The notes under the pieces were generated by a model. That model saw only the letters and a program-made list of their open reading frames with translations, was not told the origin of the DNA and searched no databases. 64,000 nt of DNA from positions 3,268,501-3,332,500 of the forward strand of contig NZ_JAGT01000001.1 in the NCBI RefSeq assembly GCF_000526795.1, written 5' to 3'. Position 1 is the stretch's first letter. Each line of letters starts with the position of its first letter. Made by a program: the position numbers and the translations under genes. Source of the DNA: Ruminococcus flavefaciens AE3010 (GTDB taxonomy: Bacteria; Bacillota; Clostridia; Oscillospirales; Ruminococcaceae). Shown here piece by piece: positions 1-64,000 of the stretch.

Positions 1-107
1 CATAATGAATTAATTTCAGTGTTAAAGAATTAAAGGACTATGATTGCCATATTAAATATATTGATTAATTTGCTTCGTGTGAATTAATATTATATATAAA
101 TGAAAGA

Positions 108-134
108 GCTCCCTGTGTAATAAACACAGGGAGC
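108..134. terminator. Hairpin terminator in debris region
   Basis: An 11-bp perfect stem (GCTCCCTGTGT paired with ACACAGGGAGC) has a short A/T loop and is followed by AGTTTTG on the plus strand and a T-rich run on the minus strand. It lies just downstream of the minus-strand remnant at 173-358, so it may be the old terminator of that gene. It could also end a plus-strand gene outside the window. Confidence 0.6.
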
Positions 135-172
135 AGTTTTGTAACCAGAGAATGTAACTTTTGAATTTAATA

Positions 173-358
173 TTAAATTATATTACTAATACATTGCGAT
201 ACACAGATATATAAGTGTGAATCCTGATAGTTGTCTGTGATAATGCCCAGGCTGGCGACATATTTGCCGCCGCCTGTTTTAAGATCATCCTTAAGGTAGA
301 CTAAAAGACTTCTGGTGTCGATTATTGATCTACCGTTGACGTTATGATTCAAGAATTG
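173..358 (-). pseudogene. C-terminal remnant of an unrecognised gene
   Basis: The minus strand is open for about 61 codons between two stop codons, ending at a TAA at 173-175. The translation includes the phrases RSIIDTRSLLVYLKDDLK and YVASLGIITDNYQ, which look like real protein rather than random sequence. There is no ATG and no ribosome-binding site at its beginning. I do not recognise the family. The remains of the start cannot be found upstream, so I read it as the tail of a deleted gene. Confidence 0.3.
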
Positions 359-477
359 TTACTGCACAGAGAAATGTTCTTTATATAATGATTATAAATA
401 TAAGTTTCAATACATGGGTAAAGACAACATCAGCTGCTCTATTTTTAGGATTACATATTCATATTGGAAAAGCGTTG

Positions 478-506
478 TTGCAATAAATCGGATAGTATGT
501 TATAAT
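478..506 (+). promoter_or_regulatory. Sigma-A-type promoter
   Basis: TTGCAA (478-483) and TATAAT (501-506) are separated by 17 bp. A strong ribosome-binding site (GGAGGCG) and an ATG follow within 30 bp. The reading frame it serves is now only 18 codons long, so this looks like a working promoter left in front of a destroyed gene. It may also read through into the regulator gene at 721. Confidence 0.55.
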
Positions 507-528
507 TCATTACATAGGAGGCGGGATC

Positions 529-585
529 ATGGATACTTCAAAAAGACTTCGGATAAAAGATGATGAATCGCTGCCATCATTGTAA
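529..585 (+). other. 18-codon ORF, probable 5' stub of a broken gene
   Basis: ATG at 529 lies 5 to 8 bases after GGAGGCG and behind a good promoter, but the frame stops after 18 codons. The next 90 bases contain other short open stretches in shifted frames and no complete gene. A frameshifted or deleted small gene is the simplest reading. A genuine micropeptide cannot be excluded. Confidence 0.3.
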
Positions 586-720
586 CGGCATGGGATAAAT
601 CCGCTTCAGATCGCCATTTTACAAAATGCTACTTCAAGTTGCGCAAATGCAAATCCAGGTTGGTAGATTTTTTAGGATGACCTGTGATAGAATAGAAAAA
701 ACCGAAAGTGAGGTATGCAT

Positions 721-1260
721 ATGAATTTTGCAGAACAATTAAAACAGATCAGAAAAGACAGAAAACTATCTCAGGAGGATCTGGCTGAATTGCTTGATGT
801 GAGCAGACAGGCTGTATCAAAATGGGAGCAGGGAGCAGGCTATCCCGAGGTTGAAAAGCTGTTGTTATTATCCGACAAGCTGAATATATCTCTTGACAGC
901 CTTATGGGAAACGAAAATTTACAGGAGAAACGATCGGAAAATGATAATGTGACAGGAAATATAATAATAACCTCTCCTAATGAAAATGTTATCGCTACCT
1001 GCTGTAAAGTATGTTCTTCACAAAAAATGAAAGGCGGTGCAGGCTCACCTAAATATTTTTTGATGGGAGTTAGCAGCGGAGGTAATCCTGCTTCGGGAGA
1101 GCCCACAACTCTTTTAGGCTGGTATGCAGATAATGAAAGCATTTCAAAAGAGATCAGAGAAATACAAAATGCGCTTGCAAAGGGTATTCCTGATTATGAA
1201 CTGAAATACAGCTCTAAAGTAAAAAGGCACTGGCTGAGTATAAAAATAGTAAATGATTAA
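721..1260 (+). CDS. XRE-family helix-turn-helix transcriptional regulator
   Basis: A 179-residue protein whose first 64 residues form a typical Cro/C1-type HTH domain (LSQEDLAELLDVSRQAVSKWEQG, residues about 18-40, is the diagnostic helix pair). The remaining 115 residues are not a family I recognise. They contain CCKVC and several glycines, so a small ligand- or metal-sensing part is possible. ATG at 715 sits one base after AGG and is too close to the ribosome-binding site. ATG at 721 is 7 bases away and is preferred. The gene stands alone, ends at a strong terminator (1323-1352), and may act on its neighbours, but no operator was identified. Confidence 0.85.
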   Translation: MNFAEQLKQIRKDRKLSQEDLAELLDVSRQAVSKWEQGAGYPEVEKLLLLSDKLNISLDSLMGNENLQEKRSENDNVTGNIIITSPNENVIATCCKVCSSQKMKGGAGSPKYFLMGVSSGGNPASGEPTTLLGWYADNESISKEIREIQNALAKGIPDYELKYSSKVKRHWLSIKIVND

Positions 1261-1322
1261 CGGCTGATGCCCTCATTCAATATCATGATAAATAAAGGCT
1301 CATAAAAATGATCATGTATATA

Positions 1323-1352
1323 GATATCCGCCCGCAGGCGGATATCTTTTTT
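1323..1352 (+). terminator. Intrinsic terminator after the XRE gene
   Basis: A 10-bp perfect stem (GATATCCGCC with GGCGGATATC), a CGCA loop, and six T residues directly after it. This is a textbook Rho-independent terminator on the plus strand. Confidence 0.9.
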
Positions 1353-1371
1353 GTGCTATGCCTGTCAGCAG

Positions 1372-1400
1372 TTGATTTTGAAGCGTGCAGGGTGTATAAT
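1372..1400 (+). promoter_or_regulatory. Sigma-A promoter of the serine hydrolase
   Basis: TTGATT (1372-1377), a 17-bp spacer and a consensus TATAAT (1395-1400) lie 31 bp upstream of the chosen ATG at 1432. Confidence 0.75.
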
Positions 1401-1431
1401 AAATACATATTATTTACATAAGGTGGGGACT

Positions 1432-2931
1432 ATGAAAAAGTTATTGGCAATGATAATCATGACAGTATTGACAATAGTAGTTTTAATACCATTTACAGCT
1501 TATGCTGCGGACGTGGATTCGGTCTTGAATGCTCCTGTGTGGAACGATTATGTTGAACAGTCCATGGAGCTCGACAAAACTCCTGGACTTGCAGTTGCGG
1601 CAGTAAAAGGTTCAGATGTGGGCTTTAAGAATTGGGGATATGCAGATATAAAAGAAGAAACGCCGATGACGGAAGATACTCCCGTACATATAGGTTCATG
1701 TTCAAAAGCTTTCACTGCGCTGTCCGTCCTGCTTTTACAGGAGGAAGGAAAGCTCTCCATAGAGGACAGTATTTCCGACTACATTCCATGGTGGCATGTT
1801 ACATACAACGGACGTGATGCGGATATAAAGATATGGCAGCTCCTGAATCATTGCTCAGGTATCCCTAATGCGGCAACCATGGCAAAGTATCCCTCAGAAG
1901 CAGACGCGGACGAAGAGAAAATCGCACGTATTGCCGAAGATCTTGAACTCGTATCTGCACCCGGTGAAAAATTTGAATACTGTAATCTTGGTTACTGTAT
2001 TCTTGCATATCTTACCGAAACTGTCAGCGGTATGCCCTTTGATGAATATGTTGTAAAGGAGATAATGCAGCCCATAGGCATGACTCACAGCGGATATGAC
2101 CTGCCTGTTGCACAGGGGTATATTTATTTCTGGGGCAGACCTAAAGCCTACAATGCTCCCCATGCGAAAGGTATCGAGGGAGAAGGCTTTGCAGTAACGA
2201 CTGCTTCGGATATGGCTCTGTGGCTGAAAGCACAGATGGGACAAGCCGAACTTCCAGAAAAGCTGGAAAAGGCAATTGCTGCATCTCACGAAATAATCGA
2301 AGCCCATTACCCCAAGGACGGGATAAGGTGTGACGCAGATGACTGCAGCTATTTCAACGGATGGTATATCACCGACGGCGGAGTGCTTGAACACGGAGGC
2401 TGGAATCCGACCTTTAAGGCTCAGGTAATAATAGACCCAAATAGAGGAACAGCTGTTTTTACCGATTGTAATTCAACTGCAAATACTCAATGGTATGCAA
2501 TGAACAGCTGCTACAGGGAGCTTACCGGTAACAGGAGATATATAGATATTGTGCGATGTGATATGTTCATAATTGATATCATTGCGTCTGTATTATCCCT
2601 TATAATAGTTGGGATCATCCTCTTTACTGCTGTTATGTTCCTGACACAAAAAAAGAGACTTGCCGCAAAAACAAGTACAGCCAAAAAAGAAAGGCATTTA
2701 TTATATGCAAGAATAATCCCGCTGTTCATTTTTCTATGCGTGTCGATTATGATACCGTATGTCTTAGGTGCAGCACTGGGCTATCCCGGATTCGGCTATC
2801 GGCAGGTATGGACATGGGGCGGTCAGTCAGCGGTAGTAATGTGTCTGCTGCTTGATGTGCTGATAATTTTCCTGCTCATAACAAGTATCGCAAGGTACAT
2901 ACGCAGAAAGGAAGCTATAAATAAGAGCTGA
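1432..2931 (+). CDS. Membrane-anchored serine hydrolase, beta-lactamase/DD-peptidase fold
   Basis: A 499-residue protein beginning with a signal peptide (residues 1-25, ending AYAA). The class C beta-lactamase/penicillin-binding fold is shown by the SxxK motif S-C-S-K at about residues 89-92, the Y-C-N triad at about 183-185 and a late HGG box. These are the nucleophile, the general base region and the third active-site element. The C-terminal 120 residues carry three hydrophobic segments, so the catalytic domain is probably outside the cell and tethered at its C-terminus. Substrate is unknown: peptidoglycan stem peptides, esters or D-amino-acid peptides are all usual for this family. ATG 1432 follows AGGTGGGG and is preferred over an upstream in-frame start that would hide the signal peptide. 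Confidence 0.85.
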   Translation: MKKLLAMIIMTVLTIVVLIPFTAYAADVDSVLNAPVWNDYVEQSMELDKTPGLAVAAVKGSDVGFKNWGYADIKEETPMTEDTPVHIGSCSKAFTALSVLLLQEEGKLSIEDSISDYIPWWHVTYNGRDADIKIWQLLNHCSGIPNAATMAKYPSEADADEEKIARIAEDLELVSAPGEKFEYCNLGYCILAYLTETVSGMPFDEYVVKEIMQPIGMTHSGYDLPVAQGYIYFWGRPKAYNAPHAKGIEGEGFAVTTASDMALWLKAQMGQAELPEKLEKAIAASHEIIEAHYPKDGIRCDADDCSYFNGWYITDGGVLEHGGWNPTFKAQVIIDPNRGTAVFTDCNSTANTQWYAMNSCYRELTGNRRYIDIVRCDMFIIDIIASVLSLIIVGIILFTAVMFLTQKKRLAAKTSTAKKERHLLYARIIPLFIFLCVSIMIPYVLGAALGYPGFGYRQVWTWGGQSAVVMCLLLDVLIIFLLITSIARYIRRKEAINKS

Positions 2932-3037
2932 TATTACTGATACAGATTTGCTGTTGTTTGCGTTATATCCAAGCATCTTATACCCAAGCCCTTTAATATC
3001 ATCATGTGGGGCATAAATTTATCTTTCTGAAATGATA

Positions 3038-3066
3038 TTGTGTTTTTTGCGTTTGAGTGATATAAT
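3038..3066 (+). promoter_or_regulatory. Sigma-A promoter of the zinc-ribbon protein
   Basis: TTGTGT (3038-3043), 17 bp, TATAAT (3061-3066), about 50 bp upstream of the ATG at 3118. Confidence 0.65.
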
Positions 3067-3117
3067 AGAGAAGCAACAGCAGGCACTCAGCCTGTTTATC
3101 GAAAAGGGGAATGACAT

Positions 3118-4380
3118 ATGAACGAAATGGGCAATAATAACACAGAGCACTCTGATCTCAGGGAGGCGTACAAAACATTTGTAAGGCAGATGTCAAACTG
3201 GTATAACGGAGGGGAAATTCCCGAACTTGCAAGTCAGGATCTGCGCTTTGTTTTAGAGCTGCAAAAACAGAAGCTGCAATCCCTCGGACTTGATTTGAAG
3301 TACGAGCTCCGGAATACAGGTTCGAGGAATGTCTCGGGCGTTTCTTTAAGCGACAGGATATTTAAAAACACCGTAATGGGCGGATATATGGATATGACAA
3401 GAAGCGTTGGCAGCTCGCAGGAGCAGCTGAGCAAAAACACTTCCGATATAAGTCTGTTTGCCATGATACAGGAGCTGAAGGACGGAGCTAACCCAAGTGA
3501 CAATATGGCACTATGCTGTCCCAAATGCGGTGCGCCTTCAACTATCGGTATGCTGCAGGACGGCTGTAAATTCTGCGGTACGAAATTCATTATGAGCGAG
3601 CTGTATCCGAAGGTCATGAACTATATGATCAATGAACGCTATAACACCGAAAGGACAAGGCTCAAAAACAAACGTGATCTGACGATCCTGATAGCGGCGT
3701 GCGCCATACCGATCACAATAGCAGAGATAATTATCAACCTGTTCTCAGGGCAGACTCCCAGTATGATCATGAATATCTTCATTGCTCTCTTTGCAGGAGT
3801 CTTTGGCGGAGCTATGCTCGGCGGCATTATCTTTGTGTTCAAAAAGCTGTTTGAGACCTTCGGACTCATCGGCAAGGGGCTTCGTGGCGGAGGACATGCG
3901 CTCCCTACGGTGCTTCGTGCATATACGATAAAATGTTACGATCCCGAGTTTTCGTCGGAATACTTCCGCGATAAGATGATATCACTGTTCAGAATGGCTG
4001 TTTACAGCAAAGATGCCTCGGAGCTTGCCTGCTGCAAATGTCAGTGTCCCGAAAGGGCAGCCGATATCATTGAAGCGCAGCTTTACAATTTCAGCATAAA
4101 CAGCTGCAAAATAAAAAACATGGTATGCGATGCAAAGGTCACGCTGTTTCTGGATTGTCTCCATTACAAAGACGGAAAAGTCAAAAGCAAGTCGGACAAG
4201 TACAGAATTCATGTGAGGAAGCGTATCAAGAACCCCACTGAGCTCGGCTTCTCTTTCTCTGCCGTGAACTGTCCCTCATGCGGCGCAAGCTTTGACGCCC
4301 ACAGAGTAAAAGCTTGTCCCTACTGTAACAGTGAGTATCTGCATGAAGATCACGACTGGGTCGTTATTGATATTAAATGA
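3118..4380 (+). CDS. Zinc-ribbon membrane protein with a Tim44-like domain
   Basis: A 420-residue protein of uncertain role. Residues about 138-155 form a first zinc ribbon (CCPKCG then CKFCG), followed by two hydrophobic segments separated by a short turn (about residues 190-250). The next 120 residues, from LRAYTIKCYDPEFSSEYF onward, resemble the Tim44-like fold found in bacterial membrane proteins of this layout. A second ribbon (NCPSCGASF and CPYCN) lies near the C-terminus. The sequence therefore suggests a membrane protein with cytoplasmic metal-binding heads, possibly an assembly or chaperone factor. The ribosome-binding site is AAAAGGGG. The Tim44 assignment is from pattern memory and should be tested by profile search. 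Confidence 0.65.
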   Translation: MNEMGNNNTEHSDLREAYKTFVRQMSNWYNGGEIPELASQDLRFVLELQKQKLQSLGLDLKYELRNTGSRNVSGVSLSDRIFKNTVMGGYMDMTRSVGSSQEQLSKNTSDISLFAMIQELKDGANPSDNMALCCPKCGAPSTIGMLQDGCKFCGTKFIMSELYPKVMNYMINERYNTERTRLKNKRDLTILIAACAIPITIAEIIINLFSGQTPSMIMNIFIALFAGVFGGAMLGGIIFVFKKLFETFGLIGKGLRGGGHALPTVLRAYTIKCYDPEFSSEYFRDKMISLFRMAVYSKDASELACCKCQCPERAADIIEAQLYNFSINSCKIKNMVCDAKVTLFLDCLHYKDGKVKSKSDKYRIHVRKRIKNPTELGFSFSAVNCPSCGASFDAHRVKACPYCNSEYLHEDHDWVVIDIK

Positions 4381-4432
4381 TCCGAAGCCGTGGGATCGCT
4401 GCATAAGCATATAAAACTAAGGAGCAATGCAA

Positions 4433-5383
4433 ATGGATATTGATTATCTGTTGATGCTGCAGCGTTTCAGAGAAAGGATAAATGATGTACTGACGCCGTT
4501 TATGGAGCTCGTATCATTATTTGCTATTTCATTTCTGATCGTTATACCTGCTTTCATATACTGGTGTACGGATAAGCGCGTGGGACTGTATGCACTTTCA
4601 TCATATGCGTTGAGTTCAGTGCTTACTGTTGTCATAAAACTGACTGCCTGCGTCTATCGGCCGTGGATAAGGGACAGCCGTATCATTCCTGCCGAAAATG
4701 CAGTGAGATCGGCAACGGGCTATTCATTCCCCAGCGGTCATACTTCAAATGCAGCCTCCATTTACGGGTGTTTAGCTCTGAGGTCACCGAAAAAGCATAG
4801 ATGGATATCGTTCGTTTGTCTGTTCATGATATTTCTCACTGCTTTTTCCAGAAACTATCTGGGCGTACATACTCCGCAGGATGTTCTCGCAGCTATACTG
4901 CTCGGAGCTGCTGTTGTATTCGGTATGTCAAAGCTGTTTGAGTACCTGTCCTGCCATACGGAAAAGGAAGACATGTTTTTGGTAGGCGGAATAGCTTTTG
5001 GAATATTGGCACTGATATATATATTCGTAAAGCCGTACCCGAGGGATATGGTGAACGGAGAGCTTATCGCTGATCCTGATATAATGATGAAGGACGGATT
5101 CGGGTGTATAGGCAGGTTTACTGCACTTTGCTTTTCAAGGTATGCCGAGAAAAAATGGGTGAGGTACAGTCCGTCACTATCCCTGAAAACAGCTGTTCTT
5201 GGTGGTGTCGGAGCTGTTATGGTCATGCTGATAATAACATTCGGCGGTTCTCCTCTGGAAGCCGTATTCGGTATACACCGGGGAGCATTTATCAGGAACT
5301 TCATAATGATGTCTTTCATTATCGTGATATGGCCTGCTGTTATGAAGCTGAGCTCCAAAGACAGAAAATCGTTGGCTGAATGA
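4433..5383 (+). CDS. PAP2-family membrane phosphatase
   Basis: A 316-residue polytopic membrane protein with all three phosphatidic-acid-phosphatase motifs: K-x6-RP (KLTACVYRP), PSGH (SFPSGHTSNAAS) and SR-x5-H-x3-D (SRNYLGVHTPQD). The second and third contain the catalytic histidines. Members dephosphorylate lipid phosphates such as undecaprenyl pyrophosphate or phosphatidate on the outer membrane face. The second half adds four more hydrophobic segments, which makes it longer than the minimal family member. ATG 4433 is 8 bases after AAGGAG, while ATG 4427 is only 2 bases away, so 4433 is preferred. Confidence 0.88.
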   Translation: MDIDYLLMLQRFRERINDVLTPFMELVSLFAISFLIVIPAFIYWCTDKRVGLYALSSYALSSVLTVVIKLTACVYRPWIRDSRIIPAENAVRSATGYSFPSGHTSNAASIYGCLALRSPKKHRWISFVCLFMIFLTAFSRNYLGVHTPQDVLAAILLGAAVVFGMSKLFEYLSCHTEKEDMFLVGGIAFGILALIYIFVKPYPRDMVNGELIADPDIMMKDGFGCIGRFTALCFSRYAEKKWVRYSPSLSLKTAVLGGVGAVMVMLIITFGGSPLEAVFGIHRGAFIRNFIMMSFIIVIWPAVMKLSSKDRKSLAE

Positions 5384-5396
5384 TGTGTTGCAATGA

Positions 5397-5672
5397 ATGA
5401 GTAGAATAAAAATGCAGCTGAAATTACTTCCGCAAAACTCAGAGGATAAACTGACAGCAGACGCCATAAATGAAGAGGCATTTCCCGAATGTGAAAGGAA
5501 TTCCCTTGATGATATGTATGCTTCCGATACGGCTGATAAAATCGAAATACTGGGAATATATGATGACAATGCCATTGCGGGATTTTTCATAGTGCGCATA
5601 ATCCGCCAATGTAATACGATAATTATCGGATTTATATTTAAAGATAATTATAAATATTGGTATTATAATTAA
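5397..5672 (+). pseudogene. Truncated GNAT N-acetyltransferase
   Basis: The first 65 residues (NEEAFPECERNSLDDM, then GIYDDNAIAGFFIVR) look like the N-terminal strand-helix part of a GNAT acetyltransferase. The acetyl-CoA binding loop (Q/R-x-x-G-x-G/A) is missing. After FFIVR the sequence turns AT-rich and unlike the family, and it ends at residue 91, while GNAT enzymes usually have about 150. A 3' deletion is likely. It starts 14 bp after the PAP2 gene and has no clear ribosome-binding site of its own. Confidence 0.55.
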
Positions 5673-5697
5673 AGCCGATACGTAATGTATCGGCTTT
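5671..5697. terminator. Bidirectional terminator
   Basis: An 11-bp perfect stem (AAAGCCGATAC with GTATCGGCTTT) has a 5-base loop and A/T flanks on both sides. It sits between convergent genes. Confidence 0.8.
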
Positions 5698-5759
5698 ATT
5701 CCTATTCGGTTTGGTTTGGTGTTTTTCCGCTAACGGAAGCGCCCTTGGCTGCCTTTTTC

Positions 5760-6608
5760 TTAGTTTTCTTCAATGAACATTCCTGTAAGCTTGGGGACAT
5801 TGAAACGTGTGGTGAAAAGCTCGCACTTGCAGAGAAATTCATAGAATATATGCCTGCCCTGTCCAGACATGGATTCATAATTGCCCTGACCTTTGGCGAG
5901 TATCACGTCGGAATCATCAAGGACTTTTTTGGCATTGTCGGGCAGCATTTCACAGATAGTTCCTGCGATGGCTGTGCCGTTGGAAACTATCTCGGCAACA
6001 GCATCAAGCCCCACATATCGGGCGTCTTCGGCAGCTGCGTCGTTAAGAACGTCTCCGCCGCGCACCATAGCCGTAACAGTAAGCTGCGGAAATCTCTTTT
6101 TGAGCTGCTCAAGCATGAGCTTGTCAAGGACTATTTCTCCGCAGTTGTCACATATCAGAAGGAATGTTTTGGCATTTCTGCACTCTCGGAGAAATGCTTC
6201 GTAAGTTCTGACGTCATCTTTGCGCATTTTTGTATTGCTGAACAGCCCAAGGAACTCGTCACTGTCAATGCTGTTCATAGCTCCGAAGTCGATATAATTG
6301 CCTATACGCGACATTATCATTGCCTTTGCAAGAGGGTCTTCGGCGGAATTTATCTCGCGGCGAAGACGGTCCTCCATAGACAGCACAAGATCATTGTACT
6401 GCTTCTTTATGGCGCTGTAATCAGCGCTTTCACCGAAGTATTTCAGGTGTACCTTGTTGAAAAGATATACCATATACGGACTTGTATCGGTTTCTTTTCG
6501 GTTATCGAGAAGCCTTTTTATCTCAGCGAGATACTCTGCGTTATTCGTTTTATTCTTCTGGCGTTCGTACAGACATTCTGCGCAGCTTTCGGGTATCCTC
6601 ATTTTCAT
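5760..6608 (-). CDS. DUF89/ARMT1-type metal-dependent phosphatase
   Basis: A 282-residue protein of the DUF89 family, whose studied members are metal-dependent phosphatases acting on damaged or over-reactive phosphometabolites. An N-terminal SCAEC pair (residues about 8-12) is typical of the bacterial/archaeal branch. The core has LICDNCGEIVLDKLML (about residues 150-166), with the acidic residues that hold the metal, and a later GQGNYESM loop. Its ATG overlaps the carbonic anhydrase stop codon (ATGA), so the two are translationally coupled. The true substrate is not visible in the sequence. Confidence 0.8.
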   Translation of the reverse strand: MKMRIPESCAECLYERQKNKTNNAEYLAEIKRLLDNRKETDTSPYMVYLFNKVHLKYFGESADYSAIKKQYNDLVLSMEDRLRREINSAEDPLAKAMIMSRIGNYIDFGAMNSIDSDEFLGLFSNTKMRKDDVRTYEAFLRECRNAKTFLLICDNCGEIVLDKLMLEQLKKRFPQLTVTAMVRGGDVLNDAAAEDARYVGLDAVAEIVSNGTAIAGTICEMLPDNAKKVLDDSDVILAKGQGNYESMSGQGRHIFYEFLCKCELFTTRFNVPKLTGMFIEEN

Positions 6609-7174
6609 AGAAACTCCACCTCTCCGCTTTCAAGGTGATAGATCGCACCGAGGACTTTAAGTCCGTATTCACGCTCGTCCTTTTGTATCTGCAGGCTGTG
6701 TTCAATGATCTGGCAGCTGTGCTTCACGTTGAGACAGCAAGCCCTGACCTCGTCCTTTTCATCGCCGATAGCTTTCACTATCTCGTCCGTGATGTACTTG
6801 ATATAGCCGTCGGGTTCGTGGTTCATGGCAGCGTCAACAGCGCCGCAGTGGTCGTGACCGAGGACAACGATGAGTCCAGTGCCGAGGTGCTCCGCCGCGT
6901 ACTCGATGCTGCCAAGCTGGTGGGAATCGATAACGTTTCCCGCAACTCTGATAACGAAAAGGTCGCCTATCCCTGCGGAGAATATGAGCTCGGGAACAAC
7001 TCTCGAATCTGAACATGCAATGATTATGGCATAGGGCTGCTGACCGTTCTGACTGAATCGCAGCAGATTCTCAGACGAGACATCGCTGGTGAGTTCCCTG
7101 GAGCTTATGTATATCTTATTGCCTGCGATGAGCCTGTTTTGGGCTTCATCAGCGGTTATTCTGTATGACTGCAT
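6605..7174 (-). CDS. Beta-class carbonic anhydrase
   Basis: A 189-residue protein that should interconvert CO2 and bicarbonate. The zinc ligands are visible: CSDSR (Cys with the Asp-Arg dyad, residues about 54-58) and H-x2-C in GHDHCGA (about residues 105-111). Length matches the short bacterial beta class. In an anaerobe the enzyme supplies bicarbonate for carboxylations. It is the first gene of a two-gene unit with the DUF89 protein and has a good promoter at 7226-7254. Confidence 0.92.
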   Translation of the reverse strand: MQSYRITADEAQNRLIAGNKIYISSRELTSDVSSENLLRFSQNGQQPYAIIIACSDSRVVPELIFSAGIGDLFVIRVAGNVIDSHQLGSIEYAAEHLGTGLIVVLGHDHCGAVDAAMNHEPDGYIKYITDEIVKAIGDEKDEVRACCLNVKHSCQIIEHSLQIQKDEREYGLKVLGAIYHLESGEVEFL

Positions 7175-7225
7175 TGCTGTTACCTCACTTAAAAATATAG
7201 TTCACAGTATTTTCGTTCTTTCCAT

Positions 7226-7254
7226 ATTATATCATTTTTGCCCGGTATTGTAAA
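7226..7254 (-). promoter_or_regulatory. Sigma-A promoter of the carbonic anhydrase operon
   Basis: Read on the minus strand: TTTACA (7249-7254), 17 bp, TATAAT (7226-7231), about 50 bp before the ATG. Confidence 0.75.
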
Positions 7255-7319
7255 TGCCTTTGAGGTGCGAATGCATAATTGGAGCTTATTGGCAAGGTGC
7301 CTGAGATGAAATAAAATCA

Positions 7320-7343
7320 GCCCCACCCGATATCGGGTGGGGC
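7320..7343 (-). terminator. Terminator after the Ro60-like gene
   Basis: A 24-base perfect palindrome (GCCCCACCC GATATC GGGTGGGGC) lies 11 bases downstream of the DUF2828 stop codon. On the minus strand it is followed by TGATTTTATTTC, a moderate T tract. Confidence 0.75.
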
Positions 7344-7354
7344 AAATATCATTC

Positions 7355-8827
7355 TTACGCCGCCGTTATAGGCGCATATCTCTTGGATGCAAGTATCTTA
7401 TCCATTACAGCCTCGGGGGATATTTCACCGCCCATGACCATATCGAATACTGATGGTGTGTAGCCCGATACCAGTGCAGCTCCTGTTTCGGAGCGTGTTA
7501 CAGGCATCGCGTCACATCTTGCATTTACGTTCCAGAATACTATCTCAGGCAGGTCGTAGCCGTACTGGTTGTAGAGCTTTCTCATTGCCTTGAACAGTAC
7601 ATCGTCATTGCCGCCCACAACGCAGTAGTCGAACTGCATATCCGAGATTATGTAGAGCTTCGAGGGCATATCTGCTGCTGAGACCTTGTTCTTTACAGCT
7701 GTACGGAGTATCAGCATGAACACAGCCTCAAGGTTTGTATTTGCCACCTCGTTGAAGGTGTCGCAGTAACGAACCTTCTCCACTATGTCCTTGCCCTTTA
7801 TCTCTACGAGACGGGGCTTCTCGGAGAAAGTGATGAAGTGGTTCGCAAACTCGCCTCTATTGTGCTCTGCGAAGTATATTCCCAGAGACAGCGCTGCGTC
7901 TATAGGACGTATTCCTCCGCAGCCGCAGGTCATAGAGCCTGAGCCGTCTATAACAGCTATAGCATTCTCACGTCTTGAAGCTGTCAGGTCGGGCAGGGAC
8001 TTCCATGCGGCGTCCAGTGACTTTCTCTCTGCTGCCGATATATTGCCTGTCAGTGCGGCTCTCACTATGTCGTAGGGGAACAGTCTGTCGGCATTGAGCT
8101 TTGCTGTGCCGTTGTGTACGTTATTCAGGTAGCCCGTATAACGCTCATTATCATTTCTGATAAAAGCGCGGCGGTACTTGAACATAGCGCATGAGGGCTG
8201 TACCTCATAGTCGAATGTGTAGTCACGCTCGCGGAGACGGTTCTCCAGTATGTCTGTGTATGCTCTCAGAGCGGACAGAGTACGTCTGTATGCAGGCTCG
8301 GTCATGCCAAGCAGTGCTGCCATACGTCTGCCCTTGTTTCGTGTATCCTTTGAGGACGCATTGACTGAGGGCAGCCACTTTGCAAGCAGGGAAGCCTGCC
8401 CCTTTGCATTCATAGCTGCCATATCCTTATCCAGCTGAGACTTTATCTCCTTGGCTGCTGCGTTCTCCAGAGGAGTATCCAGAAGTACGCACAGGTCGTC
8501 GAAACGGCCGTACTCAGCGAACAGAGGGATATTCTTCTCAACAGCCTTGGGAGCTGTCTTTACCAGTGCGGAAACTGCACAGCGGAAGAAACGTCTCTCA
8601 CCCAGACCGCCTCTTGCGTCACGGGCGAAGAAGATTATCTTCATGGTCTTGTCGGGATCCTCGGCGTAAGCGCGTGTTACCACGTCAGCTATCTCCTGGG
8701 CTGTGAAATTTCTCATCGCACCTGCCTTGAAGAACATATCAAGGCAGAATGACTCGGTTGAACGGTAAGCAGTACCGCCGTTTTCGGTATATGTCATGTT
8801 GGACTCGTTCTTTAAGTAGTTAAGCAT
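7355..8827 (-). CDS. Ro60/TROVE-like RNA-binding protein with vWA domain (DUF2828 type)
   Basis: A 490-residue protein. The first 280 residues are helical and begin with YTENGGTAYRST, the signature start of the DUF2828 branch related to TROVE. Ro60/TROVE proteins form a HEAT-like ring that binds Y RNAs and misfolded RNA ends. Residues about 288-460 form a von Willebrand A domain with an intact metal site: DGSGSM, the NTN threonine and ISDMQFD. It lies downstream of rtcB in the same direction, with a spacer full of structured RNA candidates, which matches known Ro-RtcB-Y RNA operons of other bacteria. ATG 8827 follows AAAGGAGAG. Function as an RNA-repair partner is inferred from family and context. 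Confidence 0.8.
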   Translation of the reverse strand: MLNYLKNESNMTYTENGGTAYRSTESFCLDMFFKAGAMRNFTAQEIADVVTRAYAEDPDKTMKIIFFARDARGGLGERRFFRCAVSALVKTAPKAVEKNIPLFAEYGRFDDLCVLLDTPLENAAAKEIKSQLDKDMAAMNAKGQASLLAKWLPSVNASSKDTRNKGRRMAALLGMTEPAYRRTLSALRAYTDILENRLRERDYTFDYEVQPSCAMFKYRRAFIRNDNERYTGYLNNVHNGTAKLNADRLFPYDIVRAALTGNISAAERKSLDAAWKSLPDLTASRRENAIAVIDGSGSMTCGCGGIRPIDAALSLGIYFAEHNRGEFANHFITFSEKPRLVEIKGKDIVEKVRYCDTFNEVANTNLEAVFMLILRTAVKNKVSAADMPSKLYIISDMQFDYCVVGGNDDVLFKAMRKLYNQYGYDLPEIVFWNVNARCDAMPVTRSETGAALVSGYTPSVFDMVMGGEISPEAVMDKILASKRYAPITAA

Positions 8828-8845
8828 AGTTTCTCTCTCCTTTCA

Positions 8846-8896
8846 GCGGGGAACCCCCGCGGGTGTCCACGTTGACGCTCGCAAGCTCGCTCACGT
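8846..8896 (+). repeat. Repeat copy A: GC hairpin plus CCACGTTG (inverted copy)
   Basis: On the plus strand a 6-bp hairpin (GCGGGG-AAC-CCCCGC) is followed after 6 bases by CCACGTTGACGCTCGC and a short inverted repeat. The same order occurs twice more (copies B and C), but on the minus strand. It lies in the 5' leader of the DUF2828 gene, so its complement would be in that mRNA. Confidence 0.55.
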
Positions 8897-8978
8897 CTTG
8901 TTTGCTCCAAAGTCTGCTTTCGCTTACGGAAAGTAAAATCAAACGGTAGTTTCAAGACAGCGTTTTTTACCATACGTT

Positions 8979-9201
8979 TCCGCAGGACAGGATTTGAACC
9001 TGTAATGACCAATTCCTTATGCTGTTGCTGACTTATTGCTTCTGAGTACTTTTCTGCTGTTGCAATGAGAGAAAGCAGACTAAGTCTTCAAATAATTGTT
9101 AGCGCGCGGAGCAAGCGTCAACGTGGCTTGCCAGCGCGGGCTCCGCGCCGCGGCTCTTTTTGTGTCACAGTGCTTACCTCCGTAGGGGCAGCCTCCTGCG
9201 T
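8979..9201 (-). ncRNA. Candidate 222-nt tRNA-like RNA with replaced anticodon arm
   Basis: On the minus strand the RNA starts ACGCAGG, followed by a 2-base linker and a D-arm-like segment (GCT...GGTAAGC). It ends with a perfect T-arm (ACAGG TTCAAAT CCTGT, 8987-9003) placed directly against CCTGCGG. ACGCAGG pairs with CCTGCGG in six of seven positions, in exact tRNA acceptor geometry. About 170 bases, including repeat B and two ACAGCA motifs, take the place of the anticodon arm. There is no anticodon loop and no encoded CCA, so it is not a translating tRNA. Bacterial Y RNAs (YrlA) are known to carry a tRNA-like module, which makes a Y-like partner of the adjacent Ro-type protein the best guess. 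The ends are inferred from pairing only. Confidence 0.55.
9104..9160 (-). repeat. Repeat copy B: GC hairpin plus CCACGTTG
   Basis: On the minus strand a GCGCGG-AGC-CCGCGC hairpin is followed by GCAAGC CACGTTGAC GCTTGC, a second 6-bp hairpin. TCCGCGCGC then follows, which can also pair back with the first strand. It lies inside the tRNA-like candidate and is a direct repeat of copy C. Confidence 0.6.
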
Positions 9202-9245
9202 TAAGACAATAATGCTGTCAGAGCCGATATTAAGATTTTGAATAC

Positions 9246-9306
9246 AAGACGCCGTATTACAATTTATCAATTCATAAAATTCCAAACGAATTGCTGTGTG
9301 CGTCTT
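9246..9306 (-). ncRNA. Hairpin unit IV of the ACAGCA array
   Basis: A 61-base unit closed by a perfect 7-bp stem (AAGACGC with GCGTCTT). ACAGCA starts two bases after the 5' strand and AATACG precedes the 3' strand. The interior folds into small hairpins (AATTC/GAATT and TTTAT/ATAAA). Unit III begins three bases away. Confidence 0.6.
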
Positions 9307-9309
9307 AAC

Positions 9310-9368
9310 AAGGTGCTTTTATGATACTACGTTAACAGCATAGTCATGAGTTCTGCTGTATGCACCTT
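9310..9368 (-). ncRNA. Hairpin unit III of the ACAGCA array
   Basis: A 59-base unit with a 7-bp closing stem AAGGTGC/GCACCTT. ACAGCA again lies two bases inside. The upper hairpin is ACTATG with CGTAGT, extended by ATGA/TCAT. The stem differs from its neighbours at paired positions, keeping complementarity. Confidence 0.6.
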
Positions 9369-9378
9369 AATGAAATGC

Positions 9379-9428
9379 AAGGCACTTTGTTATCGTGACA
9401 GGATAATGATGATTGCTGTTTGTGCCTT
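9379..9428 (-). ncRNA. Hairpin unit II of the ACAGCA array
   Basis: A 50-base unit with closing stem AAGGCAC/GTGCCTT. ACAGCA is two bases inside the stem, and the upper hairpin is TTATC-CTGTCAC-GATAA. Ten bases separate it from unit III. Confidence 0.6.
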
Positions 9429-9450
9429 TGATCAATAAAAATATAATATC

Positions 9451-9502
9451 AAGACACCGTATGAATAATCCATTTTCATTAAAAATCTGCTGTAAGTGTC
9501 TT
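9451..9502 (-). ncRNA. Hairpin unit I of the ACAGCA array
   Basis: A 52-base unit with closing stem AAGACAC/GTGTCTT. ACAGCA is two bases inside, CATACG precedes the 3' strand, and the upper hairpin is ATTTT-TAATG-AAAAT. A further ACAGCA lies 17 bases upstream (9510-9515) without a recognisable closing stem. Confidence 0.6.
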
Positions 9503-9546
9503 AAAAAAGTGCTGTAAGCGAAATGCAAGCTGCATTTTTGATGATA

Positions 9547-9598
9547 GTGAGCGAGTTTACGAGCCCCAACGTGGAAGGCGGCGCGGGCTCCGCGCTGT
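9547..9598 (-). repeat. Repeat copy C: GC hairpin plus CCACGTTG
   Basis: On the minus strand GCGCGG-AGC-CCGCGC is followed by CCGCCTT and CCACGTTGGGGCTCG. An alternative 6-bp pairing joins GAGCCC with GGGCTC. The order of elements matches copy B. It lies between the first tRNA-like element and the hairpin array. Confidence 0.55.
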
Positions 9599-9609
9599 CT
9601 TAAAACTCG

Positions 9610-9666
9610 TCGCCGTGGGAGTCGAACCCGTTCTGAACGAACTGCCAATATTGCTGGAGGCGGCGA
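9610..9666 (-). ncRNA. Compact tRNA-like element directly after rtcB
   Basis: The element begins only seven bases after the rtcB stop codon. A 6-bp stem (TCGCCG/CGGCGA) closes it. Inside are a D-arm-like stretch with TTGGCAG, a short GTTC-GTTCA-GAAC hairpin and a T-loop-like GGG TTCGACT CCC. The anticodon arm is absent and the T-stem has only three good pairs, so it is not a functional tRNA. Being almost joined to rtcB, it is probably part of the rtcB transcript and could mimic a ligase or maturation substrate. Confidence 0.45.
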
Positions 9667-9672
9667 AATAAA

Positions 9673-10908
9673 TTAACCCTTTACTACTCCGACGGTGAAG
9701 AGCTTCTTCACAGGCTCTGTAAGATCCTGCTGATTAGCCATTACATCGTTGATGTCCTTGTATGCAAAGCGAGCTTCCTCAGCTACATCATTCTTATTGT
9801 TCTTGGCAAGAACTACATTCTTTTCCTTCAGGTCTACCATTACGGACTCTACGGAGAATGTGTCCTTTGCTGCGGTTCTTGAGTAAGCTCTGCCTGCGCC
9901 GTGAGAAGATGACATGAAGCTGTCGGGATCGCCCTTGCCGCGTACTATGTAGCTGTAGGAGCCCATAGCGCCCGGGATAATGCCCATTTCACCCTCGCCT
10001 GCACGGATAGCACCCTTTCTGTGTACCCATACATTCTTGCCAAAGTGATTTTCAAGGGCTGCATAGTTGTGGTGGCAGTTTATCTCATCCGAGAATACAG
10101 GAGCTATGCCTGTGTGCTTCTCAATGTGCTTTGTGAATATATCCTTTATCTTGCCGAGCATGATAGCACGGTTCTCATAGGCGAAATCCATACAGAGCTG
10201 CATCCACGCAAGATAGCGCTTGCCCTCGTCTGTATCCACAGGCAGGAACGGTAAATTCCATTCATTGGGCACCTGTGAGAACCACTTGTCGTTGAGCCCG
10301 TGAGCTATCTTATTGAAGTACTGTCCCACGATATTGCCGAAGTGACGGCTGCCCGAATGGAGCATGATACCGCACATTCCGTCATCGTCCTGCTGGAGCT
10401 CGATGAAGTGGTTTCCGCCGCCGAGAGTACCTGCCTGAAAGTAGCCCTCCTCTATCTGAGGGATAAGCTCCTTGTCAGCCTCGTACTGTCCCATTTCAGC
10501 CTTTGCACGGTCGAGTACCTCAGATGCCTGAGCTGTCTTGTAATGCGCGAAGCCTGTGGGGATATTTCTCAGGATATCGCCGCAGATAGTCTGCACAAGG
10601 TTGCCGCTGCCTGTTACTGTTTCACGGAGAAGCGATACGGGGATATCGGTCTGGACATAAGCCATGCCGCAGCCTATATCAACTCCTACCGCATTTGGGA
10701 TAACAACGTCCTCGCAGGCGATGACTCCGCCTATGGGCATACCCTTTCCTGCATGAGTATCGGGCATTAGTGCTATCCACTTGTGTGCGAATGGTAACTT
10801 CGCAAGGTGCTCCGCCTGTTCGATACACTTCTCGCCGACAGCTTCCATATCTGTCTGCCATATCTTTATGGGGAGCATATTTTCGTTCTTGTTGTAATGT
10901 ACGAACAT
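9673..10908 (-). CDS. rtcB: RNA-splicing ligase RtcB
   Basis: A 411-residue GTP- and metal-dependent ligase that joins RNA 2',3'-cyclic phosphate or 3'-phosphate ends to 5'-hydroxyl ends. Conserved blocks are present: MPDTHAGKGMPIGGV, AVGVDIGCGMAY with the metal-binding cysteine, GGGNHFIEL, HSGSRHFG, and SSHGAGRAYSR with the histidine that carries GMP. The length fits the shorter bacterial type. The preferred ATG at 10908 (MFVHYNKN) follows a purine-rich GAGAAGTGAAG. An upstream in-frame start would overlap the promoter and add 31 unlikely residues. No RtcA cyclase and no archease lie next to it. Regulation is probably by the divergent WYL pair. Confidence 0.95.
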   Translation of the reverse strand: MFVHYNKNENMLPIKIWQTDMEAVGEKCIEQAEHLAKLPFAHKWIALMPDTHAGKGMPIGGVIACEDVVIPNAVGVDIGCGMAYVQTDIPVSLLRETVTGSGNLVQTICGDILRNIPTGFAHYKTAQASEVLDRAKAEMGQYEADKELIPQIEEGYFQAGTLGGGNHFIELQQDDDGMCGIMLHSGSRHFGNIVGQYFNKIAHGLNDKWFSQVPNEWNLPFLPVDTDEGKRYLAWMQLCMDFAYENRAIMLGKIKDIFTKHIEKHTGIAPVFSDEINCHHNYAALENHFGKNVWVHRKGAIRAGEGEMGIIPGAMGSYSYIVRGKGDPDSFMSSSHGAGRAYSRTAAKDTFSVESVMVDLKEKNVVLAKNNKNDVAEEARFAYKDINDVMANQQDLTEPVKKLFTVGVVKG

Positions 10909-10941
10909 TTTCTTCACTTCTCTTTCCTTTAGCTTGACTTT

Positions 10942-10970
10942 AGTATACCACAGGAATTGGAAATAATCAT
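10942..10970 (-). promoter_or_regulatory. Probable promoter of rtcB
   Basis: On the minus strand TATACT (10942-10947) is preceded at 17 bp by a poor -35 (ATGATT, 10965-10970). A good -10 with a weak -35 is what an activator-dependent promoter looks like. This fits control by the adjacent WYL regulators, though that is inference. Confidence 0.5.
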
Positions 10971-11001
10971 ATAAAAAAATCTGCGCACACTCCTTCGTCA
11001 C

Positions 11002-11030
11002 TTGAAAATGACATATTTTTCTGTTAATAT
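11002..11030 (+). promoter_or_regulatory. Promoter of the WYL regulator pair
   Basis: TTGAAA (11002-11007), 17 bp, TAATAT (11025-11030), 28 bp before the ATG at 11058. It is divergent from the rtcB promoter, with about 30 bp between the two -35 boxes. Confidence 0.65.
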
Positions 11031-11057
11031 ATAAATAAGGAAAGGGGAGTGGCTCAA

Positions 11058-12320
11058 ATGGCAGGTTTTTCGGAGCTTATAAAGAATTTCGATAAAACAA
11101 GAGAATATGTTCGTGATTTCTTCATTTACGGCTGCAAGGTCAGAAGCGATTTCGACAAAAAGAGCGTCCGCACCTACGACGACGAGAAGAGGCGTGTAGA
11201 GAGCTGGATGCAGGACTATATGCGCTATGATGATTCTGCAAAGGGACGTCATGTATCCATTTCCGTTGACAGCGGTCATATTTCCGAAAATCCGCTGTAT
11301 AACGCATATTACTCCAAGAGCTTCACCGATAACGATATAAAGCTGCATTTTCTTCTTATTGATATATTGCAGGACGGCAGGAGCCGCACTCTCAGGGAGC
11401 TGACCGATACTCTGAACAGCGAATACGAGCAGCTGTTTGATGACCAGACTGTGAGAAACAAGCTAAAGGAATATACCGATGAGGGGATAGTTGCAGCCGA
11501 AAAGCAGGGCAAGACCATGTATTACTCCCTTGCCGCTTTATGTGCAGATGATCTCATAAAGATGTACAGGGGACTTGATGACGCTTTGAAGTTCTTTTCG
11601 GAAGCTCCCGATCTGGGAGTTATCGGCAACAGCATAATGAAAGCTGTCGGCATCAAAAATGACCTGTTCCACATAAAGCATAATTACATGATACACTCCC
11701 TTGAGGACATACTCGTCCCCGATATACTGGCGGCTATCGATGATAAGTGCAGTATCACTGTGAAGAAATTCTCATGGAAGAAAGACGACGAGTTTTCCGA
11801 AGAGGAGATAATCCCCATGCAGATACTCGTTTCCGTGCAGACGGGCAGGCGCTATATAGCGGCATATGTGCCGAGACGGCGCAGGTTCGTCACTTTCAGG
11901 CTTGACAGGATAAAACAGATAAAGAGGGAGTCCGTCTGCGCTGACTATGACAGGCTCAGAGAGCGCTATGACGTGAATATACAGCGCTGCTTCGGAGTTT
12001 CATTCGGAGACCGTCATGAAGTGGGCGCAGTAAGCGCCATTAAGATAACCTTTACTGTTGACGAGAGGAACGAAAGCTTCATCATAGACCGTTTAGAGCG
12101 TGAGAAGCGCTGTGCCGTTCTTGAAAAGACAGGGGAGGGGCTCTATACTCTGACTGCCGATGTATTTGACCCCAACGAGCTGATGCACTGGGCAAAGACC
12201 TTTATCGGGCGGATAGTTTCCATAGAGGGCGGAACAGAGAAGATACGCAGGCGTTTCTACAGCGATATCCGCAGAATGTACCGAATGTACGGAGGTATTG
12301 AAGATGAACATATTCAGTGA
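11058..12320 (+). CDS. WYL-domain transcriptional regulator, first of pair
   Basis: A 420-residue regulator. A winged-helix segment lies at about residues 95-165 (LRELTDTLNSEY, FDDQTVRNKLKEYTDEGIV). The WYL core follows with RRYIAAYVPRRRRF and FRLDRIKQIK, at about residues 270-300, and then the WCX tail. WYL domains are ligand sensors, proposed or shown to bind nucleic acids in several defence and repair systems. It overlaps the second WYL gene by 17 bases and starts divergently from rtcB. ATG 11058 lies 8 bases after AAAGGGGAG. A GTG at 11049 overlaps that site and is less likely. Confidence 0.82.
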   Translation: MAGFSELIKNFDKTREYVRDFFIYGCKVRSDFDKKSVRTYDDEKRRVESWMQDYMRYDDSAKGRHVSISVDSGHISENPLYNAYYSKSFTDNDIKLHFLLIDILQDGRSRTLRELTDTLNSEYEQLFDDQTVRNKLKEYTDEGIVAAEKQGKTMYYSLAALCADDLIKMYRGLDDALKFFSEAPDLGVIGNSIMKAVGIKNDLFHIKHNYMIHSLEDILVPDILAAIDDKCSITVKKFSWKKDDEFSEEEIIPMQILVSVQTGRRYIAAYVPRRRRFVTFRLDRIKQIKRESVCADYDRLRERYDVNIQRCFGVSFGDRHEVGAVSAIKITFTVDERNESFIIDRLEREKRCAVLEKTGEGLYTLTADVFDPNELMHWAKTFIGRIVSIEGGTEKIRRRFYSDIRRMYRMYGGIEDEHIQ

Positions 12321-13290
12321 GATATATGGCACATATTTCCGTATAGCTGCGAGGCTTCTTGAAAATGAGGTCACGGACGAAAAGACAGTCCGTGAAATTG
12401 TAATGCGTGATGGCTTCCGCGATTCTGTGCTGTTCCTGCCTCAGAAGCTCATACCCAGCGGAGAGGACTGTGGACTATTCAGACGGGGCGTCGATAATAT
12501 GCTCAGGCGCATAACAAAAAAATCACCTGTGAAGGTGCTGACAAAGCTGCAAAAAATGTGGCTGAAAGCCAAGCTCTCCGACCCGAGGATAAGGCTTTTC
12601 CTTGAGGACGATGTCATAGAGGGCTTAATGGAGGAGCTTGCAGATGTAAAGCCCCTGTACCGTCATGAGCATTTCAGGCTCACGGACAGACATGCAGACC
12701 ATGACGACTATTCCGACGAGAAATATATCGCAATTTTCCGTACAGCTCTTGACGCTGTGAAGAAGCGTAAAATAGTGGATATATCTTTCACATCAGCTCA
12801 CGGAAAGCATGTCAGCGGCAGGTTTGTAATGCTTAAAATTGAGTTTTCGCCCAAGAACGGAAAGTTCCGAGCGTACTGCTATCGGCTCGGCAATGATAAG
12901 ATAAAGAACAGCGGTCTTATAAATATCGGCAGGATAGATACGATAACCGATACGGGGCGAGTGTTCCGTACTCCTGTGTCTATGGACGATTATTTCAGCA
13001 GCCGAAAGTGCAGCACTCCTGCGGTCATAAGGGTGACTAACGAGAGAAACGGCGTGGAGCGCTTCATGCTGGAATTTGCTCCCTACGAGAAGCATACTGT
13101 CCGCGACCTTGAAACAGGGCAATATACCGTTGAGCTTTGGTACGACGAACAGGACGAGACAGAGGTGCTCATAATGCTGCTCAGCTTCGGACCTGTCATA
13201 GAGATACTCGGTCCCGAGAAGCTGCGTGAGCAGGCGAAAGAACGCTTGATGCGGCAGTATGAACTGCTTTGGAAAAACGAACAAGGTTAA
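12304..13290 (+). CDS. WYL-domain transcriptional regulator, second of pair
   Basis: A 328-residue protein with the same general plan. The N-terminal half has no clear recognition helix. The WYL-type barrel lies around residues 140-215 (KKRKIVDISFTSAHG, then FRAYCYRLG), and a WCX-like C-terminus ends in a conserved FGPVIEILGPEKLREQ. ATG 12304 is 8 bases after GGAGG (12291-12295), and the gene begins inside the end of the first WYL gene, so the two are translationally coupled. Paired WYL proteins often act as heteromers. Its most likely target is the rtcB promoter. Confidence 0.78.
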   Translation: MNIFSEIYGTYFRIAARLLENEVTDEKTVREIVMRDGFRDSVLFLPQKLIPSGEDCGLFRRGVDNMLRRITKKSPVKVLTKLQKMWLKAKLSDPRIRLFLEDDVIEGLMEELADVKPLYRHEHFRLTDRHADHDDYSDEKYIAIFRTALDAVKKRKIVDISFTSAHGKHVSGRFVMLKIEFSPKNGKFRAYCYRLGNDKIKNSGLINIGRIDTITDTGRVFRTPVSMDDYFSSRKCSTPAVIRVTNERNGVERFMLEFAPYEKHTVRDLETGQYTVELWYDEQDETEVLIMLLSFGPVIEILGPEKLREQAKERLMRQYELLWKNEQG

Positions 13291-13295
13291 ACAAA

Positions 13296-13322
13296 AATGC
13301 CGCAGCACAAGTCTGCGGCATT
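13296..13322. terminator. Terminator shared by WYL and htrA genes
   Basis: A 10-bp stem (AATGCCGCAG with CTGCGGCATT) has a 7-base loop. On the minus strand it is followed by TTTTTGTTT, so it is strongest for the htrA-like gene. On the plus strand the tail is ATATAT. Confidence 0.8.
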
Positions 13323-13347
13323 ATATATAGAGAGGGGTGAGGTAAAC

Positions 13348-14697
13348 TTAATTCTGTGGGGCTGCAGCCTCGTCAAGTGTTACTGTGACCTTGTCTTCTG
13401 CGCCGTTTCTGACATAGGTGAGCTCGATAGTCTCGCCAGCCTTATGCTCATTCTTCTTAGCGGTAAGCTCTTCAAATGAGGCAACGTCCTCGTCATTGAT
13501 CTTGGTAATGATATCGCCCGCCTGTAAGCCTGCTTTTTCAGCTGCGCTGTCTTCTGCTACTGCTGTAACGTATACGCCCACAGGGATATCATACATTCTT
13601 GAGATATTCTCGGTAATATCCTGACAGCTGATACCCAGCTGCGGCTTGCCTGTTACGTAGCCGTATTCCATTATATCCTCAACTATCCTTGACGCTTCGT
13701 TTGAAGGGATAGCAAAGCCGATTCCCTCAATGCTTGCCTCGGAATATGATGCTGACATCTTTGAGGAGTTGATACCTATCACCTGACCGTACTTGTTGAT
13801 GAGAGGTCCGCCTGAGTTGCCTGAGTTTATGGCTGCGTCAGTCTGGATAAGAGTCATTGACTTTTCGTTTATGGTGATCTGGCGGTTAAGTCCCGATACG
13901 ATACCGCTTGTTACAGTGTTCATAAGGTCGAAACCGAGAGGATTGCCTATTGCGATAACGTTCTGACCGAGGCTGAGCTCATCGCTGTTGCCGAATTCGG
14001 CTGCAACAAGATCCTTGGCGTTTATTTTAAGTACTGCAAGGTCATAGTCTGTGTCATATCCGATGACCTCTGCATCATAGCGGTCCTCTTCATTTACGAT
14101 GACTGATATGTTGTTTGCCAGACCTGCATTATACTCTGTATCATAGATAACATGGGCATTTGTTACTATATAGCCGTCAGTTGTTATGACAACGCCTGTG
14201 CCTGTAGCAGTTGCCGAAGAGGTCTGAGGCTGCTGAGCCTGACCGAATCCGCCGAAGTTAAAGTAACCGCCGCCGCTGCTCTGTGAGGTCATTGTGAATG
14301 TGGACTCGATACCGACAACTGAGGGGAGCACCTTTTCAACTACTTCCTCTGTGGTAAGCTCGCCGCTGTTAGAGTCTGCGGGAGCGATATAGCTCACGTT
14401 CTTGGCTGTAACAGAAGTTTCGGAAGCTGTTTCAGCTGATTCTGATGTATCGATATCAACTGTTGATATGCCGTTGTCTGTTCCGAATTCGTAATGGTAG
14501 ATACCGATTGAACCTCCTGATACAAGGACCATTGCCATGATCGACGCTGCTATCTTAGCACTCATGCGTCTTTTTATTTTATTGGACACATTGCTGTCTG
14601 TTGAAAAACAGGTGTATTCACTGTACTTGTTATCCGTGCCGTTTGTCTCATTGTTTTCGTTTCTGCCGTTTACTGTGTATTTGTACTCGTTTCTCAT
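13348..14697 (-). CDS. HtrA/DegP-type trypsin-like serine protease with PDZ domain
   Basis: A 449-residue membrane-anchored protease for surface or extracytoplasmic protein quality control. It has a polar cytoplasmic N-terminus, one transmembrane segment (about residues 45-65), a Ser/Thr-rich linker and the S1C catalytic domain with H in TNAHVIYD, D in DYDLAVLKI and S in GNSGGPL. One PDZ domain follows (GVYVTAVAEDSAAEKAGL onward). ATG 14697 and a GTG at 14706 are both possible starts. The GTG is only three bases from AAAGGA, so the ATG is preferred, although its spacing is a little long. Confidence 0.9.
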   Translation of the reverse strand: MRNEYKYTVNGRNENNETNGTDNKYSEYTCFSTDSNVSNKIKRRMSAKIAASIMAMVLVSGGSIGIYHYEFGTDNGISTVDIDTSESAETASETSVTAKNVSYIAPADSNSGELTTEEVVEKVLPSVVGIESTFTMTSQSSGGGYFNFGGFGQAQQPQTSSATATGTGVVITTDGYIVTNAHVIYDTEYNAGLANNISVIVNEEDRYDAEVIGYDTDYDLAVLKINAKDLVAAEFGNSDELSLGQNVIAIGNPLGFDLMNTVTSGIVSGLNRQITINEKSMTLIQTDAAINSGNSGGPLINKYGQVIGINSSKMSASYSEASIEGIGFAIPSNEASRIVEDIMEYGYVTGKPQLGISCQDITENISRMYDIPVGVYVTAVAEDSAAEKAGLQAGDIITKINDEDVASFEELTAKKNEHKAGETIELTYVRNGAEDKVTVTLDEAAAPQN

Positions 14698-14986
14698 AAT
14701 ATTCACTATTCCTTTCGGGATGTTTATTTTCGCTTTCTTTCGGGAGCCTTTCCCGCTGCTGTGATTATATTATATTTCCTCTGTGTGAAATAAATATGCA
14801 GTTAATATAGAATATTATGGGAATTTAAGTGTTGCTTTTTTCACATTCATAAAAGCTTTGTGAATAAATGATGTGGTCTTGCAAGTGCTTTCTTCACAGT
14901 TCAAACACTTTTGAAGAAAACGAAAACTATACACAGTAAACTATCTTATAATAATACGGCATCAAACCATTGGTTTTTCTTAACTT

Positions 14987-15727
14987 TTACAGTGACTTCA
15001 TCATAATATACGCAAGATTCTGCTTTCCTCTGTCGCCGCGCCTGTAGGAATAATATTCCTTATGGCAGCAGGTGCAGCAGTTAATAGCAGTTATGTTTTG
15101 GGAGCTTATTCCCTCTGCTGCCGCTTTCAGGCGTATAGCCGACCGCAGGCTGAGATGCAGACTTTCACCTTGCAGCTCAAATATGCTTTCAAGCTCCTTT
15201 GGAGCAAAGGCTTTGGCGTACTCAGCACGGACTTCCTCGCCGACTTCATAGCAGTCCGCGCAGATATGCGGACCTATCGTTACCTGTATTTCGGACGGTA
15301 CTGCCCCAAGCTCTTTCATACGCTCTATTGCGTTATGTAGGAGAACTCCTGCCGCAGACTTCCGACCGCAGTGAAGAAGTCCCGCGACCTCCGCCCTGTT
15401 ATCAATAAGATATACAGGTACGCAGTCGGCAGCGATAATGCTCAGGACAATGCCTTTTTCAGCAGTGACAAGTCCGTCAACCTTTTTGAAGTCGCTGTCC
15501 TTTATAACTCCCGAGCCGACCTGTTCCGAGGTGACTGTTTCCACCCTGTCACCGCCTGCCTGATATGGACGGAGAAAGCGTGACAGCTGTATCCCAAGCT
15601 TTTCGCTCAGGCGCACGTAGTCGCTTGTGGGCGGATCAAGAGGCGCGTTTCTCGACCATATGCCTTCATTGCCTGAGGTGAAGCCTGCGAGCGTGAAGCC
15701 GTTGTCAATTATCACTGTTTCCGTCAT
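14987..15727 (-). CDS. LACC1/YfiH-type multicopper-fold purine nucleoside phosphorylase/oxidase
   Basis: A 246-residue member of the YfiH (former DUF152) family. Members have been shown to act on purine nucleosides, and some as polyphenol oxidases. Diagnostic pieces are DGLVT, IIAADCVPVYL, LLHCGR, GPHICADCYEV and the closing CCTCCHKEYYSYRR, whose His and Cys residues bind zinc. The ATG overlaps the stop of the upstream phosphatase gene (ATGA), giving a coupled pair. Confidence 0.88.
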   Translation of the reverse strand: MTETVIIDNGFTLAGFTSGNEGIWSRNAPLDPPTSDYVRLSEKLGIQLSRFLRPYQAGGDRVETVTSEQVGSGVIKDSDFKKVDGLVTAEKGIVLSIIAADCVPVYLIDNRAEVAGLLHCGRKSAAGVLLHNAIERMKELGAVPSEIQVTIGPHICADCYEVGEEVRAEYAKAFAPKELESIFELQGESLHLSLRSAIRLKAAAEGISSQNITAINCCTCCHKEYYSYRRGDRGKQNLAYIMMKSL

Positions 15728-16182
15728 AATTGCTCCATAAGGTAATTGAGAAGTCCCTTGCAGCCCTCCTCAATGTCGGCGTAGGCTTTGCCAAAATCAC
15801 GGCTGTACCACGGGTCGGAAACGTCGTCGCCCCGACCTGCAAAGGTGAGGAGCTTGTATATCTTCCCGTCCTTGTCGCTGCCGAAAATGCGGTTCATATT
15901 GCGGATATTGGCAGTGTCCGTTCCGATGAAATAGTCGTACTTTTCGTAATCGGACTTCCTCAGCTGGACAGCAGTCTTGCCGCTACAGCCGATACCGTGC
16001 TTTGCAAGCTCGGAGCGTGCAGGCGGATACACGGGATTGCCCAGCTCCTCCGTGCTGGTGGCGCTGGAAGCAATGTAAAACTCGTCGGCATAGCCTGCGT
16101 CTGATACCAGCTTTTTCATTACAAATTCAGCCATTGGCGAGCGGCAGATATTGCCGTGGCAAACAAACATAACTTTTATCAT
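15724..16182 (-). CDS. Low-molecular-weight protein-tyrosine phosphatase
   Basis: A 152-residue phosphatase with the C-x5-R signature near the N-terminus (CHGNICRS, residues 8-15) and the general acid in DPWYSRDFG near residue 122. Members reverse tyrosine phosphorylation, often of bacterial tyrosine kinases of capsule systems, though no such kinase is adjacent here. It is the first gene of a coupled two-gene unit with the YfiH-type enzyme. Confidence 0.9.
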   Translation of the reverse strand: MIKVMFVCHGNICRSPMAEFVMKKLVSDAGYADEFYIASSATSTEELGNPVYPPARSELAKHGIGCSGKTAVQLRKSDYEKYDYFIGTDTANIRNMNRIFGSDKDGKIYKLLTFAGRGDDVSDPWYSRDFGKAYADIEEGCKGLLNYLMEQL

Positions 16183-16253
16183 ACGTTTTTTTCCTCTCTG
16201 ATTTGCTCAGTATTGCCGTATTTTGCGCGGTAAATCGCGGCTTATTTTTCCTA

Positions 16254-16364
16254 CTGCCAATTTGGCAGAACGGGGCGAAAACTACAAAACGCGGCAAGTT
16301 TTAGCAAATTGCGGACATCGTTAGTAGTAAAAATGGTAGTAAACACAGGGTGTTTTACTACTAA
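16254..16364. repeat. Two inverted repeats between phosphatase and cupin genes
   Basis: Within a 220-bp gene-free stretch there is a 15-base palindrome (CTGCCAA-T-TTGGCAG, 16254-16268). There is also a 12-bp inverted repeat (TTAGTAGTAAAA at 16321-16332 with TTTTACTACTAA at 16353-16364). The first could be an operator for the phosphatase gene. The second could be a folded 3' end for the cupin mRNA, but it lacks a T tract. Confidence 0.4.
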
Positions 16365-16402
16365 GGATTTCGAGCCGATTTCTATACATAAAATCAGTTA
16401 AT

Positions 16403-16741
16403 TTAAATTATTCTCTTTCCTCCAAAGGCGTGAATAGTACGCGTTCCCTTAGTAACCCGACCGTGATGCGGAGTACCTTTCGGAATCAATAATTCATCGC
16501 CTGAATGAAGAATATGCTCTTCGTCATTAAATATCTCTACATATTCACCTGACACACAGAACACATATTCATCAAATTCATGTATGTTTTCTTTGGATTC
16601 TCTATCTGAATAATAAGTCCAGAAGCAAATCTGACTGCCATCTTTTCCTTCATAATAATATCCGTCAATATCAGGTGTGTTTTGCTGACTACTATCAATA
16701 TGGTTCAATTGGTTTTTCATAAATAGCGGAAAGTCTTTCAT
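16403..16741 (-). CDS. Small cupin-domain protein
   Basis: A 112-residue single-domain cupin. The barrel is seen in FDEYVFCVSGEYVEIF, HSGDELLIPKGTPHHG and the final strand HAFGGKRI. The metal-ligand pattern is partial: the E of FDEY and the HH of TPHHG are present. The ribosome-binding site AGGAGG is six bases from the ATG. The gene is alone and more AT-rich than its neighbours, so recent acquisition is possible. The ligand is unknown. Confidence 0.75.
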   Translation of the reverse strand: MKDFPLFMKNQLNHIDSSQQNTPDIDGYYYEGKDGSQICFWTYYSDRESKENIHEFDEYVFCVSGEYVEIFNDEEHILHSGDELLIPKGTPHHGRVTKGTRTIHAFGGKRII

Positions 16742-16970
16742 AAAACGCCTCCTGAAGAATCATATCTCGCTCATTTTCGTGTCTTTTTATTATACCATAA
16801 TCCTTCCAATTCATCAAGTCAGAACGGGCTAAAAACAGCTTGCAATAAAGTTGAAAGGAAAAACGGTGCGTGGTATAATAAAAACAAAGAAAATTTTCTG
16901 ATATTCTAAGACATTTGCTTATAAAAACTCGTCTAATAAGTGAAAGGCAATTATTAATAGTGTCTCGTAC

Positions 16971-17042
16971 ATACGCAAGCTTAAAGTTTGCTGCGTGCGT
17001 ATCGGCAGATAGCAAACGCTAAAGAATTTTGACGTTTGCTAT
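16971..17042 (+). promoter_or_regulatory. Two adjacent hairpins before the sigma-factor gene
   Basis: ATACGCA (16971-16977) pairs with TGCGTAT (16996-17002), and ATAGCAAACG (17009-17018) pairs with CGTTTGCTAT (17033-17042). The second hairpin ends 11 bases before the ribosome-binding site of the sigma gene. They may act as operators or as a leader structure. No T tract follows. Confidence 0.4.
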
Positions 17043-17067
17043 AGTCTTTCCGGAAAGGAGCCGTTCA

Positions 17068-17625
17068 ATGGATAATGGTGCAAGTAGCTACAGCCGTTAT
17101 CTTGCCGGAGATGATTCAGCGCTGGGAGACATTGTCCGTGAATACAAGGACGGTCTCACCATCTATCTGAATAGTTTTACCAATAATATACATGATGCCG
17201 AGGAGCTCATGGAGGAGACCTTTTTCAAGCTGGCTTACAAAAAGCCGAAATACTCCGGGAAAAGCTCCTTTAAGACATGGGTGTACTCAATAGGAAGGAA
17301 TCTTGCTATAGACTATCTAAGGCGCATGAAGAAAAAAGGAGATACCTCCCTTGACGAGTGCTCAGAGCTCGCTTCGGGGCAGGATATCGAGGAAAACTAT
17401 ATTAAAGAGGAACAGAAGCTGATGATACACAGGGCGCTGAAAAAACTGCGGAGCCAGTACAGTCAGGCGATATGCCTTACATATATCGAGGGCTTCAGCA
17501 ATTCGGAAGCAGCGTCTATAATGCATAAGAGCAGCCGGCAGATGACAAATTTACTATATCAGGCAAAAAAAGCTCTCCGTGATGAGCTGGAAAAGGAGGG
17601 GATAGAGTATGCGGGAATGGGATGA
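17068..17625 (+). CDS. ECF-type RNA polymerase sigma factor
   Basis: A 185-residue sigma-70 family protein with only regions 2 and 4. Region 2 contains DAEELMEETFFKLA and FKTWVYSIGRNLAIDYLRR (residues about 48-90). Region 4 contains ICLTYIEGFSNSEAASIM (about residues 140-160). Such factors direct RNA polymerase to a small surface-stress or nutrient-sensing regulon and are held by a membrane anti-sigma protein. The next gene overlaps by 17 bases and looks like that partner. ATG 17068 is 7 bases after AAAGGAG. Confidence 0.9.
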   Translation: MDNGASSYSRYLAGDDSALGDIVREYKDGLTIYLNSFTNNIHDAEELMEETFFKLAYKKPKYSGKSSFKTWVYSIGRNLAIDYLRRMKKKGDTSLDECSELASGQDIEENYIKEEQKLMIHRALKKLRSQYSQAICLTYIEGFSNSEAASIMHKSSRQMTNLLYQAKKALRDELEKEGIEYAGMG

Positions 17626-18010
17626 GATCACTCGTGATCTGCTCAGACGAAGAGATGAGAAGATCGCTCTGAAAAAAGCAAAGATGCGCATTGTAAAAAG
17701 GACAGCGCTTTCTGCTGTGTGCCTTTGTGCTGCGGTCACAGCAGGCATAGGCGCATGGAAATTTGCTCCCGAACGTTCAAAGCCGACAAATGAGTTCGAT
17801 GAACCCACATCAGTCAGCAGCGAACAGCTTGAAGTCACCTCAGCTCCCACAGTCAGCAGTATAGCTGCGGGCACACAGCCAAGCAGTGATACCGTCACGG
17901 CTGTTTCTGCGAAAAAAAACAACATCTCCCCTAAGTACTCAGACCACAGTTTCTGTTTCTGCACAGCAGACGACTTGGGCGGGCACCTCAGCTTTCACAC
18001 AAAAGCCTGA
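17609..18010 (+). CDS. Anti-sigma-like membrane protein, 3' end out of frame
   Basis: A 133-residue reading frame with a charged cytoplasmic N-terminus (residues 1-30), one transmembrane segment (about 31-50) and a Ser/Thr-rich outer part. This layout fits a small anti-sigma factor for the upstream ECF sigma gene. After AVSAKK at an A8 run (17912-17919) the frame changes character and ends in CFCTADDLGGHLSF. The +1 frame continues the Ser/Thr-rich style (QTTVSVSAQQTT) without a stop into the next gene. With seven A residues instead of eight, the two genes would make one protein. Sequencing error, phase variation, transcript slippage and real mutation are all open. Confidence 0.6.
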   Translation: MREWDEITRDLLRRRDEKIALKKAKMRIVKRTALSAVCLCAAVTAGIGAWKFAPERSKPTNEFDEPTSVSSEQLEVTSAPTVSSIAAGTQPSSDTVTAVSAKKNNISPKYSDHSFCFCTADDLGGHLSFHTKA

Positions 18011-18080
18011 TAAGATCGTTACAACTGATATTGATGTGGACCACGATGAACCGAATGCTTTTTATGAAAGGAACATTACT

Positions 18081-19910
18081 ATGAGGAAGTTTTTAATTGC
18101 TTTGGCAGCGTCTTCAACAATGGCAAATCCTATAATTGCAAATGCTTCGCCTATAGTTCGCTTTGATGCGAAAGAGGATTATATGTATTCCAATTTAAAT
18201 CATTACTCCCAGATCGAATCTGGCGAGCTTGATCCCGACTTTAACGGCGACGGAAAATTCGATATATTTGATGCCCGTGACGCATATGCTGCAGTAAGTC
18301 CTGAGATGGACACCATATACAATTATTATCTGCTCAATAACGGTATCATTCCCGAGGATTTCGATGCTTATAAGTATAAGGACGAGAACGGCAGGGTATC
18401 AGATGAATCATGGCGCTTTATTGATTGGTGCGCAAGTAAGCCGCAGCCGAATTTAAAATACGATTATGCCGTAAAATATGACCGCGAGAATAACATCAGC
18501 CTCGACTTCAATGAGGACGGCGTTGTGGATTACAAGGACTGCCTTGATTACTGGGTATTCGATGAATATCTGGTAGGTTATGTTGTATGGAACCTTGACT
18601 TTGACATAAGAGATGAATTCGCTGAGAAATACGGCGTTGATCCACAGAACAGAGGCTGGGCGATAGAACACAGACTTGATTCCATACTTGGAACGGTGTC
18701 CGAGGATATTGGCTTCTGCATGTCTTCCGATATGTTCTATCAGGATTTCCCCATGAAGGAGTCCACACTGAAAAACTGCGCTCAGTATTTCAGAGAGCAC
18801 AGATACATCGGTCATGATTTCGACGCAGGCTCAGTCATTGTCACCAAGGAGATCATAAACAACTATGATTTCACCGAGGAATGGCTCGATCCCGATAAAT
18901 GCTATGAGTACCTCATCTCAAATGCCGATGAAAAATATCTTGATGATATACGCTTCAGAGAGTGCGTGGCTTGTATTTCGGGACATGATGAAACCTTTAC
19001 CAATTCAAAGGGTGAGTTCTTCTCAAGAGAGAAGTATGAGTATGACTATATGGGCGAGGCAAGAGTTGACGCTATCGAAGCAGGTCTTGTAAAGTATGAG
19101 GACTACTGCGATATACTCAGCTGGCACAGCAATAACCAGAATTATATGGCAGCTACCTATCCCGATTACGAAAAGGCTGTTCAGGAGGGCAGGATCTCTG
19201 CACCTGATATGAACGATGACGGCAAGCTCGATGACATGGATATGGAGATTCTTTCAGCCTGCTACAGGGTCATCACTGTCAAGGAGTACAATATAGACCA
19301 GATCGTAAATGTTGTAAAGAGATGGTATGATCCGATGATGTTCTCCAGAGCAAATAACGGCAGATACAATGAGAACATGAACAGACCCGACTGGAAGCCC
19401 GACGGAAACGCCATCTATGCCCTTGACTGCAACGAAAACGGCATTGCCTGCGATGATTATGATGTTCTGTTTGCGGGAATATACATCTCCAAGTACGGCA
19501 GCGTTGATTTTGACCTGTACAATGAATTCTTTGCATCAGAGCTTTACACTCAGTTCGAGAACAGAGACTGGAGATATTACGACCGTGATTCGGGCTTCTT
19601 CCGCGATATGCCATACGGAGTATACTACGATTACATAGTATCACTGGGCGATCTTCTGTTTGATATGGATAAGGCTAATAATCAGGAGCCGAAGGCTCCG
19701 AAAGCAGCTCCCTACAGAACAGGCGACGCTACAGCTGACGGTGAAGTGAATATGGGCGACGTAGTCCTGATAATGCAGTCCCTCTGCAATCCAAATAAGT
19801 ACGGTCTGTCCATAAGAGGCGAATTCAATGCTGACGTAAACAATACCAATGACGGCATTACCAATATGGACGCTCTGACAGTTCAGAAAAGGCTTCTGAA
19901 CCTATGCTGA
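18081..19910 (+). CDS. Secreted protein with EF-hand-like loops and C-terminal dockerin
   Basis: If translated from ATG 18081 (8 bases after AAAGGA) this is a 609-residue protein starting with a signal peptide (RKFLIALAASS...IIANAS). Calcium-loop motifs recur along its length: DFNGDGKFDIFD, DFNEDGVVDYKD, DMNDDGKLDDMD and DCNENGIACDD. A recognisable type I dockerin closes it (GDATADGEVNMGDVVLIMQ, then ADVNNTNDGITNMDAL). Dockerins bind cohesins of cellulosome scaffolds. The spread of dockerin-like loops through the whole chain is unusual. No catalytic domain is recognised. It may instead be the outer part of the anti-sigma protein upstream, out of frame by one base. Confidence 0.72.
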   Translation: MRKFLIALAASSTMANPIIANASPIVRFDAKEDYMYSNLNHYSQIESGELDPDFNGDGKFDIFDARDAYAAVSPEMDTIYNYYLLNNGIIPEDFDAYKYKDENGRVSDESWRFIDWCASKPQPNLKYDYAVKYDRENNISLDFNEDGVVDYKDCLDYWVFDEYLVGYVVWNLDFDIRDEFAEKYGVDPQNRGWAIEHRLDSILGTVSEDIGFCMSSDMFYQDFPMKESTLKNCAQYFREHRYIGHDFDAGSVIVTKEIINNYDFTEEWLDPDKCYEYLISNADEKYLDDIRFRECVACISGHDETFTNSKGEFFSREKYEYDYMGEARVDAIEAGLVKYEDYCDILSWHSNNQNYMAATYPDYEKAVQEGRISAPDMNDDGKLDDMDMEILSACYRVITVKEYNIDQIVNVVKRWYDPMMFSRANNGRYNENMNRPDWKPDGNAIYALDCNENGIACDDYDVLFAGIYISKYGSVDFDLYNEFFASELYTQFENRDWRYYDRDSGFFRDMPYGVYYDYIVSLGDLLFDMDKANNQEPKAPKAAPYRTGDATADGEVNMGDVVLIMQSLCNPNKYGLSIRGEFNADVNNTNDGITNMDALTVQKRLLNLC

Positions 19911-19924
19911 CCGAATTTTATAAT

Positions 19925-19959
19925 AAAAGGGCAATAAGACTTGCCTTATTGCCCTTTTT
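19925..19959 (+). terminator. Intrinsic terminator after the dockerin gene
   Basis: AAAAGGGCAATAAG pairs with CTTATTGCCCTTTT across a 6-base loop and ends in a T run. Confidence 0.9.
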
Positions 19960-20009
19960 CTGCTGCACGACTTTTTTTCATGATATGAATTTTGTTAATA
20001 CTTAGTATA

Positions 20010-20038
20010 TTGACAAAAGCGTTTCCTTGGTATATAAT
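20010..20038 (+). promoter_or_regulatory. Consensus sigma-A promoter
   Basis: TTGACA (20010-20015), 17 bp, TATAAT (20033-20038). Both boxes are perfect. It drives the His/Gly-rich gene at 20071 and predicts strong constitutive expression. Confidence 0.88.
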
Positions 20039-20070
20039 ATCAATAATATTTTGATATATGGGGGGATAAT

Positions 20071-21180
20071 ATGCCGCATTCATCTGGGGGAGGCTCCCAC
20101 GGAGGGGGTTCACACGGAGGTCACGGAGGCCATGGAGGTCATGGAGGTGCAAGCGGTCCGAGGATAAGCAGGTCGCACTTTGCAGGCGCAAGACGTTTTT
20201 CCTACCACAACAGACACGGTCAGCAGCGCTACTTCTATGCCGACAATAAATTTGATCCCAAGTTCAAGCCGCTGAGACTGCTGTTAGCGGTCGTGTACCT
20301 GCCGTTCCTGTTCTTTGCCTTTATGATGCTGAAGGATGCTCTGCATATACTTCCGAAGAATTACGACCACAGCATTATCATTGAAGACGAAGCGGGGGTC
20401 ATAAACAACAGGGACACGCTCTATAAGGAGCTGAAGCTTTTTATGGACAAGACAGGTATAGCTCCCTCGGTAGTAACGGTACATAACGAGACATGGAGCG
20501 ATAATTATTATGATCTTGAGCGCTATGCCTATGACAGGTATCTTCAGGAATTCAGTGACGAGATGCACTGGCTGATAGTTTATTCGGAGCCTGCCGAGCC
20601 TGATCCGATCTTCAACGACTGGTACTGGGAGGGAATGCAGGGGGATTATACCGATCCTGTTCTGACTACTGAAAATACAAGCAGGTTCAATTCAAAACTG
20701 CAGTCCCTACTGTGTGAAGGCAATAACTTTGGAATTTCCGCAGAGATGGCTTTTCGGGATCTTACCGATAATTTTTCACGTTCGATAAACGTGGAGGATC
20801 TTTTCACTGCCATCTTCATCCTTGGTTTTATCAGCTTCCACGCATATTTCACGCTGGGACTTAACCTGATAAAATACAGAAATGCAGTCCCTGCGCCCGA
20901 AACTTCCGGCACACAGACTTATTCGGGCACAGCTCCTGCGAACCAGCCTATCGCATACGACTACGGAAAAAGCAGCTATTCTCAGCCTTACAGTCAGACT
21001 CCGACCAAACGCATGGATAAAAACGATATGGAGGACCTGTTTAAAACTGCAAAGCAAATGGAGCAGAAAGGCTCATTCAATGAAAAGATCGAATGTCCAT
21101 ACTGCGGCATCACATACTCGTCCAAGTTCACGCGATGTCCAAGCTGCAATGCGCGGAGAAGCATGGATACATTGCGATAG
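20071..21180 (+). CDS. His/Gly-rich TPM-like membrane protein with zinc ribbon (paralogue 1)
   Basis: A 369-residue protein. Residues 1-30 are almost only His, Gly and Ser, a likely metal-binding tail. A transmembrane segment follows (about residues 70-90), then a soluble domain (residues about 100-235) that resembles the TPM fold: DEAGVINNRDTLYKELK and KTGIAPSVVTVHN at its start. A second transmembrane segment lies near 255-275, then a Pro/Ser/Tyr-rich linker, and a C-terminal zinc ribbon CPYCG/CPSCN. It has a close relative at 61961-63040. The TPM identification comes from the start of the domain and is moderate. Confidence 0.65.
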   Translation: MPHSSGGGSHGGGSHGGHGGHGGHGGASGPRISRSHFAGARRFSYHNRHGQQRYFYADNKFDPKFKPLRLLLAVVYLPFLFFAFMMLKDALHILPKNYDHSIIIEDEAGVINNRDTLYKELKLFMDKTGIAPSVVTVHNETWSDNYYDLERYAYDRYLQEFSDEMHWLIVYSEPAEPDPIFNDWYWEGMQGDYTDPVLTTENTSRFNSKLQSLLCEGNNFGISAEMAFRDLTDNFSRSINVEDLFTAIFILGFISFHAYFTLGLNLIKYRNAVPAPETSGTQTYSGTAPANQPIAYDYGKSSYSQPYSQTPTKRMDKNDMEDLFKTAKQMEQKGSFNEKIECPYCGITYSSKFTRCPSCNARRSMDTLR

Positions 21181-21238
21181 TCCGCTGACGGCGCTGTATG
21201 CTCTGCGTTTTTGGCAAAAAGTCAATACATAAATAAAA

Positions 21239-21269
21239 GATGTAGGAGCAAACGCTTCTACATCTTTTT
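21239..21269 (+). terminator. Intrinsic terminator
   Basis: An 11-bp stem (GATGTAGGAGC with GCTTCTACATC, one G-T pair), an AAAC loop and five T residues. Confidence 0.9.
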
Positions 21270-21718
21270 CTTATAGTCAGAATACTGAACGGCAATACGG
21301 TTTTCGGGGTGAGTGTCAAATGTGTAAAGGAATAAGATGAACAGCCATTCAAGGGGCTTCATTATACCAAACGAAATATTATTTGTCAATATAAAATTAT
21401 CGAAAAATCAATAATTTATTTCTGTAATACAGAAATGCGGTTCGCGCATTGACAAGGTGGCTGCCGAAAAGACAAAGCCGGTCATGGGAGCATATTATAC
21501 ATTATTTTTATAGGAGAAATCTTATTTCAAACTGTATATAATGTGCTTCTTCTCAATAGCAAATATATACAATTGGTAATGCGAATAATTGTTCAAGACT
21601 ACAAAATCAGGCTATTTTGGTACGATGTTTATAAATTGTACATCAAATTTGTTGAATTTTGTGGTATTATATAACCAAGAAGTAATAGGCTCATTATTTC
21701 ATAAAGGCGGTGACAAGT
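21270..21718. other. Gene-free stretch with one long palindrome
   Basis: About 450 bp with no supportable gene. A 19-base palindrome (ATTTCTGTA-A-TACAGAAAT, 21418-21436) could be an operator. The final 120 bp are AT-rich and probably hold the promoter of the pseudopilin gene, but no convincing -35/-10 pair could be fixed. Confidence 0.4.
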
Positions 21719-22432
21719 ATGATGAGAAAAAAAGGCTTTACCCTGATAGAACTGATAGTAGTTCTTGCAATAATCGGAATACTTGGAGCTATGCTGCTGC
21801 CTTCCGCATATGGTTATATAAACCTTGCAAGGAAAAAGGCTACAGTCGCAAATGCAAGAACTATATATATGTCAGCAATGCTTGCACTTGAAGACGAAGA
21901 TGCTTTTGAGTCGTTTTATACTCCTCAGAGCACATGGACAGCTTATGAATCAACTTCTGACGGCTGTGTTCTGAACACTACTACCGAATACAACGGCGTA
22001 TCAAGTACCTATTCCGAAAAAATAACAAACCTGAAGCGCCCTCTTGCTCAGGAAGGCAATTATCGTTTCACTGTAGTTGCACGAGTTGACGGTCATAACC
22101 ACGAGACAGGAAGCAACTGGAGCAATCCAAGAGATATTACTCATGTTTTCGTAACATGGAACTACTCAGACAAGAGATATGAGAGATTCGTAAAGGAAAT
22201 GTGTGCTGACCTTGATATGAAACTTGGAGTGCAGAAAGGCAATGATTTCCAGGTGAAAATGCCTTACACCAAGCGCGAGGACGGCGGAAGCCTGCCGCTG
22301 GTACGCTGGCTCATATGTTATCGTCTTGATGATCCGTCTCAGGTAGAGATATGGGCAGGGGACGGTTATAAGGCTGAAAACGGCCCTGCATACCGTGTTT
22401 ACCCCAATCCTGCACCTAATTATACATCATGA
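21719..22432 (+). CDS. Type IV pilin-like pseudopilin
   Basis: A 237-residue protein with a short basic leader and a perfect class III signal (GFTLIELIVVLAIIGILG), which a prepilin peptidase cuts after the glycine and N-methylates. The hydrophobic helix is followed by a soluble domain with no known fold that I recognise. ATG 21719 lies 8 bases after AAGGCGG. No other pilus or type II secretion gene lies within the window, so the assembly machinery must be elsewhere. The soluble part (WNYSDKRYERFVKEM, KMPYTKREDGG) may carry an adhesive function. Confidence 0.82.
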   Translation: MMRKKGFTLIELIVVLAIIGILGAMLLPSAYGYINLARKKATVANARTIYMSAMLALEDEDAFESFYTPQSTWTAYESTSDGCVLNTTTEYNGVSSTYSEKITNLKRPLAQEGNYRFTVVARVDGHNHETGSNWSNPRDITHVFVTWNYSDKRYERFVKEMCADLDMKLGVQKGNDFQVKMPYTKREDGGSLPLVRWLICYRLDDPSQVEIWAGDGYKAENGPAYRVYPNPAPNYTS

Positions 22433-22589
22433 ATGTAATAAATAAGTGAAAAAACGCAGTGAACACTCCCGAAAAGTCGAGAGCGTTCAGAACATTATGA
22501 GAGTATAGTAACGGGGATACAGAATATACCATGAATTAATAAAAATAATGCTGTTAGAAATTCACCTTAAAACGGGGGAGGAAAGAAGT

Positions 22590-24233
22590 ATGAAAAAAAA
22601 GCAGCTGCTCTCAGCAATATCCGCAGCAGCAATGCTGTTATCCTCTGTGGGCTGTTCATTGCCGGGAAAGAAAAACAAGGGGCAGGAGATACAGAAGTTC
22701 ACAGGCTTTTACTGCGCACGAAAGAGTACAAACCTTGAAGAGGACAACGAGATCAGACAGATCATAGCCGAGAAAACAGGATACATACTTTACGAGGAGT
22801 GGCTCCGGGATCAGGCTGATATCGACAAGATAATCAGCGACATGATGATATCGGGAAAGTATCCTGATTTTATTTCCCCTGACGGGCCCAACTGTCAGCG
22901 CCTTATCAGGCAGAAGGCTTTTATCCCTCTTGACAATTACTGGGACAAGTACCCAAATCTGAAAGCGCTTTATTCAGACGCTCAGTGGGATACCTTACGT
23001 GCTGAGGACGGTCATATTTATTTTATACCGCTGTTTTCAGCTGTCAATCAGCAGGTCACAGGCAACGTCCATGACGGCGAGGCGTTCTGGATACAGGTAA
23101 AGGTCCTCGAGTGGGCAAATTACCCAGAGCTGAAAACTCTTGATGACTACTTTGACCTTATTGAGGATTATATTGCTGCCAATCCTGTTGACGAGAACGG
23201 AGAGCCGTATATAGGCTATGAGATAGAGGCTACAGAGGTCCGTATGTTTGCTCTGGACAATCCGCCCATGTTCCTTGACGGCTATCCCAACGACGGCTGC
23301 TGTTACGTTGATCCCGACACCCTTGAAGCAAAGGACTACAATCTTCTGCCTACAGCAAAGAAGTGGTTCAAGAAGCTGAATGAGGAGTATCACAAGGGCA
23401 TTATAGATCAGGAGTGCTTTGTTATGGACGACGCCGCATACTATGATAAGCTGGCAACAGGCAGAGTTCTTGGCATGGTAGATCAGCACTGGAACTTCGG
23501 AAGCTCGGAGCGTCAGCTGCCCGCAGAGTGTACGTATATCCCCATAGGTATCACTATCGATGAAGATACAGTGGAGCATTACCGTGACAATCCTGCATTC
23601 AACGCTTCAACAGGCGTGGGAGTAAGCGTAAGCTGTTCCGACCCCGACGGCGCAGTGGAGTTCATGAGCAAGCTCATCGAACCCGAGATACTAAATCTCC
23701 GTTTCTGGGGAGTTGAGGGCGTAGACTATTTCATCAATGATGACGGATATTTTGACCAGACCGAGGAGCAGTACAACAACTGGCGCGACGATGACTATTC
23801 CCTCAAGCATAAGTGCATGTACAGCTATATGCCTCATTACGGCGGAATGGCTCCCGACGGAGTCAATGCGTACACAGCCGAAAACCAGCCTAATATATTC
23901 CACGATCATCTGGCACCTTCGATCAAGAAGTGCTTTGACGCTTACGGCAAGCAGACATACAGAGACTTCCTGAATACTCCCGCGGAGAACCCTGCATGGT
24001 ATCCTATGTGGTCATTTGAGGGAGCCGCCACCGATGCAACAGAGTATGGCAAGGTCTCAAAGAAGATCAACGAAATAAAGCTCAACTATATGCCGCTTCT
24101 GGTAATGAGCAATGATTTCGAGAAGTCGTGGGAGGAGTACAATACTGCATACAACGCGGTCGAGCCGCAGATATACTTTGACGCCCTGACAGCCGAGGTG
24201 CGAAGAAGATGCAGCATTATCAACGGCTCATAA
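22590..24233 (+). CDS. ABC-type extracellular solute-binding lipoprotein
   Basis: A 547-residue protein with a lipoprotein signal (lipobox LSSVGC, Cys near residue 21). The body looks like family 1 sugar-binding proteins of ABC importers: an early IIAEKTGY, DFISPDG and ALYSDAQWDTL hinge region, and aromatic residues suited to sugar binding. No transporter permease lies nearby, so it would pair with a permease encoded elsewhere or act as an orphan sensor. The start follows a strong GGGGGAGGAAAG. It ends at a bidirectional terminator. Confidence 0.8.
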   Translation: MKKKQLLSAISAAAMLLSSVGCSLPGKKNKGQEIQKFTGFYCARKSTNLEEDNEIRQIIAEKTGYILYEEWLRDQADIDKIISDMMISGKYPDFISPDGPNCQRLIRQKAFIPLDNYWDKYPNLKALYSDAQWDTLRAEDGHIYFIPLFSAVNQQVTGNVHDGEAFWIQVKVLEWANYPELKTLDDYFDLIEDYIAANPVDENGEPYIGYEIEATEVRMFALDNPPMFLDGYPNDGCCYVDPDTLEAKDYNLLPTAKKWFKKLNEEYHKGIIDQECFVMDDAAYYDKLATGRVLGMVDQHWNFGSSERQLPAECTYIPIGITIDEDTVEHYRDNPAFNASTGVGVSVSCSDPDGAVEFMSKLIEPEILNLRFWGVEGVDYFINDDGYFDQTEEQYNNWRDDDYSLKHKCMYSYMPHYGGMAPDGVNAYTAENQPNIFHDHLAPSIKKCFDAYGKQTYRDFLNTPAENPAWYPMWSFEGAATDATEYGKVSKKINEIKLNYMPLLVMSNDFEKSWEEYNTAYNAVEPQIYFDALTAEVRRRCSIINGS

Positions 24234-24235
24234 TA

Positions 24236-24263
24236 AAAATCCGCTCATACGAGCGGATTTTTT
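24236..24263. terminator. Bidirectional terminator between convergent genes
   Basis: AAAATCCGCTC pairs with GAGCGGATTTT around ATAC, with T runs on both strands. Confidence 0.9.
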
Positions 24264-24270
24264 AATGTAT

Positions 24271-27183
24271 TCAGCTTTTGGAAATGCTTTGTGCTTTGAT
24301 CTCGCTGCCGCCCCATTCAACGACTGTGAAGCCCTTTCTCTCAAAGGTCTCAAGCTGCTGCGGCTGGATATCCACGGCTTCTTCAAGTGGAACATATGCC
24401 ATGAATACGCGGAGCAGGCTGTCAGGGTTCGGAGTGATGTTAAGCTTTGCGGAATCTGTATACACATCGCCCTGGAACGAAATGAGATTATACGCATTAT
24501 GCTCCATCAGCGGCAGCCAGTACACGATGAACTCATTCATTTCTTCCTCGGTAAGTCCCATATATGTGAGCTTTTCCTTTAGGAAGCTCTCGGTGTCTTT
24601 TCCTGCAACGCAGAAGCCCTGAGTGAAGTCGAATCTTGTACGGCAGTTCACAGCGTCCCAGAACAGGTACTTGTGATGTGTACCGTCAGCCTTGTTGAGA
24701 AGTGAGCCGTCGGGAGAAGCTGTAACGTTCCAGCCGTTGTTATACCTCGGATATGTCGTTGATAGGTCGGCTTCTGTGAGCTCCAGCTCCACATGGACAT
24801 CGGTCTCCTCTTCGGGATAGAGGTAGATCACAGGCTTTTTTGCAACAAGTTCAAAATAGATCGTTGAGGTTTTGCCGTCATCTGTGAATACCTTTATCCA
24901 GCCATATTGACCGTTGTATTCCGTAAACAGCCAATCATTGTTGTTGTCCTGAGTGCCTTTTTCGATAAGACGCGTATCCGCAGGAATGGTAGCGAGGACT
25001 TCATAGCTTTCATCAGGCCCTGAATAAAGCTTCAGACTGTTCTCCTTAACAAAGAATGGAGTGCCGAACTCAAAAAGCTCATCGGGCTCGACATAAGAAC
25101 TATTATTGCCTTTATCCAGCATCTCTCTCAGCTTTGTTAGTACACTTGGAAATCTGTCAGAGGATGCCTGTTTCTGAGAGCCGTCTGCATTGTTAAGTGT
25201 CACCTTGAAATCTATTTCACTTGGTCTGGGTGGTGCTGTTTCAACTTCAAGGTAGTTGTTATAAGCTTCAGACATGATCTCACGATATTCCTGTTCCGAA
25301 ATCTGGATGCTTTTAGACTTAGGTTCCTGATCATATGTCAGATCCTGATAAGACAGAAAATAATTTTCGCCTTCACTGTACACTTTATATATGAGCATTG
25401 CTCCTACAACGCCGCCTGATTCTTGGATGCTGACCTCAACAGGCAGATTTATTGATCTCAGAAGTGCCTTTCTCATAAGGACAAGGTCAAATATGTCGAG
25501 TTTGTTGTCGCGGCAGAAGTCCACAGCTTTCAAGTCAGAGAGCTTCACTGAGGCTGAACCCAGCAGCCACTTCTGCATGGTGACAATATCTGCCACACTG
25601 ACAGAACCGTCCCCGTTGGCGTCACCGCTGGGATTCCACTTCATTCTGCAAGCTAGTTCAACGCTGTTTGAGCTTTCGGATATTACTTCAAACGTAAGGG
25701 AGTCATACCCGCCTGATCTGCTGTCTGTGTGGAAAGAATAGCTGCATGACTTTTCGTATACATAAGCCGACTTCAATGTGCAGGGGTTAGAACTGATATC
25801 AAATATCTCGCTTGTGGAAGGTGTTCCTGAGGTGCATTTCAGAAGGTATGTATTGTCCTCGGGAATGTCTGTCAGCTCTCCTGTATCTGCGTCGTAAAAG
25901 GTTATCTTGGTTGATTTCTTGGAGTTGCTGTTCTTTTTCAGCCTGAACACAACGTCAGCGGTGCCATTATCGTATTTTTTTACGGTCATATAGTCCTCGG
26001 GGACGATAGTTCCGTTGTGGAAGCCTGCTTTTCCGTCTTCTGTATCGGGCAGGGAATATCCCAAAGGCAGGTCGCTGCTGCTTAATCCGAATGAGAAATT
26101 GTAGCCCTCAAAGAAGCTGCCTAAACGTACAACAGCAGGATTCTGTTTGAAGCCGCTTGGCTGCATATTAAGGAATACCTCGCCGTCGGGAGTGCTTTGG
26201 CTTATATCTGTCCATATGGTGGGCATTGCACCGTCTTCAAGGGTTAGGAGCTCCCCTGTGTCATAGTCGGCAAGGGTGACACGCATATCTCCCGAAAGCA
26301 GTATGTTCTGTCCGCCGTTTATAACTGCGCAGTCAGCAACAAGAGGCTTTTTATCTTCGTAATCATCGGAAAAAACTTCTCCGAAATAGTAAGAAATCTT
26401 GTCATAGCCGTCCTTGACAGCCTTGTATACATAGATAGTGTTGACCTGCCCGCCGTCAAGAGGAACAGAAGTCAGGGGAGTACAGCTGCTTGTGGTTTCA
26501 AGCTTGAAGCATTCCGTCCCCTTATCTTTCTGAGTCCAGTCATAGGCAGTGCCTGCGTTATGAGACAGGCAGAACACAACATAATTATCCTTTACGGATA
26601 AATGGGAGTTTTTCTCTGCATAATCCCAGTATTCCTTTTCGCAGTCAGGCAGCCAGCTGTAGATATCGGTCTCGGTGATATTGAGCTCCTTATCGACGGT
26701 AAATGTGTATTCTGCAACGGTGGGAGGTTCCCAGTTGTCACCTGTTTCCTTTTCCGATGGCTTCACCTGTACATGAGGATCAACAAGCTTCAGTGTGAGG
26801 TCGCCCTGTACCTGGGGCTGATATACGAACACTTCAAAACAGGTCTCGGTATTATCGCTCAGGTAAATGTCATGCTTTAATATCTGTCTGCTGTTCCCAT
26901 CAGTACGCAGTTCATAGCCATAAGTGTCGCTGCTTTTTCCTTTTTCTGCACGATTTGGATAAACGATGCAGATCAGACCATTCTGGATATGCACAGCTCC
27001 GTATGTATTTCGGAATTCAAGTGCAGACTCAGGGTCTGTTGGTACCCATTCGGGAAGCGATACTGCTGCGCCTTTTTCTTCCGCGTATACATTCGTTGGT
27101 GAAAAAACGTTCACGTTATCTGCGGAAAAAGGAATGATTGCTGTTGAAGCTGCTATAACGGCAGCTGCCAGTTTCTTTAACAT
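24271..27183 (-). CDS. Large secreted dockerin protein with SH3b domain
   Basis: A 970-residue protein with a signal peptide (residues 1-35). About 480 residues of repeated beta-rich modules that I cannot name come first. A dockerin sits mid-protein (GDANGDGSVSVADIVTMQKW and DFCRDNKLDIFDLVLMRKA, about residues 525-585). A module after it (VEVSIQESGG, ISEQEYREIM) recurs in the GH11-like protein at 56891. Next come a bacterial SH3 domain (SLKLYSGPDESYEVLATIP, NGQYGWIKV) and a C-terminal domain beginning KPVIYLYPEEETDV that is known from other secreted proteins of this group. A dockerin in the middle rather than at an end is unusual. No catalytic site is recognised. Confidence 0.75.
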   Translation of the reverse strand: MLKKLAAAVIAASTAIIPFSADNVNVFSPTNVYAEEKGAAVSLPEWVPTDPESALEFRNTYGAVHIQNGLICIVYPNRAEKGKSSDTYGYELRTDGNSRQILKHDIYLSDNTETCFEVFVYQPQVQGDLTLKLVDPHVQVKPSEKETGDNWEPPTVAEYTFTVDKELNITETDIYSWLPDCEKEYWDYAEKNSHLSVKDNYVVFCLSHNAGTAYDWTQKDKGTECFKLETTSSCTPLTSVPLDGGQVNTIYVYKAVKDGYDKISYYFGEVFSDDYEDKKPLVADCAVINGGQNILLSGDMRVTLADYDTGELLTLEDGAMPTIWTDISQSTPDGEVFLNMQPSGFKQNPAVVRLGSFFEGYNFSFGLSSSDLPLGYSLPDTEDGKAGFHNGTIVPEDYMTVKKYDNGTADVVFRLKKNSNSKKSTKITFYDADTGELTDIPEDNTYLLKCTSGTPSTSEIFDISSNPCTLKSAYVYEKSCSYSFHTDSRSGGYDSLTFEVISESSNSVELACRMKWNPSGDANGDGSVSVADIVTMQKWLLGSASVKLSDLKAVDFCRDNKLDIFDLVLMRKALLRSINLPVEVSIQESGGVVGAMLIYKVYSEGENYFLSYQDLTYDQEPKSKSIQISEQEYREIMSEAYNNYLEVETAPPRPSEIDFKVTLNNADGSQKQASSDRFPSVLTKLREMLDKGNNSSYVEPDELFEFGTPFFVKENSLKLYSGPDESYEVLATIPADTRLIEKGTQDNNNDWLFTEYNGQYGWIKVFTDDGKTSTIYFELVAKKPVIYLYPEEETDVHVELELTEADLSTTYPRYNNGWNVTASPDGSLLNKADGTHHKYLFWDAVNCRTRFDFTQGFCVAGKDTESFLKEKLTYMGLTEEEMNEFIVYWLPLMEHNAYNLISFQGDVYTDSAKLNITPNPDSLLRVFMAYVPLEEAVDIQPQQLETFERKGFTVVEWGGSEIKAQSISKS

Positions 27184-27387
27184 ATAATGTCACCCGCCCT
27201 CTCAGAATTTACAGCATTTGCTGTTTGCTTTCATTATATAATGATTTTTTTTGTAAAAGCAAGACAGAAAATGCTTTTTTCGGAATAAATTTCCTTATAC
27301 ATATTAACGGATAAGGCGGGCATGATGTGCGGCTGAAATCGTAAACTTTCTGTGAACATATTTCTCTCGGCATAAGTGATCCTGCTG

Positions 27388-27416
27388 TTGCTTTTTCTGC
27401 TCATGTGATGTATAAT
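27388..27416 (+). promoter_or_regulatory. Sigma-A promoter of the flavin reductase gene
   Basis: TTGCTT (27388-27393), 17 bp, TATAAT (27411-27416), 43 bp before the ATG. Confidence 0.7.
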
Positions 27417-27459
27417 TGATATATATAAATACAAAATACTGCTTCGGAGGTAATATACT

Positions 27460-28020
27460 ATGAAATTATCATTTGAAAAAGGCTTTTTCGCACCCCTTCC
27501 TGTGCTTATCATCGGTACGTACAACGCAAACGGCACTCCCAATGCCATGAATGCAGCATGGGGCGGTCAGGTGGGTATGAGCCAGATATCCCTGAGCCTT
27601 TCAGCTTCCCACAAGACCACTGAAAATATCAAACGCAGCAGAGAGTTCACAGTGGCTTATGCTGCGGCAGAGCAGATAGAAGCCTGCGACTATGTGGGCA
27701 TCGTATCGGGAAACAATGAGGAGAACAAGCTGGAAAAGTGCGGATTTACCGTTACAAAGTCCGACAAGGTCAACGCTCCTGTCATAGATCAGCTGCCTGT
27801 AACTATCGAGTGCAGGGTAATAGATATACAGGAGGAGTTCGGCGAGACCAGAGTAGTCGCAGAGGTAGTGGGACTTAAAGCCGACGAGAATGTGCTCACC
27901 GACGGCAAGGTGGACTACAGCAAGGCGGGACTTGTTATATATGACACAGCCACAAAATGCTACAGAAAGGTGGGGGACAGCGTAGCTGCCGCCAGAAGCG
28001 CAGGGAAGAAGTTCCGGTGA
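27460..28020 (+). CDS. Flavin reductase-like FMN-binding split-barrel protein
   Basis: A 186-residue protein of the flavin-reductase-like family, which binds FMN and is linked to redox transfer in anaerobes. Recognisable parts are the N-terminal LPVLIIGTYNANGTPNAMN, then QISLSLSASHKTTENI and the closing GLVIYDTATKCYRKVGD. Length matches the family. GGAGG lies eight bases before the start. It is a single gene, and the partner protein is unknown. Confidence 0.85.
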   Translation: MKLSFEKGFFAPLPVLIIGTYNANGTPNAMNAAWGGQVGMSQISLSLSASHKTTENIKRSREFTVAYAAAEQIEACDYVGIVSGNNEENKLEKCGFTVTKSDKVNAPVIDQLPVTIECRVIDIQEEFGETRVVAEVVGLKADENVLTDGKVDYSKAGLVIYDTATKCYRKVGDSVAAARSAGKKFR

Positions 28021-28151
28021 GCTCTGACGGGATAAATATTTCAGAATTGTAATATACGGTAATATTAAAAGACGGACAACAGCACTGTTATATGATATAC
28101 TATGATCACAGAAGCAAACAGCTTACTAATAACACAAAAGGAGTTTTTACA

Positions 28152-29129
28152 ATGAAAGAGAATACAAAACAGCTCACAATGGACTTTATCGAGAACAGAG
28201 ACACTATCAAGAAGACTTTCAAGTTTGAAAGCTCATACATCTATCCCGTTGCAGCAAATATATTCTGCGCCGCAGATGTTAAGGCTGACGGGGACAAGCT
28301 TGCAGAGTGCAAGAAGATCATCAAGAAGAATGCAGGCTTTGCGTCCTATCTCAAGGGCGTTGTAATAGCACCCTTTACAGCTAAGCTCTGTGTGGCTGCT
28401 GACCCTGAGGCTCAGTTTGAAAAGGTAATGGCTATGTACGGCATACTCAAAAACCACTTCAGGAGATCCGAGTATCTTGCTCTGCTTGCAACTCTCCTTG
28501 CCGAGAGGACCACAGCAGAGGAGGCTGACAGGATAGCCGCAAGAGGACGTGCTCTCTACGATATGATGAAGAAAGAGCACCCTATACTCACTTCAAGTGA
28601 GGACAACGTAATGGCAGGCTTTATGGCATTTTCGGAAAAGAGCGACGCTCAGCTCATTGATGATGCCGAGAAGTGCTATGACCTGCTGAAAAAGAAGTTC
28701 TCAGACAAGAACGCTGTTCAGACAGTATCCCATATACTTGCAATGACGGACGGAACTCCCGAGGCAAAGGTGGGCAGACTGTTCGGAATGTTCGATATGT
28801 TCGCTGCAGCAGGAAGAAAATACGGCAAGCACTATGAGCTTCCCATGCTTGCGGCTATATCCGTTATCGAAGCCGACGAAAAGGAGCTTATTGACACTGT
28901 TATCGAAATAGACGAAATGCTCAGCGGTCAGAAAGGCTACGGCGCACTGAGCCTTGACAAGAAGACAAGACTTATGCACGCTGCTATGCTGGCAGCTGAC
29001 CTGTATGAGGATAACGATAACGCTCAGGCAGCTGTATCTGCTTCTGCACTTGCTGTTATCGCAGCACAGGAGGCTGCAATGACGGCTGCTATCGTTGCTG
29101 CGTCAGTGGCTGCAAACAGTACCAACTAA
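28152..29129 (+). CDS. DUF4003-family protein of unknown function
   Basis: A 325-residue, largely helical, soluble protein that matches my recollection of the DUF4003 family of Firmicutes (pattern around FKFESSYIYPVAANIFCAA and FRRSEYLALLATLL). No catalytic motif is visible. The last 40 residues are Ala-rich helices. ATG 28152 follows AAAGGAG, and an earlier in-frame start lacks such a site. It is monocistronic with its own terminator. Confidence 0.65.
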   Translation: MKENTKQLTMDFIENRDTIKKTFKFESSYIYPVAANIFCAADVKADGDKLAECKKIIKKNAGFASYLKGVVIAPFTAKLCVAADPEAQFEKVMAMYGILKNHFRRSEYLALLATLLAERTTAEEADRIAARGRALYDMMKKEHPILTSSEDNVMAGFMAFSEKSDAQLIDDAEKCYDLLKKKFSDKNAVQTVSHILAMTDGTPEAKVGRLFGMFDMFAAAGRKYGKHYELPMLAAISVIEADEKELIDTVIEIDEMLSGQKGYGALSLDKKTRLMHAAMLAADLYEDNDNAQAAVSASALAVIAAQEAAMTAAIVAASVAANSTN

Positions 29130-29132
29130 CGT

Positions 29133-29160
29133 AAAGGACGGCGTAAGCCGTCCTTTTCTT
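29133..29160 (+). terminator. Intrinsic terminator
   Basis: AAAGGACGGC-GTAA-GCCGTCCTTT stem-loop followed by TCTTT. Confidence 0.88.
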
Positions 29161-29166
29161 TGGGTA

Positions 29167-29195
29167 TTGTAAATAGCTTTTCATTATGCTATAAT
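29167..29195 (+). promoter_or_regulatory. Sigma-A promoter of the esterase operon
   Basis: TTGTAA (29167-29172), 17 bp, TATAAT (29190-29195), 32 bp before the small ORF at 29227. Confidence 0.72.
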
Positions 29196-29226
29196 TTGTA
29201 TAGCATTAAAAAGAGCAGGTGATCCT

Positions 29227-29301
29227 ATGACAGATCGTCCGGCAGTTGCGGCGGAGTTTCTTGCCGAAAGGATTTTTGGAATACAGGGGGAATTGATATG
29301 A
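29227..29301 (+). CDS. 24-residue small ORF coupled to the esterase gene
   Basis: ATG 29227 follows GAGCAGGTG, and the frame of 24 codons ends with a TGA that overlaps the esterase ATG (ATGA). The peptide (MTDRPAVAAEFLAERIFGIQ and four more residues) would be a short amphipathic helix. A leader peptide that couples translation, or the stub of a larger gene, are the two likely meanings. It is the first frame after the promoter, so ribosomes must meet it. Confidence 0.45.
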   Translation: MTDRPAVAAEFLAERIFGIQGELI

Positions 29302-29825
29302 AGATACTGAATCTGCACGGCTTCATGGGCGAAGCCGATAACAAGAATTACAAGGCGCTGCGGGGGCTGATCTCGCCCGAGGATATAATATCTCCGCAGC
29401 TTAAATACATGGAGATATCACCGTCGGAGCTCCTTGAGCAGCTTTCTGCATACGTCGATGCCGATGATTTTGCATTCGTGGGACAGAGTCTGGGCGGCTG
29501 GTATGCGGATAAGCTCAGCAGGAAGTTCAAGCGTCCCTGCATACTCACAAATCCCTGCCATTTTCCCCATGAGCTGGAGCTTATAGCCGCTTCGGGAATA
29601 CCTGCGGATTTTTCGGAGCAGTACCGTGTCATGTCTGTTCATGATAAGAATGAGTTGGCTTATACTCTGTGCAGTGACGGTGATACTGTTCTTCCCGACA
29701 ACTATCCAAACTGCGAAAAGCTGTCGGAGCAGGTCATCAGAGTTCACGGAAGCCACAGCACGATCGAAAACGTAGGGGAGCATATTTCAAAGCTGCTCGC
29801 CGAGATACAAAGCAACAGCCGATAA
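29298..29825 (+). CDS. YqiA/YcfP-type alpha/beta-hydrolase esterase
   Basis: A 175-residue minimal alpha/beta hydrolase of the UPF0227 type. It has the N-terminal LNLHGFMG oxyanion strand, the nucleophile elbow GQSLGG (Ser near residue 64), an acid residue in SDGDTVLPD and the catalytic His in VHGSHST. Members act on short acyl esters such as palmitoyl-CoA or p-nitrophenyl esters. The physiological substrate is unknown. The start is translationally coupled to the preceding small ORF. Confidence 0.85.
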   Translation: MKILNLHGFMGEADNKNYKALRGLISPEDIISPQLKYMEISPSELLEQLSAYVDADDFAFVGQSLGGWYADKLSRKFKRPCILTNPCHFPHELELIAASGIPADFSEQYRVMSVHDKNELAYTLCSDGDTVLPDNYPNCEKLSEQVIRVHGSHSTIENVGEHISKLLAEIQSNSR

Positions 29826-29859
29826 AACCAAAATACACAAACAGGAGCGGCTTTATTAT

Positions 29860-30324
29860 ATGAAAAATCGTTTTTATGATCTTATTACAAACACAAGAAA
29901 AGAACGCAGACTGACAGTGGAAGATACAGAATTTATTCTTGGCTGCTGCGGGTATAAGACTGAAATGTTCGATACAAGGTTCAAAATGGGAGCTAAACGC
30001 TGGAGCAGACGCATGGAGTTCACAACTGCTCTGAAAGACAGCGGACTCAGGTATTTTGCATACATCAAATTCTATAAGCAAAACGATGCTTCCTATGCTC
30101 TTGTAGCAGGAAAGACCAAGATAACGGATTATTATCGTACAGATATCTGTTTTGCCAAGAGTGAGAAGTTCAAGGGCAAAGCCAAGAAATTCCTGAGAGA
30201 TAATGATCTTGAATGGGACACTGAAAAGATCATGGTCGTTATTCCCCATGATACTCAGAACGAGCAGGAAGCCATAGACATCGAAAGGGAGATAACAGGC
30301 TTATTAGGTCTGTATTCAAGCTGA
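29860..30324 (+). CDS. Conserved hypothetical protein, perhaps GIY-YIG-like
   Basis: A 154-residue soluble protein that I do not firmly recognise. The middle has RYFAYIKFYKQNDASYALVAG, and it ends EAIDIEREITGLLGLYSS. That order of strands, with a tyrosine pair early and a glutamate late, recalls GIY-YIG nuclease-like folds, but the key Arg is not certain. It lies 34 bases after the esterase gene and probably shares its transcript. Confidence 0.5.
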   Translation: MKNRFYDLITNTRKERRLTVEDTEFILGCCGYKTEMFDTRFKMGAKRWSRRMEFTTALKDSGLRYFAYIKFYKQNDASYALVAGKTKITDYYRTDICFAKSEKFKGKAKKFLRDNDLEWDTEKIMVVIPHDTQNEQEAIDIEREITGLLGLYSS

Positions 30325-30364
30325 GGCGCATAAACTGATATGCACCTCTGAATATAAAAAAATA

Positions 30365-30387
30365 AGGGACTGCCGTCGGCAGTCCCT
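30365..30387. terminator. Bidirectional terminator before the polysaccharide locus
   Basis: AGGGACTGCC pairs with GGCAGTCCCT. The minus-strand tail TTATTTTTTTAT makes it the likely end of the Wzz-like gene. Confidence 0.85.
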
Positions 30388-30393
30388 GTAATT

Positions 30394-31962
30394 TTAGTTT
30401 TTCTTCTTGGTGTTTTCAGCTTTCTCAGCTTCATCTTCGAGTATGTCAACTAACTCTTCAAGGTCAACGTCCTCGGAATCGCCATCATCATCGTCAGCAG
30501 CAGCCTTTGCAGTCTTCTTGCTGTTCTCGGAAATGAGCGAGCTGATAAATGCAACAGCAAAATAGATAACAAATATAAGAAGCTCAACAATAACGATAGT
30601 CTTTGTTGAAGCACTTGCAGCCTGACCAAGACTTGCACTTTCTGATCTTGTTGCGGGAACAAGGATATTGTAAGCGTTTGCGAACTGAACGTTCTCGTAG
30701 TAGTCGCTTGCAGTCTTTTCAGTAAGATCAACAAGGTTCTTGACTTTCTTGCTGAGCTCTGCAATGTCAGCCTCTACCTTTTCAACGTTAGCCTTTGAAC
30801 TGTTCTTGTTGTTTTGAAGGGCATCGCGTCTGGAAGTATAGAAGTTTATATCCTGCTTTGCCTGTGCAAGACTTGCTTCAACAGTTACTTTCTGCTGGAA
30901 CAGTAAGTCGTACTGCTCGGAATGAAGTGTGGATTCGGGATTTGTATCCTTGGTACCGTTTCCGAATACCTGGATAGTATCCTTCTGATATTTTGTGATG
31001 GAAGCATCGAGAGCTGCAAGGCGCTCTGAATACTCGCTCTTATCACGGTTGAGGTTTTCGATCATGTAATTGTAGTAAGCAAGGGCTGAATCCTTATCCT
31101 TGGTTACATTGTTTACAGAGATATATGAGGATATTCTGTCAAGATCAATACTTGTTATAGTTTTTGCGTAATCAGATAAGTCGTTGAATGTGTAACCTGT
31201 AACGCTTGAACGGAAAGATGTGTTATCGTCTTTGTTAAGATCGGCAAGGTAATTTCTTACGATTCTCAGTGAACTTCTGAAAAGATCTACCTGCTGAGCG
31301 TAATCATAGCTTTCGTATTCAAGAGCGTTCACGGCTGTACCGAGTGGCTTATTGTAGCCATACTCCTCATAGAAGTATTCGCCGTAGCATCTGAGCAGAG
31401 TGTTGAGGAAATCAACGCCTGTCTGTCTGTCAAAGCCTGCCTGAGCCAGATCGAATTTTACAGTAAACTGTGAGGGATAGTATTTTGTGTCAAGCATTGC
31501 CTGTGCAGCGGAAATGCTTCCGCTTGTGGCTTTATCCAATACGCTCTGATAAGCTGTGAGCTGATCGTAAGCTTCCTGTGGTATCTTATAATCAAAGCTC
31601 AGACTGGATCTGATACCTTCGATCCTGCTCAGATCAAGTCCCATTTCTGTAAGAGCCTTTTCAATGACTTTGGGATTCTTCATACTTTCGATCTCGAAAT
31701 CTTGTCCTTTGGGGTCAAGTCCCTTTTCAATTCCCGAGTATGTAAAGCTTACCAGTGCCTTGGTAGGATATTGAGTTGAAAAAGTTTTATATGCTGAATA
31801 GCAGAATGTAAGCAGACCTGCAATAACAGCAATTACTATCCATACTGCAAGGAATTTTTTGAGTTTTTTCATTATTGCAGAAATAGAAATAATAACTTCG
31901 TCTTTATTATCATCCTGATTCTTGATCGTAACATTAAGGTTACGTTCGTTATTTTTAGCCAT
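30394..31962 (-). CDS. Wzz-type polysaccharide chain-length/co-polymerase protein
   Basis: A 522-residue inner-membrane protein with two transmembrane segments: about residues 38-56 (FLAVWIVIAVIAGLLTF) and about 462-484 (VIVELLIFVIYFAVAF). The long region between them has coiled-coil character, the PCP layout that sets capsule or O-chain length. A Lys/Asp/Glu-rich tail follows the last segment. There is no fused tyrosine kinase, but a tyrosine phosphatase gene lies at 15724. It is divergent from the glycan operon at 32686. Confidence 0.82.
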   Translation of the reverse strand: MAKNNERNLNVTIKNQDDNKDEVIISISAIMKKLKKFLAVWIVIAVIAGLLTFCYSAYKTFSTQYPTKALVSFTYSGIEKGLDPKGQDFEIESMKNPKVIEKALTEMGLDLSRIEGIRSSLSFDYKIPQEAYDQLTAYQSVLDKATSGSISAAQAMLDTKYYPSQFTVKFDLAQAGFDRQTGVDFLNTLLRCYGEYFYEEYGYNKPLGTAVNALEYESYDYAQQVDLFRSSLRIVRNYLADLNKDDNTSFRSSVTGYTFNDLSDYAKTITSIDLDRISSYISVNNVTKDKDSALAYYNYMIENLNRDKSEYSERLAALDASITKYQKDTIQVFGNGTKDTNPESTLHSEQYDLLFQQKVTVEASLAQAKQDINFYTSRRDALQNNKNSSKANVEKVEADIAELSKKVKNLVDLTEKTASDYYENVQFANAYNILVPATRSESASLGQAASASTKTIVIVELLIFVIYFAVAFISSLISENSKKTAKAAADDDDGDSEDVDLEELVDILEDEAEKAENTKKKN

Positions 31963-32429
31963 TTTACCCTCCGTTTTATTGTTCAGTCCTTAAATTATGG
32001 CATAACACGCCGTAATGTTCATTATATCACTAAAACAGCTTATCGTCAATAGCTTAATGTGATTTTTATTGATTCCCATTACAATAAAAGAATGATTATA
32101 AAAGCTGCTTGTATAATTATTATGAAATAAACGTCGGCTAACAAAAGAAGATAACACTTTTCAAGCAAGTGAAAAAACTAAAATGAGCAGTTGGATCACC
32201 GATTATATACCATTTGTAAAATGTTATATGGTAATATTTTGCTTATGGCGTAAGATAGAGGAGTTTATGTAAATATGACTTGTTTATTACGGGATATACA
32301 AAAAATAAATACCACAATGCAATTTCCATAATGTATATTTTTATATGCTACTTTAACAGCAAAAGGTGGCATAATTTTGTGAAAAATGCCAAAATAATCT
32401 GCTTTAAGTATTTATACCATTTTTTACAC

Positions 32430-32458
32430 TTGCTTTTTTTTTAGTCTGATTGTATAAT
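32430..32458 (+). promoter_or_regulatory. Promoter of the glycan operon
   Basis: TTGCTT (32430-32435), 17 bp including a T tract, TATAAT (32453-32458). It leaves a leader of about 220 bases before the first gene, long enough for regulation after initiation. Confidence 0.7.
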
Positions 32459-32554
32459 TATATCGTGTACTGCTATGACTATATATTGTAGAAAACATTT
32501 ATTTTTATAATTTTAAACAAAAGACTTTTATAGCAGTCAATAATGTGATATATC

Positions 32555-32605
32555 GCTCATGCTTTTATGGCACAGAAAAAGAAATATCTGCCTTATAACA
32601 TGAGC
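32555..32605 (+). promoter_or_regulatory. Leader hairpin of the glycan operon
   Basis: GCTCATG (32555-32561) pairs with CATGAGC (32599-32605). Inside, TTTTATGGCA pairs imperfectly with TGCCTTATAA. No T tract follows, so it is not a terminator. Long polysaccharide operons often carry processive anti-termination leaders, and this is the only candidate structure here. Confidence 0.4.
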
Positions 32606-32685
32606 TTGAAAATGTCTTATAGGACGTTATTTGTTAAAGAAAGAAAAATGTGTATCAAATGCTTGGATGACAGGAGGAGAATTAG

Positions 32686-33201
32686 TTGACGAGGGGTTCT
32701 TTTGATAAGAAATTGCTTATTATCGGAGCAGGACAATATGGAATGGTAACAAAAGAGACCGCAGAATCCATGAACTGCTTTGAGCAGATAGATTTCCTTG
32801 ATGATAAAAATCCAATATCTATCGGAAAGATCTCACAGTACGAAGAATTTGTTGATGAGTATAAGTATGCGATCGTTGCTATCGGAGATTCGCCGTTTCG
32901 CCTTGAATTGACAAAAAAACTGCAAAATGCCGGTTATTCCATCGCTACGGTCATTAGTCCTCTTGCATATGTCAGCAAGTCGGCAGTGATCAGTGCAGGC
33001 AGTATAATTGAAGCTATGGCAGTAGTGAATGCCAGGGCTACTATAAATGAATGCTGTTTTATTTCAGCAGGTGCTGTAGTAAACCATAATTCTATCGTAG
33101 GCAAAAGCTGCCACATTGATTGCCATGCAACAGTCAGGTCAAATGCAGTGATCAAGGATTATACAAAAGTCGAATACGGACAGGTCGCTGACTCAAATTG
33201 A
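32686..33201 (+). CDS. NeuD/PglD-type sugar O- or N-acyltransferase
   Basis: A 171-residue protein with an N-terminal nucleotide-binding-like GAGQYG and a left-handed beta-helix of hexapeptide repeats (VISPLAYVSKSAVISAG, then FISAGAVVNHNSIVG). This is the form of PglD/NeuD transferases that acetylate amino-sugars or sialic acids. It uses a TTG start six bases after AGGAGGAG. The C-terminus is shorter than in the usual 200-residue enzymes. Together with the next two genes it could make the first sugar of the repeat unit. Confidence 0.8.
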   Translation: MTRGSFDKKLLIIGAGQYGMVTKETAESMNCFEQIDFLDDKNPISIGKISQYEEFVDEYKYAIVAIGDSPFRLELTKKLQNAGYSIATVISPLAYVSKSAVISAGSIIEAMAVVNARATINECCFISAGAVVNHNSIVGKSCHIDCHATVRSNAVIKDYTKVEYGQVADSN

Positions 33202-33223
33202 TAGATATAAGGAGAGTATTAAC

Positions 33224-33865
33224 GTGTATAACAAATGTATCAAGAGATTTATCGATTTCATGCTTTCAGGTATAGGGATTATTGTTCTTGCAATTCCGAT
33301 GCTGATCCTTTCGGTCCTTATTTTTATAGATGATCCGGGTCCGATCTTCTTTACACAAAAAAGAGTCGGGCTTCATAAAAAGAATTTTAAGCTTTATAAA
33401 TTCCGCAGTATGAAAATGAGTACACCTCATGATATGCCTACACATTTGCTTTCAAATCCGGAGCAGTACATAACCAAAGTGGGCGGCTTCCTGCGTAAGT
33501 ATAGCCTTGACGAGCTTCCTCAGATATTCAATATCTTTTCAGGCAAGATGTCGATCATAGGTCCCCGTCCTGCTCTCTGGAATCAGGATGATCTCATTGC
33601 TGAACGTGATAAGTACGGTGCGAATGATGTTAAGCCCGGACTTACAGGCTGGGCTCAGATCAATGGCCGCGATGCTATTGAGATTGAAGATAAGGCAAAG
33701 CTTGACGGCCTTTATACAAAGAAGCTCAATAAAGGCGGACTTGCTGCATTTGCATTTGATATGAAGTGCTTCTTTGGCACTATTACTTCCGTTCTTAAAC
33801 ACGACGGCGTTGTTGAGGGCGGTACGGGCGAAATGAAAAAAAACAAGGATAAGGTATCTGAATAA
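33224..33865 (+). CDS. Phosphoglycosyl transferase initiating glycan assembly (PglC/EpsL type)
   Basis: A 213-residue monotopic membrane enzyme that moves a sugar-1-phosphate to undecaprenyl phosphate, the first step of the pathway. It has one N-terminal membrane helix, then FFTQKRVGLHKKNFKLYKFRSM, DELPQIFNIFSGKMSIIGPRP and GLTGWAQINGR, all diagnostic. The DE pair is catalytic. GTG start after GGAGAG. It overlaps the next ATG by one base. Confidence 0.92.
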   Translation: MYNKCIKRFIDFMLSGIGIIVLAIPMLILSVLIFIDDPGPIFFTQKRVGLHKKNFKLYKFRSMKMSTPHDMPTHLLSNPEQYITKVGGFLRKYSLDELPQIFNIFSGKMSIIGPRPALWNQDDLIAERDKYGANDVKPGLTGWAQINGRDAIEIEDKAKLDGLYTKKLNKGGLAAFAFDMKCFFGTITSVLKHDGVVEGGTGEMKKNKDKVSE

Positions 33866-34737
33866 TGAAGAGGATTCTTATAACGGGTGCTGGAAGTTAT
33901 ATAGGAACTTCCTTTGAAGAATACTTAAAAAAATGGCCTGATAAGTATGCTGTTGATACAGTCGATATGATAGACGGTACATGGAGAGATAAGGATTTTT
34001 CCGAGTATGATGTCGTTTATCATGTTGCAGGTATTGCACATTCTGATTCGGGAAAGATAAGTGAAGAAAAAGCTAAGCTCTATTACAGTGTTAATACCGA
34101 TCTTACTGTTGAAACAGCAAAAAAGGCTAAAGAAGCCGGCGTTAAGCAGTTTATCTTTATGAGCAGCGCGATCGTTTACGGTGACAGTGCTCCTATCGGA
34201 AAGATGAAAATGATAACAAAGGATACGCCGGTAAAGCCTGCAAACTGTTATGGAGATAGTAAGGTGCAGGCAGAAAACGGTATAAAGAAGCTTGAAGATG
34301 ACAGCTTCAAGGTCGTTATCCTCAGACCTCCTATGATCTATGGTAAAGACAGTAAGGGAAATTATCCCGTAATGGCTAAGTTCGCTCAGAAGCTTCCTGT
34401 ATTCCCTTATGTTAAGAATTGCCGTTCAATGCTGTATATCGGTAATCTTATGGAGTTTGTAAGATTAATGATAGAAAATGAGGAAACAGGTACATTCTGG
34501 CCGCAGAATCCGCAGTATTCCAACACAAGTACACTTGTAAAGGGAATAGCAAAAGCACATGATAAAAACATTGTGCTTATAAAAGGATTCACCTGGGCTC
34601 TTAAAATTATGAGCCATTTTACAGGTGTGGTCAACAAGGCTTTTGGTAATCTGGCTTATGATAAGAATATGAGTTCTTATAAAGAGAATTATCAGATATA
34701 TAGTCTTAGAGAAAGTATTGTGAGGACGGAGAAGTAA
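33865..34737 (+). CDS. NAD-dependent sugar-nucleotide epimerase/reductase
   Basis: A 290-residue short-chain dehydrogenase of the extended family. The Rossmann motif is GAGSYIGTS at the N-terminus and the catalytic Tyr-Lys is YGDSK near residue 128. The family partner is usually the small phosphoglycosyl transferase encoded just before it, where it reduces a 4-keto sugar to supply the donor. The substrate is not determined from sequence. Start overlaps the previous stop (TAATG). Confidence 0.85.
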   Translation: MKRILITGAGSYIGTSFEEYLKKWPDKYAVDTVDMIDGTWRDKDFSEYDVVYHVAGIAHSDSGKISEEKAKLYYSVNTDLTVETAKKAKEAGVKQFIFMSSAIVYGDSAPIGKMKMITKDTPVKPANCYGDSKVQAENGIKKLEDDSFKVVILRPPMIYGKDSKGNYPVMAKFAQKLPVFPYVKNCRSMLYIGNLMEFVRLMIENEETGTFWPQNPQYSNTSTLVKGIAKAHDKNIVLIKGFTWALKIMSHFTGVVNKAFGNLAYDKNMSSYKENYQIYSLRESIVRTEK

Positions 34738-35556
34738 ATGGAAAAGTATAGTGTCTTGATGTCCGTATATTATAAAGAAAAACCTGAATATCTGGATTTA
34801 AGTATAAAGAGCATATTATGTCAGACTATTAAACCGGATGAATTTATTATTGTTGAAGACGGCCCGCTTACCAATGAGCTTAATGAAGTTATAAATAGGT
34901 ATTTAAATCAAAATACAGGAATTTTTAATATTATTAAGCTGAAAAAGAACGGAGGATTGGGGCATGCTCTTAACGTCGGAATAAAAGCAAGCAGAAATGA
35001 ATTGATCGCAAGAATGGATTCTGATGATATATCACTTCCGGAAAGATGCGAAAAGCAACTTGAAGCTTTTAAGGCGGATCCGGAATTATCCATAGTAGGA
35101 ACTCAGATTGACGAATTTATAGATAATCCTGATAATGTTGTTTCATCCAGAATTGTTCCGACTGATAATGATGGCATAATCAGATTTGCAAGACGCAGAA
35201 GCCCTTTTAATCATCCTACAGTAATGTACAGAAAATCTGATCTTTTACGCTTGAAAGGTTATCAGACGTCGGGAAGAAAAGAAGACCTGGATTTGTTCAT
35301 CAGGATGGTAAATAACGGGTGTAAAGCTATCAATCTAAATGAGGCATTATTGCTTTACAGGTCAAATGAAGATAATTTGAAACGAAGAAAAACTTGGCGG
35401 AATTGTTCGGAATATATTCAGATTATGTTTGGTTTCTATCGAAAAGGATACTGTGGATTAATTGATTTGTTATATGTTACTTTTGGACAGCTTGCTCTTT
35501 TTATTACTCCTACAGGTATTACGAAAATTATTAACAAAAAGTTTTTAAGAAAATGA
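34738..35556 (+). CDS. Family 2 glycosyltransferase
   Basis: A 272-residue GT-A enzyme. MSVYYKEKPEYLDLSIKS at the N-terminus and the metal-binding ARMDSDD (about residues 92-98) are typical. The acceptor side contains SGRKEDLDLFIRMVNNG. It adds one sugar to the lipid-linked repeat unit in the cytoplasm. It starts directly after the previous stop (TAA ATG), and the sequence becomes AT-rich from here on. Confidence 0.88.
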   Translation: MEKYSVLMSVYYKEKPEYLDLSIKSILCQTIKPDEFIIVEDGPLTNELNEVINRYLNQNTGIFNIIKLKKNGGLGHALNVGIKASRNELIARMDSDDISLPERCEKQLEAFKADPELSIVGTQIDEFIDNPDNVVSSRIVPTDNDGIIRFARRRSPFNHPTVMYRKSDLLRLKGYQTSGRKEDLDLFIRMVNNGCKAINLNEALLLYRSNEDNLKRRKTWRNCSEYIQIMFGFYRKGYCGLIDLLYVTFGQLALFITPTGITKIINKKFLRK

Positions 35557-35661
35557 CTAAATATTTGTAAGCGTTTTAGGCAAGAGAATAAAGGCTATCT
35601 TACCTTTTAATCATTACAAAAGGAGGAATCGGTTATTATTCGTATAAAAATTGAAAGAATT

Positions 35662-36813
35662 ATGCTTGTTGTTTGGGCTTTAGCATTGATAACCTATTTC
35701 TTTCAAGTTCCATTTTCTTTTTTGGCTTCATTGATTGTTCCTTTGTTAGGTTTATTTATGATGTTAAGTATTGTTAACAGGAACTTAAAAATTCAAAAGA
35801 TAGATGCGGTATTTGTTCTTTTGATGATATATATTTTGTTTTCTATAGTTATTTCAATGACACATGGCGTTGCATTAGCAAAAATTATTCGATTTACTTT
35901 GATAATTTCTATGATTCCACTTTTTTCATTGATAGAAATGAAAGACAAGAAAAGCTTTCAGAGAATTTTTTTGATAATTGCATGTATGAAGTCTTTTTTT
36001 ATAATATATTTAGCTGTTAAGATTGTAATGGCCTATCATTTTGGAATAGGAAGCTATTGGAATATGCGGTTTCATTTTATTGAAAGCGGATTTGGCGATG
36101 TATATGTTGCATCTGGTATTCCTAAGATCCAGATACAGGGTAATGGAATATTACCGATAGCTTTTATGTTAAGTTGTTTAAATAGCAATGAGAGCTACTC
36201 GAAAGTAATGAGCGCCATTTTGCTGGCAGGTATATTATTGGCAGGAAATTTTGCCTTTTATTTAGGAATATTATTTTTCGGCTTGTATATCATGTACAAG
36301 CTGTTTAAAAGTAATAGTAAAAGAAAATGGCTTCAGTATACTAAATGCTTGATAGTGGCGGCTTTACCATTTGCTGTTTTCTTTGTTGCTTATTATGTCA
36401 GAAACCAGATCTCATTAAAATCAGGTGAATCAAATGCAATCAGAATCGAGCAGATGCAAGCGCTGATTTCTGGAAACTGGATTATTGGAAATGGTTTAGG
36501 CAGCAGCGTAGATTATGTTGGAAAATTTAGAGATTATACGGGCGATATTTATTTTGAATTACAAACGCTGTATGTTTTTTTTCAAATTGGATTAGTTGGA
36601 ATTGTATTGTTTTTTTTATGTATGTTCCTGCGATTTAATAAAAAAAGAAAAGAATGCTTGATACTGTTTTTGATTTATCTTACATACACTTTCTGGAATC
36701 CATATTGTTTTGATACTACTGAAATGATGGCTATTGTCTTGATTATGAATATGACTAACAGTAATAAAGCATCATATCTTATTCACAATATTTTGTATGG
36801 AAAGGGTTGCTAA
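35662..36813 (+). CDS. Wzy-like polysaccharide polymerase
   Basis: At least 383 residues with about ten transmembrane segments and a large loop near residues 240-300, the usual form of O-antigen or capsule polymerases that join repeat units outside the membrane. ATG 35662 is 35 bases from the only good ribosome-binding site (AGGAGG, 35621-35626). An in-frame ATT at 35635 is at ideal distance and would add nine residues (IIRIKIERI) that look like a normal membrane-protein start. A rare AUU start is therefore possible. Confidence 0.8.
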   Translation: MLVVWALALITYFFQVPFSFLASLIVPLLGLFMMLSIVNRNLKIQKIDAVFVLLMIYILFSIVISMTHGVALAKIIRFTLIISMIPLFSLIEMKDKKSFQRIFLIIACMKSFFIIYLAVKIVMAYHFGIGSYWNMRFHFIESGFGDVYVASGIPKIQIQGNGILPIAFMLSCLNSNESYSKVMSAILLAGILLAGNFAFYLGILFFGLYIMYKLFKSNSKRKWLQYTKCLIVAALPFAVFFVAYYVRNQISLKSGESNAIRIEQMQALISGNWIIGNGLGSSVDYVGKFRDYTGDIYFELQTLYVFFQIGLVGIVLFFLCMFLRFNKKRKECLILFLIYLTYTFWNPYCFDTTEMMAIVLIMNMTNSNKASYLIHNILYGKGC

Positions 36814-36816
36814 TAA

Positions 36817-37689
36817 ATGAGAATTATTTCAATTATAACTTTATTCAATCCCGGGGAAACAGTAATTGAAAATGTAAGACGTGTTTCTGAACAATCGGAT
36901 TTAACTATTCTTGTTGATAACTCTAATAAAAATAATAGTGAATTAATTGGTTCATTATCTAATGTTAAATATATTGCAAATTTGAAAAATTTAGGATTAT
37001 CAATGGCTTTTAATAAAGTGCTTAAAGAAAAAAAATACGAATGGAATGAAGACGATTTTGTTCTGTTTTTTGATCAGGACTCAAAGATAAAGCCTAATCA
37101 TGTTAAATGTTTAATTGATAAGTTCAATTATGTAAGATCCAAGGGGGTTAATGTTGGCTGCATAGGCCCCGTATATTATAACACCAGTAATAATACAGTT
37201 GAAATTCCAAAAATAAAAAATGATTTGAATAATGAGGATATGATTGTCAGCAGTATAATTACATCTTCTATGTTGACTACATATGGAATACTTAAGAAAA
37301 TAGGTTTTTGGAATGAAGAGATATTCCTTGATATGGCAGACTGGGATTTATGCTGGAGGTTAATGAAATACAATTATAAGTGTGTTATGACTAAAGCTGT
37401 AGTCCTTGAACATTCATTAGGTGAAGGCGAAAAGAAATTGTTGTTTTTTTCTCTGCGTATTGGAAAACCGTTTAGGGAATATTATCAGATAAGAGATTGT
37501 CAGTATCTTCTTGAAAAAGATTATATCCCGACAAAATATCGAATTCGTTTTCATTTGATTTTAACTTTACGTTCACTACTTCATTTACTTTTTCTGAATG
37601 ACAGAAAGGAACGTATTAAATACATGAAAATGGGATATAAAGATTATAAAAAGAGAGTACGTGGCGAAATTAGAACTAAATCTGTTTAA
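36817..37689 (+). CDS. Rhamnosyltransferase-like family 2 glycosyltransferase
   Basis: A 290-residue GT2 enzyme with ISIITLFNPGETV at the N-terminus, a DQDSKI metal site (about residues 87-92) and DMADWDLCWRLM later. This pattern is common in rhamnosyltransferases, and dTDP-rhamnose is made by genes further along the operon. AT-rich coding. The ATG lies three bases after the polymerase stop. Confidence 0.85.
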   Translation: MRIISIITLFNPGETVIENVRRVSEQSDLTILVDNSNKNNSELIGSLSNVKYIANLKNLGLSMAFNKVLKEKKYEWNEDDFVLFFDQDSKIKPNHVKCLIDKFNYVRSKGVNVGCIGPVYYNTSNNTVEIPKIKNDLNNEDMIVSSIITSSMLTTYGILKKIGFWNEEIFLDMADWDLCWRLMKYNYKCVMTKAVVLEHSLGEGEKKLLFFSLRIGKPFREYYQIRDCQYLLEKDYIPTKYRIRFHLILTLRSLLHLLFLNDRKERIKYMKMGYKDYKKRVRGEIRTKSV

Positions 37690-37795
37690 AATTACTGATA
37701 TAATAACATCAACAAATTTTTATAGCTTTATTTGTTAAATTGACATTTTTATTATTAGATTATGAAAGGAGCGCCGATTTATTCGGTAAAAAGGA

Positions 37796-38656
37796 ATGGG
37801 TAAGGAAATAAAAGATTTAAAGGATATTCAAGCATTGTCTTTGACCGTGTTGAAAAGATTTGATGAAATATGCCAGAAGAATGGTTTTAAGTATTTTTTG
37901 GCATATGGTACCTTGATTGGCGCGATACGTCATAATGGCTTTATTCCTTGGGATGATGATATTGATGTTATGATGCCAAGAAAAGATTTTAACAGATTCA
38001 TTGCATATGCTGAGAAGCATAAAAAGGAACTTTATCCTTTAAAATTGCATAACAGACGTAATACCGAGAACTATTACTATGGAATCCCAAGATTTTCTGA
38101 TATGAAATATCAGTATACTGTAATAGATAATTATGAAAAAGGCTTTGACATAGGAGTATTTATTGATATTTATCCACTGGATAATTTTGGCAATAATAGA
38201 GAAGATGCAGAAAGACTTTTTAAAAAATGTCGCCAAATGAATCGTGAATTTGATTGGTATGTTAATACAATATCTAAAGTCTCATTCATTCGGACATTGG
38301 TTAGAAAAACAATGCATTGTCTTATGCATATTAAATATAAAAAAGACTATAAAAATGAAATCGATAAAAGAATTGAAAAGTATATTTTAAATAATACTTC
38401 TGAAGATGACAAATATATCGGAGTTGTGTTATGGGCATCAAAAATATGGCAATATGATAAAAGTAAATTACAGGGATTAAAGACAGTTCGCCATAAATTT
38501 GAGGATTATGAGTTTAATATTCCGGCAGCATATGATTATATGCTAAAAAAAGGTTATGGAGATTATATGCAGCTGCCAAAAGAAGAAGATCGTCACCCAT
38601 ATCATAATTATCGAATTCAAGTTAGAGATAATCTTGAAAATAATATTTCTGATTAA
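37796..38656 (+). CDS. LicD-family phosphotransferase
   Basis: A 286-residue LicD protein. LicD enzymes transfer phosphocholine or similar groups, such as CDP-linked glycerol or ribitol phosphate, to glycans. The core motif AYGTLIGAIRHNGFIPWDDDIDVMM (in part) with its DDDID acidic cluster is intact, and the C-terminus has GYGDYMQLPKEEDR. A cytidylyltransferase gene two genes on would make the CDP donor. The ribosome-binding site is either directly next to the ATG or 25 bases upstream behind a small CCGA/TCGG hairpin, which could bring it closer. Confidence 0.88.
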   Translation: MGKEIKDLKDIQALSLTVLKRFDEICQKNGFKYFLAYGTLIGAIRHNGFIPWDDDIDVMMPRKDFNRFIAYAEKHKKELYPLKLHNRRNTENYYYGIPRFSDMKYQYTVIDNYEKGFDIGVFIDIYPLDNFGNNREDAERLFKKCRQMNREFDWYVNTISKVSFIRTLVRKTMHCLMHIKYKKDYKNEIDKRIEKYILNNTSEDDKYIGVVLWASKIWQYDKSKLQGLKTVRHKFEDYEFNIPAAYDYMLKKGYGDYMQLPKEEDRHPYHNYRIQVRDNLENNISD

Positions 38657-38731
38657 TTATTTTAGATGATAAGGAAGTATCATGCTATAAAGGCAAAAGA
38701 TTACAAGAAATTTGTGGAATAGTTCGCGCGT

Positions 38732-39010
38732 TTGGTCGGTAAACAATTCTTTATAAACAGATTCAATAAGCATAAGCGCTTTTCTTGGGAAGAGAGTGAG
38801 TATATAGGAACCCCTTGCTGGATCAGAGATATTTTTAAAAAGGAAGATTTCGACGAGGCGATTCGTGCGCCATTTGAAGATACAGAGGTATGGATCCCCA
38901 AAAACTATGATTCCATACTCAGAATGGCTTACGGCGATTATATGAAGCTTCCTCCGGAAGATAAGAGAGTTCCGCATCATGATTATTCTGCTTATAGAAA
39001 AGTAAACTAA
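38732..39010 (+). pseudogene. C-terminal fragment of a second LicD gene
   Basis: The 92-residue frame ends in RMAYGDYMKLPPEDKRVPHHDYS, clearly the LicD C-terminus and parallel to GYGDYMQLPKEEDRHPYHNY in the gene before it. The catalytic DDDID part is missing, and a stop codon lies just upstream of the frame. A second LicD gene has lost its first two thirds, or gene conversion has left a scar. Confidence 0.7.
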
Positions 39011-39032
39011 ATTTTTAAAAGAGGTGTTTTTT

Positions 39033-39464
39033 ATGAGTGAAAAAAAATATCACGTAGGTTATACCTGCGGTGTCTTTGATTTATTCCATGTCGGACATTT
39101 GAATCTTCTTGAAAGATGTAAAGAGATGTGCGATATTCTCATAGTCGGCGTCTGTGATGATGATTATGTTCATGATATAAAGAATAAGGAGCCTATGATC
39201 CCGGATACCGATCGTGTCAGAATTTTGAATGCTTTAAAATGTGTGGATAAAGCAGAGCTTGTTGATATTGCAACCACAGATGATAAGATGCTTGCTTATG
39301 AGCGTTTCCACTTTGATGTTTTATTCTCAGGAGATGACTGGAAAGGCTCAGAGCGTTACTTAAGAACTGAAAAGCAGTTTGAGACTGTTGGTGCAAAAAT
39401 TGAATATCTCCCATATACAAAAGGTGTTTCGACCACAGAATTAAAGAATAAAATGAAGAAATAA
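39033..39464 (+). CDS. Glycerol-phosphate-type cytidylyltransferase
   Basis: A 143-residue nucleotidyltransferase with GVFDLFHVGHLNLLE (the HxGH motif) and the C-terminal TKGVSTTEL that matches the RTEGISTT block of glycerol-3-phosphate cytidylyltransferases. It should make a CDP-alditol or CDP-alcohol that LicD transfers. ATG 39033 lies about 8 bases after AAAAGAGGTG. Confidence 0.85.
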   Translation: MSEKKYHVGYTCGVFDLFHVGHLNLLERCKEMCDILIVGVCDDDYVHDIKNKEPMIPDTDRVRILNALKCVDKAELVDIATTDDKMLAYERFHFDVLFSGDDWKGSERYLRTEKQFETVGAKIEYLPYTKGVSTTELKNKMKK

Positions 39465-39476
39465 GGAGTTAGTGCG

Positions 39477-40364
39477 ATGAAAGGTATAATTCTTGCCGGA
39501 GGCTCCGGCACAAGACTTTACCCATTGACAATGGTAACATCGAAGCAGCTGCTTCCTGTATATGACAAGCCAATGGTATACTATCCTCTGTCAACACTAA
39601 TGCTGGCAGGCATCAAGGATATTCTTATTATCTCAACACCTACTGACCTTCCTAATTTTGAGAGACTTCTCGGAGACGGTTCTCAGTACGGTATCAACCT
39701 AAGCTACAAGGTACAGCCCAGTCCTGACGGACTTGCTCAGGCATTCATTCTTGGTGAAGAGTTCATTGGCGATGACGCTTGTGCAATGGTTCTCGGCGAC
39801 AATATCTTCTACGGCAACGGATTCGGTACTATCCTTCGTGACGCCAAGAAGAATGCAGAAGAGAATGCCCGTGCAACAGTATTCGGCTATTATGTTCCCG
39901 ATCCCGAGCGCTTTGGAGTAGTTGATTTCGACAAAGACGGACACGCTCTCTCAATTGAAGAGAAGCCTGCAAATCCAAAGAGCAATTATGCAGTAACAGG
40001 TCTTTACTTCTATCCCGCAGGCGTAAGTGCTCGTGCAAATCAGGTAAAGCCCTCTGCTCGTGGAGAGCTTGAGATCACGACCCTCAATGAGATGTATCTC
40101 CATGATAATCTCCTCGATGTTCAGCTTCTCGGACGCGGTTTTGCTTGGCTCGACACAGGTACGATGGACAGCCTTGCAGAAGCTACAAACTTCGTACAGA
40201 TGGTTCAGAATCGTCAGGGAATTGAGATCTCGGCTCCCGAGGAGATAGCATTTATCAATGGCTGGATCGACAATGCAGGACTTATGAAGTCTGCTGAAAA
40301 GTATGGCAAGTCGCCTTACGGTGCTCATCTTAAAAAAGTTGCAGAAGGTAAAATAAAGTATTAA
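39477..40364 (+). CDS. rfbA: Glucose-1-phosphate thymidylyltransferase
   Basis: A 295-residue enzyme making dTDP-glucose, the first step to dTDP-L-rhamnose. [16 protein letters not shown] is the nucleotide-binding loop, and [13 protein letters not shown] and [19 protein letters not shown] are conserved. First of the rfbA-rfbB-wzx-rfbD-rfbC group. Confidence 0.97.
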
Positions 40365-40376
40365 GGAGAAAAGATA

Positions 40377-41405
40377 ATGACAATTTTTGTTACAGGCGGA
40401 GCCGGCTTCATAGGCTCAAATTTCGTATTCCACATGCTTGAAACATATCCTGACTACCGTATCGTATGTCTGGACAAGCTTACATATGCAGGCAATCTCT
40501 CAACACTGGAGCCTGTTATGAAGAATCCTAACTTCCGTTTCGTGAAGATAGATATCTGCGACAGAGAGGCTATCTACAAGCTCTTCGAGGAAGAGAAGCC
40601 TGATATCGTAGTAAACTTCGCAGCAGAGTCACACGTTGACCGCTCTATCGAGAACCCCGAGATATTCCTCCAGACCAATATCCTCGGCACACAGGTCCTT
40701 ATGGACGCTTGCCGCAAGTACGGTATCCAGAGATATCATCAGGTATCCACAGACGAGGTTTACGGAGATCTTCCTCTTGATCGTCCCGACCTTTTCTTTA
40801 CAGAGACTACACCTATCCATACAAGCAGTCCCTACAGCTCATCAAAGGCAGGAGCAGATCTGCTCGTAATGGCATACAATCGCACATACGGACTTCCTGT
40901 AACAATTTCACGTTGTTCAAATAACTATGGTCCTTATCACTTCCCCGAGAAGCTCATTCCTCTCATGATAGCTAACGCTCTCGCAGACAAGCCTCTCCCT
41001 GTATACGGTGAAGGACTTAACGTAAGAGACTGGCTCTATGTTGAGGATCACTGCCGTGCTATCGACCTTATTATCCATAAGGGCAGAGTAGGTGAGGTCT
41101 ACAACGTTGGCGGTCACAACGAGATGAAGAACATCGACATCGTTAAGCTTATCTGCAAGGAGCTCGGCAAGCCCGAGAGCCTTATCACACACGTTGAGGA
41201 CAGAAAGGGACATGATATGCGCTATGCTATCGATCCTACAAAGATCCACAACGAACTCGGCTGGCTGCCCGAGACAAAGTTCGAGGACGGCATCAAGAAG
41301 ACTATCAAGTGGTATCTTGAAAACCGCGAGTGGTGGGAGACTATCATCAGCGGCGAGTACCAGAACTACTATGAGAAAATGTACGGCAATCGTGCAGAGG
41401 TCTAA
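40377..41405 (+). CDS. rfbB: dTDP-glucose 4,6-dehydratase
   Basis: A 342-residue dehydratase, the second step of rhamnose synthesis. GGAGFIGSNFVFHML is the NAD motif. STDEVYGDL holds the Thr-Asp-Glu of the active site, and YSSSKAGAD is the Tyr-Lys pair. The 12-base gap after rfbA contains AAGGAG. Confidence 0.97.
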   Translation: MTIFVTGGAGFIGSNFVFHMLETYPDYRIVCLDKLTYAGNLSTLEPVMKNPNFRFVKIDICDREAIYKLFEEEKPDIVVNFAAESHVDRSIENPEIFLQTNILGTQVLMDACRKYGIQRYHQVSTDEVYGDLPLDRPDLFFTETTPIHTSSPYSSSKAGADLLVMAYNRTYGLPVTISRCSNNYGPYHFPEKLIPLMIANALADKPLPVYGEGLNVRDWLYVEDHCRAIDLIIHKGRVGEVYNVGGHNEMKNIDIVKLICKELGKPESLITHVEDRKGHDMRYAIDPTKIHNELGWLPETKFEDGIKKTIKWYLENREWWETIISGEYQNYYEKMYGNRAEV

Positions 41406-41432
41406 TATTATTTTATAAAAACAGGTGTATCT

Positions 41433-42896
41433 ATGAGTGAAAAGACTAAATCGCTCTCAAAAGGCGGTTTATTTTACCTGATGTATCAGGTGCTTAATCT
41501 TGCATTTCCGTTAATTACAGGAATATACGTTACGCATGTATTGCTGCCTGATACAATAGGTACAGTTGCAGCTGCGCAAAACTTAGCGAACTATTTTGTT
41601 ATTTTTTCATTTCTTGGAATACCTACATATGGTATAAGAGAAATTGCCAAGTATAGAAATAATAAAGATGAGCGAAGTAAGGTCTATTCTGAATTATTTG
41701 TAATTAATTCCATTTCGACTACGATTTTTCTGTTGGTCTATGTCGGATTAATACTAATTGTACCAACATATCGGGAAAACCTGGTTTTATATTTAATAAC
41801 AGGAATTTCAATAGCATTAAACTTTTTCAATATTTCATGGCTCTTTGAAGGCATGGAAGATTTTCAGTTTATTTCTATACGTAATCTGATCTTTAAGATA
41901 ATATCATTTGTTTTCCTTGTTATATTTGTAAGATCAAAAAATGACTATCTCTGGTTTGCTTTAGTAACAGTTGTCGGAACAGCAGGAAACTACATAGTCA
42001 ATATGCTGTGTACAAAGAAATATGTTAAATTCAGTGTAAGTGGTCTGAATTTAAAAAGACATATGAGCTCCATCATTTACTTAGTAGCAGTAAATCTTGC
42101 TATTGAGATATATTCATTAATGGATATTACGATGATGAATTTTGTATGTAAAAAAGACAGTATTACATTTTATAAGTATGGACATGCTGTAGAATTAATG
42201 CTTCTTCAGGTCGTTAATACATTTACCATCGTATTGATACCGCGTATTTCGGCTTATTATAAGGAAAACAAAATATCCGAGTTCAACAGGCTGATCTCAA
42301 AGGGATTCAAGCTGATCTTCCTTTTTGCTGTTCCAATGATAATCGGTACTTTCTTTACAGCAGATTTTCTTATGGTAAAGCTGTATGGCAGTGAGTATAT
42401 CGTTTCATCATATATCCTGAAGCTTTTTGTCGGTCTTCTTTTAGTTTCTCCCATTGGCTATTTGTTAGGCTCAAGAGTATTACTGGTGACCGGCAATGAG
42501 AAGAAGATGCTGATAAGCGTTGGTATCGGTGCATTGGTAAATCTGATCGGCAACTGGATATTGATACCTCAACTGTATGAATATGGTGCAACAATAGCAT
42601 CGCTTACAAGTGAAGTTGTTGTTATGGTAATATATATATGTTTAGGCAAAAAGTATTTCAAGCTGGAAAATGTTATCCCAACTATTATCAGGATCATTGC
42701 TGCGGGCATAGTAATGAGCGCTGCACTTTGGGCTTGTGAGTTATTGGAAACTGGCTGGATCAAGCTGATAATTCAGGTTGCAGCAGGAGGCTTGTCATAT
42801 GCTGTATCATTGATCGTGTTGAGAGAAGAAATAGTAATGAGCTATTTAAAGGTCATGATCGCAAAGTTGAAAAAAAGAGGTGTTAAAGAGACATGA
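41433..42896 (+). CDS. Wzx-type oligosaccharide flippase
   Basis: A 487-residue protein with 12 to 14 transmembrane helices of the MATE/MOP-like polysaccharide transporter family. It flips the lipid-linked repeat unit to the outer face for the Wzy-like polymerase. It is more AT-rich than the flanking rfb genes, so it was probably swapped in with the glycosyltransferases. Its stop overlaps the rfbD start (ATGA). Confidence 0.9.
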   Translation: MSEKTKSLSKGGLFYLMYQVLNLAFPLITGIYVTHVLLPDTIGTVAAAQNLANYFVIFSFLGIPTYGIREIAKYRNNKDERSKVYSELFVINSISTTIFLLVYVGLILIVPTYRENLVLYLITGISIALNFFNISWLFEGMEDFQFISIRNLIFKIISFVFLVIFVRSKNDYLWFALVTVVGTAGNYIVNMLCTKKYVKFSVSGLNLKRHMSSIIYLVAVNLAIEIYSLMDITMMNFVCKKDSITFYKYGHAVELMLLQVVNTFTIVLIPRISAYYKENKISEFNRLISKGFKLIFLFAVPMIIGTFFTADFLMVKLYGSEYIVSSYILKLFVGLLLVSPIGYLLGSRVLLVTGNEKKMLISVGIGALVNLIGNWILIPQLYEYGATIASLTSEVVVMVIYICLGKKYFKLENVIPTIIRIIAAGIVMSAALWACELLETGWIKLIIQVAAGGLSYAVSLIVLREEIVMSYLKVMIAKLKKRGVKET

Positions 42897-43780
42897 AAGC
42901 ATTCGTTACAGGTGTGGGCGGACAGCTCGGCTACGATGTTGTCAATGAACTGAAGAAACGCGGATATACTGCGATAGGAAGCGATATTCTTGATGAGACT
43001 GCCGCTGATTGCGAGTATATCAAGCTGGATATAACCGATGCAAACGCAGTTGAAAAGACTATCTCGGAGGTAAAGCCCGATGTGGTTATCCACTGTGCAG
43101 CTTGGACTGCTGTTGATGCTGCCGAGGACGAGGAGAATCAGACCAAGGTAAAGGCTATCAATGTTGACGGAACTCAGAATATCGCAAGCGTCTGCAAAAA
43201 GCTTGACTGCAAGATGATATATATTTCCACTGACTATATTTTCAACGGTCAGGGAACTGAGCCTTGGCAGCCTGACTGCAAGGACTATGCTCCCCAGAAT
43301 GTTTACGGACAGTCAAAGCTTGACGGCGAGCTTGCAGTATCCAATACTCTCGACAAGTACTTCATTGTACGTATCGCATGGGTATTCGGAGTGAACGGCA
43401 AGAACTTCATAAAGACTATGATAAATGTAGGCAAGACTCACGACGAGGTTCGCGTAGTTTCGGACCAGATAGGAACTCCGACTTATACGTTCGACCTTGC
43501 AAGACTTCTTGTTGATATGGCGGAGACTGAGAAGTACGGCTACTATCATGCTACAAATGAGGGCGGCTATATCTCATGGTACGACTTTACAGTTGAGATA
43601 TACAAGCAGGCAGGAATGTCTACAAAGGTAACACCTGTCACAACTGCCGAGTACGGACTTTCCAAGGCTGCAAGACCTTTCAACAGCAGACTTGATAAGT
43701 CAAAGCTCGTCCAAAACGGTTTCAAGCCGCTTCCTACATGGCAGGACGCATTATCAAGATATTTAAAGGAGATTCAGTAA
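42893..43780 (+). CDS. rfbD: dTDP-4-dehydrorhamnose reductase
   Basis: A 295-residue reductase, the last step of dTDP-L-rhamnose synthesis. GVGGQLGYDVVNELK is the Rossmann motif, ISTDYIFNGQG and VYGQSKLDGE contain the catalytic residues. Overlaps wzx by four bases. Confidence 0.95.
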   Translation: MKAFVTGVGGQLGYDVVNELKKRGYTAIGSDILDETAADCEYIKLDITDANAVEKTISEVKPDVVIHCAAWTAVDAAEDEENQTKVKAINVDGTQNIASVCKKLDCKMIYISTDYIFNGQGTEPWQPDCKDYAPQNVYGQSKLDGELAVSNTLDKYFIVRIAWVFGVNGKNFIKTMINVGKTHDEVRVVSDQIGTPTYTFDLARLLVDMAETEKYGYYHATNEGGYISWYDFTVEIYKQAGMSTKVTPVTTAEYGLSKAARPFNSRLDKSKLVQNGFKPLPTWQDALSRYLKEIQ

Positions 43781-43781
43781 T

Positions 43782-44390
43782 ATGGGACAGATAACAGTAG
43801 AGAAAAATGTCGGCGGCATCGAGGGACTTTGCGTAATTACTCCCGCAGTTCACGGTGATAACCGCGGCTATTTCATGGAGACATACAGCCAGCGCGACAT
43901 GGAAGAAGCAGGCATAAATATCGTATTCGTACAGGACAACCAGTCCTGCTCGACAAAGGGAGTTCTTCGCGGACTTCATTTCCAGAAGCAGTTCCCGCAG
44001 ACAAAGCTTGTTCGTGCTATCAAGGGAAGAGTATTCGACGTAGCAGTTGACCTCAGAAGCGGAAGTGCTACTTACGGAAAGTGGTACGGTGTAGAGCTCA
44101 CAGAGGAGAACAAGAAGCAGTTCCTTATCCCTAAGGGCTTTGCACATGGTTTCCTTGTGCTTACTGATGTGGCAGAGTTCTGCTACAAGTGTGACGACTT
44201 CTATCATGCAAATGATGAAGGCGGTCTTGCGTGGAACGATCCTGCTATCGGTATAAAGTGGCCTGAGCTTGTTGGTGAGTACAAGGGCTCTGCCGACAGC
44301 GAGGGATATACACTTGAAGATGGTACCCCCCTCAATCTTTCTGATAAGGATAAGAAGTGGGAGACACTGGAAAACACTTTTAAATTCTGA
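43782..44390 (+). CDS. rfbC: dTDP-4-dehydrorhamnose 3,5-epimerase
   Basis: A 202-residue epimerase, the third step of rhamnose synthesis. Conserved stretches are DNRGYFMETYSQRD, QDNQSCSTKGVLRGLHFQ with the catalytic His, and IPKGFAHGFLVL. Starts one base after the rfbD stop codon. Confidence 0.95.
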   Translation: MGQITVEKNVGGIEGLCVITPAVHGDNRGYFMETYSQRDMEEAGINIVFVQDNQSCSTKGVLRGLHFQKQFPQTKLVRAIKGRVFDVAVDLRSGSATYGKWYGVELTEENKKQFLIPKGFAHGFLVLTDVAEFCYKCDDFYHANDEGGLAWNDPAIGIKWPELVGEYKGSADSEGYTLEDGTPLNLSDKDKKWETLENTFKF

Positions 44391-44397
44391 TTTATCA

Positions 44398-44417
44398 CAG
44401 CCTCTTTTCAGAGGCTG
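44398..44417 (+). terminator. Weak terminator or attenuator between rfbC and galE
   Basis: CAGCCTCT-TTTC-AGAGGCTG stem-loop. The tail (TATTTATAATAA) is not a real T run, so partial read-through into galE is likely. Confidence 0.5.
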
Positions 44418-44452
44418 TATTTATAATAATACTATTAACAGGAGATGTTTAA

Positions 44453-45469
44453 ATGGCAGCAATTTTACTCGCAGGCGGAGCAGGCTACATCGGCTCCCAC
44501 ACAGCAGTTGAGCTTTTAAATGCAGGCTATGATGTAGTAGTTGCGGACAACTACTCAAACAGCAGCCCTGAGTCTATTAAGCGCGTTGAGAAGATAACAG
44601 GCAAGTCCGTTAAGCTTTATGAGCTTGACATCAAGGATAATGCAAAGCTTGCAGAGGTCTTCAAGGAGAACAGGATCGATGCGGTCATTCACTTCGCAGG
44701 ACTCAAAGCTGTCGGCGAATCCGTACAGAAGCCTGTAATGTACTACCGCAACAACATTGACACAACACTGGCTCTGCTCGAGACAATGGAGCAGTTCGGC
44801 GTTAAGAACATCATTTTCAGTTCCTCGGCAACTGTATACGGAGAAGCTAATCCTGTTCCGTATTTTGAGACGATGCCCCGTGGAGCCTGCACAAATCCAT
44901 ACGGCTGGACCAAGTCCATGATGGAGCAGATATTTGAGGACGCAGCAAAGGCTGATAAGGAGCTCTCTGTAATACTTCTCCGTTACTTCAATCCTATCGG
45001 AGCTCATGAAAGCGGAATGATAGGCGAGGACCCTCAGGGTATCCCAAACAATCTTATGCCTTATGTATCACAGGTGGCAGTTGGCAAGCGCGAGTGCCTG
45101 ACTATTTTTGGCAACGACTATCCGACTGCTGACGGTACCTGCACCCGTGACTACATTCACGTTGTAGACCTTGCCAAGGGACACGTAAAGGCTATTGACT
45201 ATATCCTTGCTAACAATTGCGTTGAGATATTCAATCTCGGTACAGGAACACCCTACAGCGTAACAGAGATCGTTGACACCTTTGAGAAGGTAAACGGCAT
45301 AAAGGTAAACCATGTTTACGGACCAAGACGTGCAGGTGACCTTGCAGAGTGCTATGCAAACGCTGATAAGGCTCTGAAAGTCCTCGGCTGGAAGACTGAG
45401 AAGACACTTGAGGACATGTGCCGCGACTCATGGAACTGGCAGAAGAACAATCCTGACGGATATAAATAA
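44453..45469 (+). CDS. galE: UDP-glucose 4-epimerase
   Basis: A 338-residue enzyme. AGGAGYIGSHTAVELL is the NAD loop, SSATVYGEANPVPY and NPYGWTKSMME contain the active-site Ser and Tyr-Lys. It interconverts UDP-glucose and UDP-galactose and gives galactose units to the glycan. It is the last gene of the operon, before a strong terminator. Confidence 0.96.
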   Translation: MAAILLAGGAGYIGSHTAVELLNAGYDVVVADNYSNSSPESIKRVEKITGKSVKLYELDIKDNAKLAEVFKENRIDAVIHFAGLKAVGESVQKPVMYYRNNIDTTLALLETMEQFGVKNIIFSSSATVYGEANPVPYFETMPRGACTNPYGWTKSMMEQIFEDAAKADKELSVILLRYFNPIGAHESGMIGEDPQGIPNNLMPYVSQVAVGKRECLTIFGNDYPTADGTCTRDYIHVVDLAKGHVKAIDYILANNCVEIFNLGTGTPYSVTEIVDTFEKVNGIKVNHVYGPRRAGDLAECYANADKALKVLGWKTEKTLEDMCRDSWNWQKNNPDGYK

Positions 45470-45508
45470 TAATGCCATTCGGCTATGATGGCAGCTCATA
45501 TAAGCATT

Positions 45509-45541
45509 AAGCGCAGCTCACTGAGCTGCGCTTGCTTTTTT
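45509..45541 (+). terminator. Terminator of the glycan operon
   Basis: A long stem (AAGCGCAGCT with AGCTGCGCTT) followed by TGCTTTTTT. Confidence 0.9.
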
Positions 45542-45571
45542 GGATTCGTTTTATACATAAACAGCTTCTCG

Positions 45572-46345
45572 TCAGTCTTTCCTTTCGAGTATAAGCTTGA
45601 TATGAGTATGGTCTTTGAGCTCAAAGCCGAAATCCTTTCGTATCTGCCATGAAGTATAGGGAAGTGTGAACACGTCCTTGTACACAGGTATGTAGGAATC
45701 GGGGATTCTTTTTATGAGTTCCTCGGTGAAAAAAGGGAAGTAGTTTTCGTGCACTTCTCTGTCCCAGTTCTGTGTGTATTTATATTTCAGCAGGAAATGT
45801 ACAAGCTGACGCTGAGTTTCGACCCTGCCCCAGACCTGCTCAAAGCTCTCCAGCCATTCTGCGCAGCTGCTGTTTCTTATGACTCGGAGCTGTTCCTGTC
45901 TTACAGGGATATCATCTGCCTGAGCATATGACATATCACGTATAGTGACATACTTGAAACCGCTGCCGAAAACTCTGTCCCAGAATATGTCTATGTCCTT
46001 TTCGTCACAGTAGGAGTAGACCTCATGTATGGTGCTTGAAATGTTGATAAGGCTGTCCTCAAAGGGGATATCTATCCTGTCCCAGTCGTCGTAGAATTTT
46101 GAGTCGGGAACATTTTGGCGTGCGGCTTCTATCATCTCGCGGCTTATGTCATAGCCTGCATACTCGTAATCAGGGAACATGGGCTTCATAGCTTTGATGA
46201 GCTCGCCGTTTGCGCAGCCGAAATCAAGGACATACTTAAAGGGCTCAAAGACCTTGTCCATGAAGAACATCTTATCCAGTATCGAGCGCTGCATTCTTGT
46301 CAGGTAAATATTCAGGTCGGAAATTCTGTTCATATCTGTATCCAT
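45572..46345 (-). CDS. Class I SAM-dependent methyltransferase
   Basis: A 257-residue protein with the SAM motif VLDFGCANGELI (about residues 38-49) and the acidic residue of GYDIS about 20 residues on. The C-terminal half (FFTEELIKRIPDSYIPVY) is not family-specific, so the substrate is open. The ATG at 46345 follows GGAGG. A longer TTG start upstream overlaps that site and is rejected. Confidence 0.82.
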   Translation of the reverse strand: MDTDMNRISDLNIYLTRMQRSILDKMFFMDKVFEPFKYVLDFGCANGELIKAMKPMFPDYEYAGYDISREMIEAARQNVPDSKFYDDWDRIDIPFEDSLINISSTIHEVYSYCDEKDIDIFWDRVFGSGFKYVTIRDMSYAQADDIPVRQEQLRVIRNSSCAEWLESFEQVWGRVETQRQLVHFLLKYKYTQNWDREVHENYFPFFTEELIKRIPDSYIPVYKDVFTLPYTSWQIRKDFGFELKDHTHIKLILERKD

Positions 46346-46566
46346 GCTGTTATCCTCCGTTCGCAAATTGAGATCAAAGTATCAGGTCTGCATTTTTATT
46401 CCATATCAATTATAGCATTTTTCAGCAGGCTTGTAAATGTTTTTTCGCTCATGTGAACGCTCCCTGTGAAGCACAGTATATAAATTCACAATTTTTTTAT
46501 AGAAATCTGTTTTATAGTGTGATATAATAAACATATATTTGATCTGTAATAATTGGAGGATGATGT

Positions 46567-48801
46567 ATGATATCAAGTAAGATAACAGCCGTATTGGCAG
46601 CTTTTTCAATGATATGCAGCACAGTGCCTGCATTTGACACAGCTGCGGCAGAAGCAGTGACCACAACTACTGCGGCGGCTGCACAGACTGCGTCCACGAC
46701 AAAGACAGCAGCTGTTACAACTACAGCAGCAACAACTGCTAAGACTACAATAGCAGCAACTACAGCCAAAACCACCGCTGCGACTGCCACAACAAAGGTA
46801 TCGGGTACAGCCTCCGACAGTCAGGAGCACCTTGTGTACGACGCAGAAACAGGAGTCCTCACTCTCCACGGCGAGTTTACCAGTGCGGAGGTAAGAGGCT
46901 TCAAATATGTCTCAAAGGTGGTCAGCATTGTTGCGGCTGAGGACGCGGTATTCCCCGAAAACTGCAACAACATGTTCTATTTCTGCAAGAAGTGTAAGAA
47001 AATGGACTTCTCAAAGGCTGATACTTCAAACTTAAAGGTGGTACAGTCAATGTTCTCGGGCTGTGAGTCCCTTACAGAGCTTGACTTGGGTAATTTTGAT
47101 ACAAGCAATGTTACGAATATGTCCTATATGTTCAGCGGCTGTTCTTCTATTGAAACCCTGGATATATCAGGCTTTGACACAAGCAGTGTGGAGACCATGA
47201 AGGCTATGTTCCTGAAATGCTCGTCCCTTAAAACCGTAAAGTTCGGCAGTATAGACACCAAGAGCCTGAAAAGCATTGACGCTATGTTTTCTCAGTGCGG
47301 TGCTCTCGAGACTCTTGACCTCAGCGGTCTTGATCTTTCAAATGCTGCCTACAAGGGATATGCTTTTGAGGACTGCTACAGTATCAGCTCCATAAAGCTG
47401 GGAGAAAGATCGGGAGACATAACAGCAGCCATGGGACTTTTGAATTTCGGCTGGGTAAACGAAAAAGCTCCCGATGTAAAGGTCAGCGGCGACGGAGAAT
47501 TTGCCGTTATCAAAAACACAGGCGTAAATACCTATACCTATAACAAAACTCCCGAGGATAAGCTGTGCTATACCTTTGATACTACTTCAAGAACTCTTAC
47601 TCTCCGCGGAAAGGTGGACAGAGAACAGATAAGCGGACTTATTTTCAAAAAATCCATACTCTATGTCAATGCGGAGGAGGGGACTGTGCTTCCCGATGAC
47701 TGCAGCGAGCTGTTCAAGCTCTATAAAGCCTGCCTGTCCATAGACCTGTCCAAGGCCACGGGCGCTCCCACAAATATGAGTGCCATGTTCAAGGGCTGTG
47801 AGCTGGTAAGTACTATCAAAATGGATAATATCGACACCTCAAAGGCAACGGATATGAGCAGCATGTTTGAATACTGCACAAAGCTTGACGCTTCATGCGT
47901 TGAGAAGCTAAATACCTCAAGCGTTACCAATATGTCTCATATGCTGGACGGCTGCTGGAGCTTCTTTGACCTTGACCTGAGAAATTTCGATACCTCAAAT
48001 GTTACCGACATGAGCTACATGCTGGCAAGAAGCTCCGCTATCACCTCTGTTGACCTTAGCAGCTTTGATACCTCAAAGGTAGAGGATATGAGCTCTATGT
48101 TCTATAACGACCATGAGATAACAAGCCTCTGTCTCGGTAACTTTGATACTTCAAAGGTAAAGAGCATGAACGCAATGTTCTGCACCTGCAAGAGGCTTGC
48201 AAACCTTGATATCAGCAGCTTCGACACTTCAAACGTTACCGATATGTATTCTATGTTCTGCAACTGTGAGAATCTGAAAACCATCGACCTTTCTCATTTC
48301 AATACCTCAAAGGTGGAGAGCATGGGAGCTATGTTCAGTGCCTGTACTTCGGCGGAGATCATTGACATCAGCAGCTTCGATAACTCTGCTTCAAAGGGAA
48401 ACAGCTATATGTTAGCAAGATGCGATAGTCTCAAAACTCTGACTCTCGGTGAAAAGTTCAGCGGTATAACTGCGGATATGAGACTGCGAAACGGCGGCTG
48501 GGCAAACAAAAAGGCTCCCGATGTGACTGTCAGCGGAAGCGGTGAATTCGCAGTTATCGCCAACAGCGGCAAGAACACATATATCTTCACAGGCAAGGCA
48601 GCTGCCGCAGCAGTTGGTGACAGCAACGGCGACGGAGCTGTGAATACTGCCGACCTTGTTACTCTCAGCAGCTTTATCCTCGGCAAAAAGAGCACTTCCG
48701 TCATAAGCAGGGAAACTTCTGATATGAACGGAGACGGCGCTGTGGACATCTTTGATGTGGTAGAGCTCAGAAAGCTCCTCATCAAGGGCGATAAGAACTG
48801 A
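46567..48801 (+). CDS. BspA-type (DUF285) repeat surface protein with dockerin
   Basis: A 744-residue secreted protein. A signal peptide is followed by an Ala/Thr-rich linker (residues about 30-75). Two blocks of the 25-residue DUF285/BspA repeat follow, with the pattern FDTSNVTNMSYMFSGCSSIE, first at residues about 135-260 and again at about 390-620. Each block is closed by a similar beta-rich segment (RNGGWANKKAPDVTVSGSG). A type I dockerin ends the protein (GDSNGDGAVNTADLVTLSSF, DMNGDGAVDIFDVVELRKL). BspA repeats are usually adhesive. The dockerin would hang it on a cohesin scaffold. GGAGG lies before the ATG. Confidence 0.88.
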   Translation: MISSKITAVLAAFSMICSTVPAFDTAAAEAVTTTTAAAAQTASTTKTAAVTTTAATTAKTTIAATTAKTTAATATTKVSGTASDSQEHLVYDAETGVLTLHGEFTSAEVRGFKYVSKVVSIVAAEDAVFPENCNNMFYFCKKCKKMDFSKADTSNLKVVQSMFSGCESLTELDLGNFDTSNVTNMSYMFSGCSSIETLDISGFDTSSVETMKAMFLKCSSLKTVKFGSIDTKSLKSIDAMFSQCGALETLDLSGLDLSNAAYKGYAFEDCYSISSIKLGERSGDITAAMGLLNFGWVNEKAPDVKVSGDGEFAVIKNTGVNTYTYNKTPEDKLCYTFDTTSRTLTLRGKVDREQISGLIFKKSILYVNAEEGTVLPDDCSELFKLYKACLSIDLSKATGAPTNMSAMFKGCELVSTIKMDNIDTSKATDMSSMFEYCTKLDASCVEKLNTSSVTNMSHMLDGCWSFFDLDLRNFDTSNVTDMSYMLARSSAITSVDLSSFDTSKVEDMSSMFYNDHEITSLCLGNFDTSKVKSMNAMFCTCKRLANLDISSFDTSNVTDMYSMFCNCENLKTIDLSHFNTSKVESMGAMFSACTSAEIIDISSFDNSASKGNSYMLARCDSLKTLTLGEKFSGITADMRLRNGGWANKKAPDVTVSGSGEFAVIANSGKNTYIFTGKAAAAAVGDSNGDGAVNTADLVTLSSFILGKKSTSVISRETSDMNGDGAVDIFDVVELRKLLIKGDKN

Positions 48802-48818
48802 ATCATAAGCTGAAAAAA

Positions 48819-48848
48819 GCGGCTCATCATGGTGAGCCGCAGCTTTTT
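48819..48848 (+). terminator. Terminator after the BspA-type gene
   Basis: GCGGCTCA-TCATGG-TGAGCCGC stem extended by AGCT and a run of seven T residues. The minus-strand sortase gene ends inside it. Confidence 0.88.
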
Positions 48849-49357
48849 TATTGCTTCTGGTATGTTCCGACAACGACCTGTCTCTGCTTGCCGTCATCGG
48901 TACAGGATATGACAGTTAATCTGTCATCGCCGAAATCGTTCAGTACCCATACTTCGTCGGATTCGACTATCCTGTATTCTGTAACAACGTATTTGTATCT
49001 GGTATGATCCTTGTCGTTATCGACGAGATACATCTCATCACCTGTTTTTATCTTGTCGAGGTCGTTGAATATCTCGGCATATATGGTGCTGTTGTGACCT
49101 GCAATACAGTAATTGCCCTTGCCGGGTGCACCCGTGTTTTCAAAGTGGCCTGCGGATACCTGCAGGGACTTCTGGTCCGTTCCCTCAAGGACAGGGACCT
49201 TTATATCAAGGCAGGGGATCTCAAAATTGATGTTCTCTTTCAGTAATTTGCGGAGATAAAGCTCTCTGCTCACTTTTCGGTATCCGAACAGCAGTAATAT
49301 GCCAATTCCGCATACTATCATTATTATACCGATAATTCTCAGGATCTTTCTTTTCAT
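48848..49357 (-). CDS. Sortase, probably class D-like
   Basis: A 169-residue transpeptidase with one N-terminal membrane helix (residues 5-27). The catalytic His is in CIAGHNS, the Cys in LTVISCTDDGK and the Arg in KQRQVVVGT, completing the triad. It cleaves LPXTG-type signals and joins the protein to cell-wall peptide. The upstream gene encodes a protein with a C-terminal MPKTG signal, its likely substrate, so this is a dedicated enzyme-substrate pair in one operon. Confidence 0.88.
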   Translation of the reverse strand: MKRKILRIIGIIMIVCGIGILLLFGYRKVSRELYLRKLLKENINFEIPCLDIKVPVLEGTDQKSLQVSAGHFENTGAPGKGNYCIAGHNSTIYAEIFNDLDKIKTGDEMYLVDNDKDHTRYKYVVTEYRIVESDEVWVLNDFGDDRLTVISCTDDGKQRQVVVGTYQKQ

Positions 49358-49374
49358 ACCATCGTTCCTAAACG

Positions 49375-49399
49375 TGAGCGCCGCAGAAAGCGGCGCTCA
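49375..49399 (-). terminator. Intercistronic GC-rich hairpin between the LPXTG and sortase genes
   Basis: TGAGCGCCGC-AGAAA-GCGGCGCTCA, a 10-bp stem with no T run on the minus strand. It probably shields the large mRNA's 3' end or reduces sortase expression rather than ending transcription. Confidence 0.5.
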
Positions 49400-49409
49400 T
49401 TGTTGTTAA

Positions 49410-52400
49410 TTATTCATTTTCTTTTTTGTTTCTGATAACCAGTGCCGCACCTGCAGCTGTCATAAGAGCAGCGAGACCTGCTAACATGCTGAATGATACA
49501 GGATAACCTGTCTTAGGCATTGAAGAGTCTCCGTTTGTGCTGCTTGATGTTGTAGTTGTTGAAGCGGGTGATGCAGGAGTTGTTGAAGCTGATGTTGAAG
49601 CAGATGTTGTAGTAGTGGTTGTAGTTGTAGTAGTTGTGGTAGTGGTTGTAGTAGTTGTTGTAACTATAGGACCGTTGCCGCTGAGATCGTAATCAAAGCC
49701 GCTGAAATCCTTTACTGTGCCCTTTGCAACGAGCTTGAAGCCGTCCTTTACAGTAATTACTGTATCGGGAGCGATAAGCACGTCAACATAATCGGGGATA
49801 GTGATGTCTGCTGCAACTGTGATATTGCCGAAGAGTGAAAGCTCGGTCTTTTCGCCTGCCTTTACTGCGTCCTCAACTGCAACTCTCATGTCTGCATAGG
49901 TCTTGCCGTTGCTGAGCATTGCTGTTGCCTGAGCGTTGATGTTGATGCTGTTAACTACACTGCCGCAGATATCGCATACCTTTATAGCCAGACCTGTCTG
50001 ACCGCCCTTAGGAGCGTCAACAAGTACGAATCCGCCTGTAGAGCTGCACTCATGCTCCTCAACGCTGACTACCTTCTGCTCTTCCTTTGTGCCGTCGGAA
50101 TACTCAACGTGGATAATAGCGCTTCTGCCTGCTTCCTTGGAAGTAAGTCTGAATACTGTCTCACCTGTTACAGTGATCTTGCCGTCTGCGTCAGGCTCAA
50201 CGCCGTCCATTTCAACAAGCTCGAATGCCTTGCTGTCTGCCTTTGCAGCCTCGGCTGTCTCGGAAGGAGCAGGCTGTCTTCTTGAACCGTCGATCTCCTC
50301 AACATAGACTGTTGCTGTTACCTCAGGTGATGGTGATACTGTGAATAATGTATCACACGGAATGTATAATGCATGGCCGCTGTGGCGTCCAAGTACGTTG
50401 TCAAGGTATTCACCGTAGTTTGTGTAATATGTGCCTGCGTGATGGCTTCCTCCATTAAGGAGCTGCTGGTAAGGTGTTATGATAAAGTTGTTTCTGTAGT
50501 AGGTATATGTTGCGCGGGGATCTGTCTTGTCCTTGAAGAATGCCTGACGGAGAGTTGTGTATGCTGAATTTGTGGCTAAAACGTGCAGACCGCCTGTTGA
50601 TGCTGTACCGTTCTCAATGATCTTTATTTCGTAGGGAACTGTCATTTCAGAGCCTGCGAAGTTTACTGATACGCATTTAAGGATATGCTCTACAGGGAGT
50701 TCGCCGAGAGCAGCTTCATAAATACTGTTGAACCAGTAATAGCCGATGAGGTCGGGGTTTCTTGAAGAGGCTAAAAGAGTATTGTATGTGTGTGCGTTTC
50801 TGCCCTCTCTTCCGATGTACTGCTCGTATACAGACTTCCAGAGATCCTTTACATTCAGCTCGATAACAGCTGATTCGCCGGGAGCAAGCTCCTCAACGCT
50901 TATGCTTGTTACGTCGTCCTTGCTGAAAATGTCCATATGCTTGTCAGCTATAGGCTTGAACTCGCCGTTTCTGTATGAACGGTAAAGTGTAGCGTCTGAG
51001 CCCTGCTCGATCCTTGTGATAATGTTTTCAAGGTCGTAAATAGGCTTGTCTGAAACGTTTTCAAGCTTGATCTTTATTGGATACATCTCGTTGTAGTATG
51101 AATATCTCGGGAGCTCAACGATCATTTTCAGTGCTGATGCTGAATAAACGTGGAGAGTATCCTTTGACTTGAACTCATAATCGAACTGCTCGCCTCTGTT
51201 CTGACCGCTGAATACTGCTGTGAGGTCGTAGTCGCCCTCCTTGTCACCGCGGAGATACCAGTCGGCAGTCTTTACTTCCTTTGGCTTGAGGTCGCCGAAT
51301 TCCTGTGTCTCATCGCCCTTGCAGAGTGTAAGCCCCTCGGGGATATTAAGTGTAGCTGTACAGTCGGAAAGTGTCTGAGTGTCGTTATTTACGACGATGA
51401 GCTGTACATCATAGAATTCCTTGAGCCATTTGCACTTGCCGTAAATGATCATGTACATCTCTTCCTCAACTGTCTCGGTGCGTACAACATAAGCGCCAAG
51501 TCCGGGAACGTATGTAGGTGTGTTTGAGTTGATAACAACTCCTGCGTTGCCTGCAACATTGATAACTACATGATCACGTACAGGAGTGCCTCCTACATTG
51601 TAGGAAACTACCTTGTCGATAACAACGCCTGCTGCGTCGAAATCAGCCTCGATAGTGTACTTGAAGCTGTTGAAGTTGTCGTCGCCTGAGATATCGATGC
51701 CTGCGTCGATGACCTCCTGCTTTGTCATAGGAGTTACCTTGAGCTCACCGTCGATATTGAGACGGGTGGGCTTTGAGGTATCCAGATCAGCGGGCTTGTC
51801 GGAAACGTTCTCCCACTCGCAGATGAACCACTTGCTGTAGCCCTCGGGAAGGTCATTCCATGTGCCTGAGCTGTATGTGTGTATGCAGTTCTCATGACCG
51901 CCAAGGTTATTTGGCTCACCGCTGTTCCAGTTGGAGTATCTGATAGGTTCGCCGTTGAGCCAGCAGAATTCGCCGTTTTCATCGCGGGTACCGCCTATCC
52001 AGCATTCGCCTGCGTTAGCATCTTTGATAACGTTGTTTATCTGAGCCTGTTCCTCGGGTGAAGTGATCACAGCCAGATGTCCGTTTACGCTTCTGCAGTA
52101 AGCCTCAGCATCAGCCCATGACATGGTCTCCTTGATGACTTCGTACTTTCTGATGTCGGGAAGCGGACCGAGTGTAGTTGTAGTAGTTGTGGTGGTAGTT
52201 GCTGTGGTAGTAGTTGTAGTAGAAGTTGATGTAGTTGTGGTAGAAGTTGTTGATGTGGTTGTAGTAGTAGGAGCAGCAGTAGTTGTAGTAGTTACAGCTG
52301 AATCATCATCAACGATCTTGATATAGCCCTGCTTGATACCGTGAGTGAATACCCATGCTTCCATGAGCTGTCCTTCGGGAGTCTTGTCAGCATTTGTAAA

Positions 52401-53792
52401 CAGGTCCTTAGCGATATCCTTCTCTTTATAAGCTATCTCAATGGGGAAGAAGTCTCCCGGCTTTGTATCAGAAGGAACGTTCAGTTCAAATGTAATGAAT
52501 GTGCCGTCTTTACCTTTGTCTGTAGCGCATGCTGTAGCAACAAACAAGCCGTTGGAGCCGTTTCTCTCGTATTCCTGTGATAAAGACTTGGCTGCATCGC
52601 CGAATTCAACGAGTTCATCGTTATTCTCCACCAGTGAAAGTCTTGAATCCCACTGAACGTGGATACCTGTGGGAGCATACTTTCCATCAGCGCCCGAGAC
52701 CTTGAGCTCTACCTTAATAGGCTTCTTTGTAGCTTCACTGACGGGAACTCTTAATGCGCTGAGTGAAAGTGTAGGCTTTACAGTTGCCTGTGTGGGGTCA
52801 AGTCCCTGTGTATCGTATTTCTGACCTGCCGCAGGACCGGCCTGGACTTCTTCTTCGATTATCTTTGAAGCAGCTGTAGTAGTTGTAGTGGCAGTTGTAG
52901 AGGTTGTTGTAGTTGTTGATGTTGCAGTGGTAGTAGCTGCTGCTGAGTTAACGGTCTTGCCGTCCTTTTCAAGGATAAAGCCGAAGTTTTCTGTGCCGTA
53001 GTAACTTGCAGCAGAATTGGATTCCTTGGTATTGCCGCTTTCATTGATATCATGCCAGCCATTTTTGAAGAATCCCAGCTCGGGATTTGCAGAAATGGCA
53101 GCCCTGTTGTCATTATAATAATTGTCGGGCTGATTTTTGTTCCAGTTTTCGTACTCGAATTCTTCACCGGTCACCCAGCCGAATTCACCGTTATCGTCCT
53201 TTTTCAGACCGATCCAGTAATTATTCTTGATCTCGGACTGAGCACGGATAAGAGCCGCGATCTGATACTGTTCATAATCAGAGGTGATAACAGCAAGGTG
53301 ACCGCCTTTGCTTTCGCAGTAAGCCTCAGCCTCCTCCCATGTCATGCTCTCATTGATTACCTCGTAATTTGCAGGATTGGGAAATGGGTATTTGTCGATC
53401 TCGCCCTTGTATGGCAGCTTGTATGTTTCAACCTTTAGATTTGATACTGACTCTGCATAGTGCCTTAAAATTATTTCGTAGTCACGAAGAGTCAGATTTC
53501 CGTCAAGGTCAACGTCTGCTGCGTCATGGTCGAAAGAAGAATCATCGCCTTCTGTTACATACATGAGTACATAATTTGCATCAACAGCGTTAATGTTTCC
53601 GTCACCGTTTACGTCACCGTAATTAACTGACGCTGTGCCTTCGACGCTTGTTGAGAGCTCAGTCTGAGCGTCAGCTTCTGCTGCGATGGTGTTAAGCGGC
53701 ATTGCAGCGAGTACCTGACTGCCTGCTACGGCAGAAGCAGCAAGTGCAGACAAAACTCTTTTTTTGATTTTTGTGTGTTCATTTTTCCACAT
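49410..53792 (-). CDS. Giant LPXTG-anchored lectin/cohesin-like surface protein
   Basis: A 1460-residue protein with a signal peptide (1-35). A dockerin follows (YGDVNGDGNINAVDANYVLM and DVDLDGNLTLRDYEII, about residues 55-115). Two C-type lectin domains (WIGLKKDDNGEFGWVTGE, then WIGGTRDENGEFCWLNGEP with the EPNN sugar-type motif) lie on both sides of a cohesin-like beta domain (PTLSLSALRVPVSEATKKPI to FELNVPSDTKPGDFFPIEIA). T-rich linkers separate them. A long Ig-like region follows, then a sorting signal MPKTG with hydrophobic helix and NKKENE tail. It would display sugar-binding heads and a docking platform on the wall. The cohesin call is by pattern only. ATG 53792 follows AGGAGG. Confidence 0.82.
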   Translation of the reverse strand: MWKNEHTKIKKRVLSALAASAVAGSQVLAAMPLNTIAAEADAQTELSTSVEGTASVNYGDVNGDGNINAVDANYVLMYVTEGDDSSFDHDAADVDLDGNLTLRDYEIILRHYAESVSNLKVETYKLPYKGEIDKYPFPNPANYEVINESMTWEEAEAYCESKGGHLAVITSDYEQYQIAALIRAQSEIKNNYWIGLKKDDNGEFGWVTGEEFEYENWNKNQPDNYYNDNRAAISANPELGFFKNGWHDINESGNTKESNSAASYYGTENFGFILEKDGKTVNSAAATTTATSTTTTTSTTATTTTTAASKIIEEEVQAGPAAGQKYDTQGLDPTQATVKPTLSLSALRVPVSEATKKPIKVELKVSGADGKYAPTGIHVQWDSRLSLVENNDELVEFGDAAKSLSQEYERNGSNGLFVATACATDKGKDGTFITFELNVPSDTKPGDFFPIEIAYKEKDIAKDLFTNADKTPEGQLMEAWVFTHGIKQGYIKIVDDDSAVTTTTTAAPTTTTTSTTSTTTTSTSTTTTTTATTTTTTTTTLGPLPDIRKYEVIKETMSWADAEAYCRSVNGHLAVITSPEEQAQINNVIKDANAGECWIGGTRDENGEFCWLNGEPIRYSNWNSGEPNNLGGHENCIHTYSSGTWNDLPEGYSKWFICEWENVSDKPADLDTSKPTRLNIDGELKVTPMTKQEVIDAGIDISGDDNFNSFKYTIEADFDAAGVVIDKVVSYNVGGTPVRDHVVINVAGNAGVVINSNTPTYVPGLGAYVVRTETVEEEMYMIIYGKCKWLKEFYDVQLIVVNNDTQTLSDCTATLNIPEGLTLCKGDETQEFGDLKPKEVKTADWYLRGDKEGDYDLTAVFSGQNRGEQFDYEFKSKDTLHVYSASALKMIVELPRYSYYNEMYPIKIKLENVSDKPIYDLENIITRIEQGSDATLYRSYRNGEFKPIADKHMDIFSKDDVTSISVEELAPGESAVIELNVKDLWKSVYEQYIGREGRNAHTYNTLLASSRNPDLIGYYWFNSIYEAALGELPVEHILKCVSVNFAGSEMTVPYEIKIIENGTASTGGLHVLATNSAYTTLRQAFFKDKTDPRATYTYYRNNFIITPYQQLLNGGSHHAGTYYTNYGEYLDNVLGRHSGHALYIPCDTLFTVSPSPEVTATVYVEEIDGSRRQPAPSETAEAAKADSKAFELVEMDGVEPDADGKITVTGETVFRLTSKEAGRSAIIHVEYSDGTKEEQKVVSVEEHECSSTGGFVLVDAPKGGQTGLAIKVCDICGSVVNSININAQATAMLSNGKTYADMRVAVEDAVKAGEKTELSLFGNITVAADITIPDYVDVLIAPDTVITVKDGFKLVAKGTVKDFSGFDYDLSGNGPIVTTTTTTTTTTTTTTTTTTTSASTSASTTPASPASTTTTSSSTNGDSSMPKTGYPVSFSMLAGLAALMTAAGAALVIRNKKENE

Positions 53793-53862
53793 TTCAAAGA
53801 CCTCCTTTTTGGTGTTGTCTTTCTTATTAATAATAAGAGCGTGTAATGATCCTGCCAAGAAA

Positions 53863-53891
53863 ATTATAACAATGCATGGAGCAGAAGTCAA
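53863..53891 (-). promoter_or_regulatory. Near-consensus promoter of the LPXTG-sortase operon
   Basis: Minus strand: TTGACT (53886-53891), 17 bp, TATAAT (53863-53868), 71 bp before the ATG. Confidence 0.85.
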
Positions 53892-54046
53892 TGTAATTGC
53901 CATGATTTAATAATTATTTTGTATAATTGCACCTATCAGGCAGCATTCATTACTTGCGAAATCTAAAGATGTCACAATACAACTTTATTTTGTATCCTCG
54001 CCCAAATAACTGAACGTATATGATGTTATGTGCAAATTCTTTATTA

Positions 54047-54084
54047 AAATAAAGCCCCGCTCTCATATTGAGAACGGGGCTTTT
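54047..54084 (-). terminator. Terminator of the acyl-CoA ligase gene
   Basis: AAAGCCCCG pairs with CGGGGCTTT and an inner TCTC/GAGA pair extends the stem. The minus strand continues TTTATTTTAAT. Confidence 0.85.
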
Positions 54085-54099
54085 GTATACCATATATTA

Positions 54100-56436
54100 T
54101 CATTTCTGATACTTAGCCTTATCCATTTCACGGATTGCAGCACGTCTTATCTTGCCGCTTCCCACTGTCTTTGGCAGCTCGGGAACGAACTCGACTACAC
54201 GGGGGTACTTGTAAGGTGCTGTACGCTCCTTTACGTAGTCCTTTATCTCATGTACAAGGGATTCAGACGGCTCCTTATCCTTTGTGAGAACGATAGTTGC
54301 CTTTACAACCTGACCTCTTATCTCGTCGGGAACGCCTGTTACCGCACATTCAAGCACATATGGCAGCTCCATGAGAACGCTTTCGATCTCGAATGGTCCG
54401 ATACGGTATCCCGAGGACTTGATAACGTCGTCAACACGGCCAACGTACCAGAAGTAGCCGTCCTCGTCCACCCAAGCGGTATCGCCTGTGTGGTAGTAGC
54501 CCTCGCGCCATGTCTCGGCAGTATTCTCCTCGTCGCCGTAGTAGCACAGTGCAAGTCCGGGAACGCCCTCTTCCTTGAGCTTTATGCATATCTCGCCTGT
54601 TTCACCCACGCCTGCGGGAGTACCGTCTGGGAGAAGCACCTGAACGTCATACTGTGGATTGGGCTTGCCCATGCTTCCGGGCTTGGGCTCCATACCCACA
54701 ACGTTTGCGATAGAAAGGGTAGTCTCGGTCTGACCGAAGCCCTCCATGAGCTTGATGCCTGTTGCCTTGTAGAACTGGTGGAACACCTCGGGGTTGAGGG
54801 CTTCACCTGCGATGCAGGCATATTTCAGTGATGAAAGGTCGTACTTAGCAAGATCCTCCTTGATGAAGAAGCGGTACATTGTAGGAGGTGCGCAGAAGGA
54901 TGTGATATTGTACTTCTTGAACATAGGAAGTATGCTGTCTGCGTGGAAACGGTCGAAGTCGTATACGAATACGGCTGCCTCGCACATCCACTGACCGTAG
55001 AGCTTGCCCCAGAGAGCCTTGCCCCAGCCTGTATCTGAGATAGTGAAGTGGAGACCGTTAGGGTCTGCGTTCTGCCAGTAGCGTGCAGTTACGTAGTGAC
55101 CGAGAGGGTACTGATAGCTGTGAAGGACAAGCTTGGGATTGCCCGATGTACCCGAGCTGAAGAAGATGAGCATGGGGTCTGTGCCGCAGGGAGTCTCGGC
55201 TGTGCGCTCGAAATGAGTGCTGTATGCGGGGAGCTCCTCATTGAAGTCATGCCAGCCCTCACGCTGACCGTTTACGATGATCTTGGTCTTTATTGTGTTT
55301 GTAACAGCGCATGCCTTATCAACTTCATTAGTGATCTCGCCGTCAGCCGAGCAGACGATAGCGGATACCTCTGCGGAGTTGAAGCGGTACTCAAAGTCGT
55401 GCTCCTTGAGCATATTTGAAGCAGGGATAACAAGAGCTCCGATGCGGTGGAGAGCGATGATAGAGAACCAGAACTGGTAGTGGCGCTTCAGAACCAGCAT
55501 TACGCGGTCGCCCTTCTTGATGCCCAGTGACTTGAAGTAATTGGCAGCCTGGCAGGAGTACTTCTTGATATCCTTGAATGTGAAGCGGCGCTCCTGCTTG
55601 TTGACGTCAACATAGATCATAGCGGTCTTGTCGGGGCATTTCTCAGCCATAGCGTCAACGATATCGTAAGCAAAGTTGAACTTATCCTGATTTTCAAAGT
55701 GAACGGCGCTGAGTATGCCCTCCTCATTGGTCTCGCACTTTACGAACTTTTCTGCAACGGGGTGGAGCAGACCTGCCTTGTCAACATTTGTGAGGTGATG
55801 CTCTGCAACGTGCTCCTTGTATTCGGACATGCCCGATGTGCCGTGGGGAGCCATTACAAATGCGTATATCTCGCAGTCCTCGCCGCCGAGAGCGATCTCG
55901 TCATGGGGCATGGAGCTGTCGTAGTAGATACAGTCGCCCTCATGGAGTATCTCTGTGTGGGAGCCTACTGTCATACGAAGTGTGCCCTTGAGAACGATAT
56001 CCATTTCCTGACCTGCATGGCTTGCCATATGCATGGGCTCGGAGAGAGCTTCCTCTGAGTAGGGGATAACAACGTGGAAAGGCTCCACAGTCTTGTTCTT
56101 GAACTTGGAAGCAAGGCGGTTGTAGGCAAAGCCCTTTCTGCGGACGATAGGCACTCCCTCGCCCTTTCTTGTAACGGTGTAGCCGCTGAGCTCAGGGCTG
56201 CTTCCTTCCATGAGATCGGTGATCTCAACGTTGAATCTGTTTGCGCACTTATAGATGAATGTAAAGCTGAAGTCAAGCTCGCCTGCTTCAAGCTTCTTGT
56301 AGTCCTCGACGGTATTGTCGGTCACAGCAGCCATTTCCTCTGCGGATATGCCCAGATCTTCACGCAGGCGGATAATACGCTCAGCGACCTCTTTGATCTT
56401 AACTTCTGCGTTCTGTAGATTTGTCATTTCGCTCAT
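54100..56436 (-). CDS. HTH-cupin-acyl-CoA ligase fusion
   Basis: A 778-residue protein with three parts. Residues 10-75 form an XRE-type HTH (LREDLGISAEEMAAVTDNT). Residues about 110-190 form a cupin (HAGQEMDIVLKGTLRMTVG, then EGDCIYYDSSMPHDE). Residues about 225-778 form an ANL-superfamily acyl-CoA ligase with FFSSGTSGNPK (P-loop), GEALNPEVF, GFGQTETT and YHTGDTAW, plus the closing lysine in GKIRR. It should activate a carboxylic acid to its CoA ester. A T-box leader upstream links it to amino-acid supply. ATG 56436 follows AAAGGAGC. The same fusion occurs in other clostridia, as I recall. Confidence 0.85.
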   Translation of the reverse strand: MSEMTNLQNAEVKIKEVAERIIRLREDLGISAEEMAAVTDNTVEDYKKLEAGELDFSFTFIYKCANRFNVEITDLMEGSSPELSGYTVTRKGEGVPIVRRKGFAYNRLASKFKNKTVEPFHVVIPYSEEALSEPMHMASHAGQEMDIVLKGTLRMTVGSHTEILHEGDCIYYDSSMPHDEIALGGEDCEIYAFVMAPHGTSGMSEYKEHVAEHHLTNVDKAGLLHPVAEKFVKCETNEEGILSAVHFENQDKFNFAYDIVDAMAEKCPDKTAMIYVDVNKQERRFTFKDIKKYSCQAANYFKSLGIKKGDRVMLVLKRHYQFWFSIIALHRIGALVIPASNMLKEHDFEYRFNSAEVSAIVCSADGEITNEVDKACAVTNTIKTKIIVNGQREGWHDFNEELPAYSTHFERTAETPCGTDPMLIFFSSGTSGNPKLVLHSYQYPLGHYVTARYWQNADPNGLHFTISDTGWGKALWGKLYGQWMCEAAVFVYDFDRFHADSILPMFKKYNITSFCAPPTMYRFFIKEDLAKYDLSSLKYACIAGEALNPEVFHQFYKATGIKLMEGFGQTETTLSIANVVGMEPKPGSMGKPNPQYDVQVLLPDGTPAGVGETGEICIKLKEEGVPGLALCYYGDEENTAETWREGYYHTGDTAWVDEDGYFWYVGRVDDVIKSSGYRIGPFEIESVLMELPYVLECAVTGVPDEIRGQVVKATIVLTKDKEPSESLVHEIKDYVKERTAPYKYPRVVEFVPELPKTVGSGKIRRAAIREMDKAKYQK

Positions 56437-56521
56437 AATAATCGCTCCTTTTCAGATATAGTAGATTGGGGAGAGCGGCTGCTGCTGGAACGTGCCGATG
56501 CTCCTTTAATATGCCGTAAAA

Positions 56522-56795
56522 ACAAAAAACTCGTCTCAAAGATGTTCTTTGAGACGAGTTATCATTACTTGATCACCCGCGGTACCACTCAAATTGTGCC
56601 GCTATTGCGTAACACCACTTCAGACTCCAGCAAGTCCTATTCATTAACGCAGAATCACGGGAACGCTTACTGATAACTTTCAGCACTCCGGCTCAGAAGG
56701 GATACATAGCATTGCATAACACCGACTCACACCCACCGTCGGCTCTCTGAAGACATTGGCAATTCTCTGCTTGGCTTCCTCATAGCTTATGTTCA
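56522..56795 (-). promoter_or_regulatory. T-box riboswitch (leader of the acyl-CoA ligase)
   Basis: On the minus strand the leader contains the AGAGAG stem I motif, the hallmark T-box GAGTGGTACCGCG (around 56575-56590) that pairs with uncharged tRNA ends, and a terminator. Aligned on the fixed distance to the TTCTGAGC that closes stem I, the specifier triplet is best read as AUC (Ile). This rests on hand alignment, and the base after it is C instead of the usual purine. Uncharged tRNA would switch on the ligase gene. Confidence 0.85.
56524..56560 (-). terminator. Regulated terminator of the T-box
   Basis: AACTCGTCTCAAAG pairs with CTTTGAGACGAGTT over a 5-base loop and is followed by six T residues on the minus strand. 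It competes with the antiterminator formed around the T-box sequence. Confidence 0.9.
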
Positions 56796-56796
56796 G

Positions 56797-56825
56797 ATTA
56801 TATCACATGAAGATCGGTTTGTCAA
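56797..56825 (-). promoter_or_regulatory. Consensus promoter of the T-box leader
   Basis: Minus strand: TTGACA (56820-56825), 17 bp, TATAAT (56797-56802). Both boxes are perfect, as expected where control is by termination rather than initiation. Confidence 0.9.
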
Positions 56826-56890
56826 GACCTTTTTGAAAAATTTCAATCTGACTTTATAGATTTTCGTTGTATTTATATTTCGACAGCAGC

Positions 56891-59689
56891 TTATCCATTA
56901 TCCAGACTGCCTCGGACATATCTGACTGTGTGTTTTTTTTCCGTGCCGTCCTTATAGGTGATAACGGAATCATAGTAGAAGCCGTCCATAACCAAAGGCG
57001 GAGCGATATTCACTTCGTAGTCCTGAGACATGATCTGACGGTATTCCTCTTCGGTGATCTCTGCCGTAAAGGGCGCGTCCGTGCTGTTTTTTATATTCTT
57101 GAAATACAGAATGAACTTATCGTCTTCCCGATAGACCTTCCATTCTCTGTCTACTCCTGCGTATCCGCCTCTTACGTTGATAGATACGGCAACAGGAAAT
57201 GTGATCTTTTGGAGCACAGCCTTTCTCATCTCGCAGAGATCGAATATATCGATGCTGCCGTCGCTGTTGAGATCGGCGGCTTCAAGATTTTTCACCCATA
57301 CATTGCGTGAGCCGATAAGCCACTGCTGAAGTGTTACCACGTCTGATATACTGAATACATCGTCGCCGTTTATATCGCCCTTCAGAAAATCTTTTTCAGG
57401 AGCTGCGGCTCCGCTGGGAGTATACTTCATAACAGTTCCGTCGTTGTAAGTAACGGTTATATCGAACTTGTCGACCGAAACAGTACCCACAGAGCGGTAA
57501 GCCTCAGCGCATAAAGCAAGGTCGCTGATAATACCGAAGGCATCACGGTCTCCTGTTGCTTTGTATTTGGCGATATGCTTGGTGATGTCTACAGAGCCGC
57601 TGAATGATGCGGGGGCTTCACCGTTTACAGGAGGCTCGTGTTCAAGGCTCCAGTACTGATGAACAAGTTCATTTATATCGCTGACAAATCCCGAAACGCA
57701 GAAGCCGCTGGGATAATCATTTGGGTTGAAGTAAAGCTCATATTCTTTGTCGTTATCCTTGAGCGAAAATGCGGACGGGATAAGCTTGACCTGCTTTTTA
57801 AGGTCAGCGTTGTTTCCGAGGTATGCAAGGTCGATATAGAATTCGCTTCTTGCACCGTCTGACAGGGGGAGCTTTCCGCGTAAATAAACAGCTGTATTAT
57901 CGTTTTTGACCCCGTATACCTGCACCGAATCCACAGTTACGCTGTAATCAGCAACAATGCTCTTTACCTTTGAAAGGTCAAGACCGCTGCCGTCAAAGTG
58001 CTTTTCTGCCATAGCAGTACAAGCTCCGTACTTTGTGTTGTTCCAGCTGAAATCAAACAGACCGTTTTTATTGCTGTCTATGTCAAAGTTATTTTCACCG
58101 TAGTATTCGGGAGAAAAATCATATCCGCCGCTGTTGAAGCGGGAAATATCCAGTTTCAGCGCATTTACTGAAAGTGAACCGCTGTAGTTCTCGGAGCTTA
58201 AAGTATAAGAAGCTGAATATACGGTATCTGCATCAAGTCCGTACTCCCTCAGGTCTTTCAGCAGATCTGCTATCTTAATGATATTATAGCTGCGGTAGGA
58301 GTGGTCTGGGAGTATCTTGTTTCCGCTGAATTCGCGCTTGTTTTCATTGTATGAATAAATATCATTGGGATAGATCGTCAACCAGTAGTCAGTGTATTCC
58401 TTATTTCCGTCCTTAAACATATAGGTGAAGGGATAAACGCTCATTACCTGTTTTTCGGTGTCGTATAATGCTCCCGAAAGAGTTATTGTCTGAGCAGGGG
58501 ATGCTGTATTTTTCACTGTGGGAACTATACCCTTTTCCTTGTAATATGAACTGATCTTCTCCTGACTGATATCCGTTCCCGTATCGACGAGACAGAGTTT
58601 CTGGGAGTCGTTCAGCTCCATTTCGAGGATACCGCTGAAGCTGTTGTCGGAGCTGTCATCTCCGTTCAGTTCAAAAGAGTAGTCCTCCTTGAAAAGTATG
58701 AGGTCATTGGCTCCGATCTTTACAGGCTCGTTGAAAAACGTCTTGGTGATAGTGTTTGAGCCGCCCTGCCATTTGTAGTCGAATTCCTTGTCGTCGGTGA
58801 CGGTATTGATCTTCATATCCACCTTGCTGGGTCTGCACGATGATGTGTAGGTATAGGTGCCGCCGTTCTTTTCAAAGGTGCCCTTTGTCTGTATACCGCT
58901 ATTGGCGGGAGTATATTCCGTAAAGTCACAGCTTTTGAGCTTGACCTCTCCGCTGCTTCTGTAGGACTCCACATTGAGGGATACCCTGTCAAGGTCGCCT
59001 ATTTTTTCGCCCAGCTTTTCAAGAGCGTCGAATTGTGCACCAATATCTATCTCACCCGAATAGTCGCTGTACTCGGTCTCGGAGCCCCAGCTCTGACCCA
59101 GCTCGTAGCGGTCTTTCATCTCTCCGCCCCTGCGTACACTGAAATATCTGGTGTATGAAACAGCGCCGTTGATAGTATGCATGCTTACTTTCTGGCTGTA
59201 TAGATCATAGGTCTTGCCGTCAATGTCGACGCTGCCCATCGGGGTAAAGTATTCGGTATTCTCATAGCGTGAAATGTCCGAATCGTAGTCCGTAAAGAAG
59301 AACTCCGCCGTAGGCTGCTTCAAAAAGCCGTAAGCGCATACATATGTGCAGGCGTTTTCTGCCGTCGCATTCTGCACAGGTCCGAAGTTTATGGACAGGT
59401 CATAGTCTATCTTGTAGTTATTGGAAGCAGGCGCCTGCTCTATGAGACCCTTTGACATGAAGCAGTTTCCGTATGCATTCCATGAGGCATCAAAGCCGCC
59501 TTTTTTATCAATATCAAAGGTGACCGTGCTTTCATCAGAGTCCGCCCAGTATTCATAGTCATAGCCCTCATAGGAAATGAGCTTGTGTGATTCGGCACTT
59601 GCACTGAGCGGTACAGCGGGTACAGCAGCCATAAAGCACATGGCGGCAGCTGCCGCGGATACAGTGCGTTTAAATATCCTGAATGTCAT
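56891..59689 (-). CDS. Secreted GH11-xylanase-like protein with dockerin
   Basis: A 932-residue protein with a signal peptide (residues 1-32). Residues about 38-265 resemble a GH11 endo-1,4-beta-xylanase: GYDYEYWADS, FDASWNAYGNCFMSKG, TYVCAYGFLKQPTAEFFF (first Glu) and VSLNVESYRSSGEV (second Glu). A second, degenerate copy lies near residues 525-770 (FDFSWNNTKYG, LCAEAYRSVGTVSV) and appears to lack the first catalytic Glu. A dockerin follows (GDINGDDVFSISDVVTLQQW, DLNSDGSIDIFDLCEMRKA), then the module seen in the 970-residue protein at 24271. ATG 59689 follows AGGGGTG. Activity on xylan is inferred from the two glutamates. Confidence 0.72.
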   Translation of the reverse strand: MTFRIFKRTVSAAAAAMCFMAAVPAVPLSASAESHKLISYEGYDYEYWADSDESTVTFDIDKKGGFDASWNAYGNCFMSKGLIEQAPASNNYKIDYDLSINFGPVQNATAENACTYVCAYGFLKQPTAEFFFTDYDSDISRYENTEYFTPMGSVDIDGKTYDLYSQKVSMHTINGAVSYTRYFSVRRGGEMKDRYELGQSWGSETEYSDYSGEIDIGAQFDALEKLGEKIGDLDRVSLNVESYRSSGEVKLKSCDFTEYTPANSGIQTKGTFEKNGGTYTYTSSCRPSKVDMKINTVTDDKEFDYKWQGGSNTITKTFFNEPVKIGANDLILFKEDYSFELNGDDSSDNSFSGILEMELNDSQKLCLVDTGTDISQEKISSYYKEKGIVPTVKNTASPAQTITLSGALYDTEKQVMSVYPFTYMFKDGNKEYTDYWLTIYPNDIYSYNENKREFSGNKILPDHSYRSYNIIKIADLLKDLREYGLDADTVYSASYTLSSENYSGSLSVNALKLDISRFNSGGYDFSPEYYGENNFDIDSNKNGLFDFSWNNTKYGACTAMAEKHFDGSGLDLSKVKSIVADYSVTVDSVQVYGVKNDNTAVYLRGKLPLSDGARSEFYIDLAYLGNNADLKKQVKLIPSAFSLKDNDKEYELYFNPNDYPSGFCVSGFVSDINELVHQYWSLEHEPPVNGEAPASFSGSVDITKHIAKYKATGDRDAFGIISDLALCAEAYRSVGTVSVDKFDITVTYNDGTVMKYTPSGAAAPEKDFLKGDINGDDVFSISDVVTLQQWLIGSRNVWVKNLEAADLNSDGSIDIFDLCEMRKAVLQKITFPVAVSINVRGGYAGVDREWKVYREDDKFILYFKNIKNSTDAPFTAEITEEEYRQIMSQDYEVNIAPPLVMDGFYYDSVITYKDGTEKKHTVRYVRGSLDNG

Positions 59690-59841
59690 AAAAACACCCC
59701 TAAAGAAAAAATAAAAAAACATGATATAATTACCCATTATAATAATTTTACATCATATATTGTAACAAAGCAAGCTAATAATTGTTGAGATTTGATAGTG
59801 TGAAGCGGATATTGCTGTTTATTGGCGGAGCAGGGGGGCAT

Positions 59842-59875
59842 AAAAAAGCTCCCTGTCCTTTTCGGAACAGGGAGC
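59842..59875 (-). terminator. Terminator of the ABC operon
   Basis: GCTCCCTGTCC pairs with GGAACAGGGAGC (one mismatch). On the minus strand six T residues follow. Confidence 0.88.
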
Positions 59876-59881
59876 CGCAGG

Positions 59882-60517
59882 TCATATCTCTCTTGTTTCG
59901 TAGATCTTTGCGGAAATGAACCATGACACCGTGAACAGTATCAGAGCAGCTGCAAAGATAGCTGCAATAAGTATGGGCTGAGTCAGCTTAGATACGTATG
60001 AGGCAATATCAGCTCCCATAAATGCTGAAGATAAACCTGCAACGGCAATACCTGTCAGAATAAAATAAACGATTCTGCCCTTGGCTGTGCCGTATTTGAA
60101 ATCAAAGGGATACATAAATGCAGGGAGAATAATGGAAATTGAAGATGCCGCAGTAAGATATACAGTTATATCATTAAGGCTCAGTACCTTATCCTTGTTT
60201 ATGATGTTTATGAGAAGAAATGATGCCAGTGCCATTACTGATGATATCACAGCTGCAAAAAGCACAACTATATACTTTGAAGAAACGATCTTCTTTCTGT
60301 CAACGGGGAAGCATTCTGAGTATTTGTCCCACTTGCTCATTTCGTCAACGGTAAGTCCCTGCTTTACCAGCATGGGGAAAAGGAAGGGTATGAACATGAT
60401 ATATGCGGGGCTCTTCATGAATACTCCCAGCACCACAAACATGAGCAGGCATAAAAACTGCATTTTGTTGTTCTTTATTAGTACAATGATTTCCTTTGTA
60501 ATTAAACCTTTCATCAT
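59882..60517 (-). CDS. ABC-2-type transporter permease
   Basis: A 211-residue membrane protein with six predicted helices and the ECFPVDRKKIVSSKYI loop typical of small ABC-2 permeases regulated by GntR/YtrA proteins. It starts one base after the ATPase stop codon, with GGAGG inside the ATPase end. It forms an exporter with that ATPase. Substrates in this class are often peptides or antibiotics, but none can be named here. Confidence 0.8.
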   Translation of the reverse strand: MMKGLITKEIIVLIKNNKMQFLCLLMFVVLGVFMKSPAYIMFIPFLFPMLVKQGLTVDEMSKWDKYSECFPVDRKKIVSSKYIVVLFAAVISSVMALASFLLINIINKDKVLSLNDITVYLTAASSISIILPAFMYPFDFKYGTAKGRIVYFILTGIAVAGLSSAFMGADIASYVSKLTQPILIAAIFAAALILFTVSWFISAKIYETREI

Positions 60518-60518
60518 T

Positions 60519-61349
60519 TTAGTTTTCCTCCTTAGCCATAAATACGAACAGATCCTCTATTGAAACGGGTTTTGTAGTGAAAGAAGCAGGTATCATGTTT
60601 TTGTCAACGATAGCCTCTGTGCTCCATTTGTTGGAGCGTTTGCCCTTGACAGCGTTTTCGTCCAGCTCTGCAAGCTGTTCTTCGGTGGTATTGATAAATA
60701 CATACTGCTCAAGCAGATTGTCCTTTTCTTCGCATAGCATAAGCTTGCCCTTGTGCATAAAGGCGATATAGTCGCAGAGCTTTTCAAGGTCGCTCACGAT
60801 ATGTGACGAGATAAGTATTGAGTGGTTCTCCTCACGGGTAAAGTCATTGAGAATATCGATTATCTCGTCTCTTACAAGGGGATCAAGTCCGCTTGTGGGC
60901 TCGTCGAGTATGAGCAGTTCAGCGTGATGCGAAAGGGCAACTGCGATGCCAAGCTTCATTTTCATGCCTTTTGAGAAATCCGAGAAAGCCTTGTTCTCGG
61001 GCAGGCTGAACTTGCTTATATATTCACGGTATACCTTTTCGTCCCAGTTGGTGAACATATTCTTCATTATCTTGTTGATGTCGTAGGCGTTGAGCTTATC
61101 GGGGAATCCCACCTCATCAAGAACTACGCCGATGCGGTTTTTCAGCTCCGCGGAGATAGGCTGCCCGAGGACTTCTATGCTGCCGTCGTACTTTATGGAA
61201 CCGAGGATAGAACGTATAGTTGTACTTTTTCCTGCGCCGTTCTCACCGATGAGTCCGAGGATACAGCCCTGGGGAAGTGAAAACGAAACATTGTCAAGTG
61301 TAAAGCCGTTGTATTTTTTTGTAAGATTATTGATGCTTAAAGCGTTCAT
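60519..61349 (-). CDS. ABC transporter ATP-binding protein
   Basis: A 276-residue ATPase: Walker A GENGAGKST (about residues 37-45), signature FSKGMKMKLG, Walker B LLILDEPTSGLDP and the switch His in LISSHIV. The C-terminal 60 residues are a domain common in YtrB-like ATPases. It lies between the GntR regulator and the permease in one operon. Confidence 0.92.
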   Translation of the reverse strand: MNALSINNLTKKYNGFTLDNVSFSLPQGCILGLIGENGAGKSTTIRSILGSIKYDGSIEVLGQPISAELKNRIGVVLDEVGFPDKLNAYDINKIMKNMFTNWDEKVYREYISKFSLPENKAFSDFSKGMKMKLGIAVALSHHAELLILDEPTSGLDPLVRDEIIDILNDFTREENHSILISSHIVSDLEKLCDYIAFMHKGKLMLCEEKDNLLEQYVFINTTEEQLAELDENAVKGKRSNKWSTEAIVDKNMIPASFTTKPVSIEDLFVFMAKEEN

Positions 61350-61362
61350 AAAAACATCTCCT

Positions 61363-61734
61363 TTAGTTTTCGCTGAGGTATTTGTACATATCGATTATAT
61401 CGTCTGTGGAAAGGCTGCATGAGGCAGCGCGCTGTCGGACTTCCGTCAGGAGCTCCTCTATCCTTTTGAGGTTCTCCTCACGCAGGAGCTCGGTGTTCTT
61501 CGGAGCTACAAAGCAGCCCTTGGCAGGCAGCGTGTATATGAAGCCCTCCCGTTCCAGCTCGTCATACGCTCGTTTTGTAGTTATCACGCTTATGCGCAGG
61601 TCCTTTGCAAGATTTCGTATGGACGGCAGCGGATCGTTTTCTTTAAGCTCTCCGTTTATGATACTGCTTTTTATCTGATTGTAGATCTGGTCATAAATGG
61701 GAGCGCCGTTTTTATTATCAATGAATATATTCAA
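61363..61734 (-). CDS. GntR-family (YtrA-type) repressor
   Basis: A 123-residue repressor. The winged helix begins at IYDQIYNQIKSSIINGEL and continues with PLPSIRNLAKDLRISVITTKRAYDELEREG (in part). The short C-terminal helix is typical of the YtrA group, which controls ABC transporters in its own operon. The TTG at 61734 (NIFIDNKNG) has AGAGGTGA at the right distance and matches usual YtrA starts. The upstream ATG at 61764 is less likely. It probably represses its own promoter. Confidence 0.85.
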   Translation of the reverse strand: MNIFIDNKNGAPIYDQIYNQIKSSIINGELKENDPLPSIRNLAKDLRISVITTKRAYDELEREGFIYTLPAKGCFVAPKNTELLREENLKRIEELLTEVRQRAASCSLSTDDIIDMYKYLSEN

Positions 61735-61773
61735 AACATCACCTCTTGAAGCAGAACTGTTCATGCAGTCTTT

Positions 61774-61815
61774 ACTGTATATACACAGTATACACAGTTA
61801 AAACAGATATGTCAA
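61774..61815 (-). promoter_or_regulatory. Promoter and operator of the GntR-ABC operon
   Basis: Minus strand: TTGACA (61810-61815), 17 bp, TATACT (61787-61792). A dyad of ACTGTGTATA-type half-sites (61774-61798) overlaps the -10 box, where a YtrA-type dimer would block polymerase. Confidence 0.75.
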
Positions 61816-61918
61816 TACATAAAGCAACGAATTGTAAGATAATACAATTAGATGGCGCGGTGCAACTGTTGATGTGTGCAATATGACTGAAGTGTGCCGC
61901 CCAAAAGAACCCCGTGCA

Positions 61919-61948
61919 GTAAAAAAGGCGGGTATCATACCCGCCTTT
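61919..61948 (-). terminator. Terminator after the His/Gly-rich gene
   Basis: AAAGGCGGGTA pairs with TACCCGCCTTT, with a T run on the minus strand. Confidence 0.88.
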
Positions 61949-61960
61949 GAACTGTATATA

Positions 61961-63040
61961 TTAACGTTTTGCGTTGCAGAAAGGACATCTGTCTTGCTTT
62001 GCTGTAAATGAACAGCCGCAGTACTGACAGTTCACCAATCGTTCCGAATTGCTGGTGTCTGCTGTCGGAGCAAGACCGTCCAAGGACGGCATGGAATCTG
62101 CTGCGCCGCCGCTGTAGGTATTCAAGTATTTATTTGGATCATAGGCAGGAAAGCTTTCATTGCCGTCCTGTAAGATGCTTGTATATTCGTCCGTATCGGA
62201 TCCCGGCGGAGCAGGAGCGATCTTTCTGTACTTGACAGCATGGTACGTCATACGGATAAGCAATATCACGGCAAACAGAAACAGAAGTATAGGTGCGATA
62301 AGATCAACAGGATCAGGTGCCATTGAAATATTATTAGTGAGATAATTGAAAGACCTTGCAACTGAGGTGTCGAAGCTTTCGTTATCGCTTAAATATGCCT
62401 GAAAGAGACTGTTGAAATGCTTTGTGTATGACGAAGTAAGTACATTGTCGGTATTATCTCCCTGCATGCCCTCCCAGTACCAGTACATGCGCTTGCTCTG
62501 CTTTATATCGGGCTGCGAATAAACGATGAGCCAGTGCATTTCGTCGCTGAATTCTGAAAGGTACCTGTCATAGGCGTAATCCTCAAGTGAGGCATAGCCG
62601 CTCATCCATTTCTCGTTCGGTATAGTAATTATCGACGGAGTTATCCCCGTTTTTTTCTGGAACGCTTCCAGCTCGGGCATGATGTCATCTTTATTGCCGA
62701 TAACGTTTACCTCGTCCTTTATAACAATTTTGTGATCGCTGTACTTAGGTACGTGAGGTATAGCCCTTCTCAGCAGGAAAAAGCCTGCGGCAAGGATAAT
62801 AATAATAAAAAGCACCTTGAACACAGTGAATCCGGGCTTGAAATCAGAGCCTGCGTAAACATAATTCGGTGTATTCCTGTGGTAATAGACATATCTGCGC
62901 GTGTGATAAGAGGTCCTGCGGCGGCTTGTTGCACTTCGGTGACTGTATGAATTGCTGCGGTAACCGCTGTAATGACTGCCTCCGTGGTGTCCTCCGTGAG
63001 AGCCGCCTCCATGAGAGCCTCCTCCGGATGAATGTGGCAT
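61961..63040 (-). CDS. His/Gly-rich TPM-like membrane protein with zinc ribbon (paralogue 2)
   Basis: A 359-residue relative of the protein at 20071. Shared features are the MPHSSGGGSHGGGSHGG start, a Ser/Tyr/Arg-rich stretch, the membrane helix near residue 80, the DEVNVIGNKDDIMPELEAF and KTGITPSIITIPN segments, the phrase YDRYLSEFSDEMHWLIVYS, WYWEGMQGD, a second helix near 245-265 and a final zinc ribbon CQYCG/CPFCN. The tail linker differs. Start follows a G-rich site. The strong conservation of the soluble domain suggests a shared, non-redundant job. That job is unknown. Confidence 0.68.
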   Translation of the reverse strand: MPHSSGGGSHGGGSHGGHHGGSHYSGYRSNSYSHRSATSRRRTSYHTRRYVYYHRNTPNYVYAGSDFKPGFTVFKVLFIIIILAAGFFLLRRAIPHVPKYSDHKIVIKDEVNVIGNKDDIMPELEAFQKKTGITPSIITIPNEKWMSGYASLEDYAYDRYLSEFSDEMHWLIVYSQPDIKQSKRMYWYWEGMQGDNTDNVLTSSYTKHFNSLFQAYLSDNESFDTSVARSFNYLTNNISMAPDPVDLIAPILLFLFAVILLIRMTYHAVKYRKIAPAPPGSDTDEYTSILQDGNESFPAYDPNKYLNTYSGGAADSMPSLDGLAPTADTSNSERLVNCQYCGCSFTAKQDRCPFCNAKR

Positions 63041-63154
63041 GATCCTGTTCCCCCCCCTGCATCATAGTATAATGCATATATTTTATATCATAACGGATAA
63101 AAAGTCAAGTGGTCTGCCTGCAAAAACGGCTGCTATGGTTTATATATGTACTTC

Positions 63155-63183
63155 TTGCTATTTGTGATTTTTTTTGTTATAAT
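63155..63183 (+). promoter_or_regulatory. Promoter of the fructose bisphosphatase gene
   Basis: TTGCTA (63155-63160), 17 bp with a T tract, TATAAT (63178-63183), 48 bp before the ATG. Confidence 0.72.
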
Positions 63184-63231
63184 AGTAATATATTTCCATG
63201 GGCTGCAAACAGCTCTGAACGGAGTGATGAT

Positions 63232-64000
63232 ATGGATATAAAATACCTCAGACTTCTTGCAAAGGAGTACCCTACCATAGAGAGCGCCGCAAGTGAGATA
63301 ATCAACCTTTCGGCGATACGAAGCCTTCCCAAGGGCACGGAATACTTTTTCAGCGATATCCACGGGGAGTATGAAGCCTTTCTGCATATGCTCAGGAGCG
63401 CTTCGGGTATGATAAAGATAAAGACAGACCTTGTCCTCGGCAAGACCGTTTCCGCGGCTGACCGCGAAAAGCTTGCGGAGCTCATATACTACCCCGAAAA
63501 GGAGATAGCGCGGCTCACCAACAGCGGGGAGCTTTCCGACGAGTGGAAGAGGCTCAGCATCTACCGCCTTATACTTGTATGTGAGACTGTATCCGCCAAG
63601 TACACACGCTCACGCATACGCAAGCGTATCCCCGAGGATATGGTGTACATACTGGACGAGCTCCTCAACGTCACCGACGACGTAAACAAAGACTACTACT
63701 ATGATGAGATAATCAGCGCCATAATCAGCACAGGCATTGCGGAGACCTTCATCATATCCCTGTGCAAGCTCATACAGTCGGTCTGCATAGACAGACTTCA
63801 TATCATAGGTGATATCTTCGACAGAGGTCCCCGTGCCGATGTTATAATGGACGAGCTTATGAAAATGCACGACGTTGATATACAGTGGGGCAACCACGAT
63901 ATCTCATGGATGGGAGCTGCCGCAGGTAATCCTGCTCTCATAGCCAATGTTATCCGCATAGCCATGAGATACAATAATTTTGACGTCCTTGAGGACGGCT
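63232..64000 (+). CDS. fbp: Class III fructose-1,6-bisphosphatase, 5' part
   Basis: The first 256 codons of a gluconeogenic phosphatase that removes the 1-phosphate of fructose-1,6-bisphosphate. The metallophosphatase motifs FFSDIHGEYE (about residues 39-48), GDIFDRGPR and WGNHD are intact. The class III enzyme of Firmicutes has about 650 residues, so the gene continues past the window. GGAG precedes the ATG. No upstream partner is seen. Confidence 0.9.
   Translation, partial: MDIKYLRLLAKEYPTIESAASEIINLSAIRSLPKGTEYFFSDIHGEYEAFLHMLRSASGMIKIKTDLVLGKTVSAADREKLAELIYYPEKEIARLTNSGELSDEWKRLSIYRLILVCETVSAKYTRSRIRKRIPEDMVYILDELLNVTDDVNKDYYYDEIISAIISTGIAETFIISLCKLIQSVCIDRLHIIGDIFDRGPRADVIMDELMKMHDVDIQWGNHDISWMGAAAGNPALIANVIRIAMRYNNFDVLEDG

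Follow-up and report, generated by a model that had tools for sequence, protein, structure and literature searches.

Candidate small RNAs with tRNA-like payloads on a common handle accompany genes for DUF2828 proteins of predicted Ro60 fold

A family of candidate RNA elements with one handle in common and differing payloads accompanies genes of the DUF2828 family. Starting from a window of 64,000 nucleotides of DNA of the rumen bacterium Ruminococcus flavefaciens AE3010, we established by computation the family itself, its association with DUF2828 and the Ro60 fold predicted for the encoded protein, and found that some payload loops are identical to anticodon loops of real tRNAs. A row of tRNA-part displays on one handle suggests an assortment of baits or decoys directed at tRNA-attacking enzymes. 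The system bears on the retention of Ro proteins by bacteria and phages and on the resemblance of some bacterial Y RNAs to tRNAs. Recognizable anticodon loops name the imitated molecules, so that the question becomes testable: from an element with such a loop one can predict the tRNA and, through it, the type of nuclease or modifying enzyme.

Organization of the locus

The DUF2828 gene of the window (7355..8827, minus strand) encodes a Ro60-like protein of 490 amino acids with Pfam domains DUF2828 and DUF7788, a vWA-type domain. The gene for the RNA ligase RtcB (Pfam RtcB, E 2e-108) lies at 9673..10908, also on the minus strand. An earlier note, made from the sequence alone, had described two co-oriented genes enclosing 845 bases (8828-9672) with no plausible protein, and both points hold. 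The only spacer open reading frames of at least 60 amino acids have TTG starts; one of 66 amino acids (8812-9012) overlaps the start of the DUF2828 gene, and the other has 93 (9367-9648). Genes for a WYL-domain protein (11049-12320) and a WCX-domain protein (12298-13290), both on the plus strand, form a divergent pair (11049..13290) of probable regulators, relatives of which are present in 49 of 61 loci.

The fold predicted for the DUF2828 protein is that of Ro60, with a modeled ring of helical repeats and a vWA domain. Only DUF2828 and DUF7788 are matched at E <= 0.001, and the TROVE domain (Pfam PF05731) is absent at this level. The family profile matches no sequence in the PDB. The MIDAS metal-site motif consists of DxSxS, T and D, and the putative MIDAS residues D294, S296, S298, T364 and D396 are invariant in 40 relatives. 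Mentions of DUF2828 in the literature searched are confined to four plant papers, as judged by their titles.

Architecture of the handle elements

Each handle has a stem of 7 bp and an asymmetric internal loop, NN-ACAGCA; a G comes next. Elements 1 to 7 of the spacer are all on the minus strand. Elements 2-5, which correspond to the four covarying hairpins of the earlier note, each combine ACAGCA with a perfect 7-bp stem and the following G. The four hairpins are confirmed, at 9451-9502, 9379-9428, 9310-9368 and 9246-9306. The payload hairpin of element 2 (9450..9502; stem AAGACAC/GTGTCTT) has a GG-containing loop and is perhaps D-arm-like. Element 3 (9378..9428; AAGGCAC/GTGCCTT) carries TTATC-CTGTCAC-GATAA, the loop of which is identical to the anticodon loop of the host tRNA-Asp (CTGTCAC). 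The payload of element 4 (9309..9368; AAGGTGC/GCACCTT), ACTATG-CTGTTAA-CGTAGT, likewise reproduces the anticodon loop of the host tRNA-Asn (CTGTTAA). Element 5 (9245..9306; AAGACGC/GCGTCTT) also carries a payload hairpin.

The remaining elements were placed in the family by eye, from their common design and from relatives. Element 1 (9606..9666; TCGCCGC..GCGACGA, one C.A mismatch) has the core CCAGCA and a T-arm-like payload, GGGTTCGACTCCC; at its position in relatives L031 and L036 the core reads ACAGCA. Element 6 (9150..9227; TCGGCTC/GAGCCGC, terminal mismatch) has a long structured payload of a frequent class. Element 7 (8953..9034; AAGTCAG/CTGTCTT, one mismatch, then G) carries a T arm, ACAGGTTCAAATCCTGT, preceded by AATTGGTC, and its payload appears by sequence to be an elbow mimic. 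There is counterpart evidence for element 7 in L031. The two tRNA-like elements reported earlier (9606-9666 and 8953-9034) can thus be read as handle-family members with T-arm payloads, by the same visual assignment.

Model R1 recovers elements 2-5 in the window at E 8e-9 to 2e-7; these four were among the 60 elements on which it was trained, and it is the hexamer control that tests them independently. It places element 7 at E 0.06 and element 6 at E 0.08 and misses element 1. ARAGORN detects no tRNA anywhere in the window, and no Rfam family reaches its gathering score in the spacer, where E <= 5 gives only a T-loop piece of tmRNA. When elements 3 and 4 are folded in isolation, the anticodon hairpin is absent from the structure of minimum energy; in element 4, TGCTGT pairs to ACAGCA instead. 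RNAalifold applied to 33 elements predicts the handle and nothing else. Promoter-like sites in the window (2 found against 3.2 expected) include none that stands out, and a terminator scan gives no excess.

Linkage to DUF2828

At least one strict element is present at 80 of 81 DUF2828 loci, with 1 to 7 per locus; the loci are mutually related and the counts are not independent. Loci L001-L030, from same-genus genomes and mostly the same as L031-L110, are excluded from this count onwards. Unrelated, non-folding spacers at homologous loci, which the earlier note had proposed to look for, are not seen in this set. The gene rtcB is directly upstream in just 43 of the 81 loci (the window and 42 of the 80 others), and the elements therefore accompany DUF2828 rather than rtcB. 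Canonical TROVE loci, six in the 299 genomes searched, gave one strict handle match, the payload of which is about 180 nt long; so small a number does not allow a firm negative. Solitary copies of the element also occur elsewhere.

A direct-repeat search finds the handle as the sole direct-repeat family. The GC-hairpin repeat of the earlier note is present as sequence and was rejected as a component of the system. The genome contains 20 more matches to its copy at 9095-9165, and the spacer of the close relative L031 has 451 bases rather than 845; the repeat is thus a dispersed one, outside the system. The presence of this repeat in the spacer, together with the abundance of tRNA genes at many phage loci, might invite the view that the elements themselves are functionless, either as a mobile or dispersed repeat or as debris of tRNA genes. 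We find this hardly credible. Across the complete host genome, model R1 matches the four elements of the window and no others, in a search with Infernal's stricter filters and 45 candidates scored per genome that weak elements may escape. Linkage to one gene family and conservation of the core largely contradict such an origin, and the payload stems differ from host anticodon arms yet still pair.

Payload classes

Among 295 bacterial payloads, 54 contain T arms and 34 exact anticodon loops (counted after removal of T loops), while 175 fall outside all classes; tests used the 285 distinct payloads. The anticodon stem-loops displayed are those of Asp, Asn, Glu, Lys, Phe and Gly, and the displayed anticodons switch on a stem that stays constant. 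Set A3 has the handle AAGGCAC and payloads of 24-34 nt. Among payloads of up to 45 nt, imitation of the D arm by GG-containing loops is no more than suggestive, at 13 of 57 where 3.9 were expected (maximum 10 of 2000).

These displays bear on a rival reading in which the RNAs, as Y-RNA-like tethers or gates, would bring ordinary tRNA-handling enzymes (PNPase, modification enzymes, RtcB) to the Ro-like ring for general RNA quality control, with no tie to tRNA attack. The predicted Ro60 fold is consistent with it, as are the tethering of Rsr to PNPase by Y RNA in D. radiodurans and the tRNA-like domain of YrlA, both described in PMC7790460. By itself, however, tethering leaves unexplained why anticodons of many tRNAs are shown and why they switch on a constant stem, and we regard it as a serious but unlikely alternative.

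Phages and permuted tRNAs

The DUF2828 element system is common in phages, and 681 of 50,697 phage records contain a DUF2828 protein. One of them is a Felixounavirus, with E. coli K-12 MG1655 as its recorded host, in which four handle elements accompany 24 annotated tRNA genes. A wealth of tRNA genes marks many phage loci. Similarity searches detect RtcB at only 1 of 80 viral loci. A protein of Listeria phage CKA15 is 38% identical to the DUF2828 protein; the region of this phage's most abundant RNA was considered as a handle RNA and rejected, since no handle is present there.

Bacterial elements lie directly upstream of the DUF2828 gene in one direction, which fits cis-acting leader hairpins that control its translation or transcription, perhaps by sensing tRNA or the DUF2828 protein. 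Phage elements, in contrast, are distant from the gene, among tRNA genes and downstream of DUF2828 (four of four in phage adrianh). Together with the solitary copies, this arrangement makes regulation in cis very improbable.

Some phage payloads resemble circularly permuted tRNAs. A blunt first test with fixed 7-nt acceptors gave 7 bacterial cases against 3.3 expected and 8 viral cases against 1.9. A later rule, tuned after that result, requires the order T arm, acceptor, D arm with the acceptor paired; it is passed by 8 of 28 phage T-arm elements and by 1 of 54 bacterial strict T-arm elements (shuffle mean 0.12, maximum 2). In ten loci of cultured phages 7 of 9 T-arm elements pass; these loci are fresh sequences, but for them the acceptor-loop limit had again been raised, from 9 to 13. 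All seven fall in unannotated stretches of the phage records examined. Viral elements with identical payloads were counted once (141 reduced to 121), and ARAGORN on the doubled payloads makes 3 new calls among the 121, two of them permuted by the later rule. Doubling the 285 distinct bacterial payloads yields no new tRNA by ARAGORN.

Permuted order also suits the notion that the handle is a processing or circularization site, the cut paired ends of which RtcB would ligate into circular RNAs or, in phages, into mature tRNAs from permuted genes such as those of algae and archaea. RtcB neighbors are in keeping with this, and so is the spacer of L126, where a tRNA-like sequence in normal order, identified by eye, has a capped handle hairpin as its anticodon region. 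Reversed tRNA genes with circularized transcripts are likewise known (PMC10085705). Against it, the short bacterial anticodon-hairpin elements could not yield a tRNA, ARAGORN recognizes tRNAs only upon doubling and in 3 of 121 viral payloads, and 38 of 81 loci have no rtcB directly upstream. This explanation is improbable on balance.

Proposed function

We somewhat favor a model in which the DUF2828 ring and its handle RNAs present exchangeable tRNA baits or decoys to tRNA-attacking enzymes. From the computed features we infer transcription in the host, binding by the DUF2828 protein and the bait or decoy role. The Ro60-like ring protein would bind a row of small RNAs by their common handle, and the far end of each would show something different, in many cases part of a tRNA. 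Some RNAs would show the anticodon stem-loop of a particular tRNA and others a T arm or elbow; an entire or circularly permuted tRNA would be displayed chiefly in phages. Such parts would engage anticodon nucleases and other tRNA-attacking enzymes, sparing the real tRNAs or reporting on them, and RtcB, where encoded, would re-join cleaved RNA. No nuclease was tied to the DUF2828 element system, which counts against the bait or decoy model. Further points against it are the isolated folds of elements 3 and 4, the prediction of the handle alone by RNAalifold, the 175 payloads outside all classes, the rarity of permuted tRNAs in bacteria, the single viral locus with RtcB and the lack of a conspicuous promoter-like site.

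A more specific form, which we put forward tentatively, is a modular immune or counter-immune RNP built from the Ro60-fold protein and an evolvable library of handle-RNA decoys. Each RNA would stand in for a single tRNA, by its anticodon loop, its elbow or its entire (permuted) body, and host and phage lineages would swap anticodon loops to track the tRNA nucleases that they encounter. Renewal would resemble that of a guide array, except that structural mimicry would do the work of base pairing. The DUF2828 protein of tRNA-rich phages would hold permuted tRNA-like RNAs that escape tRNA finders.

Comparison with known systems

No description of the system was found in the literature searched, outside of which lie bioRxiv and two key works on bacterial Y RNAs. 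Thermus phage phiLo reportedly has a Ro60 (PDB 9l5y). The phage Ro-like proteins associated with putative Y RNAs belong to the same family as the DUF2828 protein, both in CKA15 and in the mycobacteriophages examined. Non-coding RNAs were proposed beside the Ro-like gene of CKA15 in the portion of PMC12282133 available; neither there nor elsewhere in the phage Y RNA and Ro-like literature seen are the handle, anticodon loops or permuted tRNAs described. As in the permuted tRNA genes of algae and archaea, the tRNA 3' half precedes the 5' half in the phage forms and a stem joins the ends. Unlike those genes, the phage forms sit inside an ACAGCA handle beside a Ro-like gene, and they are known as tRNA-like from their sequence.

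RNA repair operons of the rsr-yrlBA-rtcBA type are found in S. Typhimurium and D. radiodurans. The DUF2828 loci resemble these operons and the Ro60/Rsr-Y RNA particle in the predicted Ro60-type fold, in the small RNA candidates, some of them tRNA-like, that adjoin the gene, and in the RtcB neighbor, here in about half of the loci. Like bacterial Y RNAs, the elements lie beside a Ro-like gene (80 of 81 loci) and part of them carry a tRNA-like module (T arms, anticodon loops and the permuted tRNAs of phages), but they match no described Rfam family. The earlier proposal that a DUF2828 protein replaces Rsr and that several small RNAs replace one Y RNA is supported by the predicted fold and by candidate RNAs that track the gene. 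The imitation of anticodon loops and other tRNA parts by payloads and the frequency of the system in phages are additions to that proposal. The domain recognized at the sequence level is DUF2828 here and TROVE in Ro60/Rsr. The neighboring regulators are WYL/WCX proteins rather than RtcR, and there are 1 to 7 strict elements per locus in place of one or two Y RNAs. The common ACAGCA handle and the anticodon-loop payloads are features of the DUF2828 loci that set them apart from the Ro60/Rsr-Y RNA particle.

Arrangement of the spacer elements

The locus has two neighbouring minus-strand genes: rtcB (9673-10908) and, downstream of it across a spacer of 845 bases, a gene for a 490-aa protein with Pfam DUF2828 and DUF7788 domains (7355-8827). 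Seven elements with one common design are found in the spacer sequence. In 5' to 3' order, each consists of 7 bases, two free bases, the core ACAGCA, a far-end 'payload', the complementary 7 bases and a G. The 7-base strands (AAGACAC, AAGGCAC, AAGGTGC, AAGACGC and similar) form a stem that, together with its asymmetric internal loop, is termed the 'handle'. Four hairpins that an earlier note had picked out here prove to be perfect-stem elements of one family. The other three (9606-9666, 9150-9227 and 8953-9034), assigned by eye and from relatives, are imperfect, with one mismatch or core variant each. Element 3 (9378-9428) displays an Asp anticodon loop and element 4 (9309-9368) an Asn loop. 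Apart from a T-loop fragment, ARAGORN and Rfam have no match in the spacer.

Two other features of the window may be mentioned. A GC-hairpin sequence within the spacer (9095-9165) belongs to a dispersed repeat, which this genome matches at 20 further places, and a T-box leader (Rfam RF00230, 108.9 bits) is located at 56547-56792 on the minus strand.

Handle family and linkage to DUF2828

Computation establishes both a handle family and its linkage to DUF2828. Strict elements have 7 of 7 handle pairs, at most one G-U and a G directly after the stem. They were sought in the window and in 80 named-genome loci with a DUF2828 protein (the best 80 of 148, most titled Ruminococcus or Oscillospiraceae) by scanning the stretch from rtcB to the DUF2828 gene, or 1.5 kb upstream of the latter where rtcB was not found. 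The 295 strict elements are spread over 80 of the 81 loci, window included, with 1 to 7 per locus, although these loci are mutually related and the counts are not independent. The sole locus without one (L110) has a truncated gene copy. When ACAGCA is replaced by any of its 59 other permutations, the same rule yields at most 3 matches in the same stretches; the reverse strand yields 0, and 478,561 nt of DUF2828 genes and downstream sequence yield 3. Compensatory changes occur at all seven handle pairs among 60 elements, a count that is partly circular because a perfect stem was the criterion for picking these elements. No such circularity affects the hexamer control.

The earlier note had proposed a covariance-model search for conservation in Ruminococcus. 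A model built from 60 short elements detects the family in 66 of 125 same-genus genomes, and a DUF2828 protein is likewise detected in 66 of the 125; the two occur together in 63, and 56 have neither (Fisher 9e-28). The protein stands without an element in G089 (where its first 60 residues are missing), G100 (only a fragment) and G120 (a weak hit), and the element without the protein in G018, G068 (E 0.008) and G121. DUF2828 is rare in the wider phylum (7 of 398 genomes, counting the window's own). The six other proteins there are 39-51% identical, and strict elements lie upstream of five of their genes (L126, L127, L128, L129 and L131); the sixth locus, L130, has an ACAGCC form of the core instead.

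Since only 43 of the 81 loci, and 39 of the 61 relatives with 5.5 kb or more of DNA upstream, have rtcB as the immediate upstream gene, it is DUF2828 that the element tracks. WYL/WCX relatives are present in 49 of 61 loci. In L126, a single 781-aa open reading frame beside DUF2828 (2203-4548) carries WYL, WCX and RtcB domains, which ties this probable regulator pair to RtcB. Near-identical solitary elements also occur off the array in two genomes (L132, 2573-2644; L135, minus strand, 2287-2357); one sits on a different contig, the other 2.7 kb upstream of the DUF2828 gene.

Payloads as parts of tRNAs

The 285 distinct bacterial payloads contain an excess of hairpins (5 bp or longer) with 7-nt loops (142 versus 36 in shuffles). 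Loops of 5 nt are at expectation (35 versus 37), and those of 6, 8 and 9 nt are moderately raised (69, 53 and 63 versus 33-35). With T loops set aside, 98 of the 7-nt loops remain, and 31 of these are identical to one of 42 tRNA anticodon loops from the window's own genome (loops with permuted letters gave a mean of 0.48 and a maximum of 4 in 2000). Counted per payload, 31 of 285 pass, compared to a mean of 0.165 for dinucleotide shuffles (maximum 2 of 200) and 0.075 for random same-length stretches (maximum 1 of 40). The matched loops are those of Asn (CTGTTAA, 6), Glu (CTTTCAC, 6), Asp (CTGTCAC, 5), Lys (CTTTTAA, 5) and Phe (CTGAAAA, 5), and more rarely Gly (CTTCCAA, 2), Ser (1) and Leu (1).

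With stems of 4 bp or more allowed, 34 elements carry an anticodon loop, on stems of 5 bp (25), 6 bp (6) or 4 bp (3). None of the 34 stems equals a host anticodon arm, and the elements are thus no mere duplicates of tRNA genes. Sequence comparison of relatives also reveals loop switching, wherein one stem carries different anticodon loops. Stem TTATC/GATAA presents Asp (3), Glu (6), Gly (1), Asp-like CTGTCAA (5), CTACCAA (1) and ATGAAAA (3) loops; TCATA/TATGA presents Lys (3), Ser (1) and Asn (1); and CTATG/CGTAG presents Asn (4), Lys (1) and CCGTTAA (1). The anticodon hairpin is absent from minimum-energy folds of isolated elements 3 and 4, and RNAalifold recovers only the handle from 33 elements. 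When the hairpin is specified, however, 82% of cells are paired, and each of its five pairs shows double changes.

Looser classes (4 bp or more) divide the 295 payloads into T arms (54), exact anticodon loops (34), anticodon-like (32) and others (175). The last fit none of these tRNA-part classes and include a frequent long class, GGGRCGCAG ... CTGYG, that recurs in the imperfect window element at 9150-9227 and at many loci with handles TCGGCTC or ACGGCTC, and matches no tRNA part or Rfam family. T-arm elements run on into an acceptor-like hairpin in 29 of 54 cases (shuffle mean 4.7, maximum 13), and only 1 of the 54 adds a D arm (mean 0.12, maximum 2). By eye, L063 and L080 have a permuted-tRNA appearance. 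Also by eye, a normal-order tRNA-like sequence about 175-75 bases upstream of 4875 in L126, on which ARAGORN makes no call, has a capped handle hairpin as its anticodon region, the other topology of the permuted elements.

Viruses and plasmids

DUF2828 relatives are encoded by 251 viral contigs. Strict matches number 148 in 58 of the best 80 loci (best other hexamer, 15), some by chance because both strands of whole loci were scanned. ARAGORN tRNAs occur in 53 of the 80, and an RtcB similar to the window's in only 1. Nine of 121 distinct viral elements overlap an ARAGORN tRNA. Among the 112 that do not, 59 have a 7-nt loop other than a T loop, which in 23 cases is identical to an anticodon loop of an actual tRNA from the host or these phages (Lys UUU, 7; permuted mean 0.99, maximum 5 of 1000); a few of the 23 lie inside larger tRNA-like payloads. 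Of 28 viral T-arm elements, 8 have the permuted tRNA order of T arm, acceptor hairpin and D arm (shuffles: mean 0.23, maximum 3 of 300). Four plasmid records encode a DUF2828 protein; in the three examined, handles carry a Phe anticodon loop in L216 and a Lys loop in L218, and L217 shows none.

The protein is found in 681 of 50,697 phage records, and some mycobacteriophage records label it 'Ro-like RNA binding protein'. Ten of these phage loci contain 34 strict elements, at least two per locus, versus at most 4 for other hexamers; part of the 34 is probably chance. Of the 9 T-arm elements among them, 7 are permuted tRNAs (shuffles: mean 0.39, maximum 3 of 300). Four elements adjoin 24 annotated tRNA genes in Escherichia phage adrianh, whose host is E. 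coli K-12 MG1655. In Listeria phage LMTA-57, a tRNA-splicing ligase is annotated 1.3 kb behind the DUF2828 gene.

Listeria phage CKA15 is reported to have three very read-rich non-coding regions no more than 2 kb upstream of its Rsr-like gene, CKA15_055; for these regions Y RNAs were proposed as one explanation (PMC12282133). The same report found CKA15_055 in purified particles (20 peptides), cautioning that a protein encoded elsewhere than in the structural module might not truly belong to the particle. The CKA15_055 protein is a member of the window's DUF2828 family (38% identical), and a TTGACA-17-TATCAT site precedes its handle array at 25,290-25,552. The most abundant reported RNA (26,236-26,727; L280 3737-4228) has no ACAGCA handle and was rejected as a handle RNA, so from this work transcription of the array is no more than possible.

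Proposed mechanism and known systems

In the favoured reading, the elements would be transcribed into RNA, the DUF2828 protein, for which computation predicts a Ro60 fold, would bind the handle, and the far end would act as bait for enzymes that attack tRNA. Colicin E5 targets Asp and Asn tRNAs among others, PrrC targets Lys tRNA and zymocin Glu tRNA. Several observations count against this reading: the folds of isolated elements 3 and 4 that lack the anticodon hairpin, the recovery of the handle alone by RNAalifold, the 175 payloads outside the tRNA-part classes and the relatedness of the loci. We also found no nuclease tied to the DUF2828-element system. AriB of the PARIS system cuts Lys UUU and Asn GUU tRNAs among others, and phage T5 tRNAs counter PARIS (PMC12409363).

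Earlier work describes the Ro-Y RNA particle, Y RNAs that resemble tRNAs, and RtcB as a neighbour (PMC7790460). A TROVE protein is reported in some jumbo phages (PMC7824862), and Y RNAs are predicted in mycobacteriophages, as stated in PMC12282133. The literature searched contains no account of RNA arrays linked to DUF2828, of anticodon-loop mimicry within such arrays or of permuted tRNAs inside phage handles.
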